In this document: positions 1-64,000 of the stretch, piece by piece
Layout: every line of letters starts with the position of its first letter
Position numbering within the stretch: the first letter of the stretch is position 1
Assembly (NCBI RefSeq): GCF_013363995.1
Contig: NZ_JABWGO010000006.1
Location: 62,001 to 126,000, forward strand
DNA length: 64,000 nucleotides
Reading direction: 5' to 3'
Source of the DNA: Nonomuraea rhodomycinica
Lineage (GTDB): Bacteria; Actinomycetota; Actinomycetes; Streptosporangiales; Streptosporangiaceae
Position numbers and translations under genes: made by a program
Notes under the pieces: generated by a model
What the model saw: the letters and a program-made list of their open reading frames with translations, nothing else
What the model was told of the DNA's origin: nothing
Database searches by the model: none

Positions 1-1
1 C

Positions 2-871
2 GTCGGCATCGGGGCCTCGCACGTCCGCGCCATGGTGGCCGACCTCAACGGGGAGGTCGTCGCCTCCCACAAGGCGCCCACGCACGAGACGATGACCGCG
101 GCCGAGCGGCTCGACGTCGTCGCCGGTCTGGTCTCCGCCGTCGCCGGCCGGGCCGGGCTGTCCCCGGCCGACCTGGCGGCCGTCGGCGTGGGCACCACCG
201 GCATGGTGGACAACGCGGGCCGCGTGGTCAAGAGCACCGTCCTGCCCGGATGGACCGGCCTCGACCTGCGGGCCGAGCTGGGGCGGCGGCTCGCGCCGCC
301 CGTGCTGGTCGAGAACGACATGCGCCTCGCGGTGCTCGCCGAGCACTGGCGGGGCGCGGCGCACGGCCATGACGACGTGCTCTATCTCTTCACCGGCCAC
401 CGGCTGGGCCTGGCCTTGCTGATCGGCGGCCGGCCGCACCGGGGCGCCAACGCCGCCGCGGGCGAGATCGGCCGGCAGGCCCGCGACCACTGGTCGGCCT
501 TCAAGCACGTCTTCGACTACGCGATGGAGTCCGAGCCGGGCGAGCTGCGCTCGCACCAGCAGGCGGCCGACTTCGCCATCGAGCGGGCGCGCGGCGGCGA
601 CGAGCGGGCGCTGGCCGCGGTCACCGCGTTCGCCCGGCACCTGGGCGAGGGCCTGCTCACCCTGGTCAACCCGCTGGACCCCGAGATGGTGGTGGTCGGC
701 GGGCGGCTGGCCAGGGCCGGTGACCTGCTGGTCGAGCCGATCCAGCGCTACTTCGACGAGGTGTGCTACCACCCGCCGAAGGTCGTCGCCTCCGGCCTGG
801 GCAGCGACTGCGTCGCGCTGGGCGCCGTCAGGTGGGCGCTGGACCGCGCCGACGACCTGCTCTTTTCGTAG
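2..871 (+). CDS. ROK-family sugar-responsive regulator/kinase, 5' truncated
   Basis: The reading frame is open from the window edge, so the first ATG at 32 is not the true start. The visible 289 residues are the sugar-kinase-like ROK fold. They open with VGIGASHVRAMVADLNGEVV, a phosphate-binding loop, followed by GVGTTGMVD and VENDMRLAVLAEHWRG, which holds the Asp of the ROK active site. The usual ROK zinc motif (CxCGxxGCxE) is absent, as in many NagC/XylR-type repressors. An N-terminal winged helix would lie upstream of the window. The gene sits directly before a sugar ABC importer, so it probably senses the sugar or its phosphate and controls that operon. A plain kinase role cannot be excluded. 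Confidence 0.85.
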   Translation, partial: VGIGASHVRAMVADLNGEVVASHKAPTHETMTAAERLDVVAGLVSAVAGRAGLSPADLAAVGVGTTGMVDNAGRVVKSTVLPGWTGLDLRAELGRRLAPPVLVENDMRLAVLAEHWRGAAHGHDDVLYLFTGHRLGLALLIGGRPHRGANAAAGEIGRQARDHWSAFKHVFDYAMESEPGELRSHQQAADFAIERARGGDERALAAVTAFARHLGEGLLTLVNPLDPEMVVVGGRLARAGDLLVEPIQRYFDEVCYHPPKVVASGLGSDCVALGAVRWALDRADDLLFS

Positions 872-886
872 AGATCTTCGATAATT

Positions 887-957
887 CTGTCACGAAGCTG
901 TCACGCTGAGGTCGCTTGCGCGCATCTTCTGCTTGATCATGCGTGATTATCTATAGT
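887..957 (+). promoter_or_regulatory. Candidate regulatory region of the sugar ABC operon
   Basis: The 146 bp between the ROK gene and the importer are AT-richer than their surroundings. CTGTCACG occurs twice, at 887-894 and 898-905, with an 11-bp period (one helical turn). TATAGT at 952-957 is a plausible -10 box, but I see no convincing -35 at the right distance. The direct repeat may be a site for the upstream ROK regulator. That is inference from position only. Confidence 0.3.
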
Positions 958-1017
958 TCTTTTCATAAATGAGCGCTATCTTCCAGTCACGCACAGACCC
1001 GGACGGATGGGGACGAC

Positions 1018-2277
1018 ATGACAGGGAAGATCAGGGCGCTGGTGGTCGCCGGCACGCTCGTTGCCGGACTCGCGGGATGCTCCTCGTCTGACGGGGACGG
1101 CTCCGGCGGCAAGGTCACGCTGACCTACGCCTACTGGGACCAGGAGAACCAGGGCCAGGCGATGACCAAGATCGTCCAAGAGTTCACGAAGAGCCACCCG
1201 AACATCGAGGTCAAGCTCCAGTTCACCCCGAACAAGGAGTACTGGACCAAGCTCCAGACCGCCGCCGCCGGCGGCACGGCCCCCGACGTGTTCTGGATGA
1301 ACGGCCCGCGCATCGGCCTGTACGCCTCGCAGGGCGCGCTGATGCCGCTCTCCGACAAGATCGCCGCCGACAAGGTGGACCTCGGCAAGTACCCCAAGTC
1401 GCTGGTCGACCTCTACACCCTCGACGGCAAGCAGTACGGCATCCCCAAGGACTTCGACACCATCGGCCTCTGGTACAACAAGGCCCTGTTCGACGCCGCC
1501 AAGGTCAAGTACCCCGACGCCTCCTGGACCTGGGACGACGTCCGGGCGGCGGCCAAGAAGCTGACCGACCCCGCCAAGGGCGTCCACGGCATCGGCGCGA
1601 TGCCCTGGTCGCAGGAGCTCTACTACAACACGATCTTCCAGGCCGGCGGCTACGTCATCTCCGACGACAAGAAGAAGTCGGGCTACGACGACCCCGCCAC
1701 CATCGAGGGCCTCAAGTTCTGGAAGGACCTGCTCGACCAGAAGCTCTCGCCGACGGTCCAGCAGATGACCGACAACGACCCCATCGAGATGTTCAAGAGC
1801 GGCAAGCTCGCCATGTGGTACGACGGCTCCTACGACGCCTCCCAGTACTTCAAGACCGAGGGCCTCAAGGCCGGCGTCGCCCCGCTCCCCGCCGGGCCCA
1901 AGGGCAAGGCGACCGTCATCCACGGCCTGGCCAACGTCGTCTACGCCAAGACCAAGCACCCGAAGGAGGCGTGGGAGTTCGTCAAGTTCCTCGGCTCCGA
2001 GCAGGCCAACCGCATCCAGGCCGAGTCCGGCGCCGTCATCCCGGCCTACGAGGGGCTCCAGGAGTCCTGGGTCAAGTCGATGCCCGGCCTGGACCTCCAG
2101 GCGTTCATCGACCAGCTTCCGGACGCCCGGCCGTACCCGGTCTCGAAGAACACCGCCGCCTGGGCGCGCCTGGAGACCGACGCGATCACCAAGGCGTTCA
2201 CCGACGGCCAGGACGTCGAGGCGACGGCCAAGCAGCTCGCCACGGCCATGAACGCGGCCCTGTCGCAGGAGAAGTGA
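1018..2277 (+). CDS. Sugar ABC transporter substrate-binding lipoprotein
   Basis: This 419-residue family 1 solute-binding protein captures a carbohydrate outside the cell for import. A lipoprotein signal is clear: basic start, hydrophobic stretch and lipobox LAGC with Cys21 as the lipid anchor. The mature part has the usual pattern, including YAYWDQENQGQAMTKIV near the start and a WNGPRIG-like segment with many aromatic residues in the binding cleft. GGGGAC precedes the ATG. Two permease genes follow with overlaps, and no ATPase gene is in the operon, so a shared MsiK-type ATPase is likely. The sugar cannot be named from sequence. Confidence 0.93.
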   Translation: MTGKIRALVVAGTLVAGLAGCSSSDGDGSGGKVTLTYAYWDQENQGQAMTKIVQEFTKSHPNIEVKLQFTPNKEYWTKLQTAAAGGTAPDVFWMNGPRIGLYASQGALMPLSDKIAADKVDLGKYPKSLVDLYTLDGKQYGIPKDFDTIGLWYNKALFDAAKVKYPDASWTWDDVRAAAKKLTDPAKGVHGIGAMPWSQELYYNTIFQAGGYVISDDKKKSGYDDPATIEGLKFWKDLLDQKLSPTVQQMTDNDPIEMFKSGKLAMWYDGSYDASQYFKTEGLKAGVAPLPAGPKGKATVIHGLANVVYAKTKHPKEAWEFVKFLGSEQANRIQAESGAVIPAYEGLQESWVKSMPGLDLQAFIDQLPDARPYPVSKNTAAWARLETDAITKAFTDGQDVEATAKQLATAMNAALSQEK

Positions 2278-3212
2278 GCACCGCCGGAAGGGCGGTCGCC
2301 GTCAAGGCGTCCGCCCGCCCCGCCACCCGTCGCCGGCTGCGCAACCGCGACTGGGTCTGGGGCTACGCGATGATCGCGCCGCTCGTGCTCGGCCTCGGCG
2401 TCTTCTACCTGTGGCCGGTCGTGCAGTCGGTCTACTACAGCTTCACCGAGTGGACGCTGTTCGGCGACGCGACCTGGGTGGGCCTGCGCAACTACGAGCA
2501 GCTCCTGACCGACCCGGCCAACGCCAGGGCGCTGCGCAACACGTTCGTGTACGGCGGGCTGAGCCTGCTCGGCATCCCGCTGTCGATCGCGGTGGCGGCC
2601 CTGCTCGGCACCCGCGGGCTGCGGCTCGTGTCGCTCTACCGCACCCTGTACTTCCTGCCCGTGGTGACCATGCCGGCGGCCGTCGCGATGATCTGGACCT
2701 GGCTCTACAACGGCGACTACGGCCTGGTCAACTACCTGCTCTCGCTCGTCGGCATCCACGGCACGTCGTGGATCGCCGAGCCGTCCACCGCCCTGTACGC
2801 GCTCGTCGCCGTGGGCATCTGGACGCAGATCGGCTACAACGCGGTCATCTTCATGGCCGGCCTCCAGTCGATCCCGTCCCACCTGTACGAGGCCGCCTCG
2901 ATCGACGGGGCGGGGCGCGCGCGGCAGTTCTTCCGCATCACGCTGCCGCTGCTGTCGCCGAGCATCTTCTTCGTCTCGGTGCTCAGCGTGATCAACGGCC
3001 TGCAGATGTTCGACCTCGTCTACCTCATGCTGCGCCGCGGCAACCCGGCCCGCGAGGACACCCAGACCGTCGTGTCGCTGTTCTTCTCCCGCGCCTTCGA
3101 GGAGGGCGCCAAGGGCTACGCGGCGGCCATGGCCGTGGTCCTCATGCTGATCACGCTCGTGCTGACCGTCATCCAGTTCCGCGTGCAGAAGAGGTGGGTC
3201 CACTATGCGTAG
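2274..3212 (+). CDS. Sugar ABC transporter permease (MalF/UgpA type)
   Basis: This is a 312-residue inner-membrane permease with about six membrane segments. The GTG start at 2274 overlaps the stop of the binding-protein gene (GTGA), so the two are translationally coupled. The longer open frame upstream of 2274 is only the shadow of that gene. The cytoplasmic EAA loop that docks the ATPase is present (EAASIDGAGRARQFFRITLP). The N-terminus MIAPLVLGLGVFYLWP is typical of the UgpA/MalF branch. It pairs with the next gene to form the channel. Confidence 0.93.
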   Translation: MSTAGRAVAVKASARPATRRRLRNRDWVWGYAMIAPLVLGLGVFYLWPVVQSVYYSFTEWTLFGDATWVGLRNYEQLLTDPANARALRNTFVYGGLSLLGIPLSIAVAALLGTRGLRLVSLYRTLYFLPVVTMPAAVAMIWTWLYNGDYGLVNYLLSLVGIHGTSWIAEPSTALYALVAVGIWTQIGYNAVIFMAGLQSIPSHLYEAASIDGAGRARQFFRITLPLLSPSIFFVSVLSVINGLQMFDLVYLMLRRGNPAREDTQTVVSLFFSRAFEEGAKGYAAAMAVVLMLITLVLTVIQFRVQKRWVHYA

Positions 3213-4020
3213 CGGCGGCCGGCTCTGGCCGGTCCACCTCGTGCTCGCCGTCGGCGCGGCGGCCATGGTCATGCCGTTCTTCTGGCAGGTGCTCACCTCG
3301 CTGAAGACGTTCACCGAGGCGACCAGGACGCCGCCGGTCTGGATCCCCTCGTTCGAGTGGGCCAACTTCGCCAAGGTCCTCGACGAGACGCCGTTCCTGC
3401 AGCAGCTCGGCAACACCGTGGTGATGACGACCGGGCGCACCCTGGCCCAGCTCCTGTTCTGCTCGCTGGCGGCCTACGCCTTCGCCCGGCTGCGCTTCCC
3501 CGGCCGCGACGTCATCTTCGTCGCCCTGCTGTCGGTGCTCATGGTGCCGGGCCAGCTCTTCCTCATCCCGCAGTACCAGATCATCCAGGGCCTCGGCTGG
3601 CTCAACACCCTGCCCGGGCTGATCGCGCCCGGCATGTTCAGCGCGTTCGGCACGTTCATGATGCGGCAGTTCTTCATGACGCTGCCCGCCGAGGTGGAGG
3701 AGGCCGCCCGGCTGGACGGCGCCCACCCGCTGCGCATCTTCTGGAGCGTGATGCTGCCGCTGGCCCGCCCCGGGCTGCTCGCGCTCGGCGTGCTGACCGT
3801 GCTGTGGTCGTGGAACGACCTCATGTGGCCGCTCATCGTCAACACCGACCCCGAGAGCATGCCGCTCTCGGCGGGCCTGTCGGCCCTGCAGGGCGAGCAC
3901 ATGACCGACTACCCGGTGCTCATGGCGGGCTCGTTGATGGCCAGCGCGCCGATCATCGTACTGTTCATCATCATGCAGAAGCAGCTCATCCAGGGCATCG
4001 CGTTCACCGGCTCCAAGTAG
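3205..4020 (+). CDS. Sugar ABC transporter permease (MalG/UgpE type)
   Basis: This 271-residue permease is the second half of the channel. It has about six hydrophobic segments and an EAA loop, EAARLDGAHPLRIFWSVMLP. The ATG at 3205 lies inside the 3' end of the previous permease gene (8-bp overlap), a standard coupled arrangement. Family length is 270-300 residues, so it is complete. It ends in the usual short cytoplasmic tail. Substrate is unknown; the downstream oxidoreductase suggests a sugar, polyol or inositol-like compound. Confidence 0.93.
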   Translation: MRSGGRLWPVHLVLAVGAAAMVMPFFWQVLTSLKTFTEATRTPPVWIPSFEWANFAKVLDETPFLQQLGNTVVMTTGRTLAQLLFCSLAAYAFARLRFPGRDVIFVALLSVLMVPGQLFLIPQYQIIQGLGWLNTLPGLIAPGMFSAFGTFMMRQFFMTLPAEVEEAARLDGAHPLRIFWSVMLPLARPGLLALGVLTVLWSWNDLMWPLIVNTDPESMPLSAGLSALQGEHMTDYPVLMAGSLMASAPIIVLFIIMQKQLIQGIAFTGSK

Positions 4021-4048
4021 CGTGCCGGACCCCCGAGAAAGGACCCAC

Positions 4049-5227
4049 GTGGAAGACCTGCGGATCGGCGTCATCGGCCTCGGCCTGCGCGCCAGCCTCG
4101 CCCGCGCGGCGCACCGGCCCGGCGCGGGCGCGGCGGTCACCGCGCTCTGCGACACCGACCCGGCCGTGCTCAAGCACCAGGCCGGGGTGTTCGACGCCGC
4201 GTACGTGACCGAGGACCACCGTCGCCTGCTCGAGCGCGACGACCTCGACGCCGTGATCCTGATGACGCCCGACGACACCCACGAGCGCATCGCGATCGAC
4301 TGCCTGGAGGCGGGCAAGGCCGTCTACGTGGAGAAGCCGCTGGCGATCACCGTGGAGGGCTGCGACGCGATCCTGCGCGCCGCCCGCCGCACCGGCACGC
4401 GGCTGTACGTGGGGCACAACATGCGGCACATGGGCGTCGTACGGCTGATGCGCGAGGCCATCCGGCGCGGCGACATCGGCGAGCCGAAGACGGTGTGGGT
4501 GCGGCACTTCGTCTCGTACGGCGGCGACTACTACTTCAAGGACTGGCACGCCGACCGCACCCGCACCACCGGCCTGCTGCTGCAGAAGGCCGCCCACGAC
4601 CTGGACGTCATCCACTGGCTCGCGGGCGGCTACACCAGCCGGGTCAGCGCGTTCGGCGACCTCATGGTCTACGGCGGCCTGCCGCGCCGCGAGCCCGGCA
4701 CCCCGCGCCCCGAGGGGTGGCTGCGCGAGTACGACTGGCCGCCGACGGCCCGCCGCGACCTGCACCACGTCGTGGACGTGGAGGACGTGTCCGTGATGAA
4801 CATGCGCCTCGACAACGGCGTCATCGCCGCCTACCAGCAGTGCCACTTCACCCCCGACTACGTGCGCAACTACACGGTCATCGGCACCGAGGGCCGGCTG
4901 GAGAACTTCGGCGACGGCCCCGGCGACACGGTCAAGGTGTGGAACACCGGCCCCACCGGCTACCGCGGCGACGCCGACGTCACCTACCGGGTGCCCGACG
5001 CCCAGGGCGGCCACGGCGGCGCCGACACCGAGATCATCACCGAGTTCCTGCGGTTCGTCCGGGAGGGCGGGGCGACGGACACCTCGCCGGTCGCGGCCCG
5101 GATGAGCGTGGCGGCGGGCTACCAGGCCACGATGTCGCTGCGCGACGGCGGCACGCCGTACGACGTGCCGGCGCTGGACCCGGAACTGGCCGCCTACTTC
5201 GAGGCCGGTCAGACGCGGGAGAGCTGA
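4049..5227 (+). CDS. Gfo/Idh/MocA family oxidoreductase
   Basis: This is a 392-residue NAD(P)-dependent sugar or polyol dehydrogenase-like protein. An N-terminal Rossmann segment (RIGVIGLGLRASLARAA, then CDTDP) is followed by the family EKPLAIT motif with its catalytic Lys and by HNMRHMG. The C-terminal alpha/beta domain has KAAHDLDVIHWL, with the usual Asp/His pair. I chose the GTG at 4049 because GAGAAAGGA lies 5 nt upstream; the in-frame GTG at 4022 has no such site. It is the last gene of the sugar-uptake operon and probably oxidises the imported compound. A 6-bp hairpin (5228-5246) directly follows the stop and may end transcription. Confidence 0.88.
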   Translation: MEDLRIGVIGLGLRASLARAAHRPGAGAAVTALCDTDPAVLKHQAGVFDAAYVTEDHRRLLERDDLDAVILMTPDDTHERIAIDCLEAGKAVYVEKPLAITVEGCDAILRAARRTGTRLYVGHNMRHMGVVRLMREAIRRGDIGEPKTVWVRHFVSYGGDYYFKDWHADRTRTTGLLLQKAAHDLDVIHWLAGGYTSRVSAFGDLMVYGGLPRREPGTPRPEGWLREYDWPPTARRDLHHVVDVEDVSVMNMRLDNGVIAAYQQCHFTPDYVRNYTVIGTEGRLENFGDGPGDTVKVWNTGPTGYRGDADVTYRVPDAQGGHGGADTEIITEFLRFVREGGATDTSPVAARMSVAAGYQATMSLRDGGTPYDVPALDPELAAYFEAGQTRES

Positions 5228-5263
5228 GCGGGAACTCTCCTCCCGCCGCGGACAGTCCTGTGT

Positions 5264-5857
5264 GTGGACATGTCGCTACGTGCCGGAGTACGCACCGGAG
5301 ATCCGGCGGCCTTCGAGCAGCTCTTCGACGAGTGCTCGAAGGCCGTCTACAACCACGCCTACCGCCTGACCGGCGACTGGTCGGCGGCCGAGGACGTGAT
5401 GGCGCTGACGTTCCTGGAGGCGTGGCGGTTACGCGCCCGGGTGGACCCCGAGGGCGGCTCACTGCGGCCGTGGCTGCTCGGGATCGCCACGAACGTGGCC
5501 CGCAACACCCGCCGGGCCTCGCGCCGCCATGACGACGCGCTGGCCCGGCTGCCCAGGGGCGAGCCGGTGCCCGACTTCGCCGAGGAGGTGGTGGGCCGGA
5601 TCGACGACGCCGAGCGGCTGGCCGCCGTGCGGGAGGCGTTCGGGGGGCTGCGCCGCCACGAGCGCGACGTCTTCGCGCTGTGCGTGTGGGCGGGGCTCGA
5701 CTACGCGGAGGCGGCCGAGGCGCTGGGCGTCCCGGTGGGCACCGTGCGGTCGCGGTTGTCGAGGGCGCGGCGGAAGCTGGAGAGATTCGTGGAACCGCCG
5801 CCCGCGCCCCGACAGGTAGTAGGTGACCGAGGCCCCGCGAAGGAGGAGATCCGATGA
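5264..5857 (+). CDS. ECF-type RNA polymerase sigma factor
   Basis: This 197-residue sigma factor directs RNA polymerase to a small regulon. Region 2 is seen in DPAAFEQLFDECSKAVYNHA and the following YRLTGDWSAAEDV, and region 4 in ERDVFALCVWAGLDYAEAAE with the DNA-contacting VPVGTVRSRLSRARRKL. The GTG at 5264 is used here; an ATG at 5270 is an alternative, and neither has a strong ribosome-binding site. Its stop overlaps the next gene by 4 bp (ATGA). That partner has one membrane helix and no recognisable zinc-binding anti-sigma motif. The same pairing recurs at 34.8-36.2 kb. Confidence 0.9.
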   Translation: MDMSLRAGVRTGDPAAFEQLFDECSKAVYNHAYRLTGDWSAAEDVMALTFLEAWRLRARVDPEGGSLRPWLLGIATNVARNTRRASRRHDDALARLPRGEPVPDFAEEVVGRIDDAERLAAVREAFGGLRRHERDVFALCVWAGLDYAEAAEALGVPVGTVRSRLSRARRKLERFVEPPPAPRQVVGDRGPAKEEIR

Positions 5858-6456
5858 CCTGGCACGACGAACGCGATCTTCCCGAGGGCCGTCACCGGCT
5901 GCTCAAGGAGTTCGTGATGACCGAGATCGACCGCGAGGCCGGGCAGAGCGTTCCGCGCCGCCGCCTGCCGCGTCCCGCCGTCCTGGCGCCCGTGCTGGGG
6001 CTCGCCGCCGCGGCGGCCGTGGCCGTCCCGCTGTTCGTGGGCGGCGGCAGCCCGGCGTACGCCGTCACCGACAACCCGGACGGCACCGTCCGCGTGCAGA
6101 TCAACGAGCTCCGGGACGCGGACAAGCTGGAGGCCGACCTGCGGGCCAAGGGCATCAACATGGTGGTGGACTACATCCCTCAGGGCAAGAAGTGCAGCCC
6201 GCAGCCGCGCGCCGCGCGATTCCTGCCGGATGAGCAGGCCCCCCTGATCGCCATGCTGACCCACGACGACGGCGAGGCGACCTTCGTCATAGACCCACGC
6301 GTGATCAAGGACGGCCAGACGGGCGTGCTGGAGTTCACCGTCTTCAAGGCCCCGGACGGGCCGGCGGCGGTGACGCCCGTGTGGGCCCGGGTGGCCGAGG
6401 GAACCGTCGCCGACTGCACCCTGGTGGACACCACGGAGCCGCCGCTGGCGCACTAG
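5854..6456 (+). CDS. One-TM protein coupled to ECF sigma factor (CU044_5270-like)
   Basis: This 200-residue protein has a short charged cytoplasmic start (MTWHDERDLPEGRHRLLKEF), one membrane helix at about 42-64 and an extracytoplasmic domain. It matches the layout of the CU044_5270 family, usually encoded right after ECF sigma genes in actinomycetes. It likely tethers or senses for the sigma factor, but no HxxxCxxC anti-sigma zinc motif is present, so that is inference. The segment LRAKGINMVVDYIP after the helix resembles LRARGLDITLDVVP in the second module at 34.8 kb. Its ATG overlaps the sigma stop. Confidence 0.75.
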   Translation: MTWHDERDLPEGRHRLLKEFVMTEIDREAGQSVPRRRLPRPAVLAPVLGLAAAAAVAVPLFVGGGSPAYAVTDNPDGTVRVQINELRDADKLEADLRAKGINMVVDYIPQGKKCSPQPRAARFLPDEQAPLIAMLTHDDGEATFVIDPRVIKDGQTGVLEFTVFKAPDGPAAVTPVWARVAEGTVADCTLVDTTEPPLAH

Positions 6457-6469
6457 GGCGCGGCCGGTT

Positions 6470-6487
6470 CAGGGCCCGCGAGCCCTG
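6470..6487. terminator. Bidirectional hairpin between convergent genes
   Basis: CAGGGC, a 6-nt loop and GCCCTG form a perfect stem between the ends of two convergent genes (stops at 6456 and 6506). There is no T run, which is usual for terminators in GC-rich actinomycetes. Confidence 0.5.
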
Positions 6488-6505
6488 GCGGGGTGACGGC
6501 AGGGT

Positions 6506-7063
6506 TCACGAGATGCGGGACGCCTTCTCGGACGTCATGGCGAACTTCGTGCCGTTCCACTTGTAGGTCTGGCGGACGACCAGGTCGGGGCAGCAGTTGG
6601 GGGCCCGGTCGCTGACCACCTTGCCGCGCAGGCGCACCAGCCCGTTCTGGATGGTGACCTTCTGGGACTTGAAGTAGCGGTTCCTGCCGAGCTCGCCGAT
6701 CAGGCGGGGGGCCGAGCGCTTGGAGGCGCCGTCGTAGACGAAGGCGATCAGCGGATTGCTCGACGTCGGGCTCGGGCAGGACGACACGACCACGGTCTCG
6801 CGCCGTCCGTCACGCGTGAGGTCGCCCACAGCGGCGACGCGGGCGTGCACGACATACCAGGTGTCGTTCGGCCCCGGCTTGGGGCAGTCCAGCGCCCGCG
6901 CCACCACGGCCGTCCAGTCGACCCCGTCAGCCGTCATACTGTCCGCGGTGGCGGTGCCCGGGGCGAGGATCGCCGCCAGCGAGGTCGCGATGGCGATGAT
7001 CCCCGCGCCGGCTCGAAGCCGGCGGGCCGTCGGGCTGCTCAAGTGTTCCGTGCGTGAGTTCAC
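6506..7063 (-). CDS. Secreted protein of unknown function
   Basis: This is a 185-residue exported protein. I chose the GTG at 7063 because AAAGGA lies just upstream, although the spacing is tight; the frame remains open to 7153. The N-terminus has a basic stretch then a hydrophobic Sec signal (AGIIAIATSLAAILAPGTATA) with an AxA cleavage site. The mature part has four Cys, in DCPKPG, SSCPSP and APNCCPDL, and GDLTRDGRRETVVV resembles an FG-GAP or VCBS-like calcium loop. I do not recognise a family with a known function. It is convergent with the sigma module and probably monocistronic. Confidence 0.7.
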   Translation of the reverse strand: MNSRTEHLSSPTARRLRAGAGIIAIATSLAAILAPGTATADSMTADGVDWTAVVARALDCPKPGPNDTWYVVHARVAAVGDLTRDGRRETVVVSSCPSPTSSNPLIAFVYDGASKRSAPRLIGELGRNRYFKSQKVTIQNGLVRLRGKVVSDRAPNCCPDLVVRQTYKWNGTKFAMTSEKASRIS

Positions 7064-7143
7064 GATCCTTTGGACGCATGGAACGCCGGAGATGTTTGCC
7101 CGGGACGTCACCGACGCCGGAGACCGCCGGCGTGCCGGGCCCG

Positions 7144-7175
7144 GGCGGCGCACCGGGAGTGCCGGGTGCGCCGCC
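7144..7175 (-). terminator. Likely terminator of the SPFH/NfeD operon
   Basis: GGCGGCGCACC (7144-7154) and GGTGCGCCGCC (7165-7175) are a perfect 11-bp inverted repeat with a 10-nt loop. It lies 28 nt past the stop of the leftward SPFH gene and before the start of the secreted-protein gene. It lacks a T run. Confidence 0.6.
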
Positions 7176-7202
7176 TGCCGGGAGCGGCCTGACCGGGGCC
7201 GG

Positions 7203-8303
7203 TCAGTGCTCCTGGCGGTTGTGCTCGGCGGCCGGGGCGCGGTCGGCGTCGAGGCCCGGGAACGGGGCCGGCTCCGGGGCGGCCTGCGTGAGCTGCCGCG
7301 GCCCGTTGGGGCTCTCGGCCTCCTGCGCGTCCGCCACCGCCTCGGCCGCCGCCTCCGCGGCCTTGGCCACCTCCTCGTCCATCTCCGCGCTCGGCGGCAG
7401 CTCGTCGCGGGTGGCCGCCGACTTGGGCAGCGCCTCGGTGAACGCCTTGGAGACGCCCTGCAGCGCCGAGGTCACCTCGCTCGGGATGACCCAGAACGTG
7501 TTGCCCGAGCCCTGGGCGAGCTGCGGCAGCACCTGGAGGTACTGGTAGGCCAGCAGCTTCGGGTCGGGGTCGTTGCGGTGGACGGCCTGGAAGACCTGGT
7601 CGATGGCCCGCGACTGGCCCTCGGCCTCCAGGATGGCGGCCGTCCGCTGGCCCTCGGCGCGCAGGATGCGGCTCTGCTTGTCGCCCTCGGCCGTCAGGAT
7701 CTGCGACTGCCGCTGGCCCTCGGCGTTGAGGATGGCGGCCCGCTTGTCGCGCTCGGCCCGCATCTGCTTCTCCATCGCGTCCTTGATGGTCTTGGGCGGG
7801 TCGATCGCCTTGATCTCGACGCGGTTGACGCGGATGCCCCACTTGCCGGTGGCCTCGTCGAGGACGCCGCGCAGCTGGCTGTTGATCGTGTCGCGGGAGG
7901 TCAGCGTCTTCTCCAGGTCCATGGAGCCGACCACGTTGCGCAGCGTGGTGACCGTGAGCTGCTCGACCGCCTGGATGTAGTTGGCGATCTCGTAGGCGGC
8001 CGCCCTGGGGTCGGTGACCTGGAAGTAGAGCACGGTGTCGATCTCGACGACCAGGTTGTCCTCCGTGATGACCGGCTGCGGGCGGAACGACACCACCTGT
8101 TCACGCAGGTCGATCATGGGGTAGACGCGGTCGACGTACGGGATGACGAAGTTCAGGCCCGGCTTGAGCGTGCGGTGGTAGCGGCCGAGCCGCTCGACGT
8201 TGCGCGCCCGGGCCTGCGGGATGATGCGCACGGCCTTGAGCACGGTGAAAACCGCGAAGAGTATGACGAGAAGTCCGGCCAGCAACAGCGGATCCATGCT
8301 CAC
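7203..8303 (-). CDS. SPFH/band 7 (stomatin-like, QmcA-type) membrane protein
   Basis: This 366-residue scaffold protein probably organises functional membrane microdomains. It has one N-terminal membrane helix (PLLLAGLLVILFAVFTVLK), then the SPFH domain with the paralog signature ERLGRYHRTLKPGLNFVIPY and MIDLREQVV. A long helical, coiled-coil region rich in ILxAEGxxQ repeats follows at about residues 180-225, then a Pro/Ala-rich tail. The GTG at 8303 overlaps the stop of the upstream NfeD gene (GTGA); an ATG lies 6 nt further in. SPFH-NfeD gene pairs are a known conserved unit, and NfeD assists assembly or turnover of the partner. Confidence 0.93.
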   Translation of the reverse strand: MSMDPLLLAGLLVILFAVFTVLKAVRIIPQARARNVERLGRYHRTLKPGLNFVIPYVDRVYPMIDLREQVVSFRPQPVITEDNLVVEIDTVLYFQVTDPRAAAYEIANYIQAVEQLTVTTLRNVVGSMDLEKTLTSRDTINSQLRGVLDEATGKWGIRVNRVEIKAIDPPKTIKDAMEKQMRAERDKRAAILNAEGQRQSQILTAEGDKQSRILRAEGQRTAAILEAEGQSRAIDQVFQAVHRNDPDPKLLAYQYLQVLPQLAQGSGNTFWVIPSEVTSALQGVSKAFTEALPKSAATRDELPPSAEMDEEVAKAAEAAAEAVADAQEAESPNGPRQLTQAAPEPAPFPGLDADRAPAAEHNRQEH

Positions 8304-8731
8304 TCCCTGGGATATACGAGGGCGGTGGCCCCTTCGATCTCAATGATGTCGACGGACGCCCCTTCCGGGATCACCAGAGTCTCGTCGTAGGCGCGTGCCG
8401 ACCATTCCTCCCCGCCGACGCGGATCCTGCCGTCACGCCCGGTCACCGGAGTGATCGCGTAGGCGGGCTTGCCCACGAGCGCCTCGACGCCGAAGCGCTG
8501 CAACTGCGGCTGGCGGATGTGGCGCACGGCCATCGGGCGGACGACGAACAGCCCCGCGGTCGAGGACAGGGCGAAGACGAGCAACTGCAGAGGCACCGGC
8601 AGCCCGACCGCGGCTCCGGCAGCCGTCAGCAACGCCGCCACGCCCAGCAAGCCGAGCGCCGCGGTGAGGGTGAAGATCTCGGCGACGCCGAGGACCACCG
8701 CGAGGATCACCCAGACGATCCATTCGTCCAT
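8300..8731 (-). CDS. NfeD-family membrane protein
   Basis: This 143-residue protein has three to four hydrophobic segments at about residues 3-85 and a C-terminal OB-fold domain (GKPAYAITPV ... GRIRVGGEEWSARA) characteristic of NfeD. I chose the ATG at 8731 because AGGAGG lies 8 nt upstream; the frame stays open to 8773. It overlaps the following SPFH gene by 4 bp. The protein is the short, protease-lacking NfeD form, expected to act with its SPFH partner in the membrane. Confidence 0.9.
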   Translation of the reverse strand: MDEWIVWVILAVVLGVAEIFTLTAALGLLGVAALLTAAGAAVGLPVPLQLLVFALSSTAGLFVVRPMAVRHIRQPQLQRFGVEALVGKPAYAITPVTGRDGRIRVGGEEWSARAYDETLVIPEGASVDIIEIEGATALVYPRE

Positions 8732-8804
8732 GCTCCGGCCCTCCTGTAAGGACAACGGGCCAGGGGCCGCCACCGGTTCCCCTTTGTCCTACGGTATCGC
8801 CGTT

Positions 8805-9986
8805 TCAGCGTTGCGACAGGGGCGTCGGAGCTGGGCTGTTGAGCGCGCTGCCGAGCAGCCATTCCTCCCAGGACAACTGCCAGAATCCCCAGCCGTTGTC
8901 CCACTCCAGCTCGCGGTCGGTGCCGGTGATCGTCACCGGGTCGCCGCGCCGGGAGGAGGCGAAGAACCAGGCCGCCTGGTCGGGGCGGGCGTTGATGCAG
9001 CCGTGGCTGACGTTGGCGCGGCCCTGCGCCCACACGTTGTCCAGGGCGTGGACGTACTCGCCGCTGTCGGAGATGCGGACGGCGTGGTCGATGAGCTTGT
9101 CGTAGTAGCCGGGCTCGCCCTTCTCGCGGCCGGGGGAGACCATGCGCACGGGGTCGCCCTTGTCCATGGTGAGGTGGACGCCGCTGGTCGTGGTGTACTC
9201 GCGGGTGGTGCCCATGCCGGCGCTGATCGGCATGCGCCGCACGACCGCGCCGTCGCGGCTGACCGTCATCTGGTGGGTACGCGCGTCCACCACGCTGGAC
9301 TGGTCGCGGCCCACGGTGAACGCGAAGGTGCGGTCGGCCGTGCCGTACACGCCGGGCGCGGCCCGGACCCCGGACAGGTGGGCGGTGACCGTGACCCGTT
9401 GCCGGGGCGCCCAGTAGGAGCGGGTGCGGTAGACCACCCGCGTGTCGCTCACCCACCTCCAGGCCCCCTCGACCGGCACCTCGGAGGTCACCTGGAGGGA
9501 GCGCTCGACGGCGGCCCGGTCGCGGACCGCGGTGTCGAAGTCGAGGATGACCGGCATGCCGACGCCCACGGTCTCGCCGGGCAGCGGCACGGCCGAGGCG
9601 ACGCCGAACGCCTGCTCGGGCACGCGGGTGCGGAAGCGGCCCCGCGCGACGGCCGGCGGGCCGCCCGGCCCGGTCGCCCTGGCCGTCACGGTGTACTCGG
9701 CACCGGGCTTGAGCGCCCAGTCGGAGCGCCAGACGGTGCCGGACGCGTCGAGCCGCCCCGGCACCGGCACCCCGGCGGCGTGCGCGCGCACCTCGCCCAG
9801 CCGGCCGCCGCGCGCCCGGACGACGAGGCCGCGGTCGGTGCGGGCGCGCTTGGTGTCGAACGCCGGCTTCACGCGTACGGCCGGCGCCGCGGGCGGCGGG
9901 GTGTCGGAGGTCCCCGAGCCGCACCCCGCGGCGAGCGGGGCGGTGAGGCAGAGGATGACCAGCGAGATGACCGCGGCGCGCCGCAT
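8805..9986 (-). CDS. L,D-transpeptidase lipoprotein with Ig-like domains
   Basis: This 393-residue enzyme forms 3-3 cross-links in peptidoglycan or attaches proteins to it. A lipoprotein signal ends in LAAGC (Cys22). Ig-like domains occupy about residues 40-225, as in mycobacterial LdtMt2. The YkuD catalytic domain follows, with the signature VSHGCINARP holding the nucleophilic Cys and its His. An extra C-terminal aromatic segment (ELEWDNGWGFWQLSWEEWLL) is typical of the actinobacterial group. It acts on the outer face of the membrane. It follows the NfeD start by a short gap and is probably its own unit. Confidence 0.93.
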   Translation of the reverse strand: MRRAAVISLVILCLTAPLAAGCGSGTSDTPPPAAPAVRVKPAFDTKRARTDRGLVVRARGGRLGEVRAHAAGVPVPGRLDASGTVWRSDWALKPGAEYTVTARATGPGGPPAVARGRFRTRVPEQAFGVASAVPLPGETVGVGMPVILDFDTAVRDRAAVERSLQVTSEVPVEGAWRWVSDTRVVYRTRSYWAPRQRVTVTAHLSGVRAAPGVYGTADRTFAFTVGRDQSSVVDARTHQMTVSRDGAVVRRMPISAGMGTTREYTTTSGVHLTMDKGDPVRMVSPGREKGEPGYYDKLIDHAVRISDSGEYVHALDNVWAQGRANVSHGCINARPDQAAWFFASSRRGDPVTITGTDRELEWDNGWGFWQLSWEEWLLGSALNSPAPTPLSQR

Positions 9987-10056
9987 CTGACTCCTGCTTT
10001 CCGGGAAGGGACGTCCCAGGTTAGCGGGGAGTCATGGCGGGAGCACGCCGAGTGAC

Positions 10057-11160
10057 TTAACGGATGGTTCCCGACACCTCGCCCAAAGTGATGCTCCCGG
10101 CCGTGGCGCGCAGGGTCACGGTGTCGCCGTCCTCCAGGAATGTCCGGGTCTGGCCGTCGGCCAGTTTGATCGGATCATTCCCGTTCCAGGTGAGCTCGAT
10201 GAGGGAGCCGCGCTCCTCGCGCCGCGGCCCGGAGATGGTGCCGCTGGCGAACAGGTCGCCGACGCGCAGGGACGCGCCGTTGGAGGTCATGTGGGCGAGC
10301 ATCTGGTCCGGCGTCCAGTACATCGACGCGTACGGCGGGCGGGAGACGACCTCCCCGTTGATCGCCACCTCGACGACGAGGTCGAACCCCCAGTCGGCCC
10401 GCCGCCGCAGGTGCTCCAGCGGCTCCGGGTCCTGCGGCGGCCCGGGGATCCGGGGCAGCGCGTCCAGCGGGGTGATCCACGGCGAGATCGACGTGGCGAA
10501 CGACTTGCCGAGGAACGGCCCGAGCGGCACGTACTCCCACGCCTGGATGTCGCGCGCGCTCCAGTCGTTGAGCAGCGTCACGCCGAAGACGTGGTCCTCG
10601 AACGCGCCGGCCGGCGAGCCCATCTCGGACGGCGTGCCGACCACGAACCCCAGCTCCGCCTCGATGTCGAGCTTGGCGCACGGCCCGAACACGCCGGCCT
10701 TGAGCTGCCCGCGCGGCCGGGTGATCGGGGTGCCCGAGACGACGACGGTGCCGGAGCGGCCGTGGTAGCCGACCGGCAGGTGCCGCCAGTTGGGCAGCAG
10801 CGGCTCGGCGTCGGGCCGGAAGATCCGGCCGATGTTGGAGGCGTGGTCGAGCGAGCAGTAGAAGTCGACGTAGTCGGCCACCTCGAACGGCATGTGCAGC
10901 CGCACCTGCTCCAGCGGGATCAGGTGGGCCTCGGTGACGGCCATGTCGTTGGTCAGCTTCTCCCGCAGCAGCGCCCGGGTGGCCTGCCAGGCGGCCCGCC
11001 CCCGAGCCATGAACGGGTTGAGCGAGGGCGCCGCGAACACCTCGTCGTGCAGCGCGGCGGCCAGGTCGAGCACCCGGTCGCCGTAGCGCACCCCCACCCG
11101 CGGCGCCTGGCCCGGCCGGGAGAACACCCCGTAGGGCAGGTGGTCCACTCCCCAGCTCAC
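10057..11160 (-). CDS. fahA: Fumarylacetoacetase
   Basis: This 367-residue hydrolase cleaves fumarylacetoacetate to fumarate and acetoacetate, the last step of tyrosine breakdown. Signature segments are present: DFYCSLDHASNIGRIF, LLPNWRHLPVGYHGRSGTVV, KLDIEAELGFVVG with the metal-binding acidic residues, and DWSARDIQAWEYVPLGPFLG. I chose the GTG at 11160 because GAAGGAGGA lies 4-6 nt upstream; the frame remains open to 11211. It is the third gene of a leftward operon with homogentisate dioxygenase, 58 bp after an uncharacterised gene. Confidence 0.95.
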   Translation of the reverse strand: MSWGVDHLPYGVFSRPGQAPRVGVRYGDRVLDLAAALHDEVFAAPSLNPFMARGRAAWQATRALLREKLTNDMAVTEAHLIPLEQVRLHMPFEVADYVDFYCSLDHASNIGRIFRPDAEPLLPNWRHLPVGYHGRSGTVVVSGTPITRPRGQLKAGVFGPCAKLDIEAELGFVVGTPSEMGSPAGAFEDHVFGVTLLNDWSARDIQAWEYVPLGPFLGKSFATSISPWITPLDALPRIPGPPQDPEPLEHLRRRADWGFDLVVEVAINGEVVSRPPYASMYWTPDQMLAHMTSNGASLRVGDLFASGTISGPRREERGSLIELTWNGNDPIKLADGQTRTFLEDGDTVTLRATAGSITLGEVSGTIR

Positions 11161-11218
11161 ACGTCCTCCTTCGTCGATCGGCATCGCGCGCCGCTCACCC
11201 TGCCCACCCATCGGCGGG

Positions 11219-11995
11219 TCACTCCGGGATCAGGCCGAGCTCGCGCAGGTCGGCCAGCGGCGCGGCGGTGTTGCACGAGCCGTAGCTCACCAGCAGCTCG
11301 CGGGCGCGCTTGGCGGTCTCCGGCGGCACCGCCCGGGCCAGCGCGACCAGCCGGGCGGCGTCGGTGGTGCGCAGCACCTGCGCGGGGTCGCGCCGCTCGA
11401 CGGCCTCGCAGACGGCCAGCACCAGGTTGAGGAAGCCGTACCGGTCGGTGCCGAGCGCGGGGTCGAAGTGGCGGACGGCGTGGTGCAGCCCGGCCGTGGC
11501 CTTGAACGGGATCTCCTGCTCGGCGCACGAGCGGATGAACGCGGCGAGGTGCTCGACCGGCGGGAACGCCTCGGCGCTCGCGCCGCCGCAGCGCACCTTG
11601 AGCCCGACCCCCTCCGGCACGTCGCCGGTGACGCGGTGCGGCGGCACCTCCACGAACAGCCGCACGCCGTGGGGCAGCCGCCCGCCCAGCCGCTGGGCGA
11701 ACGCGGCCACGGACGTCTCGGGCGGCGGGAGCGCCTCGACGATGTCCACCGGGAGGTCCTCGAACGGCGGCGGTTCGGGCGTGTGCAGGATCAGCCCGAT
11801 GCGCCGGGGCATGAAGTCCTCGCGGCGCAGCGCGTCGATCCGGCTGGCCGGGCACAGGAAGCGGTGGGTCAGCACCGGCCCGCCGTGCTCCTGGTCGCGG
11901 CGGTGGCGGGCCAGCGCCTCGGACATGTGCAGGGACGTCGGCGGGAACAGCCCCGCGTCGTCCACCAGGGCGGTGAACAGGACGGCGGTGCTCAT
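11219..11995 (-). CDS. Uncharacterised protein within the homogentisate operon
   Basis: This 258-residue cytoplasmic protein starts at an ATG that overlaps the hmgA stop (ATGA), so it is coupled to hmgA. I recognise the pattern as a widespread actinobacterial family without assigned function. Conserved-looking stretches are VDDAGLFPP, RFLCPASRI, LFVEVP, GLKVRCGG, FKATAGLHHAVR and LLVSYGSCNTAAP. Alternating strand/helix character and the KATAGLHH stretch suggest a TIM-barrel-like enzyme. Position between hmgA and fahA raises the possibility that it handles maleylacetoacetate, since no isomerase gene is in the operon. That is inference. Confidence 0.8.
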   Translation of the reverse strand: MSTAVLFTALVDDAGLFPPTSLHMSEALARHRRDQEHGGPVLTHRFLCPASRIDALRREDFMPRRIGLILHTPEPPPFEDLPVDIVEALPPPETSVAAFAQRLGGRLPHGVRLFVEVPPHRVTGDVPEGVGLKVRCGGASAEAFPPVEHLAAFIRSCAEQEIPFKATAGLHHAVRHFDPALGTDRYGFLNLVLAVCEAVERRDPAQVLRTTDAARLVALARAVPPETAKRARELLVSYGSCNTAAPLADLRELGLIPE

Positions 11996-13161
11996 CGCGC
12001 CCACGTCCAGGCGTAGTCGGTGTCCTCGCAGGCCAGCGCGCCCGGCCCGAGGTCGAGCGGGCGGAACGTGTCGACCATGACGGCCATCTCGCTGGTGGTC
12101 GTGACACCGCGGGAGACCGCGTCGATGACGGCCTCGACCGCGCCGGGCTGCGGCCCGTGGGTGAAGCCGGCCGGGTGCAGCGACACCGAGCCGACGTCGA
12201 TGCCGGAGCCCCTGCGCGCGGAGTAGTCGCCGCCGACGTAGAACATGAACTCGTCGGAGTCGACGTTGTGGTGGTTGTACGGGATCGGCACCGACTCGGG
12301 GTGGAAGTCCAGCGGGCGCGGGCAGAACGAGCAGACCACGAACCCCGGCCCCTCGAACGTCTGGTGGACCGGCGGCGGCGCGTGCGTCTTCTTCACGACC
12401 GGCTCGAAGTCCTCGATGTTGAAGGCGTACGGGTAGAGGCAGCCGTCCCAGCCCACCACGTCGAACGGGTGGTTGCGGTAGAACAGCCGGGTCAGCCCGC
12501 CCCGGGTGCGCACCAGCACCGGCACCTCCTCGCCCTCGGCGAGCAGCGGCTCGGCCGGGGCGCGCAGGTCGCGCTCGCAGTACGGGGCGTGCTCCAGGAA
12601 CTGTCCGTACTGCGACAGGTAGCGCCTGGGCGGCCTGATGTGCCCGGCGGCCTCGATGGCCAGCACGTTGACCTGCCCGTCGGGCACCCAGCGGTGGATC
12701 GTGCCGGTGGGCACGACCACGTAGTCGCCCTCGCGGGCGTCGATGGCGCCGTACGTGGACTCGAAGCGGACCCGGCCGCGCTGGACGTACACGCACTCGT
12801 CGCCCATCGAGTTGCGGTACAGCTCGCTCGGCTGGTCGGTGGTGGCGTACGACAACCGGACGTCGCCGTTGCCGGCCAGCAGGATCCGGCCGGTGACCAG
12901 GTCGCCGGCGCCGGCGAGCTCCTGGGTGCGGAAGTGCCGCGGGGAGAGCGGCAGGTTGGGCTCCAGGCGGGCGCCGGCCGGCTGGGTGACCGCCTCGGCC
13001 TTGACGATGGCCGTCGGCAGGTGGCGGTGGTAGAGCAGCGAGGAGTCGGAGGAGAAGCCCTCCTCGCCCATCAGCTCCTCGGCGTACAGGCCGCCGTCGG
13101 GCCTTCTGAACTGCACGTGGCGCTTGCGGGGGATCTCGCCCACGACGCGGTAGTACGGCAT
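11992..13161 (-). CDS. hmgA: Homogentisate 1,2-dioxygenase
   Basis: This 389-residue iron enzyme opens the homogentisate ring to maleylacetoacetate. The cupin-type C-terminal half has the iron ligands in PYNHHNVDSDEFMFYVGGDY (His/Glu) and LHPAGFTHGPQPG (His). SMGDECVYVQRGRVRFES and the N-terminal YYRVVGEIPRKRHVQFR are family segments. The actinobacterial form is shorter than the roughly 440-residue human and Pseudomonas enzyme. GGGAGGG precedes the ATG. It is the first gene of a three-gene leftward operon and lies next to an IclR regulator with candidate operator repeats upstream. Confidence 0.95.
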   Translation of the reverse strand: MPYYRVVGEIPRKRHVQFRRPDGGLYAEELMGEEGFSSDSSLLYHRHLPTAIVKAEAVTQPAGARLEPNLPLSPRHFRTQELAGAGDLVTGRILLAGNGDVRLSYATTDQPSELYRNSMGDECVYVQRGRVRFESTYGAIDAREGDYVVVPTGTIHRWVPDGQVNVLAIEAAGHIRPPRRYLSQYGQFLEHAPYCERDLRAPAEPLLAEGEEVPVLVRTRGGLTRLFYRNHPFDVVGWDGCLYPYAFNIEDFEPVVKKTHAPPPVHQTFEGPGFVVCSFCPRPLDFHPESVPIPYNHHNVDSDEFMFYVGGDYSARRGSGIDVGSVSLHPAGFTHGPQPGAVEAVIDAVSRGVTTTSEMAVMVDTFRPLDLGPGALACEDTDYAWTWAR

Positions 13162-13180
13162 CCGCCCTCCCCGAGCTGGT

Positions 13181-13205
13181 GTCCGCTTATCGGACGTTAG
13201 TGTCC
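13181..13205. promoter_or_regulatory. Inverted repeats upstream of hmgA, candidate IclR operator
   Basis: GTCCG-CTTAT-CGGAC (13181-13195) is a perfect 5-bp inverted repeat. It shares a half-site with a second one, GGAC-GTTAGT-GTCC (13192-13205). The overlapping array lies 20-44 bp upstream of the hmgA start and just past the IclR gene. An AT-rich stretch (TCTATATGTAATTA) follows. Binding of the neighbouring regulator is inferred from position. Confidence 0.5.
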
Positions 13206-13243
13206 TCTATATGTAATTACCGTCGTCCATCCCCCTGGAGATG

Positions 13244-13873
13244 TCAACCCAGGGCGCCGGCCAGCTCGGCCGCCGCCTCGACCACGAGCGGGCCCGCCGA
13301 CTCCTCCAGCGGCCCGAACGTCACCACCCCCACCGACGCCTCCAGCCAGGGCACCCCGGTCACCGGGGCGGCGATGCCGCGGGCCCCCTCCTGCAACTGC
13401 CCCTCCGTCACCAAGTAGTCCGAACGGCCCTGGCGCAGCGCGAGGATCGCCCGCCCCGCCGCGCCCTTGGTGAGCGGGTGCCGCGAGCCCTCCCGGTAGG
13501 CCACGTGCATGTGCGTCCACGACGGCTCCACCACGGCCACGGCCAGCCCGTCCTCGCCCTCGGCCACCGTCAGGTGCGCGGTCGCGCCCACCCGCTCGGC
13601 CAGCCGCCGCAGCGCGGGCAGCGCCGCCGCGCGCAGCAGCGGCTGCACCGCCTGCGCCAGCACCAGCACCCCGAACCCCAGGTGAACCCGCCCCTCGGCG
13701 TCGCGGCGCACGAAGCCCTCGCTCGACAGCGTGGTGAGCAGCCGGTAGACGACCGGGCGGCTGAGCTGCAGCTCGTGGCTCAGCTCGGTGGGGGTGCGCC
13801 CGCCCTTGCCGTCGGCGAGCAGCCTCAGCAGGCGGAGCCCGCGCTCCAGCGTCTGGGCGGATTCAGCGGCCAT
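13244..13873 (-). CDS. IclR-family transcriptional regulator
   Basis: This 209-residue regulator has an N-terminal winged helix (residues about 5-65: TLERGLRLLRLLADGKGG, TELSHELQLSRPVVYRLLTT, EGFVRRD) and a C-terminal ligand domain with VAVVEPSW and KGAAGRAILA. The usual IclR length is about 250, so the effector domain is somewhat short. IclR proteins commonly control aromatic-acid catabolism, and the gene lies beside hmgA, transcribed in the same direction 82 bp upstream. Control of the homogentisate operon is the natural inference. Confidence 0.9.
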   Translation of the reverse strand: MAAESAQTLERGLRLLRLLADGKGGRTPTELSHELQLSRPVVYRLLTTLSSEGFVRRDAEGRVHLGFGVLVLAQAVQPLLRAAALPALRRLAERVGATAHLTVAEGEDGLAVAVVEPSWTHMHVAYREGSRHPLTKGAAGRAILALRQGRSDYLVTEGQLQEGARGIAAPVTGVPWLEASVGVVTFGPLEESAGPLVVEAAAELAGALG

Positions 13874-14019
13874 GCGTCGATTATCGCCGTCCGGACGCCG
13901 CCGTCACACGGCGCGCGCGGACGCCGGTAGGGCAGGCCGTACCCCCGGTTCGGGGGACGACGGGCCTGATCGGGACGGGTGATCGGCGCAGACTTCAGGA
14001 AAGCCCCGAGGAGGAACTC

Positions 14020-14514
14020 ATGACCCGCATGCCCACTATCTCCCAGCGGTCCGCGCGCCGGACCGGCCCTGCGGACCAGGCACCGCCCGCCGTGCTCGCG
14101 GCGATGTCGCTGTGGCTCTTCGCCGTCGCGGCCGGCGCCTTCGAGGCCGTGCTGATCGTCACTCAGATGCTGTCGTCGGGTACGGCGTTCGGCGAGCTGC
14201 TGCCCCAGATCGCCTTCCGGCTGGGGGTGTTCGCGGCGGCCGTGCTCCTCGCCCTGCGGCTGCGGGAGGGGCGGAACTGGGCGCGGCTCACGCTGGCCGT
14301 CGGCCTCGGCGTCTTCGGGACGCTGTCGCTGGTGGTCGAGCCGGTGCGGTGGCTGCTGGACGGCGGCTCGATCGGGGACGCGGTAGCCGCCGCGGGCCCG
14401 ATGGATCTCCTCTTCGCGGGCAGCCGGATCCTGCACCTGCTGGCCGTGCTCGGGGCCGTGACGCTCATGTTCCAGCCCCGGGCCAACGCCTTCTTCCGCG
14501 GCCGGTCAGCCTGA
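14020..14514 (+). CDS. Small polytopic membrane protein
   Basis: This 164-residue protein has four predicted membrane segments (about 27-50, 60-82, 90-108 and 132-155) and a polar N-terminal tail. GAGGAACTC precedes the ATG. I recognise no family with a function. Its last 9 bp overlap the convergent MFS transporter gene. Confidence 0.7.
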   Translation: MTRMPTISQRSARRTGPADQAPPAVLAAMSLWLFAVAAGAFEAVLIVTQMLSSGTAFGELLPQIAFRLGVFAAAVLLALRLREGRNWARLTLAVGLGVFGTLSLVVEPVRWLLDGGSIGDAVAAAGPMDLLFAGSRILHLLAVLGAVTLMFQPRANAFFRGRSA

Positions 14515-15774
14515 GACGCCCTCCGCGGCCTGGGCCTGGTCGCGGTCCTGGGCCGGGGCGCGCAGGTTGCGCACCCCCGGCGACAGCAGCGCCGCCAGGG
14601 TCGAGAGCACGACGAGCGCGGCGCAGCCCAGCAGCGCCTCACGGGTGCCGACCAGCGCCGCCACCGGCCCGGCCAGCATCAGCCCGAGCGGGCCGAACAT
14701 CAGCGACCCCAGCGCGTCGTACGAGCTGACCCGCGACAGCGCCTCGGCCGGGACCTCGCGCTGCATGGTGGTCTGCCACAGCACCCCGAAGACGTCGAAG
14801 CACACGCCCAGCGCGAACGAGGCGGCCACGATCGCCCACACCGGGGCGCCCAGCCCGAGCAGCAGGTACGGCGCCGCGGTGGGCAGGCACAGCAGCGTGC
14901 CGACCAGGATCGGCCGCGACGGCCGCAGCCGCAGCGACACGAGCACCCCGGCGATCGTGCCGACCGCCTCGCCCGTCAGGAACGCCGACCACACCAGCGG
15001 CCCGCCCAGGCTCTCCTTGGCCAGCAGCGGCCCCAGCACACCGTGACCGGCCTGGAGCGCCATCACCAGGACCGAGAACTGCGCGACCACCACCCAGATC
15101 CACTGCCGAGAGCTGAACTCCCGCCAGCCGTCACGCAGGTCGGCCAGCACCGAGTGGCGCGGGCCGGCGGGCCGCTCGGAGGGAGCCAGCCGCAGGGCCG
15201 CGATCAGCCCGCCCGCCACCGCGAACATCAGCCCGCTCACCGCCAGCGCCCAGCCGCCGCCGAACAGCACCACCGTGCCGCCGCCGAAGACGGCCCCGGC
15301 CACCCGGGAGACGTTGGCGCCCAGCCCGAGCAGGGCGTTGCCGGTCTGCAGCCGGTCGGCCGGCACCACCTCCGGGATGATGCCGGTCAGCGCGGGGAAC
15401 AGCACCGCCATCGACACGCCGCTGAGCGCGGCGGCGGCGGCCAGCGCGGGCAGCGGGGTCCAGCCGGTGAGCATCATCGCGCCCAGGGCGAAGAACGCCA
15501 GCGCGTTGGCGGCCTCGCCGGCCGTCATCACCAGGTGCCGGGGGAACCGGTCCGCGATCACCCCGCCGACCAGCATGAACAGCACCATCGGCAGCGACTC
15601 GGCGGTGAGCACCACCGACAGCGTGGTCGCGTCGGCCCCGGGCAGGTCGAGGACGCCGAAGGCGAGGGCCACGGGGGCGAACGCGCTGCCGAGCACCGAG
15701 ATGGTCCGCGCGGCCAGCAGCAACGTGAACCGCCGGTCGCGCAGCAGACCGAGATCCTGGAAGTGTCCGCGCAA
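14506..15774 (-). CDS. MFS transporter, EntS/MFS_3-type exporter
   Basis: This 422-residue protein with about 12 membrane segments belongs to the drug and siderophore exporter branch of the major facilitator superfamily. Typical pieces are LLLAARTISVLGSAFAPVAL in helix 1 and FMLVGGVIADRFPRHLVM, the loop 2-3 motif. I chose the TTG at 15774 because AAGGGGG lies 7 nt upstream and the protein then begins at the normal place; the longer frame to 15894 adds 40 non-family residues. It overlaps the convergent gene by 9 bp. Substrate is unknown. Confidence 0.85.
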   Translation of the reverse strand: MRGHFQDLGLLRDRRFTLLLAARTISVLGSAFAPVALAFGVLDLPGADATTLSVVLTAESLPMVLFMLVGGVIADRFPRHLVMTAGEAANALAFFALGAMMLTGWTPLPALAAAAALSGVSMAVLFPALTGIIPEVVPADRLQTGNALLGLGANVSRVAGAVFGGGTVVLFGGGWALAVSGLMFAVAGGLIAALRLAPSERPAGPRHSVLADLRDGWREFSSRQWIWVVVAQFSVLVMALQAGHGVLGPLLAKESLGGPLVWSAFLTGEAVGTIAGVLVSLRLRPSRPILVGTLLCLPTAAPYLLLGLGAPVWAIVAASFALGVCFDVFGVLWQTTMQREVPAEALSRVSSYDALGSLMFGPLGLMLAGPVAALVGTREALLGCAALVVLSTLAALLSPGVRNLRAPAQDRDQAQAAEGVSG

Positions 15775-15855
15775 CGTGATGCCCCCTTTTGACAAACGGG
15801 CCCATTCTGCCGGTTTCCCAGGGGGCTGTCGCCTGGTTATCGGGGGCTGGGAATA

Positions 15856-15887
15856 GGTCAGAAAAGTCACGACATCGGTCAGAAAAG
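15856..15887. promoter_or_regulatory. Direct repeat in a divergent promoter region
   Basis: GGTCAGAAAAG occurs at 15856-15866 and 15877-15887, a 21-bp period (two helical turns), in the 204 bp between the MFS gene and the divergent secreted-protein gene. Same-face spacing suggests a dimeric regulator site. No regulator gene is adjacent. Confidence 0.35.
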
Positions 15888-15978
15888 CGGTCAAGACTGC
15901 CTGATCTCATTGAACGTTATTGATCATCCGGATATCGTGCTGAATGCCCGACGATCACCCCTCACGTAAGGCGCCTGG

Positions 15979-17280
15979 ATGCGACGTCGACGACTGCGGC
16001 AGCTCTTCGTCCTGGGACTCGCCCTCTCCCTGCTCGGCATCGGCGTCCCCGCGTGGTCGGAGGACGACCCCCGTAGCTGCAACGACCTGATGTCCGGCGA
16101 CACCCCCGCGTACGTGGTGTGCCGGTGGATGGCCACGCCGGACGAGGCGCTGGACATCGCCCGGTGGTGGCTGGCCAACGACGGCGAGCGGATGGAGTCG
16201 GCCGGCCCGGTGGACGGCATCGGCGTCAACTGCGCCGAGCCCGGCAACGTCTGCCCGCCGCTCGAGAACGACGGGGTGGGCGACGGCCAGGCCCACGACG
16301 GCGGCGAACCGGACGTCGAGGGCGCCGAGGACGGCGGGACGCCCGAGTGCAAGGCCGGCGAGGAGTGCTTCGTCTCGCCGGAGGGCCTGTCCGCCGAGCA
16401 GATCTCCACGGCCATGGAGAGCACCACCGGCCAGGCCGTCAAGACCGCCGTCGCGGCGGGCCTTCGGGTGTGGGTGGACGCCGAGCTGGCCGACGACTGG
16501 AAGGCCGGCAAGCTCGACGAGGCCGCCCAGCGCGTCGCCGCGCTGGCCGCGCAGCCGGGCGTCGTGGGCATCCGCTTCACCCGGCAGCTCGGGACCGGGC
16601 AGACGTTCCAGACCGCCGAAGAGATGGACACGTTCGTCAACGAGGCGACCGCGCGGCTGCGCAAGCTCGCCCCCGGCCGGAAGCTGGCCGCGCGCACGGC
16701 GGTGCCGCTGTTCGGCTGCGGCGCCGACGACGCCTGCAAGACCGCGATGACCGAGAAGTACCCGCTGCTCGCCCCGGAGCGGATCGGCGCCTGGCTCGCC
16801 AAGGGCAGGATCGACCAGCTCGCCCTGGACGGCGCCCACCTCGGCACCGAGTACGCCACCTGGAAGATCGACGCCGCCACGGCGCAGCGCAACCAGTGGG
16901 TGCAGGTCCGGGCCCGGGCGTGGGACGCGTACGCGCAGATCGCCAGCGAGGACGCCACGCTGACCGCGACCGGCGCGCCCCAGCTCACCGGCGAGCAGGT
17001 CACCAAGGCCGTCACCGAGCACGTGGCGAGCCCGATCCAGGACGACGCCGCCGAGACCGTCACCCTGCCGAGCCGCTCCGAGAACGAGCAGGGCCAGGTC
17101 AGCCGCCTGTACGGCGAGAAGTGGGCGGCCAACGCCACCTGGGACCAGCTCAAGAAGCTCACCGAGGTCCGCCCCCGCCTGGCCACGCTCTACGACCCGG
17201 CCAAGCCCGAGGTGGACGCCGCGACCGACCTGAAGGCCCTGGCCGAGGTCTTCGGCCAGGTGTACGTCCAGGGAGACTGA
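15979..17280 (+). CDS. Large secreted protein of unknown function
   Basis: This 433-residue exported protein starts with an Arg-rich stretch and a Sec signal (QLFVLGLALSLLGIGVPAWS). A short region with SCNDL and YVVCRW is followed by an acidic, Gly-rich linker at about residues 75-125. The remaining 300 residues alternate helices and strands (AGLRVWVDAEL, GVVGIRFTRQLG, RIDQLALDGAHLGTEYATWK), which looks like a TIM barrel such as those of secreted glycosidases. I cannot assign catalytic residues. It stands alone with its own promoter region. Confidence 0.8.
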   Translation: MRRRRLRQLFVLGLALSLLGIGVPAWSEDDPRSCNDLMSGDTPAYVVCRWMATPDEALDIARWWLANDGERMESAGPVDGIGVNCAEPGNVCPPLENDGVGDGQAHDGGEPDVEGAEDGGTPECKAGEECFVSPEGLSAEQISTAMESTTGQAVKTAVAAGLRVWVDAELADDWKAGKLDEAAQRVAALAAQPGVVGIRFTRQLGTGQTFQTAEEMDTFVNEATARLRKLAPGRKLAARTAVPLFGCGADDACKTAMTEKYPLLAPERIGAWLAKGRIDQLALDGAHLGTEYATWKIDAATAQRNQWVQVRARAWDAYAQIASEDATLTATGAPQLTGEQVTKAVTEHVASPIQDDAAETVTLPSRSENEQGQVSRLYGEKWAANATWDQLKKLTEVRPRLATLYDPAKPEVDAATDLKALAEVFGQVYVQGD

Positions 17281-17388
17281 CAGCGGCTCGTGCGGGCCCG
17301 GCGATTCCCTCGCGGGAATTGCCGGGCGGGCGGGGCTCCTCGCACAGTGGAGCCCGCGAGAGACCCTCACCGCACGAAGGAAGACACC

Positions 17389-17811
17389 ATGTCGTACCCC
17401 GACCCGCAGGACATCGCCGCCCGGTACATCGCGCTGTGGAACGAGCCGGACCCGGCCCTGCGCCGCAAGGCCATCGAGGACGTGTTCGCCGAGAACGCCG
17501 CGCACGTCCTGCATCCGCCCCAGGAGATCCGCGAGATCGCCGCGGGGCTCGGCTTCCCCGCCTCCACGCTGGAGGCCCACGGCCACGACGCCATCGAGGT
17601 GCGCGTGGCCAGCTCCTACGACAGGTTCGTCGGATCCGGGAGGTACGTCTTCCGGCCCGCGCCCGGCGCCATCCGGCTCAACGAGGTCGTCAAGCTGACC
17701 TGGGAGACGGTGGCGGCCGAGAGCGGCGAGCGCGTGGGCGGCGGCGTCGAGGTGCTCGTCCTGGACGGGGACGGCCGGGTGGCCGCCGACTACATGTTCC
17801 CCGGACTCTGA
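17389..17811 (+). CDS. SnoaL/NTF2-like fold protein
   Basis: This 140-residue protein starts DPQDIAARYIALWNEPDPAL, the standard opening of SnoaL-like NTF2-fold proteins, with WNEPD followed by a conserved basic helix. A central AHGHDAIEVRVASSYDRF and a terminal GGVEVLVLDGDGRVAADYMF complete the cone-shaped fold. GAAGGAAG precedes the ATG at 17389. Members act as small-molecule isomerases, hydrolases or carriers; none can be chosen here. It is convergent with the EF-hand gene, 18 bp between stops. Confidence 0.85.
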   Translation: MSYPDPQDIAARYIALWNEPDPALRRKAIEDVFAENAAHVLHPPQEIREIAAGLGFPASTLEAHGHDAIEVRVASSYDRFVGSGRYVFRPAPGAIRLNEVVKLTWETVAAESGERVGGGVEVLVLDGDGRVAADYMFPGL

Positions 17812-17829
17812 TCGTTCCGCCCGGGGCGC

Positions 17830-18030
17830 TCAGTCCCTGAGGAACGCGCCGAACTCCTCCAGGTCGATCAGCCCGTCGCCGTCCTGGTCGAGCCGGGCCA
17901 CGCCGGCCTGGGCCCGCTCCAGGCTGATCGGCTGCCCCAGGACCTCCATCAGCCGGACCAGCTCCTCGGCCGAGATGCGGCCGTCCTTGTCGACGTCGAT
18001 CAGGTCGAAGGTGATCGCGTGGTCGCTCAT
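17830..18030 (-). CDS. Small EF-hand calcium-binding protein
   Basis: This 66-residue protein consists of two EF-hand loops, DVDKDGRISAEE (about residues 12-23) and DQDGDGLIDLEE (about 48-59), separated by a helical linker. Both loops have acidic residues at positions 1, 3, 5 and 12, so both should bind calcium. GGAGGGCACGA precedes the ATG at 18030. It resembles the calmodulin-like small proteins of actinomycetes, with calcium buffering or sensing as the likely role. No target is evident among its neighbours. Confidence 0.9.
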   Translation of the reverse strand: MSDHAITFDLIDVDKDGRISAEELVRLMEVLGQPISLERAQAGVARLDQDGDGLIDLEEFGAFLRD

Positions 18031-18135
18031 TCGTGCCCTCCTGGGGGATCCGTGTGGGTCAGACCTTAGTGGCGTTGCCTGCTTCCCCGGGAGGCGCCGG
18101 GCATTCCGGGCGATCGTCTGGGTAGCAGGCGGCGC

Positions 18136-19824
18136 ATGCGACTGACGTACACCTCGGATCTGTGGTGGAAGAACGCCGTCATCTACTGCCTCGACGTCGA
18201 GACCTACAAGGACGGCAACGGCGACGGGATCGGCGACTTCCGCGGGCTGACGCAGCAGATCGACTACCTGGCGGGCCTGGGGGTGACGTGCCTGTGGCTC
18301 ATGCCGTTCTACCCCACCCCCAACAAGGACGACGGCTACGACATCACCGACTTCTACGCCATCGACCCCCGGCTCGGCACGCTCGGCGACTTCGTGGAGT
18401 TCATGCGGACCGCCCACGACCGGGGGCTGCGGGTCATCGCGGACCTGGTCGTCAACCACACCTCCGACCAGCACCCGTGGTTCAAGGAGGCGCGCAAGAG
18501 CAAGGACTCGCCGCGCCGCGACTGGTACGTCTGGTCCGACAAGCCCGAGCCGGACGACCCGAGCATGGTGGTCTTCCCCGACAAGGAGAACAGCATCTGG
18601 CAGTACGACAAGGGGTCGGGCCAGTACTACCTGCACAGCTTCTACAAGCACCAGCCCGACCTCAACGTGGCCAACCCGGAGGTCCGTGACGAGATCGCCC
18701 GGATCCTCGGCTTCTGGATGGAGCTCGGGCTGTCGGGCTTCCGGGTCGACGCCGTGCCGTTCCTCATCGAGAACGTCGAGCCGAAGCTGGCCGACCCGCA
18801 CGAGTTCCTGGCCGACCTGCGGGCCTTCATGACGCGGCGCAAGGGCGACTCGATCCTGCTCGGCGAGGTCAACGTGCCCTACCGGCAGTTGCTGGACTAC
18901 TTCGGCGACGGGCTCGGCGACCAGGTCACCATGTGCTTCGACTTCATCGGCATGCAGAGCGCCTGGCTGTCGCTGGCCAGGGGAGAGGCCGAGCCGCTGG
19001 CCGCGGCGCTCAAGGCGCGGCCCAGGCCGCCCAAGGACTGCCAGTGGGCGACGTTCCTCCGCAACCACGACGAGCTGACCCTGGACAAGCTCACCGACGA
19101 GGAGCGTCAGGAGATCTTCCGGGCATTCGGCCCGGAGAAGAACATGCAGATCTTCGGCCGGGGGCTGCGCCGCCGGCTGCCCACCATGCTCGGCGGCGAC
19201 CTGCGGCGGATCAAGATGGCCTACAGCCTGCTCTTCTCGCTGCCTGGCACGCCGGTGCTGTTCTACGGAGAGGAGATCGGCATGGGGGAGAACCTCGACG
19301 CCGAGGGCCGGATGGCGGTGCGCACCCCCATGCAGTGGTCGAGCGAGGGCGGATTCACCATGGCGGAGCCCGTGCGCAGGATGCCGGACGGTCCCTTCGG
19401 GCCGGACCGGGTCAACGTGGCGGACCAGAAGCGCGACACCGACTCCCTGCTGCGCTGGATCCAGCTCCTCATCGAGCGCTACCGCGAGTGCCCGGAGCTG
19501 GCCTGGGGCAGGCACACCGTGCTCGACTCGGGCAGCCCGCACGTGCTGGCGCACCGCTGCGACGCCGACGGCGCGTCCGTGATCGCCCTGCACAACCTGG
19601 GCAGGACGGCCGAGGACGTGGAGCTGAAGCTGGAAGGTCTGGAGAACTACCGGCTCACCGACCTGCTCGTGGACGGCACCAGCGATGTCTCGGAGCAGGG
19701 CGTCGTGCGGCTGCCGCTCGGCCCGCACGGGTGCCGGTGGCTGCGCGCCGCGCCGGCCGAGGTGCCGCCGGAGGACGCCTCGGTGAAGGCGGACGACTCC
19801 TTCACCCATCCGCGTCGCAGGTGA
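18136..19824 (+). CDS. GH13 alpha-glucan enzyme, trehalose-synthase-like
   Basis: This 562-residue enzyme is a GH13 (alpha-amylase family) barrel close to maltose alpha-D-glucosyltransferases. Catalytic residues are visible: nucleophile D205 in GFRVDAVPF, acid/base E244 in LLGEVNVPY and D312 in LRNHDELTL. GVTCLWLMPFYPTPNKDDGY and GTPVLFYGEEIGMGENL are conserved segments. The opening AVIYCLDVETYKDGNGDGIG differs from the YEVxVRSF of true TreS, so the exact reaction (transfer or hydrolysis of maltose or short glucans) is open. No TreS partner maltokinase is next to it. The protein is cytoplasmic, with no signal peptide. Confidence 0.88.
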   Translation: MRLTYTSDLWWKNAVIYCLDVETYKDGNGDGIGDFRGLTQQIDYLAGLGVTCLWLMPFYPTPNKDDGYDITDFYAIDPRLGTLGDFVEFMRTAHDRGLRVIADLVVNHTSDQHPWFKEARKSKDSPRRDWYVWSDKPEPDDPSMVVFPDKENSIWQYDKGSGQYYLHSFYKHQPDLNVANPEVRDEIARILGFWMELGLSGFRVDAVPFLIENVEPKLADPHEFLADLRAFMTRRKGDSILLGEVNVPYRQLLDYFGDGLGDQVTMCFDFIGMQSAWLSLARGEAEPLAAALKARPRPPKDCQWATFLRNHDELTLDKLTDEERQEIFRAFGPEKNMQIFGRGLRRRLPTMLGGDLRRIKMAYSLLFSLPGTPVLFYGEEIGMGENLDAEGRMAVRTPMQWSSEGGFTMAEPVRRMPDGPFGPDRVNVADQKRDTDSLLRWIQLLIERYRECPELAWGRHTVLDSGSPHVLAHRCDADGASVIALHNLGRTAEDVELKLEGLENYRLTDLLVDGTSDVSEQGVVRLPLGPHGCRWLRAAPAEVPPEDASVKADDSFTHPRRR

Positions 19825-19828
19825 GCAC

Positions 19829-20569
19829 TCACAGGTAGGACGGGCCGGTCACCCGGTGCCGGAAGATCCACCAGACCCACGCCTGCGCGGCGACCAGCAG
19901 CGGGGTCACCACGAGGATCACCGGTGTGAGCAGCGCCGCCGTGGGACCGGCCGTCAGCGGCAGCCGCAGCCCGGCCAGCACCCCGATCGCCACGAGCGCG
20001 GCGGCGGTCAGCGCGTACGTGCGCGCCTCGCCGGAGCCACCGGACAGCACGGCGGCCCGCCGCCGCAGCTCGCCGCGCAGCCGCAGCGTGGCGAAGGCCA
20101 GCCCGTGCGCGCCGAACACCACCGCCACCAGCAGGGCGGGCACCAGTGCGACCGGCCCGTGCAGGCCGAGCAGCACGTCGCTGAGCAGCACCCCCAGGCT
20201 CAGCGCCAGTCCCCAGCTCCCGGCGACGACCGCGCCGTCCCAGAAGCCGCGCCAGCGGATGCCGGGCAGCCGTCCCCGCAGCCACAGCCCCATGTCGCGC
20301 ACCACCCAGGACAGCAGCAGCGGCACCACCACCGCGACGTTGCCGCTCAGCAGCTCGGCCTCCAGCTCGGGGAAGAGCCCCGCCAGGACGCCCGCCGTGG
20401 CCACCAGCCACACCTCGTTGCCGAGGAAGAACGGCGCGATCGCGGCGATCACCTCGCGCCGCTCGTCCGCGCCGCGGCCGAGGTACGGCAGCGCCATGCC
20501 GACGCCGATGTCGGCGCCGCCCAGGACGAGGTAGCCGAGCGCGAAGAAGGCCAGAACGAAGATCTCCAT
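19829..20569 (-). CDS. cydB: Cytochrome bd oxidase subunit II, short form
   Basis: This 246-residue integral membrane protein is the second subunit of the bd-type quinol oxidase. The N-terminus (LVLGGADIGVGMALPYLGR, then APFFLGNEVWLVATAGVL) and C-terminus (AQAWVWWIFRHRVTG) both match CydB. The usual length is 330-380, so roughly 90-130 internal residues (a few helices) are missing without loss of frame. It follows cydA on the same strand with a 21-bp gap. No cydCD exporter genes are next to it. Either a naturally short CydB or an internal deletion is possible. Confidence 0.88.
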   Translation of the reverse strand: MEIFVLAFFALGYLVLGGADIGVGMALPYLGRGADERREVIAAIAPFFLGNEVWLVATAGVLAGLFPELEAELLSGNVAVVVPLLLSWVVRDMGLWLRGRLPGIRWRGFWDGAVVAGSWGLALSLGVLLSDVLLGLHGPVALVPALLVAVVFGAHGLAFATLRLRGELRRRAAVLSGGSGEARTYALTAAALVAIGVLAGLRLPLTAGPTAALLTPVILVVTPLLVAAQAWVWWIFRHRVTGPSYL

Positions 20570-20590
20570 GACGGGACTCCTCAGGGGTCC

Positions 20591-21847
20591 TCAGAGGGAC
20601 AGGGCGGGCTCGGTGGAAGGGGCGTCGATCGGCCGGTCGCCCAGCGTCACCGCGTCCGGGCCGCGCCGGGCGGCCCTGGCCAGCAGCGCGTAGGTGGTCA
20701 CGATCAGCGCGGCGAACACGGTCACGAACGCGGCCAGCGAGACCCGCATCTGCGTCGGCGTCAGCGGCGACATCGCCTCCGCCGTGGTCAGCAGGCCGTA
20801 CACCGCCCAGGGCTGGCGGCCCATCTCGCGGAACACCCAGCCGCCCAGCATGGCCACGAACGGCACCGGGATCATCAGGGTCAGCAGCCAGTGCCACACC
20901 CGCAGGCCGCGCACGGCGGGCCGGATGAGCATGAGGACGGCGCTCAGCCCGGAGAAGAAGAACATCACCGCGAACGCGATCAGCATCGTCATGGCGCCGG
21001 CCTGCACCCACCCGGCCGGCGGCAGGTAGTCGCCGGGCCCGTGGGCGGCGGCCAGCTCGGCCTGCGCGGCGGCGGCACGCGCGGCGTCGCCGCTCCACAC
21101 GGCGGCCTTGGCCGGCTGGAGCGTCTCGAAGCCGAGCCCGCCGAACGTGGCGGTGAACAGCGTCGCGGGCAGCGCGACGCCGATCCCGATCCGCAGCGAC
21201 TTGCGGAACAGGTCCTGCTCGGCGGTGCGCCTGCGCAGGTGGTACGCGCTGACCCCGGCCATGAAGAAGCCGCCCGTGACCATGGCGCCGCCGAGCACGT
21301 GGAAGAACGCGACCTGGGCGGTGGGGTTGGCGACCATCGCGCCGAAGTCGGTCAGCCGCAGCACGCCGTCCGCGAGCTCGTAGCCCACCGGGCGCTGCAG
21401 GAAGCCGTTGGAGACGAGGATCCAGAACGCCGAGGCGTACGCCGTGAGCGTCACCACCCAGATCGCCGCCAGGTGGGCCCACCGGTTCAGCTTGTTCCAG
21501 CCGAAGATCCACAGGCCCAGGAACGTGGACTCCAGGAAGAAGGCCACCAGCGTCTCGATCGCCAGCGAGGCGCCGAAGGTGTTGCCCGCGAACTCCGTCA
21601 GCCCGCTCCACGTCAGCCCGAGCTGGAACTCCATCACGAGGCCGGTGGCGATGCCCATCGCGTAGTTGATGACGTAGAGCTGCCCCCAGAACCTGGTCAT
21701 CCGCTGGTGGACCGGGTTGCGGGTGAGCGTCGCCCAGGTCTGCACGACGGCCACCAGCGTCGCCAGCCCGAGGGTCAGCGCGACGAACAGGAAGTGCGCC
21801 CCGGCGGTGAGGGCGAACTGCAGGCGGGCGAGGTCCACGGTTTCCAT
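20591..21847 (-). CDS. cydA: Cytochrome bd oxidase subunit I
   Basis: This 418-residue subunit carries the haems and the quinol site of a bd oxidase, reducing oxygen in the cytoplasmic membrane. RLQFALTAGAHFLFVALTLG holds the N-terminal haem-ligand His, and MGRQPWAVYGLLTTAEA is the signature after the Q-loop. TFGASLAIETLVAFFLESTFLG is also conserved. It is shorter than E. coli CydA (about 520), as expected for the short Q-loop class. It is the first gene of a cydAB unit, which usually serves low-oxygen or stress respiration. Confidence 0.95.
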   Translation of the reverse strand: METVDLARLQFALTAGAHFLFVALTLGLATLVAVVQTWATLTRNPVHQRMTRFWGQLYVINYAMGIATGLVMEFQLGLTWSGLTEFAGNTFGASLAIETLVAFFLESTFLGLWIFGWNKLNRWAHLAAIWVVTLTAYASAFWILVSNGFLQRPVGYELADGVLRLTDFGAMVANPTAQVAFFHVLGGAMVTGGFFMAGVSAYHLRRRTAEQDLFRKSLRIGIGVALPATLFTATFGGLGFETLQPAKAAVWSGDAARAAAAQAELAAAHGPGDYLPPAGWVQAGAMTMLIAFAVMFFFSGLSAVLMLIRPAVRGLRVWHWLLTLMIPVPFVAMLGGWVFREMGRQPWAVYGLLTTAEAMSPLTPTQMRVSLAAFVTVFAALIVTTYALLARAARRGPDAVTLGDRPIDAPSTEPALSL

Positions 21848-21970
21848 GGCTCACGATCCTGCGGCGACGGTTCCGCGCGCGGCGTCATGCCCGCGCGGGC
21901 ACCTGGCGTACTCCGCAGGGTGACAGGGGGCGCCGAAGGTACCACCCGGGATGTACGCGCCCCCGGGGGG

Positions 21971-22639
21971 TCAGGGCGTGAGCCAGCCCGGGGTGATCAC
22001 GCCGGCCTCGTAGGCCATCACCACGAGCTGGGCCCGGTCGCGCGCGCCCAGCTTGGTCATGATGCGGCTGACGTGGGTCTTGGCCGTGGCGGGGCTGAGC
22101 ACGAGCCGGGCCGCGATCTCGTCGTTGGACAGGCCGGCCGCCACCAGCGTCATGACCTCGCGCTCGCGCTCGGTCAGGGCGTTGAGCCGCGGCCCCGGCT
22201 CGGGCCGCCGCACCCGGCCGGCGAACTCGGCGATCAGCCGGCGGGTGATGGCGGGGGCGATCAGCGCGTCGCCGCGGGCCACGACGCGTACGGCGTGGAT
22301 CAGCTCGGCCGGTTCGGTGTCCTTGACCAGGAAGCCGCTCGCGCCCGACCGCAGGGCCCCGTACACGTAGTCGTCGAGGTCGAACGTGGTCAGGATGATC
22401 ACCCTGACGCCGGTCAGGCGGGGGTCGGCGGCGATGCGGCGGGTCGCCTCCAGGCCGTCGAGGCGGGGCATGCGGATGTCCATGAGCACCACGTCCGGGC
22501 GGTGCCTCCCGGCCTGCTCCACCGCCTCGGCGCCGTCGGGGGCCTCGGCGACCACGTCGATGTCGTCCTCGTCGCTCAGGATGGAGCGGAACCCGGCGCG
22601 CACGAGGGTCTGGTCGTCGGCGAGCAGTACGCGGATCAT
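21971..22639 (-). CDS. NarL/LuxR-type response regulator
   Basis: This 222-residue regulator has a receiver domain (IRVLLADDQTLVRAGFRSIL with the acidic pair, phospho-acceptor Asp in DVVLMDIRMPRLDG, and Lys in GFLVKDTEP) and a C-terminal LuxR helix-turn-helix (LTEREREVMTLVAAGLSNDE). Its ATG overlaps the kinase stop by 4 bp, so the pair is translated together. It follows the cydA start, but on the same strand the kinase-regulator unit lies upstream of cydAB, so it may control the bd oxidase. That is positional inference only. Confidence 0.95.
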   Translation of the reverse strand: MIRVLLADDQTLVRAGFRSILSDEDDIDVVAEAPDGAEAVEQAGRHRPDVVLMDIRMPRLDGLEATRRIAADPRLTGVRVIILTTFDLDDYVYGALRSGASGFLVKDTEPAELIHAVRVVARGDALIAPAITRRLIAEFAGRVRRPEPGPRLNALTEREREVMTLVAAGLSNDEIAARLVLSPATAKTHVSRIMTKLGARDRAQLVVMAYEAGVITPGWLTP

Positions 22640-23763
22640 CGGGCTCCGTTCGTGAGGGGCAGGTGGGCGACGACGCGGTAGCCGCCCTCGGGGCGGGGGC
22701 CGGCCTCCAGGGTGCCGCCCAGGGCGGTGGCACGCTCCCGCATGCCCTGCACGCCGAAGCCGCTGCCCTCGGTGTACGTCGCTCCGGGCCCATCATCCTC
22801 CACCCGGATCACGAGATGTCCGGACTTGTTGGTGATGGTGAGCGTGGCTTCGGCCGTCCCGGAGTGCCGGGAGACGTTCGTCAGCGCCTCCCGGACGATG
22901 CGCGTCGCCGCCAGGTCGATCTCCGTGGGCACGTCGTCGAGCGGCCCCGACAGCTCGGTGCGCACCGACAGCCCCGTGGCGGCCACCAGGGCGTCCACGC
23001 GGGCCAGGCTGTCGGCCGGCCCGGTCGGGGCCGCCTCGTCCACCTGCCGCAGCACGCCGAGCGTGGTCCGCAGCTCGCGCAGCGTCTCCTTGCTCGTCTC
23101 CTTGATCGTGCGCAGGGCCGTCTCGGCCTCCTCGGGCCGCTTCTTCAGGCCGTGCAGCGCCGCCGCGGCCTGCACATTGATCATGGAGATGTTGTGGCCG
23201 AGCACGTCGTGCAGCTCGCGGGCGATGCGCAGCCGCTCCTCGCCGGCCCGCCGCCTGGCCTCCTCCTCCCTGCCGTGCTCGGCCTCCCGCGCGCGCCGCT
23301 CGGCCTCCTGGAGGTAGGCGCGGCGGTTGCGGGTGACGCCGCCGAACGCGATGCAGGCCACCACCCAGCCCATGATGGACAGGAACATGCTGTCGTCGAT
23401 GTGCCGGACGTCCCCGCTCTCGCCGTAGCCGACGGCCAGCAGCGCGGCGGCGCCCACCGTGCCGGCCGCGACCAGGTGGCCCCGGTCGGCGGCGGTGTAG
23501 AGCACGACGAACAGCAGGACCAGCAGGGGCCCGTCGAGCCGGGCGAACGGGTAGTAGGCGACGACGGCGGCGGTCACGACGACCAGCGCCGCCACCGGGT
23601 GGCGCAGCCGCGCGAGCGTGGCGGCCCCGGCGACCAGGGGGAGGATCAGGTCCAGCGCGTTCAGCCGCGGGTGGGGCCCGACCAGCGCCGTGACCAGCGT
23701 GGCGCCGAGCACGACGGCGACCACGCCGACCGAGACGGCGGTGCCGGTCCGGGAATCACGCAT
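22636..23763 (-). CDS. Sensor histidine kinase (HPK7 type)
   Basis: This 375-residue membrane kinase has four to five N-terminal helices (about residues 8-140), then a coiled coil rich in EAERRAREAEHGREEEARRR, the dimerisation/phospho-acceptor box ELHDVLGHNISMINVQ and the ATPase domain (EALTNVSRHSGTAEATLT, VEDDGPGA, GFGVQGMRERATAL). It phosphorylates the regulator encoded next. I chose the ATG at 23763, with GGGGG just before it; 23772 is an alternative. The signal cannot be read from the sequence. Confidence 0.93.
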   Translation of the reverse strand: MRDSRTGTAVSVGVVAVVLGATLVTALVGPHPRLNALDLILPLVAGAATLARLRHPVAALVVVTAAVVAYYPFARLDGPLLVLLFVVLYTAADRGHLVAAGTVGAAALLAVGYGESGDVRHIDDSMFLSIMGWVVACIAFGGVTRNRRAYLQEAERRAREAEHGREEEARRRAGEERLRIARELHDVLGHNISMINVQAAAALHGLKKRPEEAETALRTIKETSKETLRELRTTLGVLRQVDEAAPTGPADSLARVDALVAATGLSVRTELSGPLDDVPTEIDLAATRIVREALTNVSRHSGTAEATLTITNKSGHLVIRVEDDGPGATYTEGSGFGVQGMRERATALGGTLEAGPRPEGGYRVVAHLPLTNGAR

Positions 23764-23857
23764 GGCCCCCATTGTCCACGGGGGCCGGCGGTGCCCGGCA
23801 ACCGGCGAGAGTGGGCCGGTGACGTGCGGGCGGCCTCCGGCTGGGTAGATCAGGAGG

Positions 23858-24070
23858 ATGAGCACTGAGGATGAGCTGCGGCAGGTCGAGGAGGATCTGG
23901 TGCGGCTGCGCACGGAGAACAAGGAAGTCCGCCAGCAGATCGGCGAGCTCGGGGCGACCGACCCGATCGAGATCGGCTCCATGATCGCCATGGCGGACGA
24001 CCAGGAGCAGCTGATCGCCGACCTGGAGCGGCGGCGCGACGAGCTGCGCCGCCGCCTCGGCCAGAACTGA
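23858..24070 (+). CDS. Small coiled-coil protein of unknown function
   Basis: This 70-residue protein is almost wholly helical. Two heptad segments (EDELRQVEEDLVRLRTENKE and DQEQLIADLERRRDELRRRL) flank a short break, GATDPIEIGSMIAM. An ATG with GGAGG-like sequence upstream supports the start, and its acidic/basic balance differs from antisense shadows. It is divergent from the kinase gene and convergent with the desaturase gene, 9 bp from its stop. I do not recognise a function. Confidence 0.72.
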   Translation: MSTEDELRQVEEDLVRLRTENKEVRQQIGELGATDPIEIGSMIAMADDQEQLIADLERRRDELRRRLGQN

Positions 24071-24079
24071 CCGCCGGGC

Positions 24080-25111
24080 TCACGACCTCGCGGGCGCCGC
24101 GCGCAGGGGGGCGCCGACGTCGTGCAGGTGCCGCAGCGCCTGGCCGTACGACTCCAGCACGCCCGTCTCCAGGTAGGGCACGCCGATGGACGCGCAGTAG
24201 TCGCGCACGATCGGCTGGGCGCGGCGCAGGTTGGGCGCCGGCATGTTCGGGAACAGGTGGTGCTCGATCTGGTAGTTGAGCTGGCCGAACAGCACGTCGC
24301 GGAGCGGGCCGCCCCTGACGTTGCGCGAGGTCAGCACCTGCTTGCGCAGGAAGTCGAGCCTGTCGGCCTTGGTGAACATCGGCATGCCCTTGTGGTTCGG
24401 CGCGAACGTCGAGCCCAGGTAGAGGCCGAACAGCCCCTGGTGGACGAGCAGGAAGGCCACGGCCCTGACCGGCGACAGCGTCGCGAACACCACGCCGAAA
24501 TAGACCGCGAAGTGCGCCGTCAGCAGGGCCAGCTCGATCCAGCGCCGCTTGAGCTCCGGGTTGCCGAGCGCCCGGAAGCTGGCCACGTGCAGGTGCCACG
24601 CCTCCAGCGTGAGCAGCGGGAAGAACAGGAACGCCTGCCGGCGGGCCACGAACCGCGGCAACCCCCGGCTCCGCCCGACCTGGTCGGACGACCAGACGAT
24701 GACCGCCGGCGACACGTCGGGGTCGTGGTCGTCGTGGTTGGGGTTGGCGTGGTGACGGTTGTGCTTGGCGTTCCACCAGCCCCAGCCGAGGCCGATGCAC
24801 AGGTCACCGATCACGAGCCCGACGAGGTCGCCCGGCCGGCGGGTGCGGAACACCTGGCGGTGCCCGAGGTCGTGGGCGAGGAAGCCGAACTGCGCGAACA
24901 CCACGGCGAGCACCGCGGCGACGAGGAGCTGCAGCCACGAGTCGCCGGCCCACCAGAACAGGGCCCACGCCCCGGCGTAGGCGGCCGCGGCCAGGCAGAA
25001 CCGTACGGCGTAGTAGACCGGACGCCGGTCGAGCAGGCCGGCCTCCGCGATCCTCCTGGACAGGCGCGCGAAGTCGCTGCCCCGCGTGTCGAGCGTGAGT
25101 GGGTCGGCCAC
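24080..25111 (-). CDS. Membrane fatty-acid desaturase
   Basis: This 343-residue di-iron enzyme inserts double bonds into acyl chains. The three His boxes are intact: HDLGH, HNRHH and QIEHH. The QxxHH form of the third box marks the front-end (delta-5/6-like) group, but no cytochrome b5 domain is fused. Four main membrane helices surround the boxes. I chose the GTG at 25111 because AGGAG lies 4-5 nt upstream; the frame runs on to 25150. It probably tunes membrane fluidity. Its electron donor is not encoded nearby. Confidence 0.92.
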   Translation of the reverse strand: MADPLTLDTRGSDFARLSRRIAEAGLLDRRPVYYAVRFCLAAAAYAGAWALFWWAGDSWLQLLVAAVLAVVFAQFGFLAHDLGHRQVFRTRRPGDLVGLVIGDLCIGLGWGWWNAKHNRHHANPNHDDHDPDVSPAVIVWSSDQVGRSRGLPRFVARRQAFLFFPLLTLEAWHLHVASFRALGNPELKRRWIELALLTAHFAVYFGVVFATLSPVRAVAFLLVHQGLFGLYLGSTFAPNHKGMPMFTKADRLDFLRKQVLTSRNVRGGPLRDVLFGQLNYQIEHHLFPNMPAPNLRRAQPIVRDYCASIGVPYLETGVLESYGQALRHLHDVGAPLRAAPARS

Positions 25112-25194
25112 TGGTCTCCTCACAAAGCCGGGGAAAGATGACCCCCACATTCGCGTATTACGGCCCCGTACGGAAGCTTGTGCTCGGCCCGGCG

Positions 25195-25212
25195 GCCCCG
25201 CGGCAGCGGGGC
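25195..25212 (+). promoter_or_regulatory. Hairpin in the leader of the FAD monooxygenase gene
   Basis: GCCCCGC and GCGGGGC form a perfect 7-bp stem with a GGCA loop, about 58 nt upstream of the monooxygenase ATG, in the 158-bp divergent region shared with the desaturase gene. It could act as an attenuator or simply be GC-rich spacer. Confidence 0.3.
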
Positions 25213-25269
25213 GGCGCCGTGACAGCGGGACGGCAGAGCCGTGGCAGAGCCCTGTCGCAAGGTGGGCCC

Positions 25270-26589
25270 ATGACCAACGTGCTGATCGTCGGCTCCGGGC
25301 CGACAGGACTGACCCTGGGGATCGAGCTGGCCCGCCGCGGCGTCGCCTTCCGGATCGTGGAGCGCTCGTCCGGCCCCGCCGAGGGAGTGCGCGGCAAGGG
25401 GCTCCAGCCGCGGACGCTGGAGGTGTTCGACGACCTCGGTGTCGTCGACGAGATCCTCGCCACCGGCGGCGCCTACCCGCCCCTCCGGAGCTACCGGGGC
25501 GAGCAGGTCGTCTGGGAGGGGCGGATGGACGAGCCGCGCGAGCCGTCCCCCGACGTGCCGTACCCGAACCTCGTCATGCAGCCGCAGTGGCGCACCGAGC
25601 GGATCCTCCGCGACCGCCTCGCCGAGCTGGGCGGGCACGTCGAGTACGGCGCGGGAGTCACCGGCGTCGAGCAGGACGCCGAGGGCGTCACGGCCACGCT
25701 GGCCACCGGGGAGCGCGTCCGCTGCTCCCACCTCGTGGCCGCCGACGGCGGTCGCAGCACCGTGCGCAAGCTGCTCGGCGTCGGCTTCCTCGGCGACACC
25801 CACGACAGCGACCGGGCGGTGCTGGCGGACGTCAGGACCCGCGACCTCGACCGGGACCACTGGCACCTGTGGGGCGACCCGGCCACCAAGGCGCTCCACG
25901 TGAGCCTGTGCCCGCTGCCCGGAACCGACGTGTTCCAGCTCGTCGCGCCCTGCACCGGCGAGGACGACCCGCGCCGGATCCTGGCCGAGCACGCGCCGCA
26001 CGTCACGCTGGACGAGGTGGTCTGGCGCTCGGAGTACCGGGTCAACGTCCGGATGGCCGAGCGGTTCCGGATCGGCCGCGTCTTCCTGGCGGGCGACGCC
26101 GCGCACGTCCACTCGCCGGCGGGCGGGCAGGGCCTCAACACCGGCGTGCAGGACGCGTACAACCTCGGCTGGAAGCTCGCCCTCGGCGGGGAACGGCTGC
26201 TCGACACCTACGAGCACGAACGCATGCGGGTCGCCGCCGACGTGCTCGGCCTCAGCACCCGCCTGTACCGCGACCGCGAGCACAGGCGCGGCGGCGAGAC
26301 CGACCAGCTCGCCATCGGCTACCTGGACAGCCCCCTGTCGGAGGGCGAGCGGGGCGGCGAGCGCCTCGGCGGTCACTTCGACGCGCGGCGCGGCACGCAC
26401 TTCACGCTGTTCGCCGCCACGGGCCGCGACCACGGGGACGCGGTGCGCGTCCACCCGCCGCTCGACGGTCAGCGGGGCGTCGTCCTGGTCCGGCCCGACG
26501 GGTACATCGGCTATCACGGCGACGAGAGCGGGCTCAGCGCGTACCTCTCGGGGTGGGGGATCGCGGCGCCCCTGGCCAGCGCCCGCTGA
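25270..26589 (+). CDS. FAD-dependent aromatic monooxygenase (PheA/TfdB type)
   Basis: This 439-residue flavoprotein hydroxylase has the dinucleotide-binding GSGPTGLTLGIELARRG at its start, the middle motif LVAADGGRSTVRKLLG and the FAD-ribityl motif RVFLAGDAAHVHSPAGGQGL. AAGGTGGG precedes the ATG at 25270. The family is often 500-550 residues with a thioredoxin-like tail. Here the tail is reduced to a short segment ending in RPDGYIGYHG and LSAYLSGWG, so it belongs to the shorter secondary-metabolism and antibiotic-modifying group. Its 3' end overlaps the convergent AfsR-like gene by 76 bp. Substrate is unknown. Confidence 0.9.
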   Translation: MTNVLIVGSGPTGLTLGIELARRGVAFRIVERSSGPAEGVRGKGLQPRTLEVFDDLGVVDEILATGGAYPPLRSYRGEQVVWEGRMDEPREPSPDVPYPNLVMQPQWRTERILRDRLAELGGHVEYGAGVTGVEQDAEGVTATLATGERVRCSHLVAADGGRSTVRKLLGVGFLGDTHDSDRAVLADVRTRDLDRDHWHLWGDPATKALHVSLCPLPGTDVFQLVAPCTGEDDPRRILAEHAPHVTLDEVVWRSEYRVNVRMAERFRIGRVFLAGDAAHVHSPAGGQGLNTGVQDAYNLGWKLALGGERLLDTYEHERMRVAADVLGLSTRLYRDREHRRGGETDQLAIGYLDSPLSEGERGGERLGGHFDARRGTHFTLFAATGRDHGDAVRVHPPLDGQRGVVLVRPDGYIGYHGDESGLSAYLSGWGIAAPLASAR

Positions 26590-29561
26590 AGGGCGTCCTC
26601 GCCCAGGGCGTCACGGCAGCGCGCGAGCAGCGCGGAGTCCCCGGCCCCGGCCCCGCCGCGCAGCGCCCGCGCCGCCCCGGCCAGCTCGGCGGCGAGCGGC
26701 GGATCGCAGTGCTCGGCCGCGCCCTCCAGCACGCTCGCGCGGACCGTGCGGTCCGGCGAGGCGTCCATGAGCTCCAAGGCATGGCGCAGCGGCGGCCAGG
26801 GGTCGGCCGACACGCGGGCGAGCTCGACGTTCACCAGCGCCTCGAACTGCGGGGGAGCGCCGTCCAGCAGCGCCAGTGCGCGGTGCAGCAGCCGGGCCGC
26901 CCCCTCCGGATCGCCCGAGCGGCGGGCCAGCTCGGCCCGCGCGTGCAGCACCCGCGCCACCGCCAGGGGATCGCCGTCACCCGGCCCGGACCTCCCCGCG
27001 ACCTCTTCGGCCCTGGCCAGGGTGGCGGCGGCGCCGTCGAGGTCTCCCGTGCGGGCCTGGAGGCGGCCCAGCCGGGCGAGGAACAGGATCGGCCCCTCGG
27101 GGGCCTCCAGCCCGGCGATCTCCCCGGCCAGCCGCGCGCCCTCCGTGGCCAGGGCCATGGCCCGCGCGTCGTCGCCCGCGTTCTCGGCCTCCAGCGACAG
27201 CCAGTGCAGCGTGTACGACAGCCCCCACCGGTCGCCGCTCTCCCGGAACCCGGCCAGCGCCGCCCGCAGCGGCTCACCCGCCTCGGCCGCCGCGCCGAAC
27301 TCGAACCGCGTGAGCCCGCGCATGAGCTGGGCCGCCGCCCTCGTCCACGGGTCGGGGTGGTCGCGCAGCCGCTCGGCGGCCGCCTCGGCGAGCTCCACGA
27401 CGTCGGGCGACGGGGCCGGCATCAGCGCGAACGAGGCCACCGCCGCCGGATGGTCCGCACGCCGGACGGCGTCGCCCGGCCGGTCACCCGTGATCAGCCG
27501 GCAGAGCCCGTGGGCCAGCTCCCGGCCCGGCGGCGGCGTGCCGCCCACCCGCCGCAGCACCTCCGCCGCCCACCCGGCCGCCTCCGCGCGCCGTCCGCGG
27601 ATGCTCCACGGCCACAGCCGGGCCAGGAAGAGCCGAAGCGGGTCGTCGGTGCGTTCGAGGGCGGCGTCGAGGTTGCCCTGCTCGGCGTCGAGCACGGCCA
27701 GCCAGTGGAGCTGCCCGCCGGTCCGCAGCCCCGGACCGGCCTCCTCGGCCAGCAGCGTGTAGTACCGCGCGTGGGCGCGGCGCACGTCGGGCAGGTCGGC
27801 GGCGGCGTACTGCCTGATGGTCTCCAGCATCGTGTAGCGGTCGCCGGACAGGGCGATGAGCGACTTGTCCACCAGCGACGCCAGCACGTCCAGCACGTCG
27901 TCCCCGTGCGGCTCGACCCGCGGCCCGCAGACCCGCGCGACGGCCTCCGCGCTCGCGCCGCCCGCGAACACCGTGAACGCGCGCAGCAGCTCCCGCTCCG
28001 CGTCCGACAGCAGCTCCCAGCTCCAGTCGATGACCGCGCGCAGCGTGCGGTGCCGCGGCTCGGCGGTCCTGCCGCCGCGGAAGGCGAGCCGGTCGCCGAG
28101 CCCGCGCACGAGCTGGGCGACCGGCATGGTGCGCAGCCGGGCCGCGGCCAGCTCGATGGCCAGCGGAACGCCGTCGAGCTCGCGGCAGATCCGGGCCGCT
28201 TCGCCGGCCTCGACCCGCGCGTCGGGCCGCGCCGCGGCGGCGCGGTCGCGGAACAGCTCCACGGCCGCCTCCTCCTCCAGCGGGAGCACCCGGTGGAGCG
28301 TCTCGCCGGGGATGTCCAGCGGCTCCCGGCCGGTGGCCAGGATCCGCAGCTCGGGCACCGCGCCGAGCAGCGCATGCGCCACCCGGGCGGCCTCCTCGAC
28401 CAGGTGCTCGCAGTTGTCGAGCACGATCAGCGGCCGCCGGGCGCCGCGCAGCGCCGTCACGGCGTCGGTCGTGCGCAGCGCGCCCTCCACGGCGGTGCGC
28501 ACGTCTCCGGCGGCGGCCAGCTCGACCAGCCAGAGCGTGCCGTCGAGCGTGTCGGCCGTCTCGACGGCCAGCCGCGTCTTGCCCGCCCCGCCGGGGCCCA
28601 CGAGCGTCACGAGCCGCGCGCCGTCGCCGGGCGCCGGCGCGGTGAGCAGGGCGCGGAGCCGGGAGACGTCGTGCGACCGGCCCACGAAGCTCGTCATGCG
28701 GGCCGGCATCCGCCCGCCCCGCGGCTCCTCCACGGGCCCTTCCCGGAAGGCGTCGGCCGGGGTGGGCCTCTGCGGTGTGGCGCGGGTGGCGGCGGGCTCG
28801 TCGCGCAGTGCCGCCAGATGCGCCTCGCGCAGCGCGGGCCCGGGATCGGCGCCCAGCTCGTCGGCGAGGCCGGCCCGTGCCCGCTCGAACGCCTCCAGCG
28901 CCTCCCCGCGCCGCCCGGCCGCCACCAGCGCCCGTACGAGCAGCGCGTGGAAGGGCTCCCGCACCGGATGCTCGGCCACCAGCGCCCGCAGCTCGGCCAC
29001 CACCTCCCCGACCCCGTCGCCCGCGCCCGCCGGGTCATCACGCTCGTCCGGGCCGTCCGCGCCCGGCAGGTCATCACGCTCGTCCGGGCCGTCCGCGCCC
29101 GCCGCGGCGGCGTGCCGGTCCAGGTCGGCGGCGATGCGCGTGGCCAGGGCCGTGAGCCGCAGCTCCGCCAGCCGCGCCGCCGGTCCCGCCGCGAACGGCA
29201 TCGCCGCGACGTCCGCCAGCGCCGCCCCCCGCCACAGCCGCAGGGCCGCCCGCGCCTCGCCGGCCCGTACGAGCCGCTCGAACTCCCACGCGTCCACCTC
29301 GGCGGCCGGCACGTCCAGCGCGTACCCGGCGGGATGCGAGGCCACGATCCCCGGCGCCTCGCGCCGCGTCCGGGACACCAGCGACTGCAACGCCGCCGTC
29401 GGGTGCTCCGGCGCCTCCTCCGGCCACAGGTCGCCGATCAGCCGGTCGGCCGTCACCACGCGGCCGGGCTCCAGCGCCAGCCGCACGAGCAGGGCGCGCA
29501 CCCGGGCTCCCTTGACCGCGGCCCCCGCGACCTGGAGGGGCCCCAGGATCCCGATCCGCAT
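26514..29561 (-). CDS. AfsR/SARP-type regulator with NB-ARC ATPase domain
   Basis: This 1015-residue regulator begins with an OmpR-like winged helix (MRIGILGPLQVAG ... RALLVRLALEPGRVV) and a BTAD domain (to about residue 250). An STAND-type NB-ARC ATPase follows with Walker A VGPGGAGKTRLAVETA and Walker B RPLIVLDNCEH. The C-terminal third is TPR-like. Such proteins activate secondary-metabolite or stress genes. I chose the ATG at 29561 because the DNA-binding fold starts there. The BTAD region carries a 12-residue tandem duplication. Its last 76 bp overlap the convergent monooxygenase gene. Confidence 0.9.
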   Translation of the reverse strand: MRIGILGPLQVAGAAVKGARVRALLVRLALEPGRVVTADRLIGDLWPEEAPEHPTAALQSLVSRTRREAPGIVASHPAGYALDVPAAEVDAWEFERLVRAGEARAALRLWRGAALADVAAMPFAAGPAARLAELRLTALATRIAADLDRHAAAAGADGPDERDDLPGADGPDERDDPAGAGDGVGEVVAELRALVAEHPVREPFHALLVRALVAAGRRGEALEAFERARAGLADELGADPGPALREAHLAALRDEPAATRATPQRPTPADAFREGPVEEPRGGRMPARMTSFVGRSHDVSRLRALLTAPAPGDGARLVTLVGPGGAGKTRLAVETADTLDGTLWLVELAAAGDVRTAVEGALRTTDAVTALRGARRPLIVLDNCEHLVEEAARVAHALLGAVPELRILATGREPLDIPGETLHRVLPLEEEAAVELFRDRAAAARPDARVEAGEAARICRELDGVPLAIELAAARLRTMPVAQLVRGLGDRLAFRGGRTAEPRHRTLRAVIDWSWELLSDAERELLRAFTVFAGGASAEAVARVCGPRVEPHGDDVLDVLASLVDKSLIALSGDRYTMLETIRQYAAADLPDVRRAHARYYTLLAEEAGPGLRTGGQLHWLAVLDAEQGNLDAALERTDDPLRLFLARLWPWSIRGRRAEAAGWAAEVLRRVGGTPPPGRELAHGLCRLITGDRPGDAVRRADHPAAVASFALMPAPSPDVVELAEAAAERLRDHPDPWTRAAAQLMRGLTRFEFGAAAEAGEPLRAALAGFRESGDRWGLSYTLHWLSLEAENAGDDARAMALATEGARLAGEIAGLEAPEGPILFLARLGRLQARTGDLDGAAATLARAEEVAGRSGPGDGDPLAVARVLHARAELARRSGDPEGAARLLHRALALLDGAPPQFEALVNVELARVSADPWPPLRHALELMDASPDRTVRASVLEGAAEHCDPPLAAELAGAARALRGGAGAGDSALLARCRDALGEDALQRALARGAAIPHPERYALSPLSSP
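29033..29101 (-). repeat. 36-bp in-frame tandem repeat inside the AfsR-like gene
   Basis: A 33-bp stretch (29033-29065) recurs exactly at 29069-29101, giving a 36-bp period. In the protein it reads GADGPDERDD twice (followed by LP, then PA). It lies in a polar loop between BTAD helices and keeps the frame, so it looks like a recent slippage or unequal-exchange duplication. Confidence 0.85.
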
Positions 29562-29633
29562 CCAGCCCTCCACCCCGGCGGTTCCCGTCGTCGGATCCCC
29601 CATTCTCCCCGCCGCCCGCGAGTCTCGCGGACC

Positions 29634-30884
29634 CTAGGAGAACGCCTTCTCCTTCAGCCGGGGGAAACGCTGAGCCGTGCGCAGGAACGTCTTGAACCCG
29701 AGCCGCCCCAGCCGGCTCTCGCCCACGAACTGGCGGGCCGCGTTGAGCGAGTCGCGCACGGCCGCGAAGCCGTACTCCCGCATCCGCTCCTCGTACCAGG
29801 CGATGGCCTCGACGGTCTCGCGTCCGCTGGTCAGCGCCTGGAACAGCAGGCGGGCGTCGCGCAGCGCGGTGTTGGCGCCGATGCCGCGCATCGGCGTCAT
29901 GCTGTGGATGGCGTCGCCGAGCAGGGTGATGGTGGAGGCGGGCCACGGGTCGATCGGGATCGAGGTGCGGATCGGCAGCAGGGAGACGGTCTCCGGGTCC
30001 GACAGGGAGACCATCCGGCGCAGGTCCGGGTGCCAGGAGCCGATCATCCGCTCCACGGTGTCCCTGAGCCGCTCGCCGGACATCTCGGAGAGGTCGCCGG
30101 GGAAGCGGCCGCGCGCCGCGCCGACGGCCCACAGGATGTAGGCGCTGCTGTTGTCCATCAGCGCGCCGTCCTGCTCGGTCACGCCGATGCCGCCCACCGG
30201 GGCGAGCCCGGCCACGTCGTGCGGGGCGACGAACATGCCCATGCCCTTGGGCGGGATGATGCTGTTCGGCCCGTCGGACAGCCGGGGCGCGATGAGCCGC
30301 CGGGTCTCGTCCGTCAGCGGGAACTTGCCGGCCACGGTGGTGATGCCCGTGTCCACGCGCAGGGCGTGCGGGAGGTACTGCGCCCGCACCCTGGAGTTGC
30401 CGCCGTCGGCGGCGATCACCACGTCGGCCCGCGCGGTGGAGCCGTCGGCGAAGAACAGCTCGATCCGCCCGTCGGGCAGCCGCTCGTAGCGCTCGAAGGT
30501 CTTGCCGTAGCGCACCACGTCCTCCAGCCCCGACAGCAGCACCTGGCGCAGCGTGATGCGGCTGACGGAGTGGTGGTCGTCGGCCGGGTCGGCCGCCGGG
30601 GGCGTCTCGATGAGGGCGAGCAGGCCGAGCTGCTCGGTGAGGAAGCCGAAGTCCTGGCCGCCCCGGCCGGTCGTGGCCAGGAACGCCTGCCACAGCTCGG
30701 GCGGCAGGCAGTCGTGGAGCGCGCGGGCGCCGTTCGGGTCGATGTGCACGCGGTAGCCCTGCACCCGGTCGCCGGGGGTGCGGTCGCGCTCGTAGACCGT
30801 CACGTTCCGGCCCGCCTTGCGCAGCCCCTGGGCCAGGCAGAGCCCGCCGATGCCGCCACCGATGATCGCGATGTCGTCTCTCAT
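29634..30884 (-). CDS. FAD-dependent monooxygenase
   Basis: This 416-residue flavoprotein has a near-canonical FAD-binding start (DIAIIGGGIGGLCLAQGLRK, ending in VYERD), the middle motif VVIAADGGNSRVRAQYLP and TLLGDAIHSMTPMRGIGANT, the ribityl-binding GD motif. The length is that of single-component salicylate- or TetX-like hydroxylases, which act on aromatic or polyketide substrates. The ATG at 30884 begins exactly at the Rossmann strand; the frame upstream is shadow. It is divergent from a TetR gene, with a double operator in the 64-bp gap, so it is probably induced by that regulator's ligand. Confidence 0.92.
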   Translation of the reverse strand: MRDDIAIIGGGIGGLCLAQGLRKAGRNVTVYERDRTPGDRVQGYRVHIDPNGARALHDCLPPELWQAFLATTGRGGQDFGFLTEQLGLLALIETPPAADPADDHHSVSRITLRQVLLSGLEDVVRYGKTFERYERLPDGRIELFFADGSTARADVVIAADGGNSRVRAQYLPHALRVDTGITTVAGKFPLTDETRRLIAPRLSDGPNSIIPPKGMGMFVAPHDVAGLAPVGGIGVTEQDGALMDNSSAYILWAVGAARGRFPGDLSEMSGERLRDTVERMIGSWHPDLRRMVSLSDPETVSLLPIRTSIPIDPWPASTITLLGDAIHSMTPMRGIGANTALRDARLLFQALTSGRETVEAIAWYEERMREYGFAAVRDSLNAARQFVGESRLGRLGFKTFLRTAQRFPRLKEKAFS

Positions 30885-30895
30885 GGCACCGACTA

Positions 30896-30934
30896 TCAAC
30901 CATTCGGATGATTCTGTCAACCATCCGGATGGAT
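30896..30934. promoter_or_regulatory. Double operator between monooxygenase and TetR genes
   Basis: Two near-identical sites, TCAACCATTCGGATGAT (30896-30912) and TCAACCATCCGGATGGAT (30917-30934), lie 21 bp apart in the 64-bp divergent gap. The second contains the perfect 12-bp palindrome CCATCCGGATGG (30921-30932). Two same-face sites covering both promoters are typical of autoregulated TetR pairs. Confidence 0.75.
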
Positions 30935-30948
30935 GATAGGCTTCGACG

Positions 30949-31566
30949 GTGAGACGAGCACCAGAGGAGAAGCAGCGCGACCCCGAGCGCACCAAGGCGC
31001 GCATCCTGGAGGCGGCGTTGCGGGAGTTCGCGGCCAAGGGGTTCGCGGGGGCCCGGGTGAGCGAGATCGCGGCCGGCGCCGGGGTCAACAAGCAGCTCAT
31101 CTCGTACTACTTCGGCGGCAAGGAGGGCCTCTACCAGGCCCTGACCGGGAGCTGGCAGCGCGAGGAGGGGATGTTCGCCGATCCCGGCGCCAGCCTCGCC
31201 GGGCTCGTCGCCGGCTACGTCCGGGCCAACTCCGCCCATCGCGACTACGGCCGGCTCATGGTCTGGCAGGGCCTCACCGACGACGGGCCGCCCGCCGCTG
31301 ACATGGAGGAGGACTTCCGGCGCGAGGCCGAGCACCTGCGCCGCCGTCAGGAGGCGGGGGAGCTGCCGGCCGACGTCGATCCGCCCGCCGTGCTGCTCGC
31401 CCTGTTCGCCATGACCGCGGCCGGGGTGTCGTTCCCGCAGCTCGCACGGGCGGTCACCGGGCTGGACCCGGCCTCGCCCGAGTTCGCCGCGTACTACGCG
31501 GAGCAGGTCGCGCGCCTGGTCGGCCACCTGGGCGACCGCCCCGGCGCGGCCTCGGAGGAGAGATAG
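30949..31566 (+). CDS. TetR-family regulator of the adjacent monooxygenase
   Basis: This 205-residue repressor has the TetR helix-turn-helix at about residues 15-60 (AKGFAGARVSEIAAGAGVNK, then QLISYYFGGKEGLYQAL). The C-terminal ligand domain contains QLARAVTGLDPASPEFAAYY. The start is a GTG at 30949. It is divergent from a FAD monooxygenase, a pair commonly used to detoxify or modify small molecules, and a double palindromic site lies between them. It ends 5 bp from the convergent FabH-like gene. Confidence 0.93.
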   Translation: MRRAPEEKQRDPERTKARILEAALREFAAKGFAGARVSEIAAGAGVNKQLISYYFGGKEGLYQALTGSWQREEGMFADPGASLAGLVAGYVRANSAHRDYGRLMVWQGLTDDGPPAADMEEDFRREAEHLRRRQEAGELPADVDPPAVLLALFAMTAAGVSFPQLARAVTGLDPASPEFAAYYAEQVARLVGHLGDRPGAASEER

Positions 31567-31570
31567 CGGG

Positions 31571-32509
31571 TCAGGGGCAGCGGACGACCATCCCCGCGTA
31601 CGACAGGTTGCCGCCGAAGCCGAACAGCAGCATCGGCGCGCCCCGCCGCACCTGCCCGCGCTCCACCAGCTTGGACAGCGCCAGCGGCACGCTGGCCGCC
31701 GAGGTGTTGCCCGAGTCGACCACGTCGCGGGCCACGACCGCGTTGACCGCTCCGATGCGCTCGGCGATGGGCTCGATCATGCGCAGGTTCGCCTGGTGCA
31801 GGACCACGGCGGCCAGCTCCTCGGGCGCCACCCCGCCGCGCTCGCACGCCCGCCGGGCGATGGCGGGCAGCTTGGTGGTCGCCCAGCGGTAGACGGCCTG
31901 CCCCTCCTGGGCGAAGCGGGTGGGCGTGCCCCCGATGCGCACCGCGTCGCCCAGCTCGGGGAACGAGCCCCAGACGACCGGGCCGATCTCCGGCGCGGAC
32001 GCCGCGCTCACCACGGCGGCCCCGGCTCCGTCGCCGGTCAGCACGCACGTGGTGCGGTCGGTCCAGTCGGTGACCGCCGTCATCGCGTCGGCGCCGATGA
32101 CCAGCGCGTGCCTGGCCGCGCCCGCGCGGATCGTGTGGTCGGCCGTGGCCAGCGCGTGCGTGAACCCCGAGCACGACACGCCCACGTCCATGACGGCCGC
32201 GCCCGGCACGCCGAGGCGGGCCGCGACGATGGCGGCCACGTTCGGAGCGCGGTCGAGCTGGGTGCACGTCGCCACCAGCACGAGGTCGATGTCGCCGGCC
32301 TCCAGTCCGCTGCCGGCCAGGGCCTTGGCCGCGGCGTTCGCGGCCAGCTCCGGCACCCCCTCGCCGGGGGCGGAGACGTGGCGGGTGCGGATGCCCACCC
32401 GCTGGGTGATCCACTCGTCGCTGGTGTCCACCATGGCGGCGAGGTCGTCGTTGGTCAGCACCTTGGCGGGCTGGTAGTGGCCGGTGGCGACGATGCGTGA
32501 TCCGTTCAT
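31571..32509 (-). CDS. Beta-ketoacyl-ACP synthase III-like enzyme
   Basis: This 312-residue condensing enzyme has the full KAS III triad: Cys in MDVGVSCSGFTHALATAD, His in VVLHQANLRMI and Asn in VDSGNTSAASVPLAL. The start SRIVATGHYQPAKVLTNDDL and WITQRVGIRTRHV are standard FabH. A lone copy, away from acpP or fabD and divergent from its own TetR regulator, suggests priming of a special acyl chain or making a small ketide, rather than the housekeeping FabH. A palindromic operator lies upstream. Confidence 0.9.
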   Translation of the reverse strand: MNGSRIVATGHYQPAKVLTNDDLAAMVDTSDEWITQRVGIRTRHVSAPGEGVPELAANAAAKALAGSGLEAGDIDLVLVATCTQLDRAPNVAAIVAARLGVPGAAVMDVGVSCSGFTHALATADHTIRAGAARHALVIGADAMTAVTDWTDRTTCVLTGDGAGAAVVSAASAPEIGPVVWGSFPELGDAVRIGGTPTRFAQEGQAVYRWATTKLPAIARRACERGGVAPEELAAVVLHQANLRMIEPIAERIGAVNAVVARDVVDSGNTSAASVPLALSKLVERGQVRRGAPMLLFGFGGNLSYAGMVVRCP

Positions 32510-32521
32510 GCCCGGCGACTA

Positions 32522-32545
32522 TAGCAACCGAACGTTCGGACGCTA
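32522..32545. promoter_or_regulatory. 24-bp palindromic operator between FabH-like and TetR genes
   Basis: CCGAACGTTCGG (32528-32539) is a perfect 12-bp palindrome. It is flanked symmetrically, two bases out on each side, by TAGC (32522-32525) and GCTA (32542-32545), so 20 of 24 positions are symmetric. It sits just upstream of the FabH-like start and 53 bp before the TetR gene. It is a strong candidate for that TetR protein's site. Confidence 0.75.
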
Positions 32546-32597
32546 AAGTGGCCGCCATGGATTTCGTCCCGCGCCTCCGAGCCCGCATGATGGCCCC

Positions 32598-33215
32598 ATG
32601 AGCCCCCGCAGGTCCGTCGCCGACGCGCTCTCCACCCGCGCCGCCATCCTCGACCGCTCCGTGGCCATCGCCTCCCTCGAAGGGCTGGAAGGGCTGACCA
32701 TCGGCCGCCTCGCGACCGAGCTCGGCATGAGCAAGTCGGGCGTGCTCGGGCACTTCGGCTCCAAGGAGGCGCTCCAGCTCGCGGTGCTGGAGCGGGCGGG
32801 GGAGGTGTTCCGCGCCGAGGTGTGGGAGCCGGCCGTGCCGGCCACGCCGGGGCTGCCGCGCCTGGCCGCCCTCTGCGAGGCGTGGATCTCCTACCTGGAA
32901 CGCGAGGTGTTCCCCGGCGGCTGCTTCTTCGTGGCCGCCGCCCACGAGTTCGACGGGCGCGAGGGGGCGGTGCGGGACGCGATCGAGGCCCGGTTCGACG
33001 CCTGGTCCGCGCGGCTGTGCAAGGAGGCCGGGCGCGCGGTGGAGGCCGGCGACCTGCCGGGCGACACGGACCCCGCCGACGTGGCGTTCGAGCTCATGGG
33101 CCTGCTCATGGCGCTCAACCACGCCCTCCAGCTGCACCGCGACCCGCGCGCCGCCGACCGCGCCCGCCGCGCCGTGCGCGCCCGCCTGCGCTCGGCGCGC
33201 CCGCCGGGCGCCTGA
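32598..33215 (+). CDS. TetR-family regulator (FabH-like gene neighbour)
   Basis: This 205-residue regulator has an N-terminal helix-turn-helix (GLTIGRLATELGMSKSGVLG, then HFGSKEALQLAVLE) and a C-terminal domain starting FPGGCFFVAAAHEFDGREGA, typical of the TetR_C_16/YcdC-like group. It is divergent from the KAS III-like gene with a 24-bp palindrome between, so it probably represses that gene and itself. Its 3' half is antisense to the tail of the convergent glycosyltransferase frame (325-bp overlap). Protein-like composition in this frame shows that it is the real coding strand there. Confidence 0.92.
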   Translation: MSPRRSVADALSTRAAILDRSVAIASLEGLEGLTIGRLATELGMSKSGVLGHFGSKEALQLAVLERAGEVFRAEVWEPAVPATPGLPRLAALCEAWISYLEREVFPGGCFFVAAAHEFDGREGAVRDAIEARFDAWSARLCKEAGRAVEAGDLPGDTDPADVAFELMGLLMALNHALQLHRDPRAADRARRAVRARLRSARPPGA

Positions 33216-34558
33216 ACGAGGGCGGCGGCCAGGCAGGCGACGGGGACGACCGGCAGCACGTAGCGGTGGTCGAAGTCCAGGACCGCGACCGGGCCGATCA
33301 GCAGGCCCGCCGCCACGGCCCAGGGCAGCAGCGCCACGCCGGGCCGCCGCACCGCGGCGACCCCGCCCAGCAGGAGGATCACCCCCAGGAACGGGCCGCG
33401 CAGGTAGGCGGCGTACTGGTAGGCGACGAGGAAGTCCGCGTACGGCGACACCGACGACAGGCCGCGGATGTCCCGGTCGTACTCCCGCCTGACCTTGTCG
33501 ATCAGCGGCTGGTCGGGCAGCTCCCCCTGCCCGATCCTGAACCCGAACGCCGGGGTGGTGCGGTCCGGGTGCGGGATCGGGGTCCAGGAGAAGGCGATGG
33601 CGGTGTCGCGTACGACGTCGCCCAGGTAGTCCAGCGGCTGGGCGAGGATCGCGTCGATCGCGAACGAGCGGGCGAGGTCGTTGTGCGCGAACCGGCCGCC
33701 GGGCAGCAGGTTGAGCGACGCCCCCGGGGCCCACACGTACTCGGAGGCCGCGTCCACCGTCGTCCCGTTGGGGCACAGGCGCGCCAGGTCGGGCGGCGGC
33801 TGGATGCGGGCGCAGTCGGCGAAGGTCATCGTGCGGGCCCACAGGGCGACGCCGTCGGCGCCGCTGATGGCGAAACGGCCGTGGTGCCGGGCGTACCAGG
33901 CGGCGTAGCCGGCCAGCGGCAGCGACCCCGCCAGGACCAGCGCGACCAGCGGCCGCCATCCCGCGCGCCGTACGGCCAGCACCAGCACGACGAGCAGCAG
34001 CAGCGGCAGCGCGATCGTCCGGGTCAGCGCGGCCAGGGCGAAGAGCAGGCCCGCTCCGCCGGCGGCGCGCACGGACAGCCGGGGCGACCACATCAGCACG
34101 GCCAGCCCGGCCACGATGAGGAAGATGAACTGCGTGTCCGACAGGACGGCCTGCTCCAGGCGCAGGAAGGAGGCGTCGAACAGCAGCGGCACCGCCGCCG
34201 ACGCCGCCACCCAGCCGGGCGCCGACCTGCGGCGCAGCACCGCGTACAGCAGCGTCCCGGTGCCCAGGCCGATGACGTGCTGGACGGCCGCGACCAGCTC
34301 CACGCTGTGGAACGGCAGCAGCGCCCGCAGCAGCAACGGGTAGCCGATCGGGTGGAACGTCGCCGACGGGGCCGGGTGCACGGCGGTGTCGAGGTAGGTG
34401 AAGGAGTCGTACCAGTAGAGCGTGGCGGGGCGGTAGCCGAGCATCGTCACGACCCGCAGCGCGGCGGCCAGGAGCAGCGACGCGGCGAAGACGCGGTGGC
34501 CGGCGAGGGCGACCAGGCGGCGCTGAGGGGGAAGCGCCACGCGGGTGTCGGTGAGCAC
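32891..34558 (-). CDS. Polytopic glycosyltransferase (ArnT/PMT-like, lipid-linked donor)
   Basis: This frame codes 555 residues. The first 445 or so form a membrane glycosyltransferase with about ten helices and the early acidic loop YWYDSFTYLDTAVHP used to bind a polyprenyl-phosphate sugar. SFLRLEQAVLSDTQFIFLIV and AALTRTIALPLLLLV are further family segments. From near 33215 the frame simply runs on antisense to the TetR gene and codes about 108 low-complexity Arg/Ser/Ala residues. The true protein may end near 33215 through a lost stop, or really carry the tail. The GTG start at 34558 has only a weak ribosome-binding site. Confidence 0.78.
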   Translation of the reverse strand: MLTDTRVALPPQRRLVALAGHRVFAASLLLAAALRVVTMLGYRPATLYWYDSFTYLDTAVHPAPSATFHPIGYPLLLRALLPFHSVELVAAVQHVIGLGTGTLLYAVLRRRSAPGWVAASAAVPLLFDASFLRLEQAVLSDTQFIFLIVAGLAVLMWSPRLSVRAAGGAGLLFALAALTRTIALPLLLLVVLVLAVRRAGWRPLVALVLAGSLPLAGYAAWYARHHGRFAISGADGVALWARTMTFADCARIQPPPDLARLCPNGTTVDAASEYVWAPGASLNLLPGGRFAHNDLARSFAIDAILAQPLDYLGDVVRDTAIAFSWTPIPHPDRTTPAFGFRIGQGELPDQPLIDKVRREYDRDIRGLSSVSPYADFLVAYQYAAYLRGPFLGVILLLGGVAAVRRPGVALLPWAVAAGLLIGPVAVLDFDHRYVLPVVPVACLAAALVQAPGGRAERRRARTARRARSAARGSRCSWRAWLSAMSRPMSSNATSAGSVSPGRSPASTARPASLHSRADQASNRASIASRTAPSRPSNSWAAATKKQPPGNTSRSR

Positions 34559-34617
34559 GCGAGATCCGATCGTGGGGGCATGACGGGGGTCCGCGCATGC
34601 CGAGGACGACGCATGGC

Positions 34618-34804
34618 GGTGATGGGGGCACGCGCTCAGCGGCGCGTGGTGATGGGGTCCGCGCTCAGCGCGGGGTGACTGGTGCCGCGCTCAGCGCGCG
34701 GTGACTGGTGCCGCGCTCAGCGCGCGGTGACCGGTGCCGCGCTCAGCGCGCAATGACCGGTGCCGCGCTCGGCGCGCGGTGATCCGGGGCGCGCTCGGCC
34801 GCGC
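34618..34804. repeat. 26-bp tandem repeat array, about seven units
   Basis: Five contiguous 26-bp units (34648-34777) share the frame GGTGA..GGTGCCGCGCTCAG, ending in CGCGC. A 30-bp variant precedes them (34618-34647) and a 27-bp variant follows (34778-34804). Each unit holds the near-palindrome GCGCTCAGCGC. The array fills the 278-bp gap between the sigma partner gene and the glycosyltransferase gene, both leftward. There are no spacers, so it is not a CRISPR array. It could form stacked hairpins in RNA. Confidence 0.88.
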
Positions 34805-34836
34805 GCCCCGGGGGAGCTCTCAGTGCCGGGCCGGGA

Positions 34837-35676
34837 TCAGCAGCGGGACGGCGGCGCCGGCTCGCGCCGGGTGGTGGGCTCGGCGCCGACCAGCAGGAGG
34901 GCCTGGCCGTCGGCGCTCATGACGCCGTCGTACACGTACCAGCCGCCGGGGGCCGAGGGGGCCGCGCGCTTGCCGTACTGGATGTACGAGGGCGTGACCC
35001 CCTTCTCGCGCAGGAGCGCCGAGATGCCGGCGACGCTCTTGTTGACGTAGTCCACGCAGTGCAGAGGTTCGCCGGGCGTGGCGATGCTGGGCGGCAGCTT
35101 GTACCTCTCGCCGGGCAGGGCCCGCCTGCCGAGAGTGATCTCGGCCTTCTTGTCGAAGTCGACCGGCACCTTCACGCCGATGGGGCAGCCGGCGAACCGC
35201 TCGCACGGCCCCGGGGCGTCGATCGTGGTGATCGGACCTTCGCCGGGCACCATCCGACCGGACATCAACTGGTCCATGTCGTTGATCACGATGAGCTGGC
35301 CCGTCAGGCTCGCGGAGGTCGGCACCACGTCGAGCGTGATGTCCAGTCCCCTGGCCCTGAGCTGGCGCTGGTACACCTCGGGCTCGGCCAGCAGGTCCTT
35401 CACCGTGATCACGTAGTGGTCGTCCACCAGCTCGATGTCGAGCGCGGCGGAGGCGGGCGCCTGGGCGATGCCGAAGGACAGCAGGGCCGCCAGCGTGGCC
35501 AGGACCGGCACGGTCGCCCACCTGCGCGGCCGGGGAACGGCGAGCCAGCCGCGGCGGCGGCGGCGCTCGGGGACGGGGACGGAGGTGATCTCCTCCAGCA
35601 GCTCCCTGGCGATCGGCGTGCTGCCGGGACCGGGATCGGGCGCGATGCCGGCCACCAGGCGGTCGATCTCGTGCAT
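34837..35676 (-). CDS. One-TM protein coupled to second ECF sigma factor (CU044_5270-like)
   Basis: This 279-residue protein opens with MHEIDRLVAGIAPDPGPGST, a conserved cytoplasmic start in this family. A membrane helix follows at about 53-75 (WATVPVLATLAALLSFGIAQ), then an extracytoplasmic domain with LRARGLDITLDVVPTSASLT and a Cys pair in PCERFAGCPIG. The ATG overlaps the sigma stop by one base (TGATG). It is an analogue of the protein at 5.9 kb, so the genome keeps at least two such modules. The role as sigma tether or signal receiver is inferred. Confidence 0.78.
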   Translation of the reverse strand: MHEIDRLVAGIAPDPGPGSTPIARELLEEITSVPVPERRRRRGWLAVPRPRRWATVPVLATLAALLSFGIAQAPASAALDIELVDDHYVITVKDLLAEPEVYQRQLRARGLDITLDVVPTSASLTGQLIVINDMDQLMSGRMVPGEGPITTIDAPGPCERFAGCPIGVKVPVDFDKKAEITLGRRALPGERYKLPPSIATPGEPLHCVDYVNKSVAGISALLREKGVTPSYIQYGKRAAPSAPGGWYVYDGVMSADGQALLLVGAEPTTRREPAPPSRC

Positions 35677-36230
35677 CACATGGCCCCCTTCGTCATCGCG
35701 ACGGCGCGCAGGCCGATGCGGGCCATGTCGACGCCGGCCGTGTCCAGGTGCCTGGCCAGCCGTTTGCGGGCCCGGTGCAGCCGCAGCCGGGTGTTGGCGC
35801 GCGAGCAGCCCAGGACGGTGGCGATCTCGTCGGAGCCCAGCCCCTCCCACCCGGCCAGCGCGAGGATCTCCCGGTCGTCGGGGCTCAGCCGCGCGAACGC
35901 CTCCTGGACGCCCGCCAGGCCGTCGCCGGCCTCGGTCCGCTCCGCCCACACGGCGAGCTGGTGACCGATCCGCTCCACCAGCTCGCTGCGGCGCGACTCG
36001 GCGCGCCGGCCGTTGGCCAGCACGCGGCGGGCCACGCCGAACAGCCACAGGCGCGCGTCCCGCCCCTCGGGGACGTCGTCCAGGCGGCGCCAGGCTGTGG
36101 CGAACGTCTCCGCCAGGGCATCGGCGGCGTCCTCGTGGGAGTCGGTACGCCGGCGGATGTAGGCGAGGATGTCGGTGTAGTTGGCAACGTAGATCACCTC
36201 GAAGCGCTCCTTGCGGTCATGGTGGGTCAC
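35676..36230 (-). CDS. ECF-type RNA polymerase sigma factor
   Basis: This 184-residue sigma factor has region 2 in RFEVIYVANYTDILAYIRRR and DAADALAETFATAWRRLDDV, and region 4 in REILALAGWEGLGSDEIATV with CSRANTRLRLHRARKRLARH. I chose the GTG at 36230, with GAAGG 4 nt upstream; an in-frame ATG lies at 36245. It is coupled to the one-TM partner gene. The same gene order and spacing occur at 5.3-6.5 kb, so the two modules are probably paralogous. Confidence 0.9.
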   Translation of the reverse strand: MTHHDRKERFEVIYVANYTDILAYIRRRTDSHEDAADALAETFATAWRRLDDVPEGRDARLWLFGVARRVLANGRRAESRRSELVERIGHQLAVWAERTEAGDGLAGVQEAFARLSPDDREILALAGWEGLGSDEIATVLGCSRANTRLRLHRARKRLARHLDTAGVDMARIGLRAVAMTKGAM

Positions 36231-36344
36231 GCTGCCTTCTCTCATCCGGTGGGCCCGTCATCCGGTACCTGTCCGGACCCGCCAGATCGTTTCACCCCAC
36301 TTTCAGGCGGATTTTCGCCGCCAGGCACACCCTAGGCTTCGATC

Positions 36345-36881
36345 ATGTCCTCTGATTTCATCGTCTTCCCGGCGACTCCGGAGCACGCCGACACGATGGG
36401 CGAGATCCACGCGGAGGCCTGGGCCGTCGCCTACCGGCCGTACTTCGCCCCCGCGTTCTTCGAGCGGGCGGTCGCGCACCGGCGCGGCAAGTGGCACGCC
36501 GTGCTCGCCGTGCTCGCCGAGGCCGAGGCCGAGGGTGCGGGCGCGGACACGGTGCTGCTCGCCGCCCGTCCCGGCGGGCGGCCGCTGGCGTACGCGTATT
36601 TCGGCGCCTCCCCGGAGCGGCCCGGCGACGTGGAGATCTTCGGCTTCTACAACCACCCGGAGGCATGGGGCAGCGGCGTGGCCGGCACGCTCATGGCGGC
36701 CACGCTCGACACCCTGCGCGCGCGAGGTTTCCGGCGCGCGCACCTGTGGACGCTGCGCGACACCGCGCAGTCACGCCGCTTCTACGCCAAGAACGGCTTC
36801 ACCGAGTCGGGCGCCACGCGAGGCCACGACTTCGGCGACGGCAACCCCATCGACCAGGTCGAGTACGAGATCACGCTCTGA
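36345..36881 (+). CDS. GNAT-family N-acetyltransferase
   Basis: This 178-residue acetyltransferase has the GNAT acetyl-CoA-binding stretch in VEIFGFYNHPEAWGSGVAGT (Gly-x-Gly-x-Gly/Ala type), the end motif RAHLWTLRDTAQSRRFYAKN and GFTESGATR. It starts with FPATPEHADTMGEIHAEAWA, typical of small-molecule or protein N-terminal acetylases. The substrate cannot be predicted. It is divergent from the sigma gene; a short tandem repeat follows its stop. Confidence 0.9.
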   Translation: MSSDFIVFPATPEHADTMGEIHAEAWAVAYRPYFAPAFFERAVAHRRGKWHAVLAVLAEAEAEGAGADTVLLAARPGGRPLAYAYFGASPERPGDVEIFGFYNHPEAWGSGVAGTLMAATLDTLRARGFRRAHLWTLRDTAQSRRFYAKNGFTESGATRGHDFGDGNPIDQVEYEITL

Positions 36882-36897
36882 GCGGGACCGCGGCCGA

Positions 36898-36965
36898 GAC
36901 CGCGACGGGATCGCGACCGCGACGGGATCGCGACCGCGACGGGATCGGGACCGCGACGGGATCGC
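36898..36965. repeat. 17-bp tandem repeat, four units
   Basis: GACCGCGACGGGATCGC repeats head-to-tail at 36898-36914, 36915-36931, 36932-36948 (one G for C at the end) and 36949-36965, with degenerate copies on both sides. It starts 17 bp after the GNAT stop and fills the gap to a convergent small gene. A 17-bp period cannot be coding in one frame. Confidence 0.88.
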
Positions 36966-37000
36966 GACCGGACTGCGACGCCGACCGGCTCCTGGACCGG

Positions 37001-37213
37001 TCAGCCGGCCCGGAGGCGGTCGAAGAGCTGGAGCGCCGCCTGCCGCACGTCGTCGGGCGACAGCCCGTCCAGCGTCTGCCGGGCGTGGTCGGCGTCCCGC
37101 GTCGTGGCCAGCGTGATGGCCACCGACGTCGCGGCGGTACGGTCCAGCGACCCGGCGGGCGCGGCGTCGGCCAGTTCCTGGGCGCTCGCGGCGAGGTCGA
37201 GGTTGTCTGTCAA
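37001..37213 (-). CDS. Small acidic helical protein of unknown function
   Basis: This 70-residue protein is chosen with a TTG start at 37213 because GAGGAGG lies 4 nt upstream; the frame is open to 37246. It is Ala/Asp-rich and helical (LAASAQELADAAPAGSLDRT, LSPDDVRQAALQLFDRLRAG). It resembles short actinobacterial proteins with no known role. It is convergent with the GNAT gene. Confidence 0.55.
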   Translation of the reverse strand: MTDNLDLAASAQELADAAPAGSLDRTAATSVAITLATTRDADHARQTLDGLSPDDVRQAALQLFDRLRAG

Positions 37214-37333
37214 CGGGCCTCCTCGGATGCGTACGGCACGGCCCATTGCACCATCTGAAGTCGTGCTCCATCCACCATTTGCCGATTCGCCACGACGAGT
37301 CGTCCCTTCCAGGGCCCTCCGGTGACGAGCCGG

Positions 37334-37666
37334 TCAGGCGGCGCGCAACGGGTCATGGCCCACGGAGAGCTGGAGCCGCCGTGCCTCGTCGTCGGTTCTG
37401 TTGTCGAGGGTCTCCACCAGGTCCACGACCTGGCGCATGGTGTCGAGGTCGTCCTCGGTCAGGTCGGTCTTCCGCTTGGCCAGCACGTGCAGGACGCCGC
37501 GTCCCAGCTCGTCGATCCCCAGGTCGGTCTCGGCGGGGAAGGTGGTGTCCGCGCCGGCGGCGTCGGCCAGCAGGTAGGCCCGCAGCTCCTCGGAGGTCAT
37601 GTTCACCACTCCGTGGAACTCCTCCCAGAGCAGGTCGGCGTCGTAGTTCTCGGGGTCAGCACTCAT
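37334..37666 (-). CDS. DUF3140 family protein
   Basis: This 110-residue protein matches the DUF3140 pattern: LLWEEFHGVVNMTSEELRAY near the start, VLHVLAKRKTDLTEDDLDTM in the middle and a short variable tail. The fold is expected to be all-helical and small. Function is unknown; some members are found near DNA-related or stress genes, which does not help here. Start ATG at 37666. Confidence 0.85.
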   Translation of the reverse strand: MSADPENYDADLLWEEFHGVVNMTSEELRAYLLADAAGADTTFPAETDLGIDELGRGVLHVLAKRKTDLTEDDLDTMRQVVDLVETLDNRTDDEARRLQLSVGHDPLRAA

Positions 37667-37695
37667 ACGCGCCCGCCTACCCGCTCGTTCCCGCG

Positions 37696-38352
37696 TTACG
37701 CGCCCGGCACGGCGAGCCCCGACTCATAGGCGGCGATGACGGCCTGGACCCGGTCGCGCAGGCCGAGCTTGGACAGCACGTTGCTGACGTGCGTCTTCAC
37801 GGTGTGCTCGCTCACCACCATCGCCTCCGCGATCTCCGCGTTGGACAGCCCGCGGGCGATGAGCTGAAGCGTCTCGCGCTCCCTCGCGGTCAGGACGCCC
37901 AGCGCCTCGGCGGGCCGGGCGGCCGGGCGGGACGTGAACGCCGAGATCAGCCGCGTGGTCACCTGGGGCGCCAGCAGCGACTCGCCCCCGGCGACCACCC
38001 GCACGGCGTTGACCAGGTCGTCGCGGCGGACGTCCTTGAGCAGGAACCCGCTGGCCCCGGCCCGCAGCGCGTCGTAGACGTAGTCGTCGTGGTCGAACGT
38101 CGTCAGCATGAGCACCCGGCAGCGGGCTTCCGCGCAGACGACGCGGGCCGCCTCGATGCCGTCCATGCGGGGCATGCGGATGTCGAGCAGGAGCACGTCG
38201 GGGTCGTGCTCGCGCACCGCCGCGACGGCTTCGGCGCCGTCGCCGGCCTCGGCGACCACGTCGATGTCCGGCTGGGCGTCGAGGATCATCGCGAAGCCGC
38301 CCCGGACCAGCTCCTGGTCGTCGGCCACCACGATCCTGATGCGGTCGCTCAC
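37696..38352 (-). CDS. NarL/LuxR-type response regulator
   Basis: This 218-residue regulator has a receiver domain (IRIVVADDQELVRGGFAMIL; phospho-Asp in DVLLLDIRMPRMDG; Lys in GFLLKDVRR) and a LuxR helix-turn-helix (LTARERETLQLIARGLSNAE). I chose the GTG at 38352 because AGAAGGG lies 8 nt upstream and the protein then starts at the receiver. An in-frame GTG with its own site exists at 38394, where the start region is duplicated. It is the partner of the kinase gene that ends at 38437. Confidence 0.92.
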   Translation of the reverse strand: MSDRIRIVVADDQELVRGGFAMILDAQPDIDVVAEAGDGAEAVAAVREHDPDVLLLDIRMPRMDGIEAARVVCAEARCRVLMLTTFDHDDYVYDALRAGASGFLLKDVRRDDLVNAVRVVAGGESLLAPQVTTRLISAFTSRPAARPAEALGVLTARERETLQLIARGLSNAEIAEAMVVSEHTVKTHVSNVLSKLGLRDRVQAVIAAYESGLAVPGA

Positions 38353-38440
38353 GGTCCGGCCCTTCTGGTCGCTCTGCTCGCTCTGGTCGCTCACGGTCCG
38401 CCCTTCTTGTCGCTCACGTTCCACCGTTCCGGTCGCTCAC
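38344..38440 (-). repeat. Repeated translation-start region of the response regulator
   Basis: Read leftward, GTGAGCGAC occurs with its GTG at 38440, 38417, 38394 and 38352. Copies at 38394 and 38352 each follow an AAGGGCGGACC-like site, and they share a frame. Copies at 38417 and 38440 are 23 bp apart and out of frame. The 38440 copy overlaps the kinase stop (GTGA), which is where a coupled start would normally be. The ancestral start seems to have been duplicated downstream. Confidence 0.8.
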
Positions 38441-39609
38441 GAGCCCGCCACCGGGAGCCGTACCGACACCCGGTAGCCCGGCCCGTCCTGGCGGGGGCCG
38501 GCCGTGGCGACGCCGCCGCACGCGGCGGCGCGCTCGCGCATCCCGATCAGGCCGTTGCCGCCCGAGGGCAGCGCACGGCCCGCGCCCCGCCCGTCGTCGG
38601 TGATGTCGATCATGAGGCTGCCGTTCTCCCAGGTGAGCCGGATGTCGGCGCGGCGCGCGCCGGCGTGCTTCACGGTGTTGGTCAGGGCCTCCTGCGTGAT
38701 CCGGTAGGCGGCCACCGCGCAGTCGGGCGCGAGCGGCCGCGGCTCTCCGGTCGTGGAGAACGTCACGTCCAGGCCGGCGCCGGTGACCTGCTCGGCCAGC
38801 GTGGGCAGGTCCTCGACGGTGGGCTGCGGCACCCTGGGCGCCTCGCCCTCCTTCAGCACGCCGAGCATCCGCCTGAGCTGCGTCATCGCGTCGCGCCCGG
38901 CGGCGGCGATCGCGTCGAACGCGGCCTCGGCGCGCGCCGGGTTCGACCGCACCACCACGGGTCCCGCCTCGGCCTGTACCACCATGAGGCTGACCGCGTG
39001 GGCGAGGATGTCGTGCATGTCGCGGGCGATGCGGGCCCGCTCGCGCTCGGCGGCTCGTTCGGCCTCCACCTGGCGCTCCCTCTCCAGTCGGGCGGCCCGT
39101 TCCTCCAGGGCCGCGGCGTGCGCGCGGGACGTGGCGGTCGCCCGGCCCACCGCGTACGCGGCGACGAACACGATGACGCCACGCAGCGCGGTCTCCGACG
39201 AACCGACCACCAGCATGCCGCCGACGAGCGTCACGACCAGCATGACCAGCCGCTTCCAGCGCGGCGAGCGGGCGGCGACGGTGTAGAAGGCGACGGTCGC
39301 GCCGTACCAGATGGGCTGCCGGGCGACGTCGTCGGCCAGGTCGTACAGGGCGCCGACGCACAGGCTCGTGACCAGGACCGCCACGGGCGCCCGCCGCCGC
39401 CACACCAGGGGCAGCGAGGCGCCGGCCGCGACCGCGTAGCCCCACCAGTCCCACGGGCGCCCGGTCGAGCTGACCCCGGTCAGGAGCGGCCAGAGCTGTG
39501 CCAGCAGGATCACCGCGGTCAGCGCCGCGTCGACCCAGAGGGGCGGCAGCTCGGCCAGCCGCCGGCGCGCGGCCTCGACGAAGGGCGGATACGACGGCGG
39601 GGAGGACAC
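38437..39609 (-). CDS. Sensor histidine kinase (HPK7 type)
   Basis: This 390-residue kinase has about five membrane helices (roughly residues 25-160), a coiled coil (EERAARLERERQVEAERAAE), the phospho-acceptor box RDMHDILAHAVSLMVVQAEA and an ATPase domain with EALTNTVKHAGARRADI, DDGRGAG and GNGLIGMRERAAACG. It pairs with the regulator just downstream. I chose the GTG at 39609; the frame runs on to 39780 through Arg/Gly repeats that are unlikely to be translated. It resembles the pair at 22-23.8 kb but is not a recent copy. Confidence 0.9.
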   Translation of the reverse strand: MSSPPSYPPFVEAARRRLAELPPLWVDAALTAVILLAQLWPLLTGVSSTGRPWDWWGYAVAAGASLPLVWRRRAPVAVLVTSLCVGALYDLADDVARQPIWYGATVAFYTVAARSPRWKRLVMLVVTLVGGMLVVGSSETALRGVIVFVAAYAVGRATATSRAHAAALEERAARLERERQVEAERAAERERARIARDMHDILAHAVSLMVVQAEAGPVVVRSNPARAEAAFDAIAAAGRDAMTQLRRMLGVLKEGEAPRVPQPTVEDLPTLAEQVTGAGLDVTFSTTGEPRPLAPDCAVAAYRITQEALTNTVKHAGARRADIRLTWENGSLMIDITDDGRGAGRALPSGGNGLIGMRERAAACGGVATAGPRQDGPGYRVSVRLPVAGS

Positions 39610-39742
39610 GGCGTCCCAGTCTGCCGCATGTCCGGCAGGTCGCCTCGGCCGGCCTTCGCCGCGTACCAGCCGCCCCTTCCCGCGTCCGAGCCGCTCCTTC
39701 CCGCGGCCGGCTTCTGCGCGGCCGGCTTCTGCGTGTCCGGCC
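39610..39742. repeat. Degenerate short repeats upstream of the second kinase gene
   Basis: The gap between the kinase start and the preceding membrane-protein gene holds imperfect copies of GCCGGCTTCTGCG (near 39708-39740) and of CTTCCCGCG. No gene or clear promoter is visible in it. The copies code Arg/Gly-rich low-complexity text in the antisense frame. Confidence 0.4.
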
Positions 39743-40327
39743 TCAGGCATGGGCGAGGGCGTGGCGCGGGGTCGCCGCACCGCGGCGGGAGAGCTGCACG
39801 AACGAGACCAGCAGCAGAAGGGCGCCGGCCGGGATCAGGTCGCGGTCGATGAGCGGCAGCGTGAAGTCCAGGAACACGAGGACGGGCGTCCAGGCCCGCG
39901 CCTGCCGCCGCACGGCGAGCTGGGTGACGAGCACGAACTGCGCGACGTAGAACAGGAACGGCCCGGCGTCGTAGACGGCCAGCGACACCCCCGGCACGGC
40001 CTTGACCTGGTCGAACAGCGGTCCCATGGCCGCGTGGTCGGCGGCAGTGAAGCCCACCGCGATGTCGACGGCGAACTGCGCGAACGCGCACGCGATGCCG
40101 GCCACACCCACGGCCACGGCCGTGGTGGCGAGCGCGTTGCGGTCCAGCCGCCGCCGCAGCTCCCAGAAGATGGGGACGAACAACACCAGGGCCGCCATGA
40201 ACGCCAGATGCCCGGTGGTCCAGGCCGGGCCGGGCCCCCTCTCGCCGTCGAACCCGTCGACGATGCGGATCACCCCGTACGCGAAGATCAGCAGGGGGGC
40301 GGCGACGAAAGCGGTGCGGATGTTCAC
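39743..40327 (-). CDS. Polytopic membrane protein of unknown function
   Basis: This 194-residue protein has about six hydrophobic segments (residues 5-22, 40-57, 67-92, 115-135, 145-160 and 165-180). It contains FDGERGPGPAWTTGHLAFMA and a short C-terminal tail. It resembles uncharacterised DUF-type actinobacterial membrane proteins; I cannot name the family. GGAGGCCC precedes the ATG at 40327. It is on the same strand as the second two-component system and ends 133 bp before the kinase start, so it may share its control. Confidence 0.65.
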   Translation of the reverse strand: MNIRTAFVAAPLLIFAYGVIRIVDGFDGERGPGPAWTTGHLAFMAALVLFVPIFWELRRRLDRNALATTAVAVGVAGIACAFAQFAVDIAVGFTAADHAAMGPLFDQVKAVPGVSLAVYDAGPFLFYVAQFVLVTQLAVRRQARAWTPVLVFLDFTLPLIDRDLIPAGALLLLVSFVQLSRRGAATPRHALAHA

Positions 40328-40389
40328 GGAGGGCCTCCAGGGGGCGTGGTGCTTACCCCGGTAATCCTCCGAGTTCGCTGGTCAGAGCG

Positions 40390-40409
40390 GATCGCCGCGA
40401 CGAGCGATC
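40390..40409. terminator. Hairpin downstream of the ferritin-like gene
   Basis: GATCGC (40390-40395) and GCGATC (40404-40409) form a 6-bp stem with an 8-nt loop, in the 166-bp gap after the leftward ferritin gene (stop at 40494) and before the next leftward gene. It could be a weak terminator or an operator. Confidence 0.3.
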
Positions 40410-40493
40410 CTCGATCTCACTCCTGGGAGGGAGTCTCTCGCCCGCACGACCGGTCCGCGTGGGTGAGGCCGGCGGGCGAGGGGCGGCGGCCCT

Positions 40494-41048
40494 TCAGAGC
40501 GGCGACGCCGGCGGGCCCTGGGGGATGCGTTCGAGCAGGCTCTGCATGTCGTCGGCATGCTCCTCCTCCTTGGCGAGCAGCTCCTCGAACACCCGCCGCG
40601 TCGTGATGTCGCGCTCGCCCAGCCACTGGATGATCTCCGTGTACGTGGCCACGGCGACCCGCTCGGCCACGAGATCTTCCTTGATCATGTCGATGAGCCC
40701 GCGGCTGGCGTCGTACTGGGAGTGGGCGCGCGCGGTGAGCGTGTCGGGGTTGAAGTCCGGCTCGCCGCCGAGCTGGACGATCCGGGCCGCGAGCTTGTCC
40801 GCGTGCTCCTGCTCCTCGCCGGCGTGCTCCAGGAACTCCTGCGCGACGGACTCCGACTGGATCCCGGAGGCGGTGTAGTAGTGGCGCTTGTAGCGCAGCA
40901 CGCACACCAGCTCGGTGGCCAGGGCCTCGTTGCACACCTGGATCACGCGCTCCAGGTCGGCGCCGTACGCGTCGGTGATGGGACCCTTGTCGATCTCCGC
41001 GCGGGCCCGTTCACGGATGGTGGTGATGTCGGTCAGGAACTCAGCCAT
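40494..41048 (-). CDS. Bacterioferritin-like iron protein
   Basis: This 184-residue four-helix protein stores or oxidises iron. The helices carry the di-iron ligands: E in NEALATELVCVLRYKRHYYT, ExxH in EFLEHAGEEQEHADKLAARI, E in DMIKEDLVAERVAVATYTEI and ExxH in LAKEEEHADDMQSLLER. It is longer than most Bfr (about 158) and lacks the clear haem-binding Met, so it belongs to the ferritin-like group related to Dps and Bfr. The ATG at 41048 opens MAEFLTDITTIRERARAEID. It probably protects against oxidative stress. Confidence 0.88.
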   Translation of the reverse strand: MAEFLTDITTIRERARAEIDKGPITDAYGADLERVIQVCNEALATELVCVLRYKRHYYTASGIQSESVAQEFLEHAGEEQEHADKLAARIVQLGGEPDFNPDTLTARAHSQYDASRGLIDMIKEDLVAERVAVATYTEIIQWLGERDITTRRVFEELLAKEEEHADDMQSLLERIPQGPPASPL

Positions 41049-41135
41049 GGGCTCCCTATGCCCACAGGACGGGTGAAGACTCGCCCCGCCGCAGGTGGAA
41101 GCGGGTGTCTCGGGCCGGCGGCGGCGTACGGGCGA

Positions 41136-41945
41136 TCAGCGGAAGAACTCGGTGAGGACGGGGGCGAGGGCCGCGGTCTTGACCAGGTGGGTCTGCCCCT
41201 CCAGGGTGCGATGGCGGGCCGCGGGCAGCGTCCCGGCCAGCGCCCGGACGCCGTTGCGCATCCACGCGGGGCTCTTGCCGCCGTCGATCACCAGCGTGGG
41301 CACAGTGACGCCCGCCCAGGACCCCGCCGGGAGCGGCTCGCCCCGCTCGTACGCCGTGACGAACGCGGCGTCGTACGCCAGCGTGTGCGCCACGGCCTTC
41401 AGCCCCGACCAGTTCGGCATGAACCGCATCATCGCCACCATGACGGCCGGCAACCCGACGGCCGAGCGCATGAAGTAGCGGACCGCCTCGGCGCGGCGCC
41501 CGGCGCCGACCAGCTCCCGCAGGCGCTCCTGGTAGTCGGCCGGGATCGGCGGCCGTGAGCCGTCCACGATGAACGGCGGCTCGTACACCGCGAGCCTGGC
41601 CACCGGCACGCCCGCCTCGGCGGCGGCGAGGGCCAGGGCCGCTCCGGAGGAGATGCCGTACAGGCGCACGTCGCCGCCCGCCTCCTCCACCAGCGCGGCC
41701 AGGTCGTCGATCTCGCGCCGCGGGTCGATCGCCGACCCGGCGGCCGGGGGAGTGTCGCCGCTGTCGCCGCGTCCCCGGCGGTCGTAGGTGTAGACGGTGA
41801 AGTCGCGGGCGAGCGCCTCGGCCAGCGCGGTGTTGGGGCCGGCGGCGCGGTGGCAGAGCGCTCCGTCCACGAGCACGACGGGCGGGCCCTGGCCGACGCG
41901 GGTGTAGGCGATCGCGGTGCCGTCGCTGGAAACGACCTTGTTCAT
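41136..41945 (-). CDS. Alpha/beta-fold hydrolase
   Basis: This 269-residue hydrolase has the nucleophile elbow YGISSGAALAL (Ser), an acidic residue in TLVIDGGKSPAW and the terminal His in LEGQTHLVK, giving a full triad. YTYDRRGRGDSGDTPP is the oxyanion-loop segment. The start MNKVVSSDGTAIAYTRVGQG is typical of the antibiotic and ester hydrolase group. The ATG at 41945 follows CTGAGGAGG. It is divergent from the ABC exporter locus, sharing a long non-coding gap. Confidence 0.9.
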   Translation of the reverse strand: MNKVVSSDGTAIAYTRVGQGPPVVLVDGALCHRAAGPNTALAEALARDFTVYTYDRRGRGDSGDTPPAAGSAIDPRREIDDLAALVEEAGGDVRLYGISSGAALALAAAEAGVPVARLAVYEPPFIVDGSRPPIPADYQERLRELVGAGRRAEAVRYFMRSAVGLPAVMVAMMRFMPNWSGLKAVAHTLAYDAAFVTAYERGEPLPAGSWAGVTVPTLVIDGGKSPAWMRNGVRALAGTLPAARHRTLEGQTHLVKTAALAPVLTEFFR

Positions 41946-42481
41946 GACTACCTCCTCAGGTGCGTCGAGCGTCTCACCGACAAAAATATTTGTCAAGCCT
42001 GGAGCTGGGGCGACGCCCGCCGCGGTCCCGCGGGAGGGTTCGCGTGAGGGATGCGCGCGGACGGGCGAGGGAGCGCACGTATCCGGCCCGTCATGTGCGT
42101 CCGGGGAGGCGTCGCGCGAGGCGGTCCGCGCGCATGTCCGGCCGTACCCCGGCGACGACCCGGGGGCGATAGCCGCGCGGCCGTGTATAACGAACACCAT
42201 TGGCGCGCAAAAACATTCTTCAAGTCGCGCCTAATCGCCTCCCCGGAGGGTCGGAGCGAGTGCGGAACCCCAGGTGGAGGCGGGTCTCGCGGCTAAACCG
42301 GGGCCGAAGTATGGAATGGCGCCCGGATCTTTGCTGGCGATTTACCGCTGCCAAGCAACCGGCTATTTGACCGGGCCTCCCGGTCAAGTCTGATTTGCTC
42401 TCCGCGATAAGTGGTGATTTATCGTCTTATGGGTGGTACGGTCCCGTTTGACAGTGAAAGTCCAACTCGGGGGAGGGGACT
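41946..42481 (+). other. 536-bp structured non-coding leader before the Trp-rich peptide ORF
   Basis: No protein gene is evident on either strand, although GC-driven frames exist. From about 42180 it becomes AT-richer than its neighbours, with TATAAC (42186-42191) and AAAAACATTCTTCAAG. A stretch at 42228-42330 (starting CGCCTAATCGCC, later GGAACCCCA and GGCTAAACCGGGGCC) has the purine-rich, paired look of a cis-acting RNA and loosely recalls ydaO/c-di-AMP elements. I cannot establish that by eye. Hairpins at 42367-42387 and 42405-42424 follow. Confidence 0.4.
42367..42387 (+). promoter_or_regulatory. Perfect hairpin in the leader; overlaps a TTGACC box
   Basis: TTGACCGGG, a CCT loop and CCCGGTCAA form a perfect 9-bp stem about 95 nt upstream of the peptide ATG. 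The same bases hold TTGACC (42367-42372), a possible -35, with TGATTT (42391-42396) as a weak -10 at 18 bp. A second stem, CGATAA/TTATCG, lies at 42405-42410 and 42419-42424. It may be an operator for a dimeric protein or an RNA element. Confidence 0.45.
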
Positions 42482-42637
42482 ATGGGCACCACAAATGGAT
42501 TCCGGCAGGGCTGGGGGCCGTGCTGGAGGCGTCGTCGCTGCGGTTGGGGCGGCGGCTGTGGATGGCGCCGGCGCTGGGGCGGCTGCGGCTGGGGTGGCTG
42601 CGGCGGCGGCTGGGGCGGCGGAGGTTGGTGGTGGTAA
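42482..42637 (+). CDS. 51-residue Gly/Trp/Arg/Cys peptide ORF preceding an ABC exporter
   Basis: This short ORF is preceded by GGGGGAGGGG 3 nt before its ATG, one of the best ribosome-binding sites in the window. The 51-residue product contains 21 Gly, 10 Trp, 8 Arg and 5 Cys, with no acidic residue. It begins MGTTNGFRQGWGPCW. Cys are at 14, 20, 26, 35 and 40; Trp at 11, 15, 22, 28, 32, 37, 44 and 49-51; Arg clusters at 16-19 and 29-31. The TAA is followed after 8 nt by a perfect hairpin and then an ABC exporter. It could be a peptide product or precursor, or a regulatory leader peptide. No modification enzyme is adjacent. GC-rich shadow frames overlap it, so expression needs proof. Confidence 0.6.
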   Translation: MGTTNGFRQGWGPCWRRRRCGWGGGCGWRRRWGGCGWGGCGGGWGGGGWWW

Positions 42638-42645
42638 ATCCACCT

Positions 42646-42674
42646 GAGAGCCGGCGGGTCTCCCGCCGGCTCTC
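42646..42674 (+). terminator. Perfect 13-bp hairpin between peptide ORF and ABC exporter
   Basis: GAGAGCCGGCGGG (42646-42658) and its exact complement (42662-42674) surround a TCT loop, 8 nt after the peptide stop and 46 nt before the exporter start. A smaller stem, GGTGG-TAAAT-CCACC (42630-42644), encloses the stop codon itself. There is no T run. It probably reduces read-through into the exporter, or acts as an attenuator controlled by translation of the peptide. Confidence 0.8.
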
Positions 42675-42720
42675 CCTCTCGCCCGGGGGCCGAACGGTCC
42701 GCCCCACGCTCGCGCCGGCG

Positions 42721-44436
42721 GTGACCATCCGCCGGACGTTCCGCGAGTTCTGGCCGGGTACACGGGGACTGCGCCGGCTCTTCGTGGCCGGCACGGTCCT
42801 CGCCATCCTGGCGGCGGTCTGCGAGGTCGCCGCGATCGCGCTGTTCGGCCACATCACCGACAAGGTGCTCACCACCCGCGTGCTGTCCGCCTTCTGGGCG
42901 CCGGCGCTCGCCTGGCTGGCCCTCGCGGTGGTGGCCGGAGTCATGTCGTTCGGCGGGTCGTACGTCACCGCGCTCGGCGCCGAACGCTTCCTGCTCAGCC
43001 TGCGCGACCGGGTGTTCGCCCACGTCCAGACACTGTCACCCGACTTCTTCGAGAGCCGGCGCCTCGGCGACCTGATGGCCCGGCTGACCGACGACATCGA
43101 GGCCATCGAGCAGCTCGTCGGCTCCGGCCTGGTCAAGGTGCTCACCACGGTCGTCAGCGTGGTCTTCTTCGCCGGCGCGGCGTTCTTCATCCGGTGGGAC
43201 CTCGCGCTCGTCACGCTGGCGCTGGTCCCGGCGTTCCTGCTGGTGTCGAAGATGTTCGCCGCGCGCTTCCGCGTGGCCGCCGCCAACGAGCGGCTCAGCA
43301 ACGGCGCCATGAACAGCGTCATCGAGGAGAGCCTGGCCAACCAGGCGCTCGTCCAGGCCTACAACCGGCAGACCACCGAGTCGCGCCGGCTGCACCGCGA
43401 GGGCCGCGGCTGGCTGCGCGCCAACATGTGGCAGGCCCGGCTGTCCGGCCTGTACGGCCCGATGGTGCAGGTCCTGCAGACCATCTGCATGGTCGTCATC
43501 CTCGGCGTCGGCGCCTGGGAGATCGCCGAGGGCCGGCTGACGATCGGCGGGCTGCTCGCCTTCGCCGCGTACCTGGGACTGCTCTACCCGGCCGTGCAGA
43601 GCCTGGGGGAGATCGCCCTGACCGTGTCCGAGGCGGCGGCCGGATCCGACCGCGTCATGGAGATCCTCGACTCCCGGCCCAACGTGAACGACCGCGCCAC
43701 CGCACTGACCCTGGTGTCGCGCAGCCACGGGCGGATCGAGTTCGAGGACGTCGGCTTCACCTACCCGGGCCGCCACCGGCCGACGCTGCGGCACCTGTCG
43801 CTCACCGCCGAGCCGGGCGAGCTGATCGTCTGCACCGGGCCCAGCGGGGCGGGCAAGTCCACGCTGGCCAAGCTGCTGCTGAGGTTCTACGATCCCGACC
43901 AGGGCCGGATCCTGCTCGACGGCGTCGACATCCGCGACCTGACCCGGGCCTCCCTGCGCGAGGCCATCACGATCCTGCACCAGGAGAGCATGCTGTTCTC
44001 CGGCAGCGTGCGGGAGAACATCGCCTACGGCCGTCCCGGCGCCACGTTCGACGAGGTGGTCAAGGCCGCCGTCCTCGCCGGGGCGCACGAGTTCATCACC
44101 GCGCTGCCCCGCGGGTACGACACGCCGGTCGGCCAGCGCGGCCGGCAACTGTCCGGTGGCCAGCGGCAGCGCATCGCCATCGCCCGCGCCCTCGTGCGCG
44201 ACGCGCCCGTGCTCGTCCTCGACGAGCCGATGACCGGGCTCGACGAGGTCACGGCCGCCCGCGTCATGGAGCCGCTGCGACGGCTCATGACCGGGCGCAC
44301 CACGATCCTCATCACGCACGACCTGCGGCACGTGCCGGAGGGGGCCCGCACGATCGTGCTCGAACCGCTGCGCTCCCAGGCCCGCATCCGCCTCAAGCGC
44401 CTCGGGGCCCGGCTCGCGGCCGGCGCCGGCGTCTGA
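42721..44436 (+). CDS. ABC exporter, fused membrane and ATPase domains
   Basis: This 571-residue half-transporter acts as a dimer. Six membrane helices (about residues 20-310) are followed by an ATPase with Walker A CTGPSGAGKSTLAKLL, Q-loop LHQESMLFSGSVRENIAYG, signature RGRQLSGGQRQRIAIARALV and Walker B VLVLDEPMTGLDE with H-loop ITHDL. There is no C39 leader-peptidase domain. The GTG at 42721 gives the normal family start, but it lacks a ribosome-binding site. In-frame TTG/GTG codons at 42625-42633 inside the peptide ORF are alternatives. Its position after the Trp-rich peptide suggests it exports that peptide or is regulated by it. Confidence 0.9.
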   Translation: MTIRRTFREFWPGTRGLRRLFVAGTVLAILAAVCEVAAIALFGHITDKVLTTRVLSAFWAPALAWLALAVVAGVMSFGGSYVTALGAERFLLSLRDRVFAHVQTLSPDFFESRRLGDLMARLTDDIEAIEQLVGSGLVKVLTTVVSVVFFAGAAFFIRWDLALVTLALVPAFLLVSKMFAARFRVAAANERLSNGAMNSVIEESLANQALVQAYNRQTTESRRLHREGRGWLRANMWQARLSGLYGPMVQVLQTICMVVILGVGAWEIAEGRLTIGGLLAFAAYLGLLYPAVQSLGEIALTVSEAAAGSDRVMEILDSRPNVNDRATALTLVSRSHGRIEFEDVGFTYPGRHRPTLRHLSLTAEPGELIVCTGPSGAGKSTLAKLLLRFYDPDQGRILLDGVDIRDLTRASLREAITILHQESMLFSGSVRENIAYGRPGATFDEVVKAAVLAGAHEFITALPRGYDTPVGQRGRQLSGGQRQRIAIARALVRDAPVLVLDEPMTGLDEVTAARVMEPLRRLMTGRTTILITHDLRHVPEGARTIVLEPLRSQARIRLKRLGARLAAGAGV

Positions 44437-44507
44437 GTCACCATGGTCCCGCCGCATCACGCCGGTGCGGCGGGGCAGGCGGGACGTGAGGCGGGCAGGT
44501 GGTACGG

Positions 44508-45323
44508 ATGACGAAGAACTCCGGGAAGCTGAGACGCAAGCCGTACGAGGAGGAGCTCCTGCGGCTGCAGGGCGAGCTCGTCAAGCTCCAGGAATGGGTG
44601 CGCGACGAGGGACGGCGGGTCGTCGTCATCTTCGAAGGGCGCGACGCCGCCGGCAAGGGCGGCACGATCAAGCGCGTCGCCGAGTACCTCAACCCCCGCG
44701 TCGCGCGCATCGTCGCCCTGCCCGCGCCCACCGAGCGCGAGCGGACGCAGTGGTACTTCCAGCGCTACGTCGACCACCTGCCCGCCGCCGGGCAGATCGT
44801 GCTGTTCGACCGCAGCTGGTACAACCGGGCCGGTGTCGAGCGGGTCATGGGCTTCTGCACGCAGGAGGAGTACACCCGCTTCCTCCACCAGTGCCCCATC
44901 TTCGAGCGGCTGCTGGTGGAGGACGGGATCCTGCTGCGCAAGTACTGGTTCTCCGTCAGCGACGCCGAGCAGGAGCGCCGCTTCCGCGACCGGCTGGAGG
45001 ACCCGATGCGGCGCTGGAAGCTGTCCGAGATGGACCTGCAGTCGTTCATCCGCTGGGAGGAGTACTCCCGGGCCAAGGACGAGATGCTCGTCCACACCCA
45101 CATCCCGGAGGCGCCCTGGCACGAGGTGGACAGCGACGACAAGCGGCGGGCCCGGATCAACATGATCGCCCACCTGCTGTCGTCGATCCCGTACCGCGAG
45201 GTGGACCGGCCGTCGCTCGCCATCCCGGCCCGGCCGCCGGAGACGGGGTACCGGCGGATGGCCCGCATGGACATCTCCGTACCCGACGCGGCGTCCGGCC
45301 TGCCGGTGAAGGGCGCGACGTGA
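44508..45323 (+). CDS. ppk2: Polyphosphate kinase 2
   Basis: This 271-residue cytoplasmic kinase moves phosphate between polyphosphate and nucleotides. The P-loop is FEGRDAAGKGGTIKRVAEYL and Walker B is IVLFDRSWYNRAGVERVMGF. The lid and C-terminal pieces PTERERTQWYFQRYVDHLP and RWEEYSRAKDEML are family-typical. I chose the ATG at 44508 (AGGTGG 5 nt upstream); a GTG at 44499 is possible. Length and Asp-containing Walker A fit class I. It overlaps the next hydrolase gene by 4 bp. Confidence 0.93.
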   Translation: MTKNSGKLRRKPYEEELLRLQGELVKLQEWVRDEGRRVVVIFEGRDAAGKGGTIKRVAEYLNPRVARIVALPAPTERERTQWYFQRYVDHLPAAGQIVLFDRSWYNRAGVERVMGFCTQEEYTRFLHQCPIFERLLVEDGILLRKYWFSVSDAEQERRFRDRLEDPMRRWKLSEMDLQSFIRWEEYSRAKDEMLVHTHIPEAPWHEVDSDDKRRARINMIAHLLSSIPYREVDRPSLAIPARPPETGYRRMARMDISVPDAASGLPVKGAT

Positions 45324-45973
45324 ACCAGGCGCTCCGGGTGCACGTGGGCGGCGGTGTCCGGCTGGACGCCGACCTCGCCCTTCCGCCCGGCCCGGCGGGT
45401 CGGCCCCACGGGCTGGTGCTGTTCGCCCACGGCAGCGGCAGCAGCCGCCACAGCCCGCGCAACCGGCACGTCGCCGAGCGGCTGCGGGCGGCCGGCCTGG
45501 CCACCCTGCTCGCCGACCTCCTCACCCTGGAGGAGGAGCGGGAGGACGCGGTGACGCGGGAGCTGCGGTTCGACATCGGCCTGCTGGCGCGGCGGCTGGA
45601 GGCGCTGAGCGACTGGGCGCAGACCGACGCCCGTACCGAGGGGCTGCCGACCGGGCTCTTCGGCGCCAGCACGGGCGCGGCGGCGGCCCTCGTCACCGCC
45701 GCGTCCCTGCCGGACAGGGTGCACGCGGTGGTCTCGCGCGGCGGCCGGCCCGACCTCGCGGGGGAGCGCCTCGGGCGCGTACGCCAGCCCACGCTGCTGA
45801 TCGTCGGCGGCGCCGACCCGCTGGTCCTCGACCTCAACCGTCAGGCGATGGAACGGCTGGCGGGGGAGAAGCGGCTGGAGATCGTGCCGGGGGCGACGCA
45901 CCTGTTCGAGGAGCCCGGCGCCCTGGACGAGGTGGCCCGCCTGGCCACGGCCTGGTTCAGCGCGTACCTGTAG
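45320..45973 (+). CDS. Dienelactone-hydrolase-like alpha/beta hydrolase
   Basis: This 217-residue hydrolase opens with strands leading to LVLFAHGSGSSRHSPRNRHV. The nucleophile elbow is LFGASTGAAAAL (Ser), and Asp in VGGADPLVLDLN and His in PGATHLFEEPGALDEV complete the triad. The GTG at 45320 overlaps the ppk2 stop (GTGA). It matches the PPK2/hydrolase pair seen in other bacteria, often with a phosphoribosyltransferase fused or adjacent; none is present here. Substrate is unknown. Confidence 0.88.
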   Translation: MNQALRVHVGGGVRLDADLALPPGPAGRPHGLVLFAHGSGSSRHSPRNRHVAERLRAAGLATLLADLLTLEEEREDAVTRELRFDIGLLARRLEALSDWAQTDARTEGLPTGLFGASTGAAAALVTAASLPDRVHAVVSRGGRPDLAGERLGRVRQPTLLIVGGADPLVLDLNRQAMERLAGEKRLEIVPGATHLFEEPGALDEVARLATAWFSAYL

Positions 45974-45977
45974 CCGC

Positions 45978-46415
45978 TCACGTAGCGGGAAGAGCGGTCG
46001 CCAGCAGCACGACCGCGACCGACCCGACCAGCCCGGCCAGCGCCGTCGCCCGCGCGAACACCGCCCGCCCCGCCACGCTGGCCCACCCGTGCAGCGCGGC
46101 CGCCACCATGACCAGGCCGAACACCAGCAGCTTGGCCGCGAGGACCCGCCCGTACCCCGGCTCGGCCAGCGACCCCCAGGTGACGCCCTTGTGCGCGGCG
46201 ATGGCCACGCCCGTGGCGATCTGCACCGGCAGGAACACCGCCACGGTGAACACCCCGAACCGCTGGCCCACCGCCTTCAGCAGCCCGCCCCGCCGCTCCT
46301 CGTCCAGCAGGCGCCGCGCCAGCGGCAGCACCACCAGCGACACGGTGAGCTGCCCGCCCACCCACAGCGCGGCCGACAGCACGTGCAGGAACCGGACCAC
46401 CGTCCACCAGGTCAT
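45978..46415 (-). CDS. CopD-like four-helix membrane protein
   Basis: This 145-residue protein has four membrane segments. The first begins WWTVVRFLHVLSAALWVGGQ, with the His and Trp-Gly-Gly of the CopD/DUF2269 superfamily, which is linked to copper import or haem-like ligands. A second His lies in LHGWASVAGRAVF. I chose the ATG at 46415 (GGGGGTG upstream); an ATG at 46433 overlaps the previous stop by 4 bp. It is cotranscribed with a DUF1275 protein. The role is inferred from the family only. Confidence 0.75.
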   Translation of the reverse strand: MTWWTVVRFLHVLSAALWVGGQLTVSLVVLPLARRLLDEERRGGLLKAVGQRFGVFTVAVFLPVQIATGVAIAAHKGVTWGSLAEPGYGRVLAAKLLVFGLVMVAAALHGWASVAGRAVFARATALAGLVGSVAVVLLATALPAT

Positions 46416-46429
46416 GCCGCACCCCCGTC

Positions 46430-47095
46430 TCATGGCCGACGTCGCGACAGGTAAGCGTACGCGCCGCCGGTGGCGGCCTGGATGCCGGTGGCCGCCACCA
46501 GCGCGACGCCCGGCCCCCAGCGCAGGATCAGCCACGCGCCGCCGCCCGCGCCCGCCAGCAGCAGCAGGACGGCCCCGAGCCGCCGCCCCCACCCGGCCCC
46601 GTCGCCCCCGGCCAGCGCGGAGCGCGCGCCGAGCGCGGCCAGCGTGCTGGTGATCACGGTGGTGGTGATGTCCGACACCCCCGCGAGCCGGATGCTCGCC
46701 GTGCGCAGCCCCATCGCCAGCCCCAGCAGGCCGATCGCCGCGAACCGGCGTCCCGGCGTGAGCCCGGCGAACGCCACGGCGGTGGCCGCCACCAGCAGCA
46801 CGGACTCCACGACCAGCGCCGGCACCGGCGGGCGCGGCACGGCCCCGGCCAGCCGCCCGGACACCACCGTCCCGGCGACGAACCCCGCCAACGCCACCAG
46901 GCAACCCGGGGTGGAGAAGTCCGGCGAGCCGCCGAGAGCCATGCCGAGAACGACGACGTTCCCCGTCATGTTGGCCACGAAGACGTGCCCGAGGCCCAGA
47001 AAGGAGACGGCGTCCAGGATGCCGCTCACCAGCGTCAACGACAGCGGCAGCACCGCCCGCCCGGCCCGCGGCTCCTCCCGGCCCACCCGCCTCAC
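46430..47095 (-). CDS. DUF1275/YoaK-family membrane protein
   Basis: This 221-residue membrane protein has about six helices and the family start SGILDAVSFLGLGHVFVANM followed by TGNVVVLG. Later segments FVAGTVVSGRLAGAV and GLAMGLRTASIRLAGVSDIT with TTTVITSTLAAL are also diagnostic. The family has no firm function. The gene is upstream of, and overlaps, the CopD-like gene on the same strand. Confidence 0.9.
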   Translation of the reverse strand: MRRVGREEPRAGRAVLPLSLTLVSGILDAVSFLGLGHVFVANMTGNVVVLGMALGGSPDFSTPGCLVALAGFVAGTVVSGRLAGAVPRPPVPALVVESVLLVAATAVAFAGLTPGRRFAAIGLLGLAMGLRTASIRLAGVSDITTTVITSTLAALGARSALAGGDGAGWGRRLGAVLLLLAGAGGGAWLILRWGPGVALVAATGIQAATGGAYAYLSRRRP

Positions 47096-47168
47096 CCCCG
47101 CCCCTCACGGTACGGACGGCACCCCCCGGACACGGCGAACGCCACGAACGCGATGAACGCCGTCACCC

Positions 47169-47284
47169 CGACGCGGTGATGACCTCGACGGTCACGCCGA
47201 CGCGGTGATGACCTCGACGGTCACGCCGACGCGGTGATGACCTCGACGGTCACGCCGACGCGGTGATGACCTCGATGGCCCGCT
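47169..47284. repeat. 29-bp tandem repeat made from the 3' end of the HAD gene
   Basis: Three exact 29-bp units (47169-47197, 47198-47226, 47227-47255) and a partial fourth (47256 to about 47284) lie head-to-tail. The core is CGACGCGGTGATGACCTCG. The fourth and part of the third hold the last codons and stop of the leftward HAD gene. Because 29 is not a multiple of three, the copies fall in different frames, so they are duplicated 3' ends, not protein repeats. Confidence 0.9.
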
Positions 47285-47906
47285 CGACATCGGCGACCGC
47301 ATGATCAGGCGCCGCCACGTCGGAGGGCCACGCCTGCATGCCCCGATCGACCCACACGGTCCGCAGTCCCGCCGCCCGCCCACCCGCGACGTCATTGACC
47401 GGATCGTCCCCCACGACCCACCCTCCGCCCCCGAGACGGGCGCCGCACCGCTCGGCCGCGATCGCGAACAACCGCGCGTCCGGCTTCCGCACCCCCTCGG
47501 CCCCGGAGATCGCCCACCCGTCCACCCGCTCGGCCAGCCCCGACCACCGGATCTTCCTGAGCTGGTTGTCCTCCATCCCGTTGGTGACGACGCCGATCCG
47601 CCACCCGGCGTCCCGCAACCCCTCCAGCGCCCGCAGCACCGGCTCCCGGCACACCACGAGCCGCGGCATCCCGTCCCGGTACTCCTCCCACAGCTCCTCG
47701 GCGGGCTCCGGCAGCGAGAACCGCTCCCGTACCCGGCCGAAGAAGACGTCCATCGGCAGGCCGCCGTCACCGTCCAGCCGCACCATCCACTCGACGGCCC
47801 CGTCGCCCAGCCCCCGCCGATCCGCGAACTCCCGCACCCAGCGCCGGAACGCGTCCAGCCGATCGACGAGCGTGTTGTCCAGATCGAAGAGCACCAGTCG
47901 CCGCAT
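47250..47906 (-). CDS. HAD-superfamily hydrolase
   Basis: This 218-residue phosphatase-type protein has motif I FDLDNTLVDRL (nucleophile Asp), motif II GVVTNGMEDNQ, motif III Lys in SGAEGVRKPDARLF and motif IV GGWVVGDDPVNDVAGGRAAG. The cap is the small helical C1 kind, as in phosphoglycolate phosphatase and haloacid-dehalogenase-like enzymes. The ATG at 47906 starts just before motif I. The substrate is unknown. Its C-terminus EVITASA is coded in the repeat unit at 47.2 kb. Confidence 0.9.
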   Translation of the reverse strand: MRRLVLFDLDNTLVDRLDAFRRWVREFADRRGLGDGAVEWMVRLDGDGGLPMDVFFGRVRERFSLPEPAEELWEEYRDGMPRLVVCREPVLRALEGLRDAGWRIGVVTNGMEDNQLRKIRWSGLAERVDGWAISGAEGVRKPDARLFAIAAERCGARLGGGGWVVGDDPVNDVAGGRAAGLRTVWVDRGMQAWPSDVAAPDHAVADVERAIEVITASA

Positions 47907-47966
47907 GATCGTGAACTCTAGAGGCGCCGATGCCCGGGCGCCCGGAGGCGTTCCCGCTCCCGGAGG

Positions 47967-47995
47967 TTGACTTGACGGCTCGGACAAAATAGATC
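47967..47995 (+). promoter_or_regulatory. Candidate promoter of the polysaccharide lyase gene
   Basis: TTGACT (47967-47972) and TAGATC (47990-47995) are separated by 17 bp, the normal spacing for a vegetative actinomycete promoter, and lie 45 bp before the lyase GTG start. TTGACGG overlaps the same region. Assignment is by pattern only. Confidence 0.4.
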
Positions 47996-48040
47996 ATGTA
48001 GGGCCAGCCCGGCATACCCCCCTACGGCCTGGAGCCCGCA

Positions 48041-50554
48041 GTGCCGCACATGTCCCGTCGCCAGGTTCTCTCCCTGCTTCCCGCCGCCGGCCTGCTCGCC
48101 GCGGTCGCCCCCACCCCCGCCTTCGCGCGCACCTCGACCGGCATCGACCACGCCCGCCTGATCTCCAACACCGTCGCGATGCTCGCCGGAACCCCCGACG
48201 TCAACGCCCGCCCCGAGGTCGCCCCCAAGCTCGCCGCGATCCTCGCCGCCGCCAGGCAGCGGCTGACCGCCATGGACAAGGCAGGCGACGGCGAGCTGTT
48301 CTCCGGCCTGCGGCTCGGCACCGACGACGTCAACCTGCGGCTGGCCTTCCAGTACCTGTACGAGATCGCCCTCGCGACCCGCACGCCGGGCGGCCCGCTC
48401 CTCGACGACGCGACCGCCCAGCGGCGGGTCCTCGACGGCCTGGTGTGGCTGCACGAGCGCTACTACGGCGACCAGTCGAAGGGCTACTACGGCAACTGGC
48501 ACAACTGGGAGATCGGCATCCCCACCCACGTGAGCAGGACCCTGGCCCTGCTCGCCGACAGGGCGCGGGAGGAACGACCCGACCTGACGGCGACCTACAT
48601 CGCCTCCATGGACGCCTACCTGCGCAGCGGCAAGAACGGCGACGTCGACCTCGACTCCCGCTTCCACACCGGGGCGAACCTGGCCGACATCACCGCCAAC
48701 CGCATCCTCCAGGGCGCCCTGACCGGTGACGACGCCCGCGTCGGCAAGGCCATCTCCGACCAGGCCACCGTCTTCGCCACCATCGACCCGTACGACCTCC
48801 AGCACGGCAACACCGACGGCTACTACCCCGACGGCTCCTTCATCCAGCACCACTCTGTCGCCTACACCGGCTCGTACGGCAAGGCCCTGCTCACCCGCGT
48901 CGTCCAGACCCTCAAGGTGCTGGAGGGAGCGACGAGCACCTCGGCGGACCTGCCCGGCGTGGTCCACCGCTGGATCGCCGACGGCTTCGCCCCGCTGATC
49001 TTCGAGGGCTGGCTGATGGAGATCGTCAAGGGCCGGGCGGTCTCGCGCACCGGCACGGGGTACGCCGACGTCGGAGCGGTCGTGGAGGCCGTCGCCGATC
49101 TCGCCGACCACGTCGCGGACCCGCTGCCGCTGAAGAAGTACGTCAAGTTCCTGCCCGCCGCCGACACGACCGCCTTCGTCTCCCCGGTCAGCATCGCCCG
49201 GTACGCGGCCATCCGCGCCGACGCCGCCATCCCCGCCGCCGACCTGAACCCGCCGGAGCGCTGCGTCGCGTTCAACGCCATGGACCGTACCGTCCACCGG
49301 CGCCCCGGCTACGCCTTCGCCCTGGCCCGCAACTCCGAGCGGATCAGCAAGTACGAGTACATGAGCGGCGAGAACCTCATGCCGTGGTTCCAGGGCGAGG
49401 GCGCCTTCCACCTCTACCTCGCGGGCGAGGACCAGCGCCAGGTCTTCGGCGTCGACTACTACACGACCGTCTCGCCGTACCGGCTGGCCGGGATCACCGC
49501 GCCGGTGGAGGAGCGGCGCACCGTCCCCGAGCTGTACGGCGGCCGGCTCTGGTACGACAACCCGGGCCACCCGCTGAACTTCACCTCCTCGTCGGAGTCG
49601 CAGAACACCTACGTGTACTTCCCGCGCGCCGGCAACGCCTTCTCCGGCGGCGCCACGCTCGGCGCGTACGGAGTGGCCGGCATGGTGCAGTCCGACGACG
49701 TCGCGTACACCGCCAAGCAGGCCGGCATCCTGCCCGACGACTTCGTCGCGTACCGCAACGCCCGCGCGACCAAGTCGTGGTTCATGCTGGACGACGAGAT
49801 CGTGGTGCTGGTGGCGGGCGTGTCCGGACAGGGCGGACGGGACGCGGTGACCACCGTGGACAGCCGCATCGCCGCCCCCTCGGACGCGGTCGCCCTGAGC
49901 GGGGAGGGCTGGGACGGCAAGGCGTGGCAGGCGGGCGACACCAGGCCGCCCCGCTGGCTCCGGTACGCCAACGACACCCGCCGCACCGCGATCGGCTACG
50001 CCTTCCTCACCCGCCAGCCGGTGACGGCCGGGCTGGAGACGGTGACCCGCAGCCGCCGGGTCGTCCGCACCTCCAACCCGGACACGGCAGTGACCAAGAA
50101 CGTCTTCACCGCGTCCGTCACCCACCCGGCCTCCGGCGGGGTCTCGGCGTTCGCGTACGCCCTGGTCCCGAACGCGACGGAGGCCGCTCTGCGCCGTTAC
50201 CCGCGCGGCCCGCTGACCGTCCTCGCCAACGACGAGCACGTACAGGCGATCAGGCACGAGGAGCTCGGGATCGTCGCCGCGAACGTCTTCGCCGACGGGC
50301 CGCGTCCGGCCGGGCGGTTGCTCGTCGAGGGCCCGGCCTCGGTGATGGTGCGGACCAGGGACGACCGTACGGTGGTCGCCTTGTCCGACCCGACGATGAA
50401 GCAGGACCGGGTGTCGGTTCTCCTGCCGGGCGCGCGGCTGAGAGTGGAGAAGGCGGACGAGGGGGTGACGGTACGGCGGGTGCCGGGCGGCACGCTGGTG
50501 CGGGCGACGACGCGGCACGCCTACGGCCGCACCTTCACCGCCACCCTGCGCTGA
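48041..50554 (+). CDS. Tat-exported polysaccharide lyase family 8 enzyme
   Basis: This 837-residue lyase cleaves uronic-acid-containing glycans such as hyaluronan, chondroitin or xanthan. A twin-arginine signal (SRRQVLSLLPAAGLLAAVAP with AFA cleavage) exports it. The catalytic residues of PL8 are visible: N152 in NWHNWEIG, H270 and Y279 in FIQHHSVAYTGSYGKALL. An alpha/alpha toroid takes the first half and beta-sandwich domains the rest. The GTG at 48041 has GGAG 6 nt upstream; an ATG at 48050 is an alternative. No transporter for the product is adjacent. Specificity cannot be fixed. Confidence 0.93.
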   Translation: MPHMSRRQVLSLLPAAGLLAAVAPTPAFARTSTGIDHARLISNTVAMLAGTPDVNARPEVAPKLAAILAAARQRLTAMDKAGDGELFSGLRLGTDDVNLRLAFQYLYEIALATRTPGGPLLDDATAQRRVLDGLVWLHERYYGDQSKGYYGNWHNWEIGIPTHVSRTLALLADRAREERPDLTATYIASMDAYLRSGKNGDVDLDSRFHTGANLADITANRILQGALTGDDARVGKAISDQATVFATIDPYDLQHGNTDGYYPDGSFIQHHSVAYTGSYGKALLTRVVQTLKVLEGATSTSADLPGVVHRWIADGFAPLIFEGWLMEIVKGRAVSRTGTGYADVGAVVEAVADLADHVADPLPLKKYVKFLPAADTTAFVSPVSIARYAAIRADAAIPAADLNPPERCVAFNAMDRTVHRRPGYAFALARNSERISKYEYMSGENLMPWFQGEGAFHLYLAGEDQRQVFGVDYYTTVSPYRLAGITAPVEERRTVPELYGGRLWYDNPGHPLNFTSSSESQNTYVYFPRAGNAFSGGATLGAYGVAGMVQSDDVAYTAKQAGILPDDFVAYRNARATKSWFMLDDEIVVLVAGVSGQGGRDAVTTVDSRIAAPSDAVALSGEGWDGKAWQAGDTRPPRWLRYANDTRRTAIGYAFLTRQPVTAGLETVTRSRRVVRTSNPDTAVTKNVFTASVTHPASGGVSAFAYALVPNATEAALRRYPRGPLTVLANDEHVQAIRHEELGIVAANVFADGPRPAGRLLVEGPASVMVRTRDDRTVVALSDPTMKQDRVSVLLPGARLRVEKADEGVTVRRVPGGTLVRATTRHAYGRTFTATLR

Positions 50555-50557
50555 CGC

Positions 50558-51049
50558 TCAGCGCGTGACGCGCAGGGCCCATTCGACCGAGTCCGGCGCC
50601 TGGACCCGCACCGTCAAGGTCTTCCTCCGCCCGAGGTCGAGCCGGTTCATGATGGGGCTGATCAGGCCGTCGAGGCAGGTGAACGGCATGGCCACGTCCG
50701 GCTCCAGCCGGATCTCGGCCTTGCCGGCGCCTCGGCAGTTGAACAGCACCCAGAGGTCGTCCTTGCCGGGCGGGATGTCCCCGATCACCATGGAACCCTT
50801 CGTGGGGCCCGCCTTGAGGACCGTCTTCGTGCCCGCGTCGAGACCGGGGAGACGGAGGGGTGCGCGTGCAGCGGGTGGCCGCGTGCTCACCACGGTCGCG
50901 GCGGGCGTCGGGCGTTCGGTGGGGACGGCCGACGTGGTAGCGCCCCGCCGCGCCTGCGTCTGATCTGCTGGACGCGAGGGTGTGCAGGCCACCGCCAAGA
51001 AGACGAGAACGCAGGAGATGAGCGAAGGCGTTACCTGTCGGATTGTCAT
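50558..51049 (-). CDS. Lipoprotein of unknown function
   Basis: This 163-residue protein has a short signal ending in AVAC (Cys22), a Thr/Pro/Ala-rich linker (about residues 25-65) and a beta-rich domain with FNCRGAGKAEIRLEPD and FTCLDGLISPIM, whose two Cys probably pair. AAAGGTGATC, an almost perfect anti-Shine-Dalgarno match, precedes the ATG at 51049. It is convergent with the lyase gene, 3 bp between stops. I recognise no function. Confidence 0.78.
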   Translation of the reverse strand: MTIRQVTPSLISCVLVFLAVACTPSRPADQTQARRGATTSAVPTERPTPAATVVSTRPPAARAPLRLPGLDAGTKTVLKAGPTKGSMVIGDIPPGKDDLWVLFNCRGAGKAEIRLEPDVAMPFTCLDGLISPIMNRLDLGRRKTLTVRVQAPDSVEWALRVTR

Positions 51050-51217
51050 GTCGAGATCACCTTTGTTTGACGTACCAGCCGACGTGCCACGGCGTCCACG
51101 CGGTCCCGCTGCTGCTGTACGTGGAGACACTCCCATGACGACCGTGCCCCGGGTGGCGATGACGTCCGTTATGGGATCGGCATCAACCTCGCGCGGGGAC
51201 GAGAGATCCAATCCCGT

Positions 51218-52219
51218 GTGAAGATCTTCAGCGGGGCGCTCGTCGTCCTGTCCGCTCTCGTGGCAGTGGCCGTCCCGGGCGCCGCCCGCGCGGCCGTGCC
51301 GGCGGCTGAGCCGGTCGCCCCCATCCAGTACGCCGCCGTCTCCGACTGCGCCGAAGACCCGCACGACGCCGCACAATGCGGCCCGTGGTGGTACCGGACG
51401 ACCGACGGCAGGCGCCACCGGCTCGACGGGGTCGCCGGCACGACGCAGCCGGTCGCCGTCAGCGGAGACGGCCGCCGCCTCGCCTACATCAGGGCCAAGG
51501 ACGCCCGGCTCGTCATCCGGGACCTCGACGGCCGGACACGGGCGTCACGGGCCAAGGCGTGGCCGTCGAAGTCGGAGCTCGACGTCACGCGCGTGAGGAT
51601 GTCGTACGACGGATCGCTCGTGGCGGTGGACTGCTGCTGGGCCGGCTACACCGAGCACCCGGCGCGGGTCTACGACGCCGCGACCGGCGCGCTGCTGGGC
51701 AAGGTGCCGGGCGTGTCGGTGCACGAGGACGCCCTGAGCTTCAGCGGCGACGGCGACCAGATCCTCGTCAGCACGGACAAGGACAAGTCCGGCACGCTCA
51801 GCGTCCACGACCTGAAGGGCAGGCGGACCGCCGCCGTCGTGCCGCCCCCGCTCATCGGCGACAACGCGGCCACCGCCGCGCTGAACGCCGACGGGCGCAC
51901 CGTGGCGGTCTACGTCACCGGACGCAAGCCCAGGATCGCCCTGTACGACCTGCAGGCCGGGCTGGTCACCGCCACGTATCCCGTTCCCGCGTCGGGCCAG
52001 AAGATCGAGCGCGACCCCGCGGAGGACAGGATCGTGGAGGCCGACACGGAGGTCCGGCTCGACTGGACGGGCGACTCCGCCCTGCGGATGGTCAGGAAGG
52101 TCGGCTTCAAGCCGGTGCGGGTGCAGGTCTACGGCATCGAGATCCCCAGCGGATCGGCGCGTCCGCAGCGTGCCTACGCCATCGCCCGAACCGCCGGCGA
52201 GGCGGTCAGCGGCCGGTGA
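51218..52219 (+). CDS. Secreted WD40/beta-propeller-like protein
   Basis: This 333-residue exported protein starts with a Sec signal (MKIFSGALVVLSALVAVAVP, AARA cleavage). Repeated blades follow: QPVAVSGDGRRLAYI, VRMSYDGSLVAVDC, LSFSGDGDQILVST and AALNADGRTVAVYV, with the S-x-DG-x3-A pattern of TolB or WD40-like propellers. CDCAEDPHDAAQCGPWWY-like cysteines near the start may be disulphide-bonded. The GTG at 51218 opens it. It is divergent from the lipoprotein gene; the role is unknown. Confidence 0.78.
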   Translation: MKIFSGALVVLSALVAVAVPGAARAAVPAAEPVAPIQYAAVSDCAEDPHDAAQCGPWWYRTTDGRRHRLDGVAGTTQPVAVSGDGRRLAYIRAKDARLVIRDLDGRTRASRAKAWPSKSELDVTRVRMSYDGSLVAVDCCWAGYTEHPARVYDAATGALLGKVPGVSVHEDALSFSGDGDQILVSTDKDKSGTLSVHDLKGRRTAAVVPPPLIGDNAATAALNADGRTVAVYVTGRKPRIALYDLQAGLVTATYPVPASGQKIERDPAEDRIVEADTEVRLDWTGDSALRMVRKVGFKPVRVQVYGIEIPSGSARPQRAYAIARTAGEAVSGR

Positions 52220-52333
52220 CGTCCGCGCCCCGAAAGTGATCCATTTGTCGGTCCGGGCCGCTAGCGTTCCCGCAACGTCGCGACGGAGGTCGTGGCGTTT
52301 CGGCATCCCCATGACCTCTGAAAGGCGGGCGCG

Positions 52334-53194
52334 TTGGGTTGGCTGGCGGCGGGCGACGGATATGAGGTCGCCCTCATGGAAGGCCGGGTGGTGGCACGCT
52401 CCACCAGCGGCCGGGCGGCGGGGCGGCAGCTCAAGTCCCTGCCCAGGACCCTGCGTGAGCATCCCGAGGTCGACCGGCTGCGCCGGCTGGCCGAGTGGCT
52501 CGACCGGCACGCGGCGGCGTGCGTCGCGCAGGTGGACACCTGGATGGTGTCCTCCCTGCCCGTCCCGACCGGGCTGCTGGCCCGGGTGTGGCCGGACGAG
52601 GCGTGGCAGGCGGCGCTGCGCGACCTGGCGGTCGTCGGCGACGACCCCGACGAGGTCGGGTTCCTGCGCGACGCCACCGCCTCGGGCGAGCTGCGGGTGG
52701 TCAACCTCGACGGCGAGACCGTCCGGCTGTCCCCGGAGACGGTGACGCTGCCTCATCCGGTGCTGCTGCCCGACCTGGACGATCTGCGGGAGTTCGCCGC
52801 CGAGCTGGGGGTGACGCAGAAGGTGGAGCAGATCCACCGGGCCACCTGGCGCAAGCCCGCCGAGGTGAAGCCGCGGGCGACGCGGGTGACGGAGTTCGCC
52901 GGCGGCAGGTACGCCTCCCGGTTCGGGCTGGCGGCCCGGGCCACGCAGCTCGGCTACAAGGTGTCCGGCGGCTACGCCACGTGCCGGGTCCGCGATGGGG
53001 GACGCGTCGCGGAGGCGGCCGTGTGGATCGGCGAGCCGTACTGGGACAGCGAGATGGAGACCGGCGACCTCACCTGGCACGACCAGGACGGCAGGTCGCT
53101 GCCGCTGTCCGAGGTCGGGCCGGTGGCCTGGTCGGAGGGAATGCGGATGGCCGCGGCGCTGTACGCCGGCCGGCAGATCGAGGAGGGGTCGTGA
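52334..53194 (+). CDS. DUF4132-like protein, first gene of a MoxR/VWA operon
   Basis: This 286-residue protein ends in a region (about 140-280) that resembles the DUF4132/MolR (YehI) core: DLREFAAELGVTQKVEQIHR, ATWRKPAE, FGLAARATQLGYKVSGGYAT. The first part is helical. GAAAGG lies 8 nt before the TTG at 52334. Its stop overlaps the next gene (GTGA), the first of a series of coupled junctions through this operon. It is shorter than E. coli YehI, so the assignment is by partial pattern and operon context. Confidence 0.68.
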   Translation: MGWLAAGDGYEVALMEGRVVARSTSGRAAGRQLKSLPRTLREHPEVDRLRRLAEWLDRHAAACVAQVDTWMVSSLPVPTGLLARVWPDEAWQAALRDLAVVGDDPDEVGFLRDATASGELRVVNLDGETVRLSPETVTLPHPVLLPDLDDLREFAAELGVTQKVEQIHRATWRKPAEVKPRATRVTEFAGGRYASRFGLAARATQLGYKVSGGYATCRVRDGGRVAEAAVWIGEPYWDSEMETGDLTWHDQDGRSLPLSEVGPVAWSEGMRMAAALYAGRQIEEGS

Positions 53195-56100
53195 CGGGCA
53201 CGTCGCAGCCGACGGCGGGAGAGACGGCGCGGGAGCTGCTGAAGGCGGGGGCCGTGCTGCCGCCCGGCGCCGAAGGGGCGGGCGAGAACGCGGTGCCGCT
53301 GGTGGCCCGCGCCTACCGGCACCCTGGCCTGGACGATCGGGTGGTCGTCCGGCTGGTGGCTGACGAGCTGCTCGCGGCCGAGGACCTGGCGGCCGGGTTC
53401 CTCGGGCTGGAGCCCGAGGGCGAGCCCGAGGTCGTCGGCGTCGGCCAGCGCCGCTCGCTCGGCTTCCCCGAGTGGGTGCTGGTACGCCACCCCGGCGACG
53501 GCCACCAGGCGCTGGCCGTCGTGCCCGAGCTCGAACGCATCGCCCGGCAGGCCAAGTCCAAGCCCAAGGCCGCGCTCGACGCGTACCAGGAGCTGGCCGG
53601 CCGGCTCGGCGCGTCCGTGCCGCACTTCCTGCCCACGTTCTACGAGCAGGCCGGCCGCGTCTTCACCGGCGTGGAGAACGCCACCTACGCCGGCCAGATG
53701 TTCTCCCACGCCCGCCGGGCGGAGGCGCAGTACGGGCTCGACGTGGACGAGGACCGGCTCGACGCCGTGTTCCTGGAGTTCGCGCTGGCGGGGGCGCTGC
53801 CGGTCAAGGTGCTGTCCGGGTACGCCAGGGAGCTGGCCGGCCGCCTGCCCGCCGACGAGGCGCTGCGCCGCTTCACCCGGCTCTGCCTGCGGCGGACCGC
53901 GGGCGGGCTGCCGCCCTCGTCCCAGATGGCGCAGGACCTGCGCAAGCTCGCCCGCGCCGCGAAGACCGACGCCGACGTGGCCGAGCGCGCCTACCTGGCC
54001 GAGTTGATCGCCCTGCCGGCCACCCTGCGGGCCGCCACCGGCTGGTGGAAGTCGCACGCGCCCGCGATCGCCGCGCTCGCCCAGGACGACCCCGCCGTAC
54101 GCGCGACGCTGCTGGAGATCATGCCGGAGGCCAGGGACCACGACATGCCGGCCGTGTGGCTGGAGATCCTGGAGTCGTCGGGAGCCGGCGGCGACCTGGC
54201 CGAGGGCGCGCTGCGGCCCGCCGACGGCGTCGCCGGCTGGCTGACCCGCTTCCTGCGGTTCCGCGACAGCGCGTACGGGCGGGCATCGCGCCTGCCCGGG
54301 CTCTACGCGCTCGTCGAGCGGCTGGGCGGCCCGCTGCGGGCCGAGCTGACCGCCGCCGGACGCACGCTGGGCGCTCCGCAGGACGTCGACCTGCTCGACC
54401 TGCTGCTGTCCGTGGACGTGCCGGTCGCCGACCCCGGCGAGCACCACTGGCTCTGGCTGGAGCAGTGGGCGGACGGCGAGGGACGGCGCGACCTGGTGGC
54501 GCTGGAGGCCGACGGCCGCTTCCGGGCCTCGTTCCGGTCGTCCGCCTACCGGTTCAGCGACGACGAGAGCGGCCGGCGCGCCATCCGGCTGCTGGCGGAG
54601 TCACCGGGCGGGCGGCCGATGCTGGCCGAGTGGATGCGCGAGGTGGCGCGGCGCTCGTCGGCCGCCGGGCTGCCCGACCTGCCCGACGCGATGCGCCGCC
54701 TGGCCTGGCTGCCCGGCGAGGCGCTGACGCTGGCCGAGGAGGAGGTGCGCGAGGCCGCCGCCGCGGACGTCGCCGAGGTGCTGGCAGGGACCCTGCGCAC
54801 CGGGCTGATCGACGAGTACGGCTGGCCGGCCTGGGACGACGCCGTCGCGACCCTCGTGCCCCGGGAGAGGCCCCAGGACATGGTGGTCGCCGACGCCTGG
54901 CCGTACGTGATCGCCGCCGGGCCCGGCCAGGTTCGCGTGCTCGGCCCGGAGGGGACCGTGCTCACCCACGACCTGCGCGTCCCGGCGAACGACACGTGGG
55001 GCGAGCACGGCTTCCACTACGTGGACGGCGAACTGCTGGTCTACTGGCGCTCGCGGTCCCGCGACTACCGGCTGCGCGGCTACTGGCACACCGCCCCCGA
55101 CCGGATCCTCGACCTGGAGGGCGACACCGGCGTCCGGGGCGTCAAGCTCGACTACCACCACGGCGACGACCCCGTCAGCCTGGCGCTGCCCGGCGGCGGC
55201 CGCACCACCGGCCATGCCGTGCTGCACCGGGGCGACACGGCGGTGCCGTCCGAGCGCGCGGTGATCAGTGACGGGACCTCGTTCTGGGTGTGGTCCTGGG
55301 AGGAGAGCGGCGGCACCACCGTCGGCTGGTACGAGTTCGACCCGGTCAGCGGGCGGCGGGGCCGCATGGGCATGCCGGGGTTCCTCGCCGACGCGCTGCG
55401 CGACGCACCCGCGGGCAGCGAGTTCGTGACCGGGCGGCTGCTTCCCGCCCCCTCCGACACGCCCACGCCTGTGGGCACGCCGGTGGGCGGCGTGTTCGGC
55501 TGCCGGGTGGTGCGGCTGCCCGACAGGTCCGTACGGTACGAGGACGCCGGCGGGATGAGCGTCACCGTGCCGGACGGCGCCGGGATCCCCGTGTCGGCGC
55601 TGAGGTTCCCCGGCGCCGAGCGGCCCTGCGCCGTGATGCGCGGCAGCTACCGGGTGGAGCTGGTCGGTCCCGACGGTGTGCTCACGGCCGTGATGAAGAC
55701 CGACCGCGAGCCCGGCTCGTTCGGCAAGGGCACGGTCATCCTGCCGCCGGTGCGGTACTGGACGTACTTCCGGCCCCGCGACCCCGAGGGGTCGGCCGTG
55801 CTGCGCGGGATCGACGGCGACACCGCGGCTTCACTGCTCAAGGCCGCCGAGTCCGCCGGCGGGACCGCCGCCGGGTCCGCCGGTGGCGGGAAGGCGTCCG
55901 ACGGGGACGACCTGGCCGCCCAGATCCGGGCGCTGCTGCCGGGCGTCACCGACGACGCGCTGGTGGCCGGCATCGCCGGGGTCGCCCGATTCGCCGCCCA
56001 CCAGCAGGCCGCGCTGCGTGGCGTCGCGGCCAGGCTCGGGGAGGCGCTGGCGGGCGGCGGCCGGTCGCGGGGGCCCGCCGGGCCCTCCGACGACGTGATC

Positions 56101-58119
56101 GTCGAGGCGCTCAGCGGCCTGAACGTCCACGCCGACGGCTACTGGCACCGCACCGAACGGGACGGCCTCGTCCGCCAAGTCCAGGCCGTCGGCGAGCTGC
56201 TGTCGGAGTCGGACGGCGGCCAGGCCGCCCCGCCCGCCCGGACCCATCTGGACCTGCCAGAACTGCCCGGCTCCCGCCTGCGCTGGCTCGCGATGCTCGA
56301 CCACGCGCCCGCCGTGGCCTTCCGCGCGGCGTCCGCCACGACCGGCCCCGAGCACCGCGCCACCCTGCGGACGCTGCTCGCGGGGCTGCGCGAGCACGGC
56401 CTGCCGCTGTCGGCCGCCCCCGACCGGTGGCGGCGGATGACGGTGCAGCTCGACGAGCGGCACGTGACCGACCTCAACGGCGAGCACCGCGACGGCACGT
56501 GGGTGGGGCCGCTGCCCCTGGGCGGCGGGGCGTTCGTGCTCTTCACGACCATGCTCGACCACAGCGGTTCCCGGGTCACCTGGGACGCGCTCTTCCACGA
56601 CCCGCGGGGCCGGTTCGAGGTGCCGCCGCCGTACACCGTCACCTCCTCCTCCCCGGTCGGCGCGAACCTGCCGTCCGGCTGGGCCGAGGCGTTCCTCGCC
56701 GAGCTGGAGGCGCGCGGGCCGGCGCCGTGGCGGGCCGAGGCGGCGGAGGAGTTCGCCCGGCTGACCGGCGTCTCCCGGACGCTCGCCGGCCTGGTGGTGG
56801 CCGGGATGCCGGACGTGGACTCGTACCAGCGCGGCTTCCTCGCCAAGGAGGCGCGCGCGATGCTCGGCGTGAAGGTGGCCGACGCGGCGGTCGCCCGCGA
56901 CCAGCTGCGCGACCTGCAGGCCGGGGTGCGGCAGGCCGTCGTCTCGGCGCTGCTGCCGGCCGACCCGGTCCGGCTCTGGACCGACGGTCCCGACGTGGCC
57001 GCCGCGGCCGAGGCGTGGAACGCCCGGGTCGGCCGGCAGGTGGCCGTGCCCGAATGGCTGGTCGCCGAGGCGGGCCGCGCGGTCAGGGCGGAGTGGGACA
57101 CGGGCCGCGCGCTGCGCGCCCTCATCGACCCGGCCGCGACGCCCGAGCTGAGCCGCGACCTGTCCTGGTCCGTCCAGGGCGACCGCGTGCGCCCGGTGGA
57201 CGGGCGGGCGGCGGGGTTCGACGCGGACACGCTCGTCTCCGTCGTCCCCATGGCGGCGTGGCTGGCCCACCGGCTGCCCGTCGGCGACCCGGTCCGCGCG
57301 GGGCTGCCCGCCGCGCTGGCCGCCGTCCGCGACCGGCTGGCCGCGCCCGGGTTCGTGCTCGACCTCGACCGCTACGTCAACCTGCCCGAGTACGTGCGGG
57401 CCGCGGGCGCGCCGACCGAGACCGGCGAGGGGTTCGTCCGGTACGGGAGCCTCATCCTGCCCACCGCCGACGACCGGCCCTCGCCCGGCATCCGGGTCGC
57501 CCTGCTCGACGGGGACGACCCGTACCTGCGGGCGCTGCTCGGCATGGAGCGGCCGTTCGCCGCCGAGACCGCCCTGCGCCTGGCGCGGGACCCGCGCTTC
57601 GCGGCCCTGCTCGCCGGCGCCGACGGCCCCGCCCGCGCCGACGGCCTCGTTCGCGGCGAGGAGGAGCAGTGGTGGCCGCAGGACCCCACGCGTTCCGTCC
57701 CCGGCCTGGTCGCCGAGGCGGCCGCGGCGCACGGGCTCGGCGCGGACGCCGCGGCCCTCTACCTCATGCTCCTGGCCATGCCGGACCCGACCGACCGCAA
57801 CGTCGCCCGGTGGACCGGCTGGAAGCCCGCCCGGCTCAAGGCGGCCCGGACTGAGCTGGCCGCCACCGACCTCGTCGTCGAGGCCGACAGGCGGCGGGCC
57901 GGGCGCTCGCTGTTCCTGCCCGGCGGATGGACGGACCAGGCCGCGCCCCGCCTCCCCGTCGAGCAGTGGAAGCTGTCCATGTTCCCGCCGTGCCCGGGCG
58001 CGCCCCTGGTGCCGCTCGAACCCGCCGCCGACCTGTACGCCAGGGCGTGGGCACGGGTACGCGAGGGCGACCTGCCCCGCTACGAGGAGCTGAAGGTCAG
58101 GCGCGGACGGCGCCGATGA
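53191..58119 (+). CDS. Very large (1642-residue) helical-repeat protein of the MoxR/VWA operon
   Basis: The frame starts at a GTG overlapping the previous stop. The protein begins with helical, Ala/Leu-rich repeats (ETARELLKAGAVLPPGAEGA, KPKAALDAYQELAGRLGASV) and then beta-rich stretches with WPYVIAAGPGQVRVLGPEG and RGYWHTAPDRILDLEGD, resembling a propeller. An AT-poor Gly/Ser linker is near 890-905. The end is basic (KVRRGRRR). I do not recognise a catalytic motif or a named family; homologues occur next to MoxR and VWA genes in actinomycetes. It may be the scaffold or target-recognition subunit. Confidence 0.78.
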   Translation: MTGTSQPTAGETARELLKAGAVLPPGAEGAGENAVPLVARAYRHPGLDDRVVVRLVADELLAAEDLAAGFLGLEPEGEPEVVGVGQRRSLGFPEWVLVRHPGDGHQALAVVPELERIARQAKSKPKAALDAYQELAGRLGASVPHFLPTFYEQAGRVFTGVENATYAGQMFSHARRAEAQYGLDVDEDRLDAVFLEFALAGALPVKVLSGYARELAGRLPADEALRRFTRLCLRRTAGGLPPSSQMAQDLRKLARAAKTDADVAERAYLAELIALPATLRAATGWWKSHAPAIAALAQDDPAVRATLLEIMPEARDHDMPAVWLEILESSGAGGDLAEGALRPADGVAGWLTRFLRFRDSAYGRASRLPGLYALVERLGGPLRAELTAAGRTLGAPQDVDLLDLLLSVDVPVADPGEHHWLWLEQWADGEGRRDLVALEADGRFRASFRSSAYRFSDDESGRRAIRLLAESPGGRPMLAEWMREVARRSSAAGLPDLPDAMRRLAWLPGEALTLAEEEVREAAAADVAEVLAGTLRTGLIDEYGWPAWDDAVATLVPRERPQDMVVADAWPYVIAAGPGQVRVLGPEGTVLTHDLRVPANDTWGEHGFHYVDGELLVYWRSRSRDYRLRGYWHTAPDRILDLEGDTGVRGVKLDYHHGDDPVSLALPGGGRTTGHAVLHRGDTAVPSERAVISDGTSFWVWSWEESGGTTVGWYEFDPVSGRRGRMGMPGFLADALRDAPAGSEFVTGRLLPAPSDTPTPVGTPVGGVFGCRVVRLPDRSVRYEDAGGMSVTVPDGAGIPVSALRFPGAERPCAVMRGSYRVELVGPDGVLTAVMKTDREPGSFGKGTVILPPVRYWTYFRPRDPEGSAVLRGIDGDTAASLLKAAESAGGTAAGSAGGGKASDGDDLAAQIRALLPGVTDDALVAGIAGVARFAAHQQAALRGVAARLGEALAGGGRSRGPAGPSDDVIVEALSGLNVHADGYWHRTERDGLVRQVQAVGELLSESDGGQAAPPARTHLDLPELPGSRLRWLAMLDHAPAVAFRAASATTGPEHRATLRTLLAGLREHGLPLSAAPDRWRRMTVQLDERHVTDLNGEHRDGTWVGPLPLGGGAFVLFTTMLDHSGSRVTWDALFHDPRGRFEVPPPYTVTSSSPVGANLPSGWAEAFLAELEARGPAPWRAEAAEEFARLTGVSRTLAGLVVAGMPDVDSYQRGFLAKEARAMLGVKVADAAVARDQLRDLQAGVRQAVVSALLPADPVRLWTDGPDVAAAAEAWNARVGRQVAVPEWLVAEAGRAVRAEWDTGRALRALIDPAATPELSRDLSWSVQGDRVRPVDGRAAGFDADTLVSVVPMAAWLAHRLPVGDPVRAGLPAALAAVRDRLAAPGFVLDLDRYVNLPEYVRAAGAPTETGEGFVRYGSLILPTADDRPSPGIRVALLDGDDPYLRALLGMERPFAAETALRLARDPRFAALLAGADGPARADGLVRGEEEQWWPQDPTRSVPGLVAEAAAAHGLGADAAALYLMLLAMPDPTDRNVARWTGWKPARLKAARTELAATDLVVEADRRRAGRSLFLPGGWTDQAAPRLPVEQWKLSMFPPCPGAPLVPLEPAADLYARAWARVREGDLPRYEELKVRRGRRR

Positions 58120-58146
58120 ACCCCCCTATCTGTGTGAGGACTCCCC

Positions 58147-59319
58147 ATGACCATGACCGATGACCAGGCGACGGCGGCCCCTCCGGATCGCCAGGTGCTC
58201 GCGGCCGAGGAGCGGTACGCGACCGAGCTGGCCTTCCTGGCCGCCCACGACGACGGGCCGCGCCCGCCCGGGTGGCTGCTGACCCCGCGGGCGGTGGTGA
58301 CGTTCATCTGCGGCAGCGGCGGCGAGACGCTCGAGCTGCCCAAGGAGCGGCAGAGCGACGGCGTCCCGAAGCGCCTGAAGCTGGAAGCCAAGTTCGTGGG
58401 CGAACGCTCGCTCGTCGAGCGATGCGTGGTGACGCTCGCCGGCGAGCGCGGCCTGCTGCTCGTGGGCGAGCCCGGCACCGCCAAGTCGATGCTGTCGGAG
58501 CTGCTGGCCGCCGCCGTGTGCGGCACCAGCGACCTCACCGTCCAGGGCACGGCCGGCACGACCGAGGACGCCTTCCGCTACGGCTGGAACTACGCCCTGC
58601 TGCTGGCCCAGGGCCCGTCCCGGAGCGCGCTGGTGGACTCGCCGGTGCTCACCGCCATGCGCACGGGACGGGTGGCCCGGGTGGAGGAGATCACCCGCTG
58701 CCTGCCCGAGGTGCAGGACGCCCTGGTGTCGATCCTGTCCGACCGGCGGGTGAGCGTACCCGAGCTGGCCGGGACCGCGGACGCGCAGGTCGCCGCGGCG
58801 CCCGGGTTCACCGTGATCGCCACCGCCAACCTGCGCGACCGCGGCGTGTCCGAGATGTCGGCGGCCCTGAAGCGGCGGTTCAGCTTCGAGACCGTGGGGC
58901 CCATCGCGGACGCCACGGCGGAGACCGCGCTGGTCCGCCGCCAGGCGACCGCGGTGGTGCAGCGGGCCGGGGCGGCGTTCGGGGTGGACGACGCCGTGCT
59001 GGAGGCGCTGGTGACGGTCTTCCGCGACCTGCGTACCGGGCGGTCCGCCGAGGGGTGGGACGTGGAGCGGCCCGGAACCGTCATGTCCACCGCTGAGGCG
59101 GTGCAGGTCGCCGCCTCGCTGGGGGTGGCGACGGCGTACCTGCCGGCGGGTGACGTGCTCGACCTGGTGCCCGGCCACCTGCTCGGCGTGGTCCGCAAGG
59201 ACGATCCCGCCGACCACGGGCGGCTGCTCGGCTACTGGGACGGGCCGGTACGGCGGCGGGCGGAGGACGGTTCGGCGATGTGGCGGCGGCTGTGGGACCT
59301 GCGGGAGAACCTCCGGTGA
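58147..59319 (+). CDS. MoxR-type AAA+ ATPase (YehL-like)
   Basis: This 390-residue ATPase has Walker A at 107-114 (GEPGTAKS). The Walker B position reads RVARVEEIT (176-182), so the usual DE pair is EE. Sensor 1 is FTVIATANLRDRG and the arginine-finger region is MSAALKRRFSFETVGP. DALVSILSDRRVSVPEL is the MoxR helix-2 insert region. GTGAGGAC precedes the ATG at 58147; an ATG at 58153 is possible. Such ATPases act with a VWA protein as a chaperone or remodeller; here the VWA gene follows, overlapping by 4 bp. Confidence 0.9.
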   Translation: MTMTDDQATAAPPDRQVLAAEERYATELAFLAAHDDGPRPPGWLLTPRAVVTFICGSGGETLELPKERQSDGVPKRLKLEAKFVGERSLVERCVVTLAGERGLLLVGEPGTAKSMLSELLAAAVCGTSDLTVQGTAGTTEDAFRYGWNYALLLAQGPSRSALVDSPVLTAMRTGRVARVEEITRCLPEVQDALVSILSDRRVSVPELAGTADAQVAAAPGFTVIATANLRDRGVSEMSAALKRRFSFETVGPIADATAETALVRRQATAVVQRAGAAFGVDDAVLEALVTVFRDLRTGRSAEGWDVERPGTVMSTAEAVQVAASLGVATAYLPAGDVLDLVPGHLLGVVRKDDPADHGRLLGYWDGPVRRRAEDGSAMWRRLWDLRENLR

Positions 59320-62300
59320 CCCCTGACCCCAGGGAGGCGCTCGCCGCGCTGGCCGGCTGCGCCCGGCCGTACCTGATCGGAGTACGGCACCACAGCCCGG
59401 CGCTGTCCGTGGTCCTGCCCGAGCTGCTGGAGGCGGCCGACGCGGAGGTGGTGTGCGTCGAGCTGCCCGCGGACTTCCAGCCGTGGCTGGAACACCTGGC
59501 CGCCCCCGAGACCGTCGCGCCGGTCGCGCTGGCGGGGACGGGGGCGGACGGCCGGCTCGGGTTCTACCCGTTCGCCGACTTCTCGCCGGAGCTGGTGGCC
59601 GTCCGGTGGGCCTGGAAGCGTGGGGCGGAGGTGGTGTGCTGCGACCTGCCGCTGTCGGACGGGGACTGGCACGCGCCCGGCCTTTCCGAACCGGGCCCTG
59701 GGGCGGCGGTGCCGAGGCGGCGGTCCTTCGCCGACGCGCTGGCCGCGTCCGGCACCGGTCGCGAGGGCGACGACATGTGGGACCGGGCCGTGGAGGTCCT
59801 CGCCCCCGAGAGCGAGCCCGAGGCCGTGCGCCGGGCCGCGCTCGGCGTCGGCTGGGCCCTGCGCAGGGACGCGGAGGAGTCGGGCGGCGTACCGGCCAGG
59901 GACCTGGCACGTGAGGCCCGCATGCGGCGCGTCATCACCGAGGCCGCGACCGGCGGCCGGCGCGTCGCCGCGGTGATCGGCGCCTTCCACGCCCCCGCCC
60001 TCCTGGAGCCGGCGACGCCGTCGGCCACCGGAGAGCGGCCCGATCCTCGGCCGGAGACGGTCGTCTCGCTCGTCCCGTACGCGTTCGACCTGCTCGACTC
60101 CCGCTCCGGCTACCCCGCCGGCATCCGGGACCCCCGCTGGCAGCAGGCGGTGTTCGAGGCCGGCGGCGATCCCGACCGGATCACCGACGCCGCCGCCCGC
60201 GCCATCACCGACCTGTGCCGGGAGCTGCGCCAGGCGGGCCACACCGCCGGCACGGGAGAGGCCGCCGAGACCCTGCGCATGGCCTGCGACCTGGCCCGGC
60301 TGCGCGACCTGCCCGCCCCCGGCCGCGGCGAGCTGCTGGAAGCGGTGACGACCGTCCTGGGCCAGGGCGAACCCCTCGGCCGCGGCCGGGCACTGGCCCG
60401 CGCCCTCGACACCGTCCTCGTCGGCACGCTACGCGGCCGGACCTCGCCCGGCACGCCACGCTCGGGCCTCGGTCCCGCCGTGGAGGCCGAGCTGAAGGCG
60501 CTGCGGCTGCCCGGCCCGGACGATCCGGAACGCCGGGAGATACGGCTCGACCCGCTCCGGTCCGGCCTCGACGCGCGCCGCGAGATCCTGCTGCGCCGCC
60601 TGCTCACCTGCGGCGTCCCCTACGGCGAGCCGATCGAGGTGACCGGCACGGGCGACGCCTCCGCGCTCACCACCAGGTGGCGGCTGGCCTGGTCCCCGGC
60701 GGTCCCGGCCCTGCTCGACCTGGCGGGCGTACGCGGCGTGACCCTCGCGCAGGCCGCCGCGGGCACGTTGCGGGAGACGTACCGGCGAGAGTCCGCGGAC
60801 GGCGGGCCCACGTGCCGGCTGGTCCTCGACGGCCTGCGCGCGGCGGCGCAGTGCGACCTGCCCGAGCTCGTCGCCGACCGCCTCGCCGAAGCCGCCGTCG
60901 TGCTGCCCGCCACCGCCACCCCGGCCGAGCTGCTGGACGCCCTCGACCTGCTCGAAGCCCTCCGCCGCGCACACCTCCCCGGCACCACGCCGCAGGCCCG
61001 CCGGCAGGCTGTCGAGCTGGCCGGCACCCTGCTGGAGGCGGCGATCCGGGCGCTTCCGGGCCTGGCGGGCAGCGACCGGCCCGAGGACGCCGCGGCCCTG
61101 GTCGCGCTGGCCGTCCGGAGCGGCGATGACCGCCTCGGACTGCGGATGGACGGCATGCTGGACGAGCTGGCCCGTACGGCGTCGCCGCTCATGCAGGGCG
61201 CGGCGCTGGCGGCCCGCGTCCTGCTGGACCTCGACGGGGCGGACGCGCTGGGAGCCCGGGCGGCGGGCTGGATCGACGCCGCCACCGGCCCGGACGGCCG
61301 CCGCCGCCTCGGCCGCCTGCTGGCCGGCGTGCTGACCGCCGCCGGACCGCTGCTCGAATCGGCTCCCGCGGTGCTCCATCCCCTCATGGACCGCATCGAC
61401 GACCTGGCCGACAACGAGTTCCTGGACCGGTTGCCGGCGTTGCGCGGCGGATTCGACACGCTGACGCCGGCGGCGCGCACGCGACTGCTCGGCACGGTGT
61501 CCGAACGGCTCGGCGACCGGCCCGACCTGTCGCTGGAGGCGTCACCCGAACTGCTCGGCCTGTGGACCGCGGCCGACGCGGCGGCCCTGGCCGTCCTGCA
61601 CTCACTGGGGTTGCCCGTGCAGGCGGAGGAGCCCACGCCGCCCAGCGAGAAAGAGGAGCGGAAACCCCGACCCGAGGTGTCAGCCATGCTGGCGCCGGTC
61701 GATCGGTGGCGGCTGCTGCTCGGCCGCGAGTCGCGGAAACTGCCGTCCCAGGCCCGTGCCTACGCGCGCGCCCTCGACGAACTGTACGGAGCCGGACGCG
61801 GCGAGGGCTCGGACGACTTCGACCCCGCGAACGGCGGCGACACCGGCGGCCAGGGGCAGTCGTTCCCGACGGCCCGGGAGTGGGCCGAGGAGCTGGAGGC
61901 GCTGTTCGGGGCCGACGTCCGCGAGGAGGTGCTGGCCGGCGCGGCCGACGCCGGACGTGTCGACGTGCTGGCGGAGCTGGACCCGGCTTCCGTCCGGCCG
62001 TCCGTCGAACTGCTGACGTCCGTGCTGTCCCTGGCGGGGGGCATGCCCGAGCAGCAGCTCGCCAAGTTGCGCCCGCTCGTGCGGCGCCTGGTCGCCGAGC
62101 TCACCCGCGAGCTGGCCACCAAGCTGCGCCCGGCGATGACCGGGCTGGCCAACCCACGCCCCACCCGCCGCCCCGGCGGCCCCCTGGACCTGCCGCGTAC
62201 CCTGCGCGCGAACCTCCAGCACAGCCGCCGCCTGGACGACGGGCGGCTGGTGGTGGTGCCGGAACGACCGGTGTTCAGCACGCGGGCGCGTCAGGAGGCC

Positions 62301-62807
62301 GACTGGCGGCTGATCCTCGTGGTGGACGTGTCCGGATCGATGGAGGCGTCGGTGGTCTGGTCGGCACTGACCGCCGCCGTCCTGGCGGGGGTGCCGACGC
62401 TGTCGACCCACTTCCTGACGTTCTCCACGCAGGTGATCGACCTGACCGACCAGGTGACCGACCCGCTCTCGCTGCTGCTCGAAGTGCGGGTGGGCGGCGG
62501 CACGCACATCGCGGCGGGCCTCGCCCGGGCGCGCTCGCTGGTGACCGTGCCCAGCCGGACGCTCGTCGTGGTCGTGAGCGACTTCGAGGAGGGCGGTCCG
62601 ATCGGCGGGCTGCTCGCGGAGGTGCGCGCCCTGGCGGGTTCCGGCGTACACCTGCTGGGTTGCGCCGCCCTGGACGACGGCGGGGCGCCGCGTTACTCGC
62701 TGCCCGTCGCCCAGCAGCTCGTCGCGGCCGGGATGCAGGTCGCCGCGCTCAGCCCGCTCGCCCTCGCCCGCTGGGTGGGCGACCGCCTTCGTGGAGAGAA
62801 CCGGTGA
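59316..62807 (+). CDS. Fusion of DUF5682 (YehM-like) with VWA domain (YehP-like)
   Basis: This 1163-residue protein opens with YLIGVRHHSPALSVVLPELL and VCVELPADF, diagnostic of DUF5682, and ends with a VWA domain. The metal-dependent adhesion site is complete: DVSGS at D1004-S1008, Thr in VGGGTHIAAGL and Asp in VVVVSDFEEGG. In E. coli these are separate genes, yehM and yehP. The GTG at 59316 overlaps the ATPase stop. Its stop overlaps the SWIM gene (GTGA at 62804). It should be the adaptor that couples the MoxR ATPase to its substrate. Confidence 0.88.
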   Translation: MTPDPREALAALAGCARPYLIGVRHHSPALSVVLPELLEAADAEVVCVELPADFQPWLEHLAAPETVAPVALAGTGADGRLGFYPFADFSPELVAVRWAWKRGAEVVCCDLPLSDGDWHAPGLSEPGPGAAVPRRRSFADALAASGTGREGDDMWDRAVEVLAPESEPEAVRRAALGVGWALRRDAEESGGVPARDLAREARMRRVITEAATGGRRVAAVIGAFHAPALLEPATPSATGERPDPRPETVVSLVPYAFDLLDSRSGYPAGIRDPRWQQAVFEAGGDPDRITDAAARAITDLCRELRQAGHTAGTGEAAETLRMACDLARLRDLPAPGRGELLEAVTTVLGQGEPLGRGRALARALDTVLVGTLRGRTSPGTPRSGLGPAVEAELKALRLPGPDDPERREIRLDPLRSGLDARREILLRRLLTCGVPYGEPIEVTGTGDASALTTRWRLAWSPAVPALLDLAGVRGVTLAQAAAGTLRETYRRESADGGPTCRLVLDGLRAAAQCDLPELVADRLAEAAVVLPATATPAELLDALDLLEALRRAHLPGTTPQARRQAVELAGTLLEAAIRALPGLAGSDRPEDAAALVALAVRSGDDRLGLRMDGMLDELARTASPLMQGAALAARVLLDLDGADALGARAAGWIDAATGPDGRRRLGRLLAGVLTAAGPLLESAPAVLHPLMDRIDDLADNEFLDRLPALRGGFDTLTPAARTRLLGTVSERLGDRPDLSLEASPELLGLWTAADAAALAVLHSLGLPVQAEEPTPPSEKEERKPRPEVSAMLAPVDRWRLLLGRESRKLPSQARAYARALDELYGAGRGEGSDDFDPANGGDTGGQGQSFPTAREWAEELEALFGADVREEVLAGAADAGRVDVLAELDPASVRPSVELLTSVLSLAGGMPEQQLAKLRPLVRRLVAELTRELATKLRPAMTGLANPRPTRRPGGPLDLPRTLRANLQHSRRLDDGRLVVVPERPVFSTRARQEADWRLILVVDVSGSMEASVVWSALTAAVLAGVPTLSTHFLTFSTQVIDLTDQVTDPLSLLLEVRVGGGTHIAAGLARARSLVTVPSRTLVVVVSDFEEGGPIGGLLAEVRALAGSGVHLLGCAALDDGGAPRYSLPVAQQLVAAGMQVAALSPLALARWVGDRLRGENR

Positions 62808-64000
62808 ACATGTCGCCCTCTTTGCCGCCGTCTTTGCCGCCGTCTTTGCCACCGGTGGCGCCGCACGTGGTGGCGGCGGCCGTGGAAGGACTCACCTCCC
62901 GGCTGCGGAAGAAGCTGGACGCGGCCGTCGCGCAGTACGCGGCCCTGCCGGTCGCGGTGGTGGACGGGGAGGGGGTGCGGATCACGTGCGGCGAGGACGC
63001 GGTGGTCACGCTCTCGCCCGGTGCTTCGGGCGTGGTCGCGGAGGAGGGCCAGGCACGGTGCGGTTGCCTGCTCGCGCCGAGATGCCTGCACCGGGCGGCG
63101 GTGCTGAGCGCGTGCCCGCTGGCGGACCCGACGCCCGTGGAGCCGGCCGCTCACGACGCTGAACCGCCGTCCACAGCGGAACCGCAACCCGCACTGGAAC
63201 CGCCCTCCGCCCCGGAATGTGGGTCCATCCCGGAACGCCCCTCCACCCCGGAACATCCGTCCACAGCGTCACCTCCGGAGCGACCGGTGGCGGCGCCCGC
63301 TGGAGGACCCTCCTCCACGTTGACGGCGGCACAGGTGACGGCCGCGGCGGGACTGTGGGCCGCCGGGACGGCCGTGCTGGCGGCCGGGGTGTCGGCAGCG
63401 GGCGCCGTGCCACAGGCCGAGCTGCTCCGCGCCGCCCACACCGCCCGCCTCGCCGGCCTGCCCAGGGCCGAGGCCGCCGCCCTCCGCGTCGTACGAGGGC
63501 TGAGGTCGGCCCGCGAACAGCGCGTCGGCCACCGCCTCTCGGACCTCGTGTCCGCCCTTCGCGAGCTGCTCCTCATCTCCGGCCGCCTGGCCGCGGGCGA
63601 CCCCGACCCGGCGCTGACCGGCACCGTCCGGCGCGCGTACGAGCAGGGCGGCAGCCTCCGCGTGCACGGCGTCTTCAGGGAGCCGGTGATCAGCGCGACG
63701 GGCTACGGCGGCGTGGTCACCCACGTCGTCGCGCAGGACGGCCGGTGGTTCTCGGTCGCCGACGTCAAGCCGGGCGGCGCGGCCCGCGCCCGCGGCGCGG
63801 CCACCGCGAGCGTCGCGATCGGCTCGGCCACGCTGAACCACGCGCAGCTCGCCAGGTCGGGCCTGCTGATCGTCGCGGCCACGATCTCCCCGGACGGCCG
63901 GCTCGGGGCGGGAAGAGGCGTCCGCGCCACGCCGGTCGCCGGCATGCCGTGGTCCGAGGGACCCGTGGGCGCCCTGCTCGCCCGCCCGCTGGCCGAGCAG
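62804..64000 (+). CDS. SWIM zinc-finger protein (YehQ-like), 3' end beyond window
   Basis: The frame starts at GTG 62804 over the previous stop and is open for 399 codons to the window edge, so it is incomplete. The N-terminus has three copies of SLPP (12-bp unit), then helices and the SWIM motif CGCLLAPRCLH, with C86, C88, C94 and H96 in the CxCxnCxH pattern. An acidic, Pro-rich linker is rich in EPPS/PERPST (about 110-165). The rest is helical and beta-rich (RVHGVFREPVISATGYGGVV). SWIM fingers bind DNA or proteins. It is the last visible gene of the MoxR/VWA operon. Confidence 0.82.
   Translation, partial: MNMSPSLPPSLPPSLPPVAPHVVAAAVEGLTSRLRKKLDAAVAQYAALPVAVVDGEGVRITCGEDAVVTLSPGASGVVAEEGQARCGCLLAPRCLHRAAVLSACPLADPTPVEPAAHDAEPPSTAEPQPALEPPSAPECGSIPERPSTPEHPSTASPPERPVAAPAGGPSSTLTAAQVTAAAGLWAAGTAVLAAGVSAAGAVPQAELLRAAHTARLAGLPRAEAAALRVVRGLRSAREQRVGHRLSDLVSALRELLLISGRLAAGDPDPALTGTVRRAYEQGGSLRVHGVFREPVISATGYGGVVTHVVAQDGRWFSVADVKPGGAARARGAATASVAIGSATLNHAQLARSGLLIVAATISPDGRLGAGRGVRATPVAGMPWSEGPVGALLARPLAEQ

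Follow-up and report, generated by a model that had tools for sequence, protein, structure and literature searches.

What do the five genes at the end of this stretch of the Nonomuraea rhodomycinica genome (64,000 nucleotides, hereafter the window) do, and when are they switched on? They encode a short DUF4132 protein, a giant protein, a MoxR ATPase, a fused DUF5682-VWA protein, and a SWIM protein. A preliminary description of the sequence had considered a role in defense or repair to be possible. We found strong regulatory support for the DNA-damage side of this suggestion, in the form of a predicted promoter of the RecA-NDp/PafBC type, and no support from PADLOC for the defense side.

Organization of the operon

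The five genes lie on the same (+) strand at 52334-64885, as judged from gene calls and Pfam. Extending the sequence past 64000, as the preliminary description had proposed, completed the SWIM gene: the operon ends at window-equivalent 64885, which is 885 bp outside the window. The first gene (52334..53194, +) has a TTG start and encodes the short DUF4132 protein of 286 amino acids (PF13569, E = 1.4e-29). It shares a GTGA overlap with the gene for the giant protein (53191..58119, +; 1642 amino acids), which is conserved in the 79 loci that we fetched. These are followed by the MoxR AAA+ ATPase (58147..59319, +; 390 amino acids; AAA_5, E = 2e-37) and by a protein of 1163 amino acids (59316..62807, +) that corresponds to YehM plus YehP in one chain, in which Pfam identifies DUF5682 at residues 34-904 (PF18934, E = 1e-206) and VWA_CoxE at residues 933-1154 (PF05762, E = 1e-65). 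Set against the definition in PMC7159879, the VWA domain is at the C-terminus of the chain with DUF5682 before it. The last gene (62804..64000, continuing to window-equivalent 64885, or L003:14885; +) encodes the SWIM zinc-finger protein of 693 amino acids, which we identified by Pfam and by motif: the Pfam match is sub-threshold (E = 0.018), and CxC..CxH is present in 53 of 53 relatives. There is a GTGA overlap at every junction but one, the exception being a 27-bp gap between the giant and MoxR genes (58120-58146), which confirms the earlier account of these junctions.

The residues expected of a working ATPase and of a metal-dependent VWA domain are intact. In MoxR, the arginine finger is in place, and the Walker A, sensor 1, and ALKRRF motifs are preserved in 70-71 of 71 relatives. 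The MIDAS of the VWA domain (62112..62777, +) is conserved as DxSxS (63/63 relatives), GGGT[DHN]I (62/63), and SDF (63/63).

On the same strand and 55 bp after the SWIM gene is a gene for a 991-amino-acid NACHT NTPase (L003:14940-17915, equivalent to 64940-67915 of the window). We considered it as a sixth subunit and rejected this, since we found it beside the operon only in the window's genome and at none of the other copies. Further downstream (L004, C66:131501-142000), the coding GC bias is weaker and there is a probable frame for a cytosine-C5 DNA methyltransferase (5715-7070); this is perhaps a mobile or restriction region.

Conservation of the arrangement

When a collection of genomes was searched with an alignment of the giant, 387 places were confirmed, and we retained 79 loci. 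These belong to Nonomuraea, Streptomyces, Streptosporangium, Kitasatospora, Micromonospora, Catenulispora, and others, and a second Nonomuraea genome (G027) has a near-identical giant gene (89%). A DUF4132 gene accompanies the giant in 77 of the 79 loci and a SWIM gene in 66, and contig ends account for most of the absences. MoxR is present in 71, again with contig ends as most of the exceptions, so the giant's homologues are not scattered over random loci without MoxR and VWA genes, which was the outcome named beforehand as a refutation. The YehM-like and YehP-like proteins had been described as one chain, and this is general: DUF5682 and VWA share one reading frame in 62 of 62 loci. The NTGA overlaps are also kept (75/77, 71/71, and 65/66 pairs), with the giant-MoxR junction as the exception (only 2/71). 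Because the order recurs in 79 loci from other genomes, with these overlaps and this fusion, the five-gene arrangement is far beyond chance. The 230 flanking genes fall into 171 clusters, which indicates that the five genes form a self-contained unit.

MoxR is missing at three giant loci (L071, L088, and L105). At L071:9129-24823, one DUF4132 gene is followed by three tandem giant genes, with no MoxR within the locus. In a second family (five loci, L036-L040), a single orphan protein of ~1620 amino acids joins DUF4132 (PF13569, E = 9e-11) to a giant homologue, and these genes have neither a MoxR gene in the vicinity nor a PafBC-type motif. Contrary to what had been claimed, the giant is thus not strictly unique to the five-gene arrangement. 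The single chain in L036-L040 argues that DUF4132 and the giant work as one unit. Together with the translational coupling and the co-inheritance of the genes, this fusion supports the earlier proposal that the operon makes one complex or pathway.

In G010, an IS607-type-like element (by reading, a TnpB-like and a serine-recombinase-like gene; L029:13386-15172) separates the DUF5682-VWA gene from the SWIM gene, and a caspase-like-Hsp70 fusion gene is tail to tail with the operon of G023 (L031:2404-4602).

A predicted DNA-damage promoter

Upstream of the operon, at 52245..52268 (+), is TTGTCGGTCCGGGCCGCTAGCGTT, a predicted DNA-damage promoter of the RecA-NDp/PafBC type that we identified by motif match and conservation. 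In a de novo search upstream of DUF4132, the commonest 9-mer was TTGTCAGTG (45 of 77 loci), and a TAgcgT-like element comes 8 bases after it. A spacing of N6 after the 9-mer was rejected, and N8 fits. The strict motif, TTGTC[AG]GT-N9-TAnnnT, is found in 58 of the 77 loci, and 20 rounds of dinucleotide shuffling yielded none; 73 of the 77 have at least a looser form (mean of 0.05 in the shuffles). The position is nearly always ~90-110 bp before the DUF4132 start, and the strict motif occurs nowhere else in the 3.6 Mb of these loci, counting both strands. In three of the four divergent loci tested that have this arrangement (L207, L208, G033, and G056), there is no motif match.

The genes behind this motif in the window's own genome indicate what kind of promoter it is. 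The strict 24-base form has only four matches in 9.6 Mb, upstream of ligA, a DEAD-type helicase gene, the operon, and a DNA polymerase III beta-like (dnaN-like) gene. The looser form has 34 matches, compared to two for the reversed pattern, and the genes downstream include recA, uvrA, uvrB, uvrC, ligA, polX, a dnaE-like gene, an AlkZ-like glycosylase, and exonuclease-GIY. (Of these targets, uvrA, uvrB, uvrC, ligA, polX, and AlkZ were identified by Pfam and dnaE by reading; recA was assigned by the place of the motif, 86 bp before the RecA domain match.) The same genome has adjacent pafB-like and pafC-like WYL genes between pafA-like and tatA/tatC-like genes (pafA and tat by reading). From these DNA-repair targets and the pafBC-like locus, we conclude that the motif is of the RecA-NDp/PafBC kind. 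The letters TTGTC(R)GT...TAnnnT, which we take to be the RecA-NDp/PafBC consensus, are validated by the recA, uvr, lig, and pol targets. Overall, the prediction that the operon is under a DNA-damage promoter of this type is well supported. The motif is also associated with a gene for DUF2201, a putative metallopeptidase (L144:1555-2964, window's genome).

We also searched for LexA boxes. One-mismatch matches to GAACN4GTTC upstream of the operon occur in 9 of 77 loci, as against 4.4 by shuffling, which is no clear signal. There was no convincing LexA box upstream of the E. coli yeh genes.

A family of MoxR-DUF5682-VWA operons

Of 297 genomes sampled from the class, 85 have DUF5682, and several copies per genome are common. 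Among the loci that we read, there are four arrangements, and MoxR, DUF5682, and VWA are common to all of them. Type A is SWIM-DUF5691-MoxR-DUF5682-VWA and is found in Deinococcus, Methylosinus, and actinomycetes; copies in Rhizobium and Hymenobacter have no gene annotated as SWIM. Type B is DUF4132 (often with WGR)-MoxR-DUF5682-VWA-SWIM, as in E. coli yeh, Iodobacter, and actinomycetes. (One type B copy, at L200:4759-5877, is interrupted by a TnpB-like gene.) Type C, with a short DUF4132 protein plus the giant, MoxR, fused DUF5682-VWA, and SWIM, is the window's operon. Type D (L204-L206) has two uncharacterized proteins, then VWA-MoxR-DUF5682. The window's genome contains type A (C88), type B (C44), and type C.

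In phylogenetic trees of MoxR and VWA, C, A, and D are each a single group with full support; the VWA tree has one misread row (C_L207, with an internal stop and a very long branch), and only its main groups are used. B and C group together in the MoxR tree (98/95), which places the window's type with the Yeh type. A quick tree of DUF5682 recovers all four types as groups, with a C clade fully supported by SH-aLRT. The best reading is that the MoxR-DUF5682-VWA core is constant and that a large module is exchanged: DUF5691 in type A, WGR-DUF4132 in type B, and the short DUF4132 plus the giant in type C.

The promoter motif extends to other types. It is present in 14 of 20 type A operons (0.015 by shuffling) and near the start in 2 of 7 type B operons. 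The type B copy in the window's genome is without the strict motif and has only the shifted TTGTCGGTC-N9-ATACTC, a variant in Nonomuraea copies. The three type D loci have one loose match and one near-match.

Two members of this family were already known from other bacteria. E. coli yehI-(K)-L-M-P-Q has the same order, DUF4132-MoxR-DUF5682-VWA-SWIM, as the window's operon; this likeness had been noted, and we found it in E. coli K-12, with homologous MoxR, DUF5682, and VWA proteins. There are two differences: YehM and YehP are separate chains in E. coli, and YehI is one long protein, whereas the window has a short DUF4132 protein and a giant without profile similarity to it. As in Yeh-type systems, the MoxR, DUF5682, VWA_CoxE, and SWIM genes are co-directional. 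A long WGR-DUF4132 protein (YehI/MolR) was not found in the operon, whose only DUF4132 protein is the one of 286 amino acids. We therefore file the operon as a variant of the Yeh-type systems that is not of the YehI type.

The other is ddrTUVWX of Deinococcus, which is among the most radiation-induced genes, has the RDRM of the IrrE/DdrO system upstream, and is of unknown function (PMC5552922). SWIM comes first and the CoxE-like VWA protein last (PMC5552922), and ddrTUVWX matches type A by gene order, by product names, and by way of the D. taeanensis operon. The D. taeanensis operon has the gene order of ddrTUVWX, and its MoxR shares 71-73% identity with the MoxR of actinomycete type A operons. 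Upstream of it, at -37, is a palindrome-like site with five mismatches to what we take to be the RDRM consensus (2 of 500 shuffles did as well), which is only suggestive of an RDRM-like site. Also, DRA0166 of D. radiodurans, which has DUF4132, goes up upon depletion of DdrO (PMC8533742). Type A and type C share the MoxR-DUF5682-VWA core, SWIM, and DNA-damage-type promoters, in both phyla (PMC5552922). They differ in that type A has DUF5691 instead of DUF4132 and the giant, has SWIM in front, has DUF5682 and VWA unfused, and forms a separate clade.

Predicted structure of the giant protein

The giant has no sequence match in Pfam, PADLOC, NCBIfam, or PDB. We considered it as a homologue of the long DUF4132 proteins and found no profile similarity. 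We modeled it with AlphaFold2 from 51 sequences in two parts, residues 1-890 (pLDDT of 88) and residues 875-1642 (pLDDT of 87, mostly helical). The models predict an alpha-helical solenoid at residues 101-555 (53491..54855, +; mean pLDDT of 88), whose structural matches are weak and generic (Get4/TPR-like; best Z of 12.3, 3.6 A over 144 residues). At residues 565-836 (54883..55698, +), a succession of strands suggests a beta-propeller-like domain, with low-ranking Foldseek matches such as LGI1-EPTP and BamB. The C-terminal half had no confident Foldseek match, which does not in itself point to a new fold. Within its most conserved part, residues ~1496-1577 (57676..57921, +) form a tentative winged-helix-like domain, whose best matches are winged helices; it resembles a MarR-like chain over 78 residues (Z of 6.3, 2.8 A, below the tool's safe level). 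The giant is thus predicted to consist of a helical solenoid, a beta-propeller, a further stretch of helices, and, with weak support, a winged helix.

A proposed role and its alternatives

We propose, with about an even chance of being right, that the operon encodes a DNA-damage-inducible MoxR/VWA remodeling machine, with a large module that is swapped from one type to another. The regulation is well supported; the molecular task we infer. DNA damage would activate a PafBC-type activator, which would turn on the promoter at 52245-52268, as the motif strongly suggests. The five proteins would then be made together, through the translational couplings that are seen in the sequence, and would form a complex. 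DUF4132 and the giant are probably one unit, given their fusion elsewhere, and might provide a scaffold of helical solenoid and beta-propeller, perhaps with a winged helix as well. Both this unit and the SWIM protein could touch nucleic acid; for the giant, contact with DNA is suggested by a weak fold match (Z of 6.3). By analogy with CoxD/CoxE, RavA/ViaA, and similar pairs, the intact metal-dependent site of the VWA domain may allow the DUF5682-VWA chain to grip a client and pass it to the MoxR ring. ATP-driven remodeling might then assemble or dismantle a damage-related nucleoprotein complex. The CoxD/CoxE and RavA/ViaA chaperone pairs likewise join an AAA+ ATPase to a VWA partner (VWA_CoxE family), but the window's operon adds DUF5682, DUF4132 and the giant, and SWIM, and no client enzyme is in the neighborhood. 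A bolder claim, which we consider possible and would sooner doubt than accept, is that MoxR-DUF5682-VWA operons are widespread and unrecognized DNA-damage-response machines, in at least two phyla and several paralogous types, with exchangeable client modules, and that the window's type, with its 1642-amino-acid scaffold of solenoid, propeller, and winged helix, works directly on DNA that is damaged or on nucleoprotein complexes that have stalled.

That the promoter is of a DNA-damage type is no proof of a function in repair, and the main rival is defense against phages or plasmids, with the DNA-damage regulon as the alarm: infection by a phage or the entry of foreign DNA would induce the operon, the giant's propeller would sense the invader, and MoxR/VWA would license the response. 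MoxR, VWA, and a large third component are also found in the ternary conflict systems, some with beta-propellers (VMAP, iSTAND, FtsH, beta-propeller; Kaur et al. 2020, PMC7159879), and the giant is likewise predicted to contain a propeller. The giant is sporadically distributed (its C-terminal half is in 8 of 296 genomes in an even sample of the phylum) and is sometimes on large plasmids; furthermore, the NACHT gene directly follows the operon in the window's genome, and the caspase-Hsp70 gene is beside G023's copy. However, we found no VMAP, iSTAND, FtsH, or effector domain in the operon, its propeller is not on the VWA chain, and its MoxR matches the bpMoxR family below the curated cut-off (22.5 versus 27 bits). 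None of the five proteins has a meaningful PADLOC match. Among the matches listed (25 of 44 families, led by kinase-type models), no PADLOC family is matched by more than two of the 93 proteins from the flanks. Conservation is uniform over the five genes, with no variable effector among them; the flanks, which are unrelated to each other, are not defense islands, and the NACHT gene is not conserved at other copies. Type A even has a core-like location, beside sucCD-like genes, in three Streptomyces-type copies that we read. We consider defense unlikely.

The remaining alternatives keep the regulation and change the task. The operon might be a general chaperone for damaged or aggregated proteins, instead of working on nucleoprotein, since solenoids and propellers such as those predicted here are generic protein-binding folds and MoxR ATPases act as chaperones (PMC3893208); the promoter, however, is of the type that controls DNA repair genes in this genome, and we find this rather improbable. 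A role in repairing RNA or rescuing ribosomes during genotoxic stress, with SWIM and DUF4132 on RNA and MoxR/VWA remodeling RNA-protein complexes, is very unlikely. A PLD-helicase-DUF3427 gene and the RNA-repair genes prfH-rtcB do follow the operon in two close Nonomuraea (L027:14924-19991 and L032:3-4984), two RlaP nucleotidyltransferase genes and a prokaryotic RING protein are beside G033's copy (L034:1226-5114), and in D. deserti radiation also induces a gene of the RtcB family (PMC5552922), but such neighbors are limited to two lineages and are absent within ~10 kb at the other loci. Maturation of a metalloenzyme or cofactor, either CoxD/CoxE-like or in line with the "molybdate regulator" label of MolR/YehI, would explain the damage regulation as a reflection of oxidative stress. 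The VWA domain belongs to the CoxE family, known MoxR/VWA pairs mature metal enzymes (PMC7159879), and the DUF4132/WGR family bears the MolR label (PMC8533742). Against this, no enzyme recurs beside the operon (the 171 clusters from 230 flanking genes), and the molybdate genes of D. radiodurans are not co-responsive with the DUF4132 operon (PMC8533742), which leaves maturation with little probability.

The gene set itself is a variant of a known, uncharacterized kind; what is new is the regulatory evidence for placing this kind in the DNA-damage response, together with a description of how its exchangeable large module is built. The literature searched contained no mention of DUF5682 or DUF5691, and neither yeh in E. 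coli nor ddrTUVWX in Deinococcus has a known function. The promoter gives the family a direct and testable link to the DNA-damage response. A DNA-damage promoter logic common to two phyla, in each under its own regulator (PafBC-type or DdrO), shows where a function should be sought. The RecA-NDp promoter has been described as extending to other Actinobacteria (PMC8223512). Our loci include candidate RecA-NDp promoters in Streptomyces, where an initial motif search, published in a study of LexA in S. venezuelae, reported that the mycobacterial PafBC motif seemed not to be conserved (PMC9380542).
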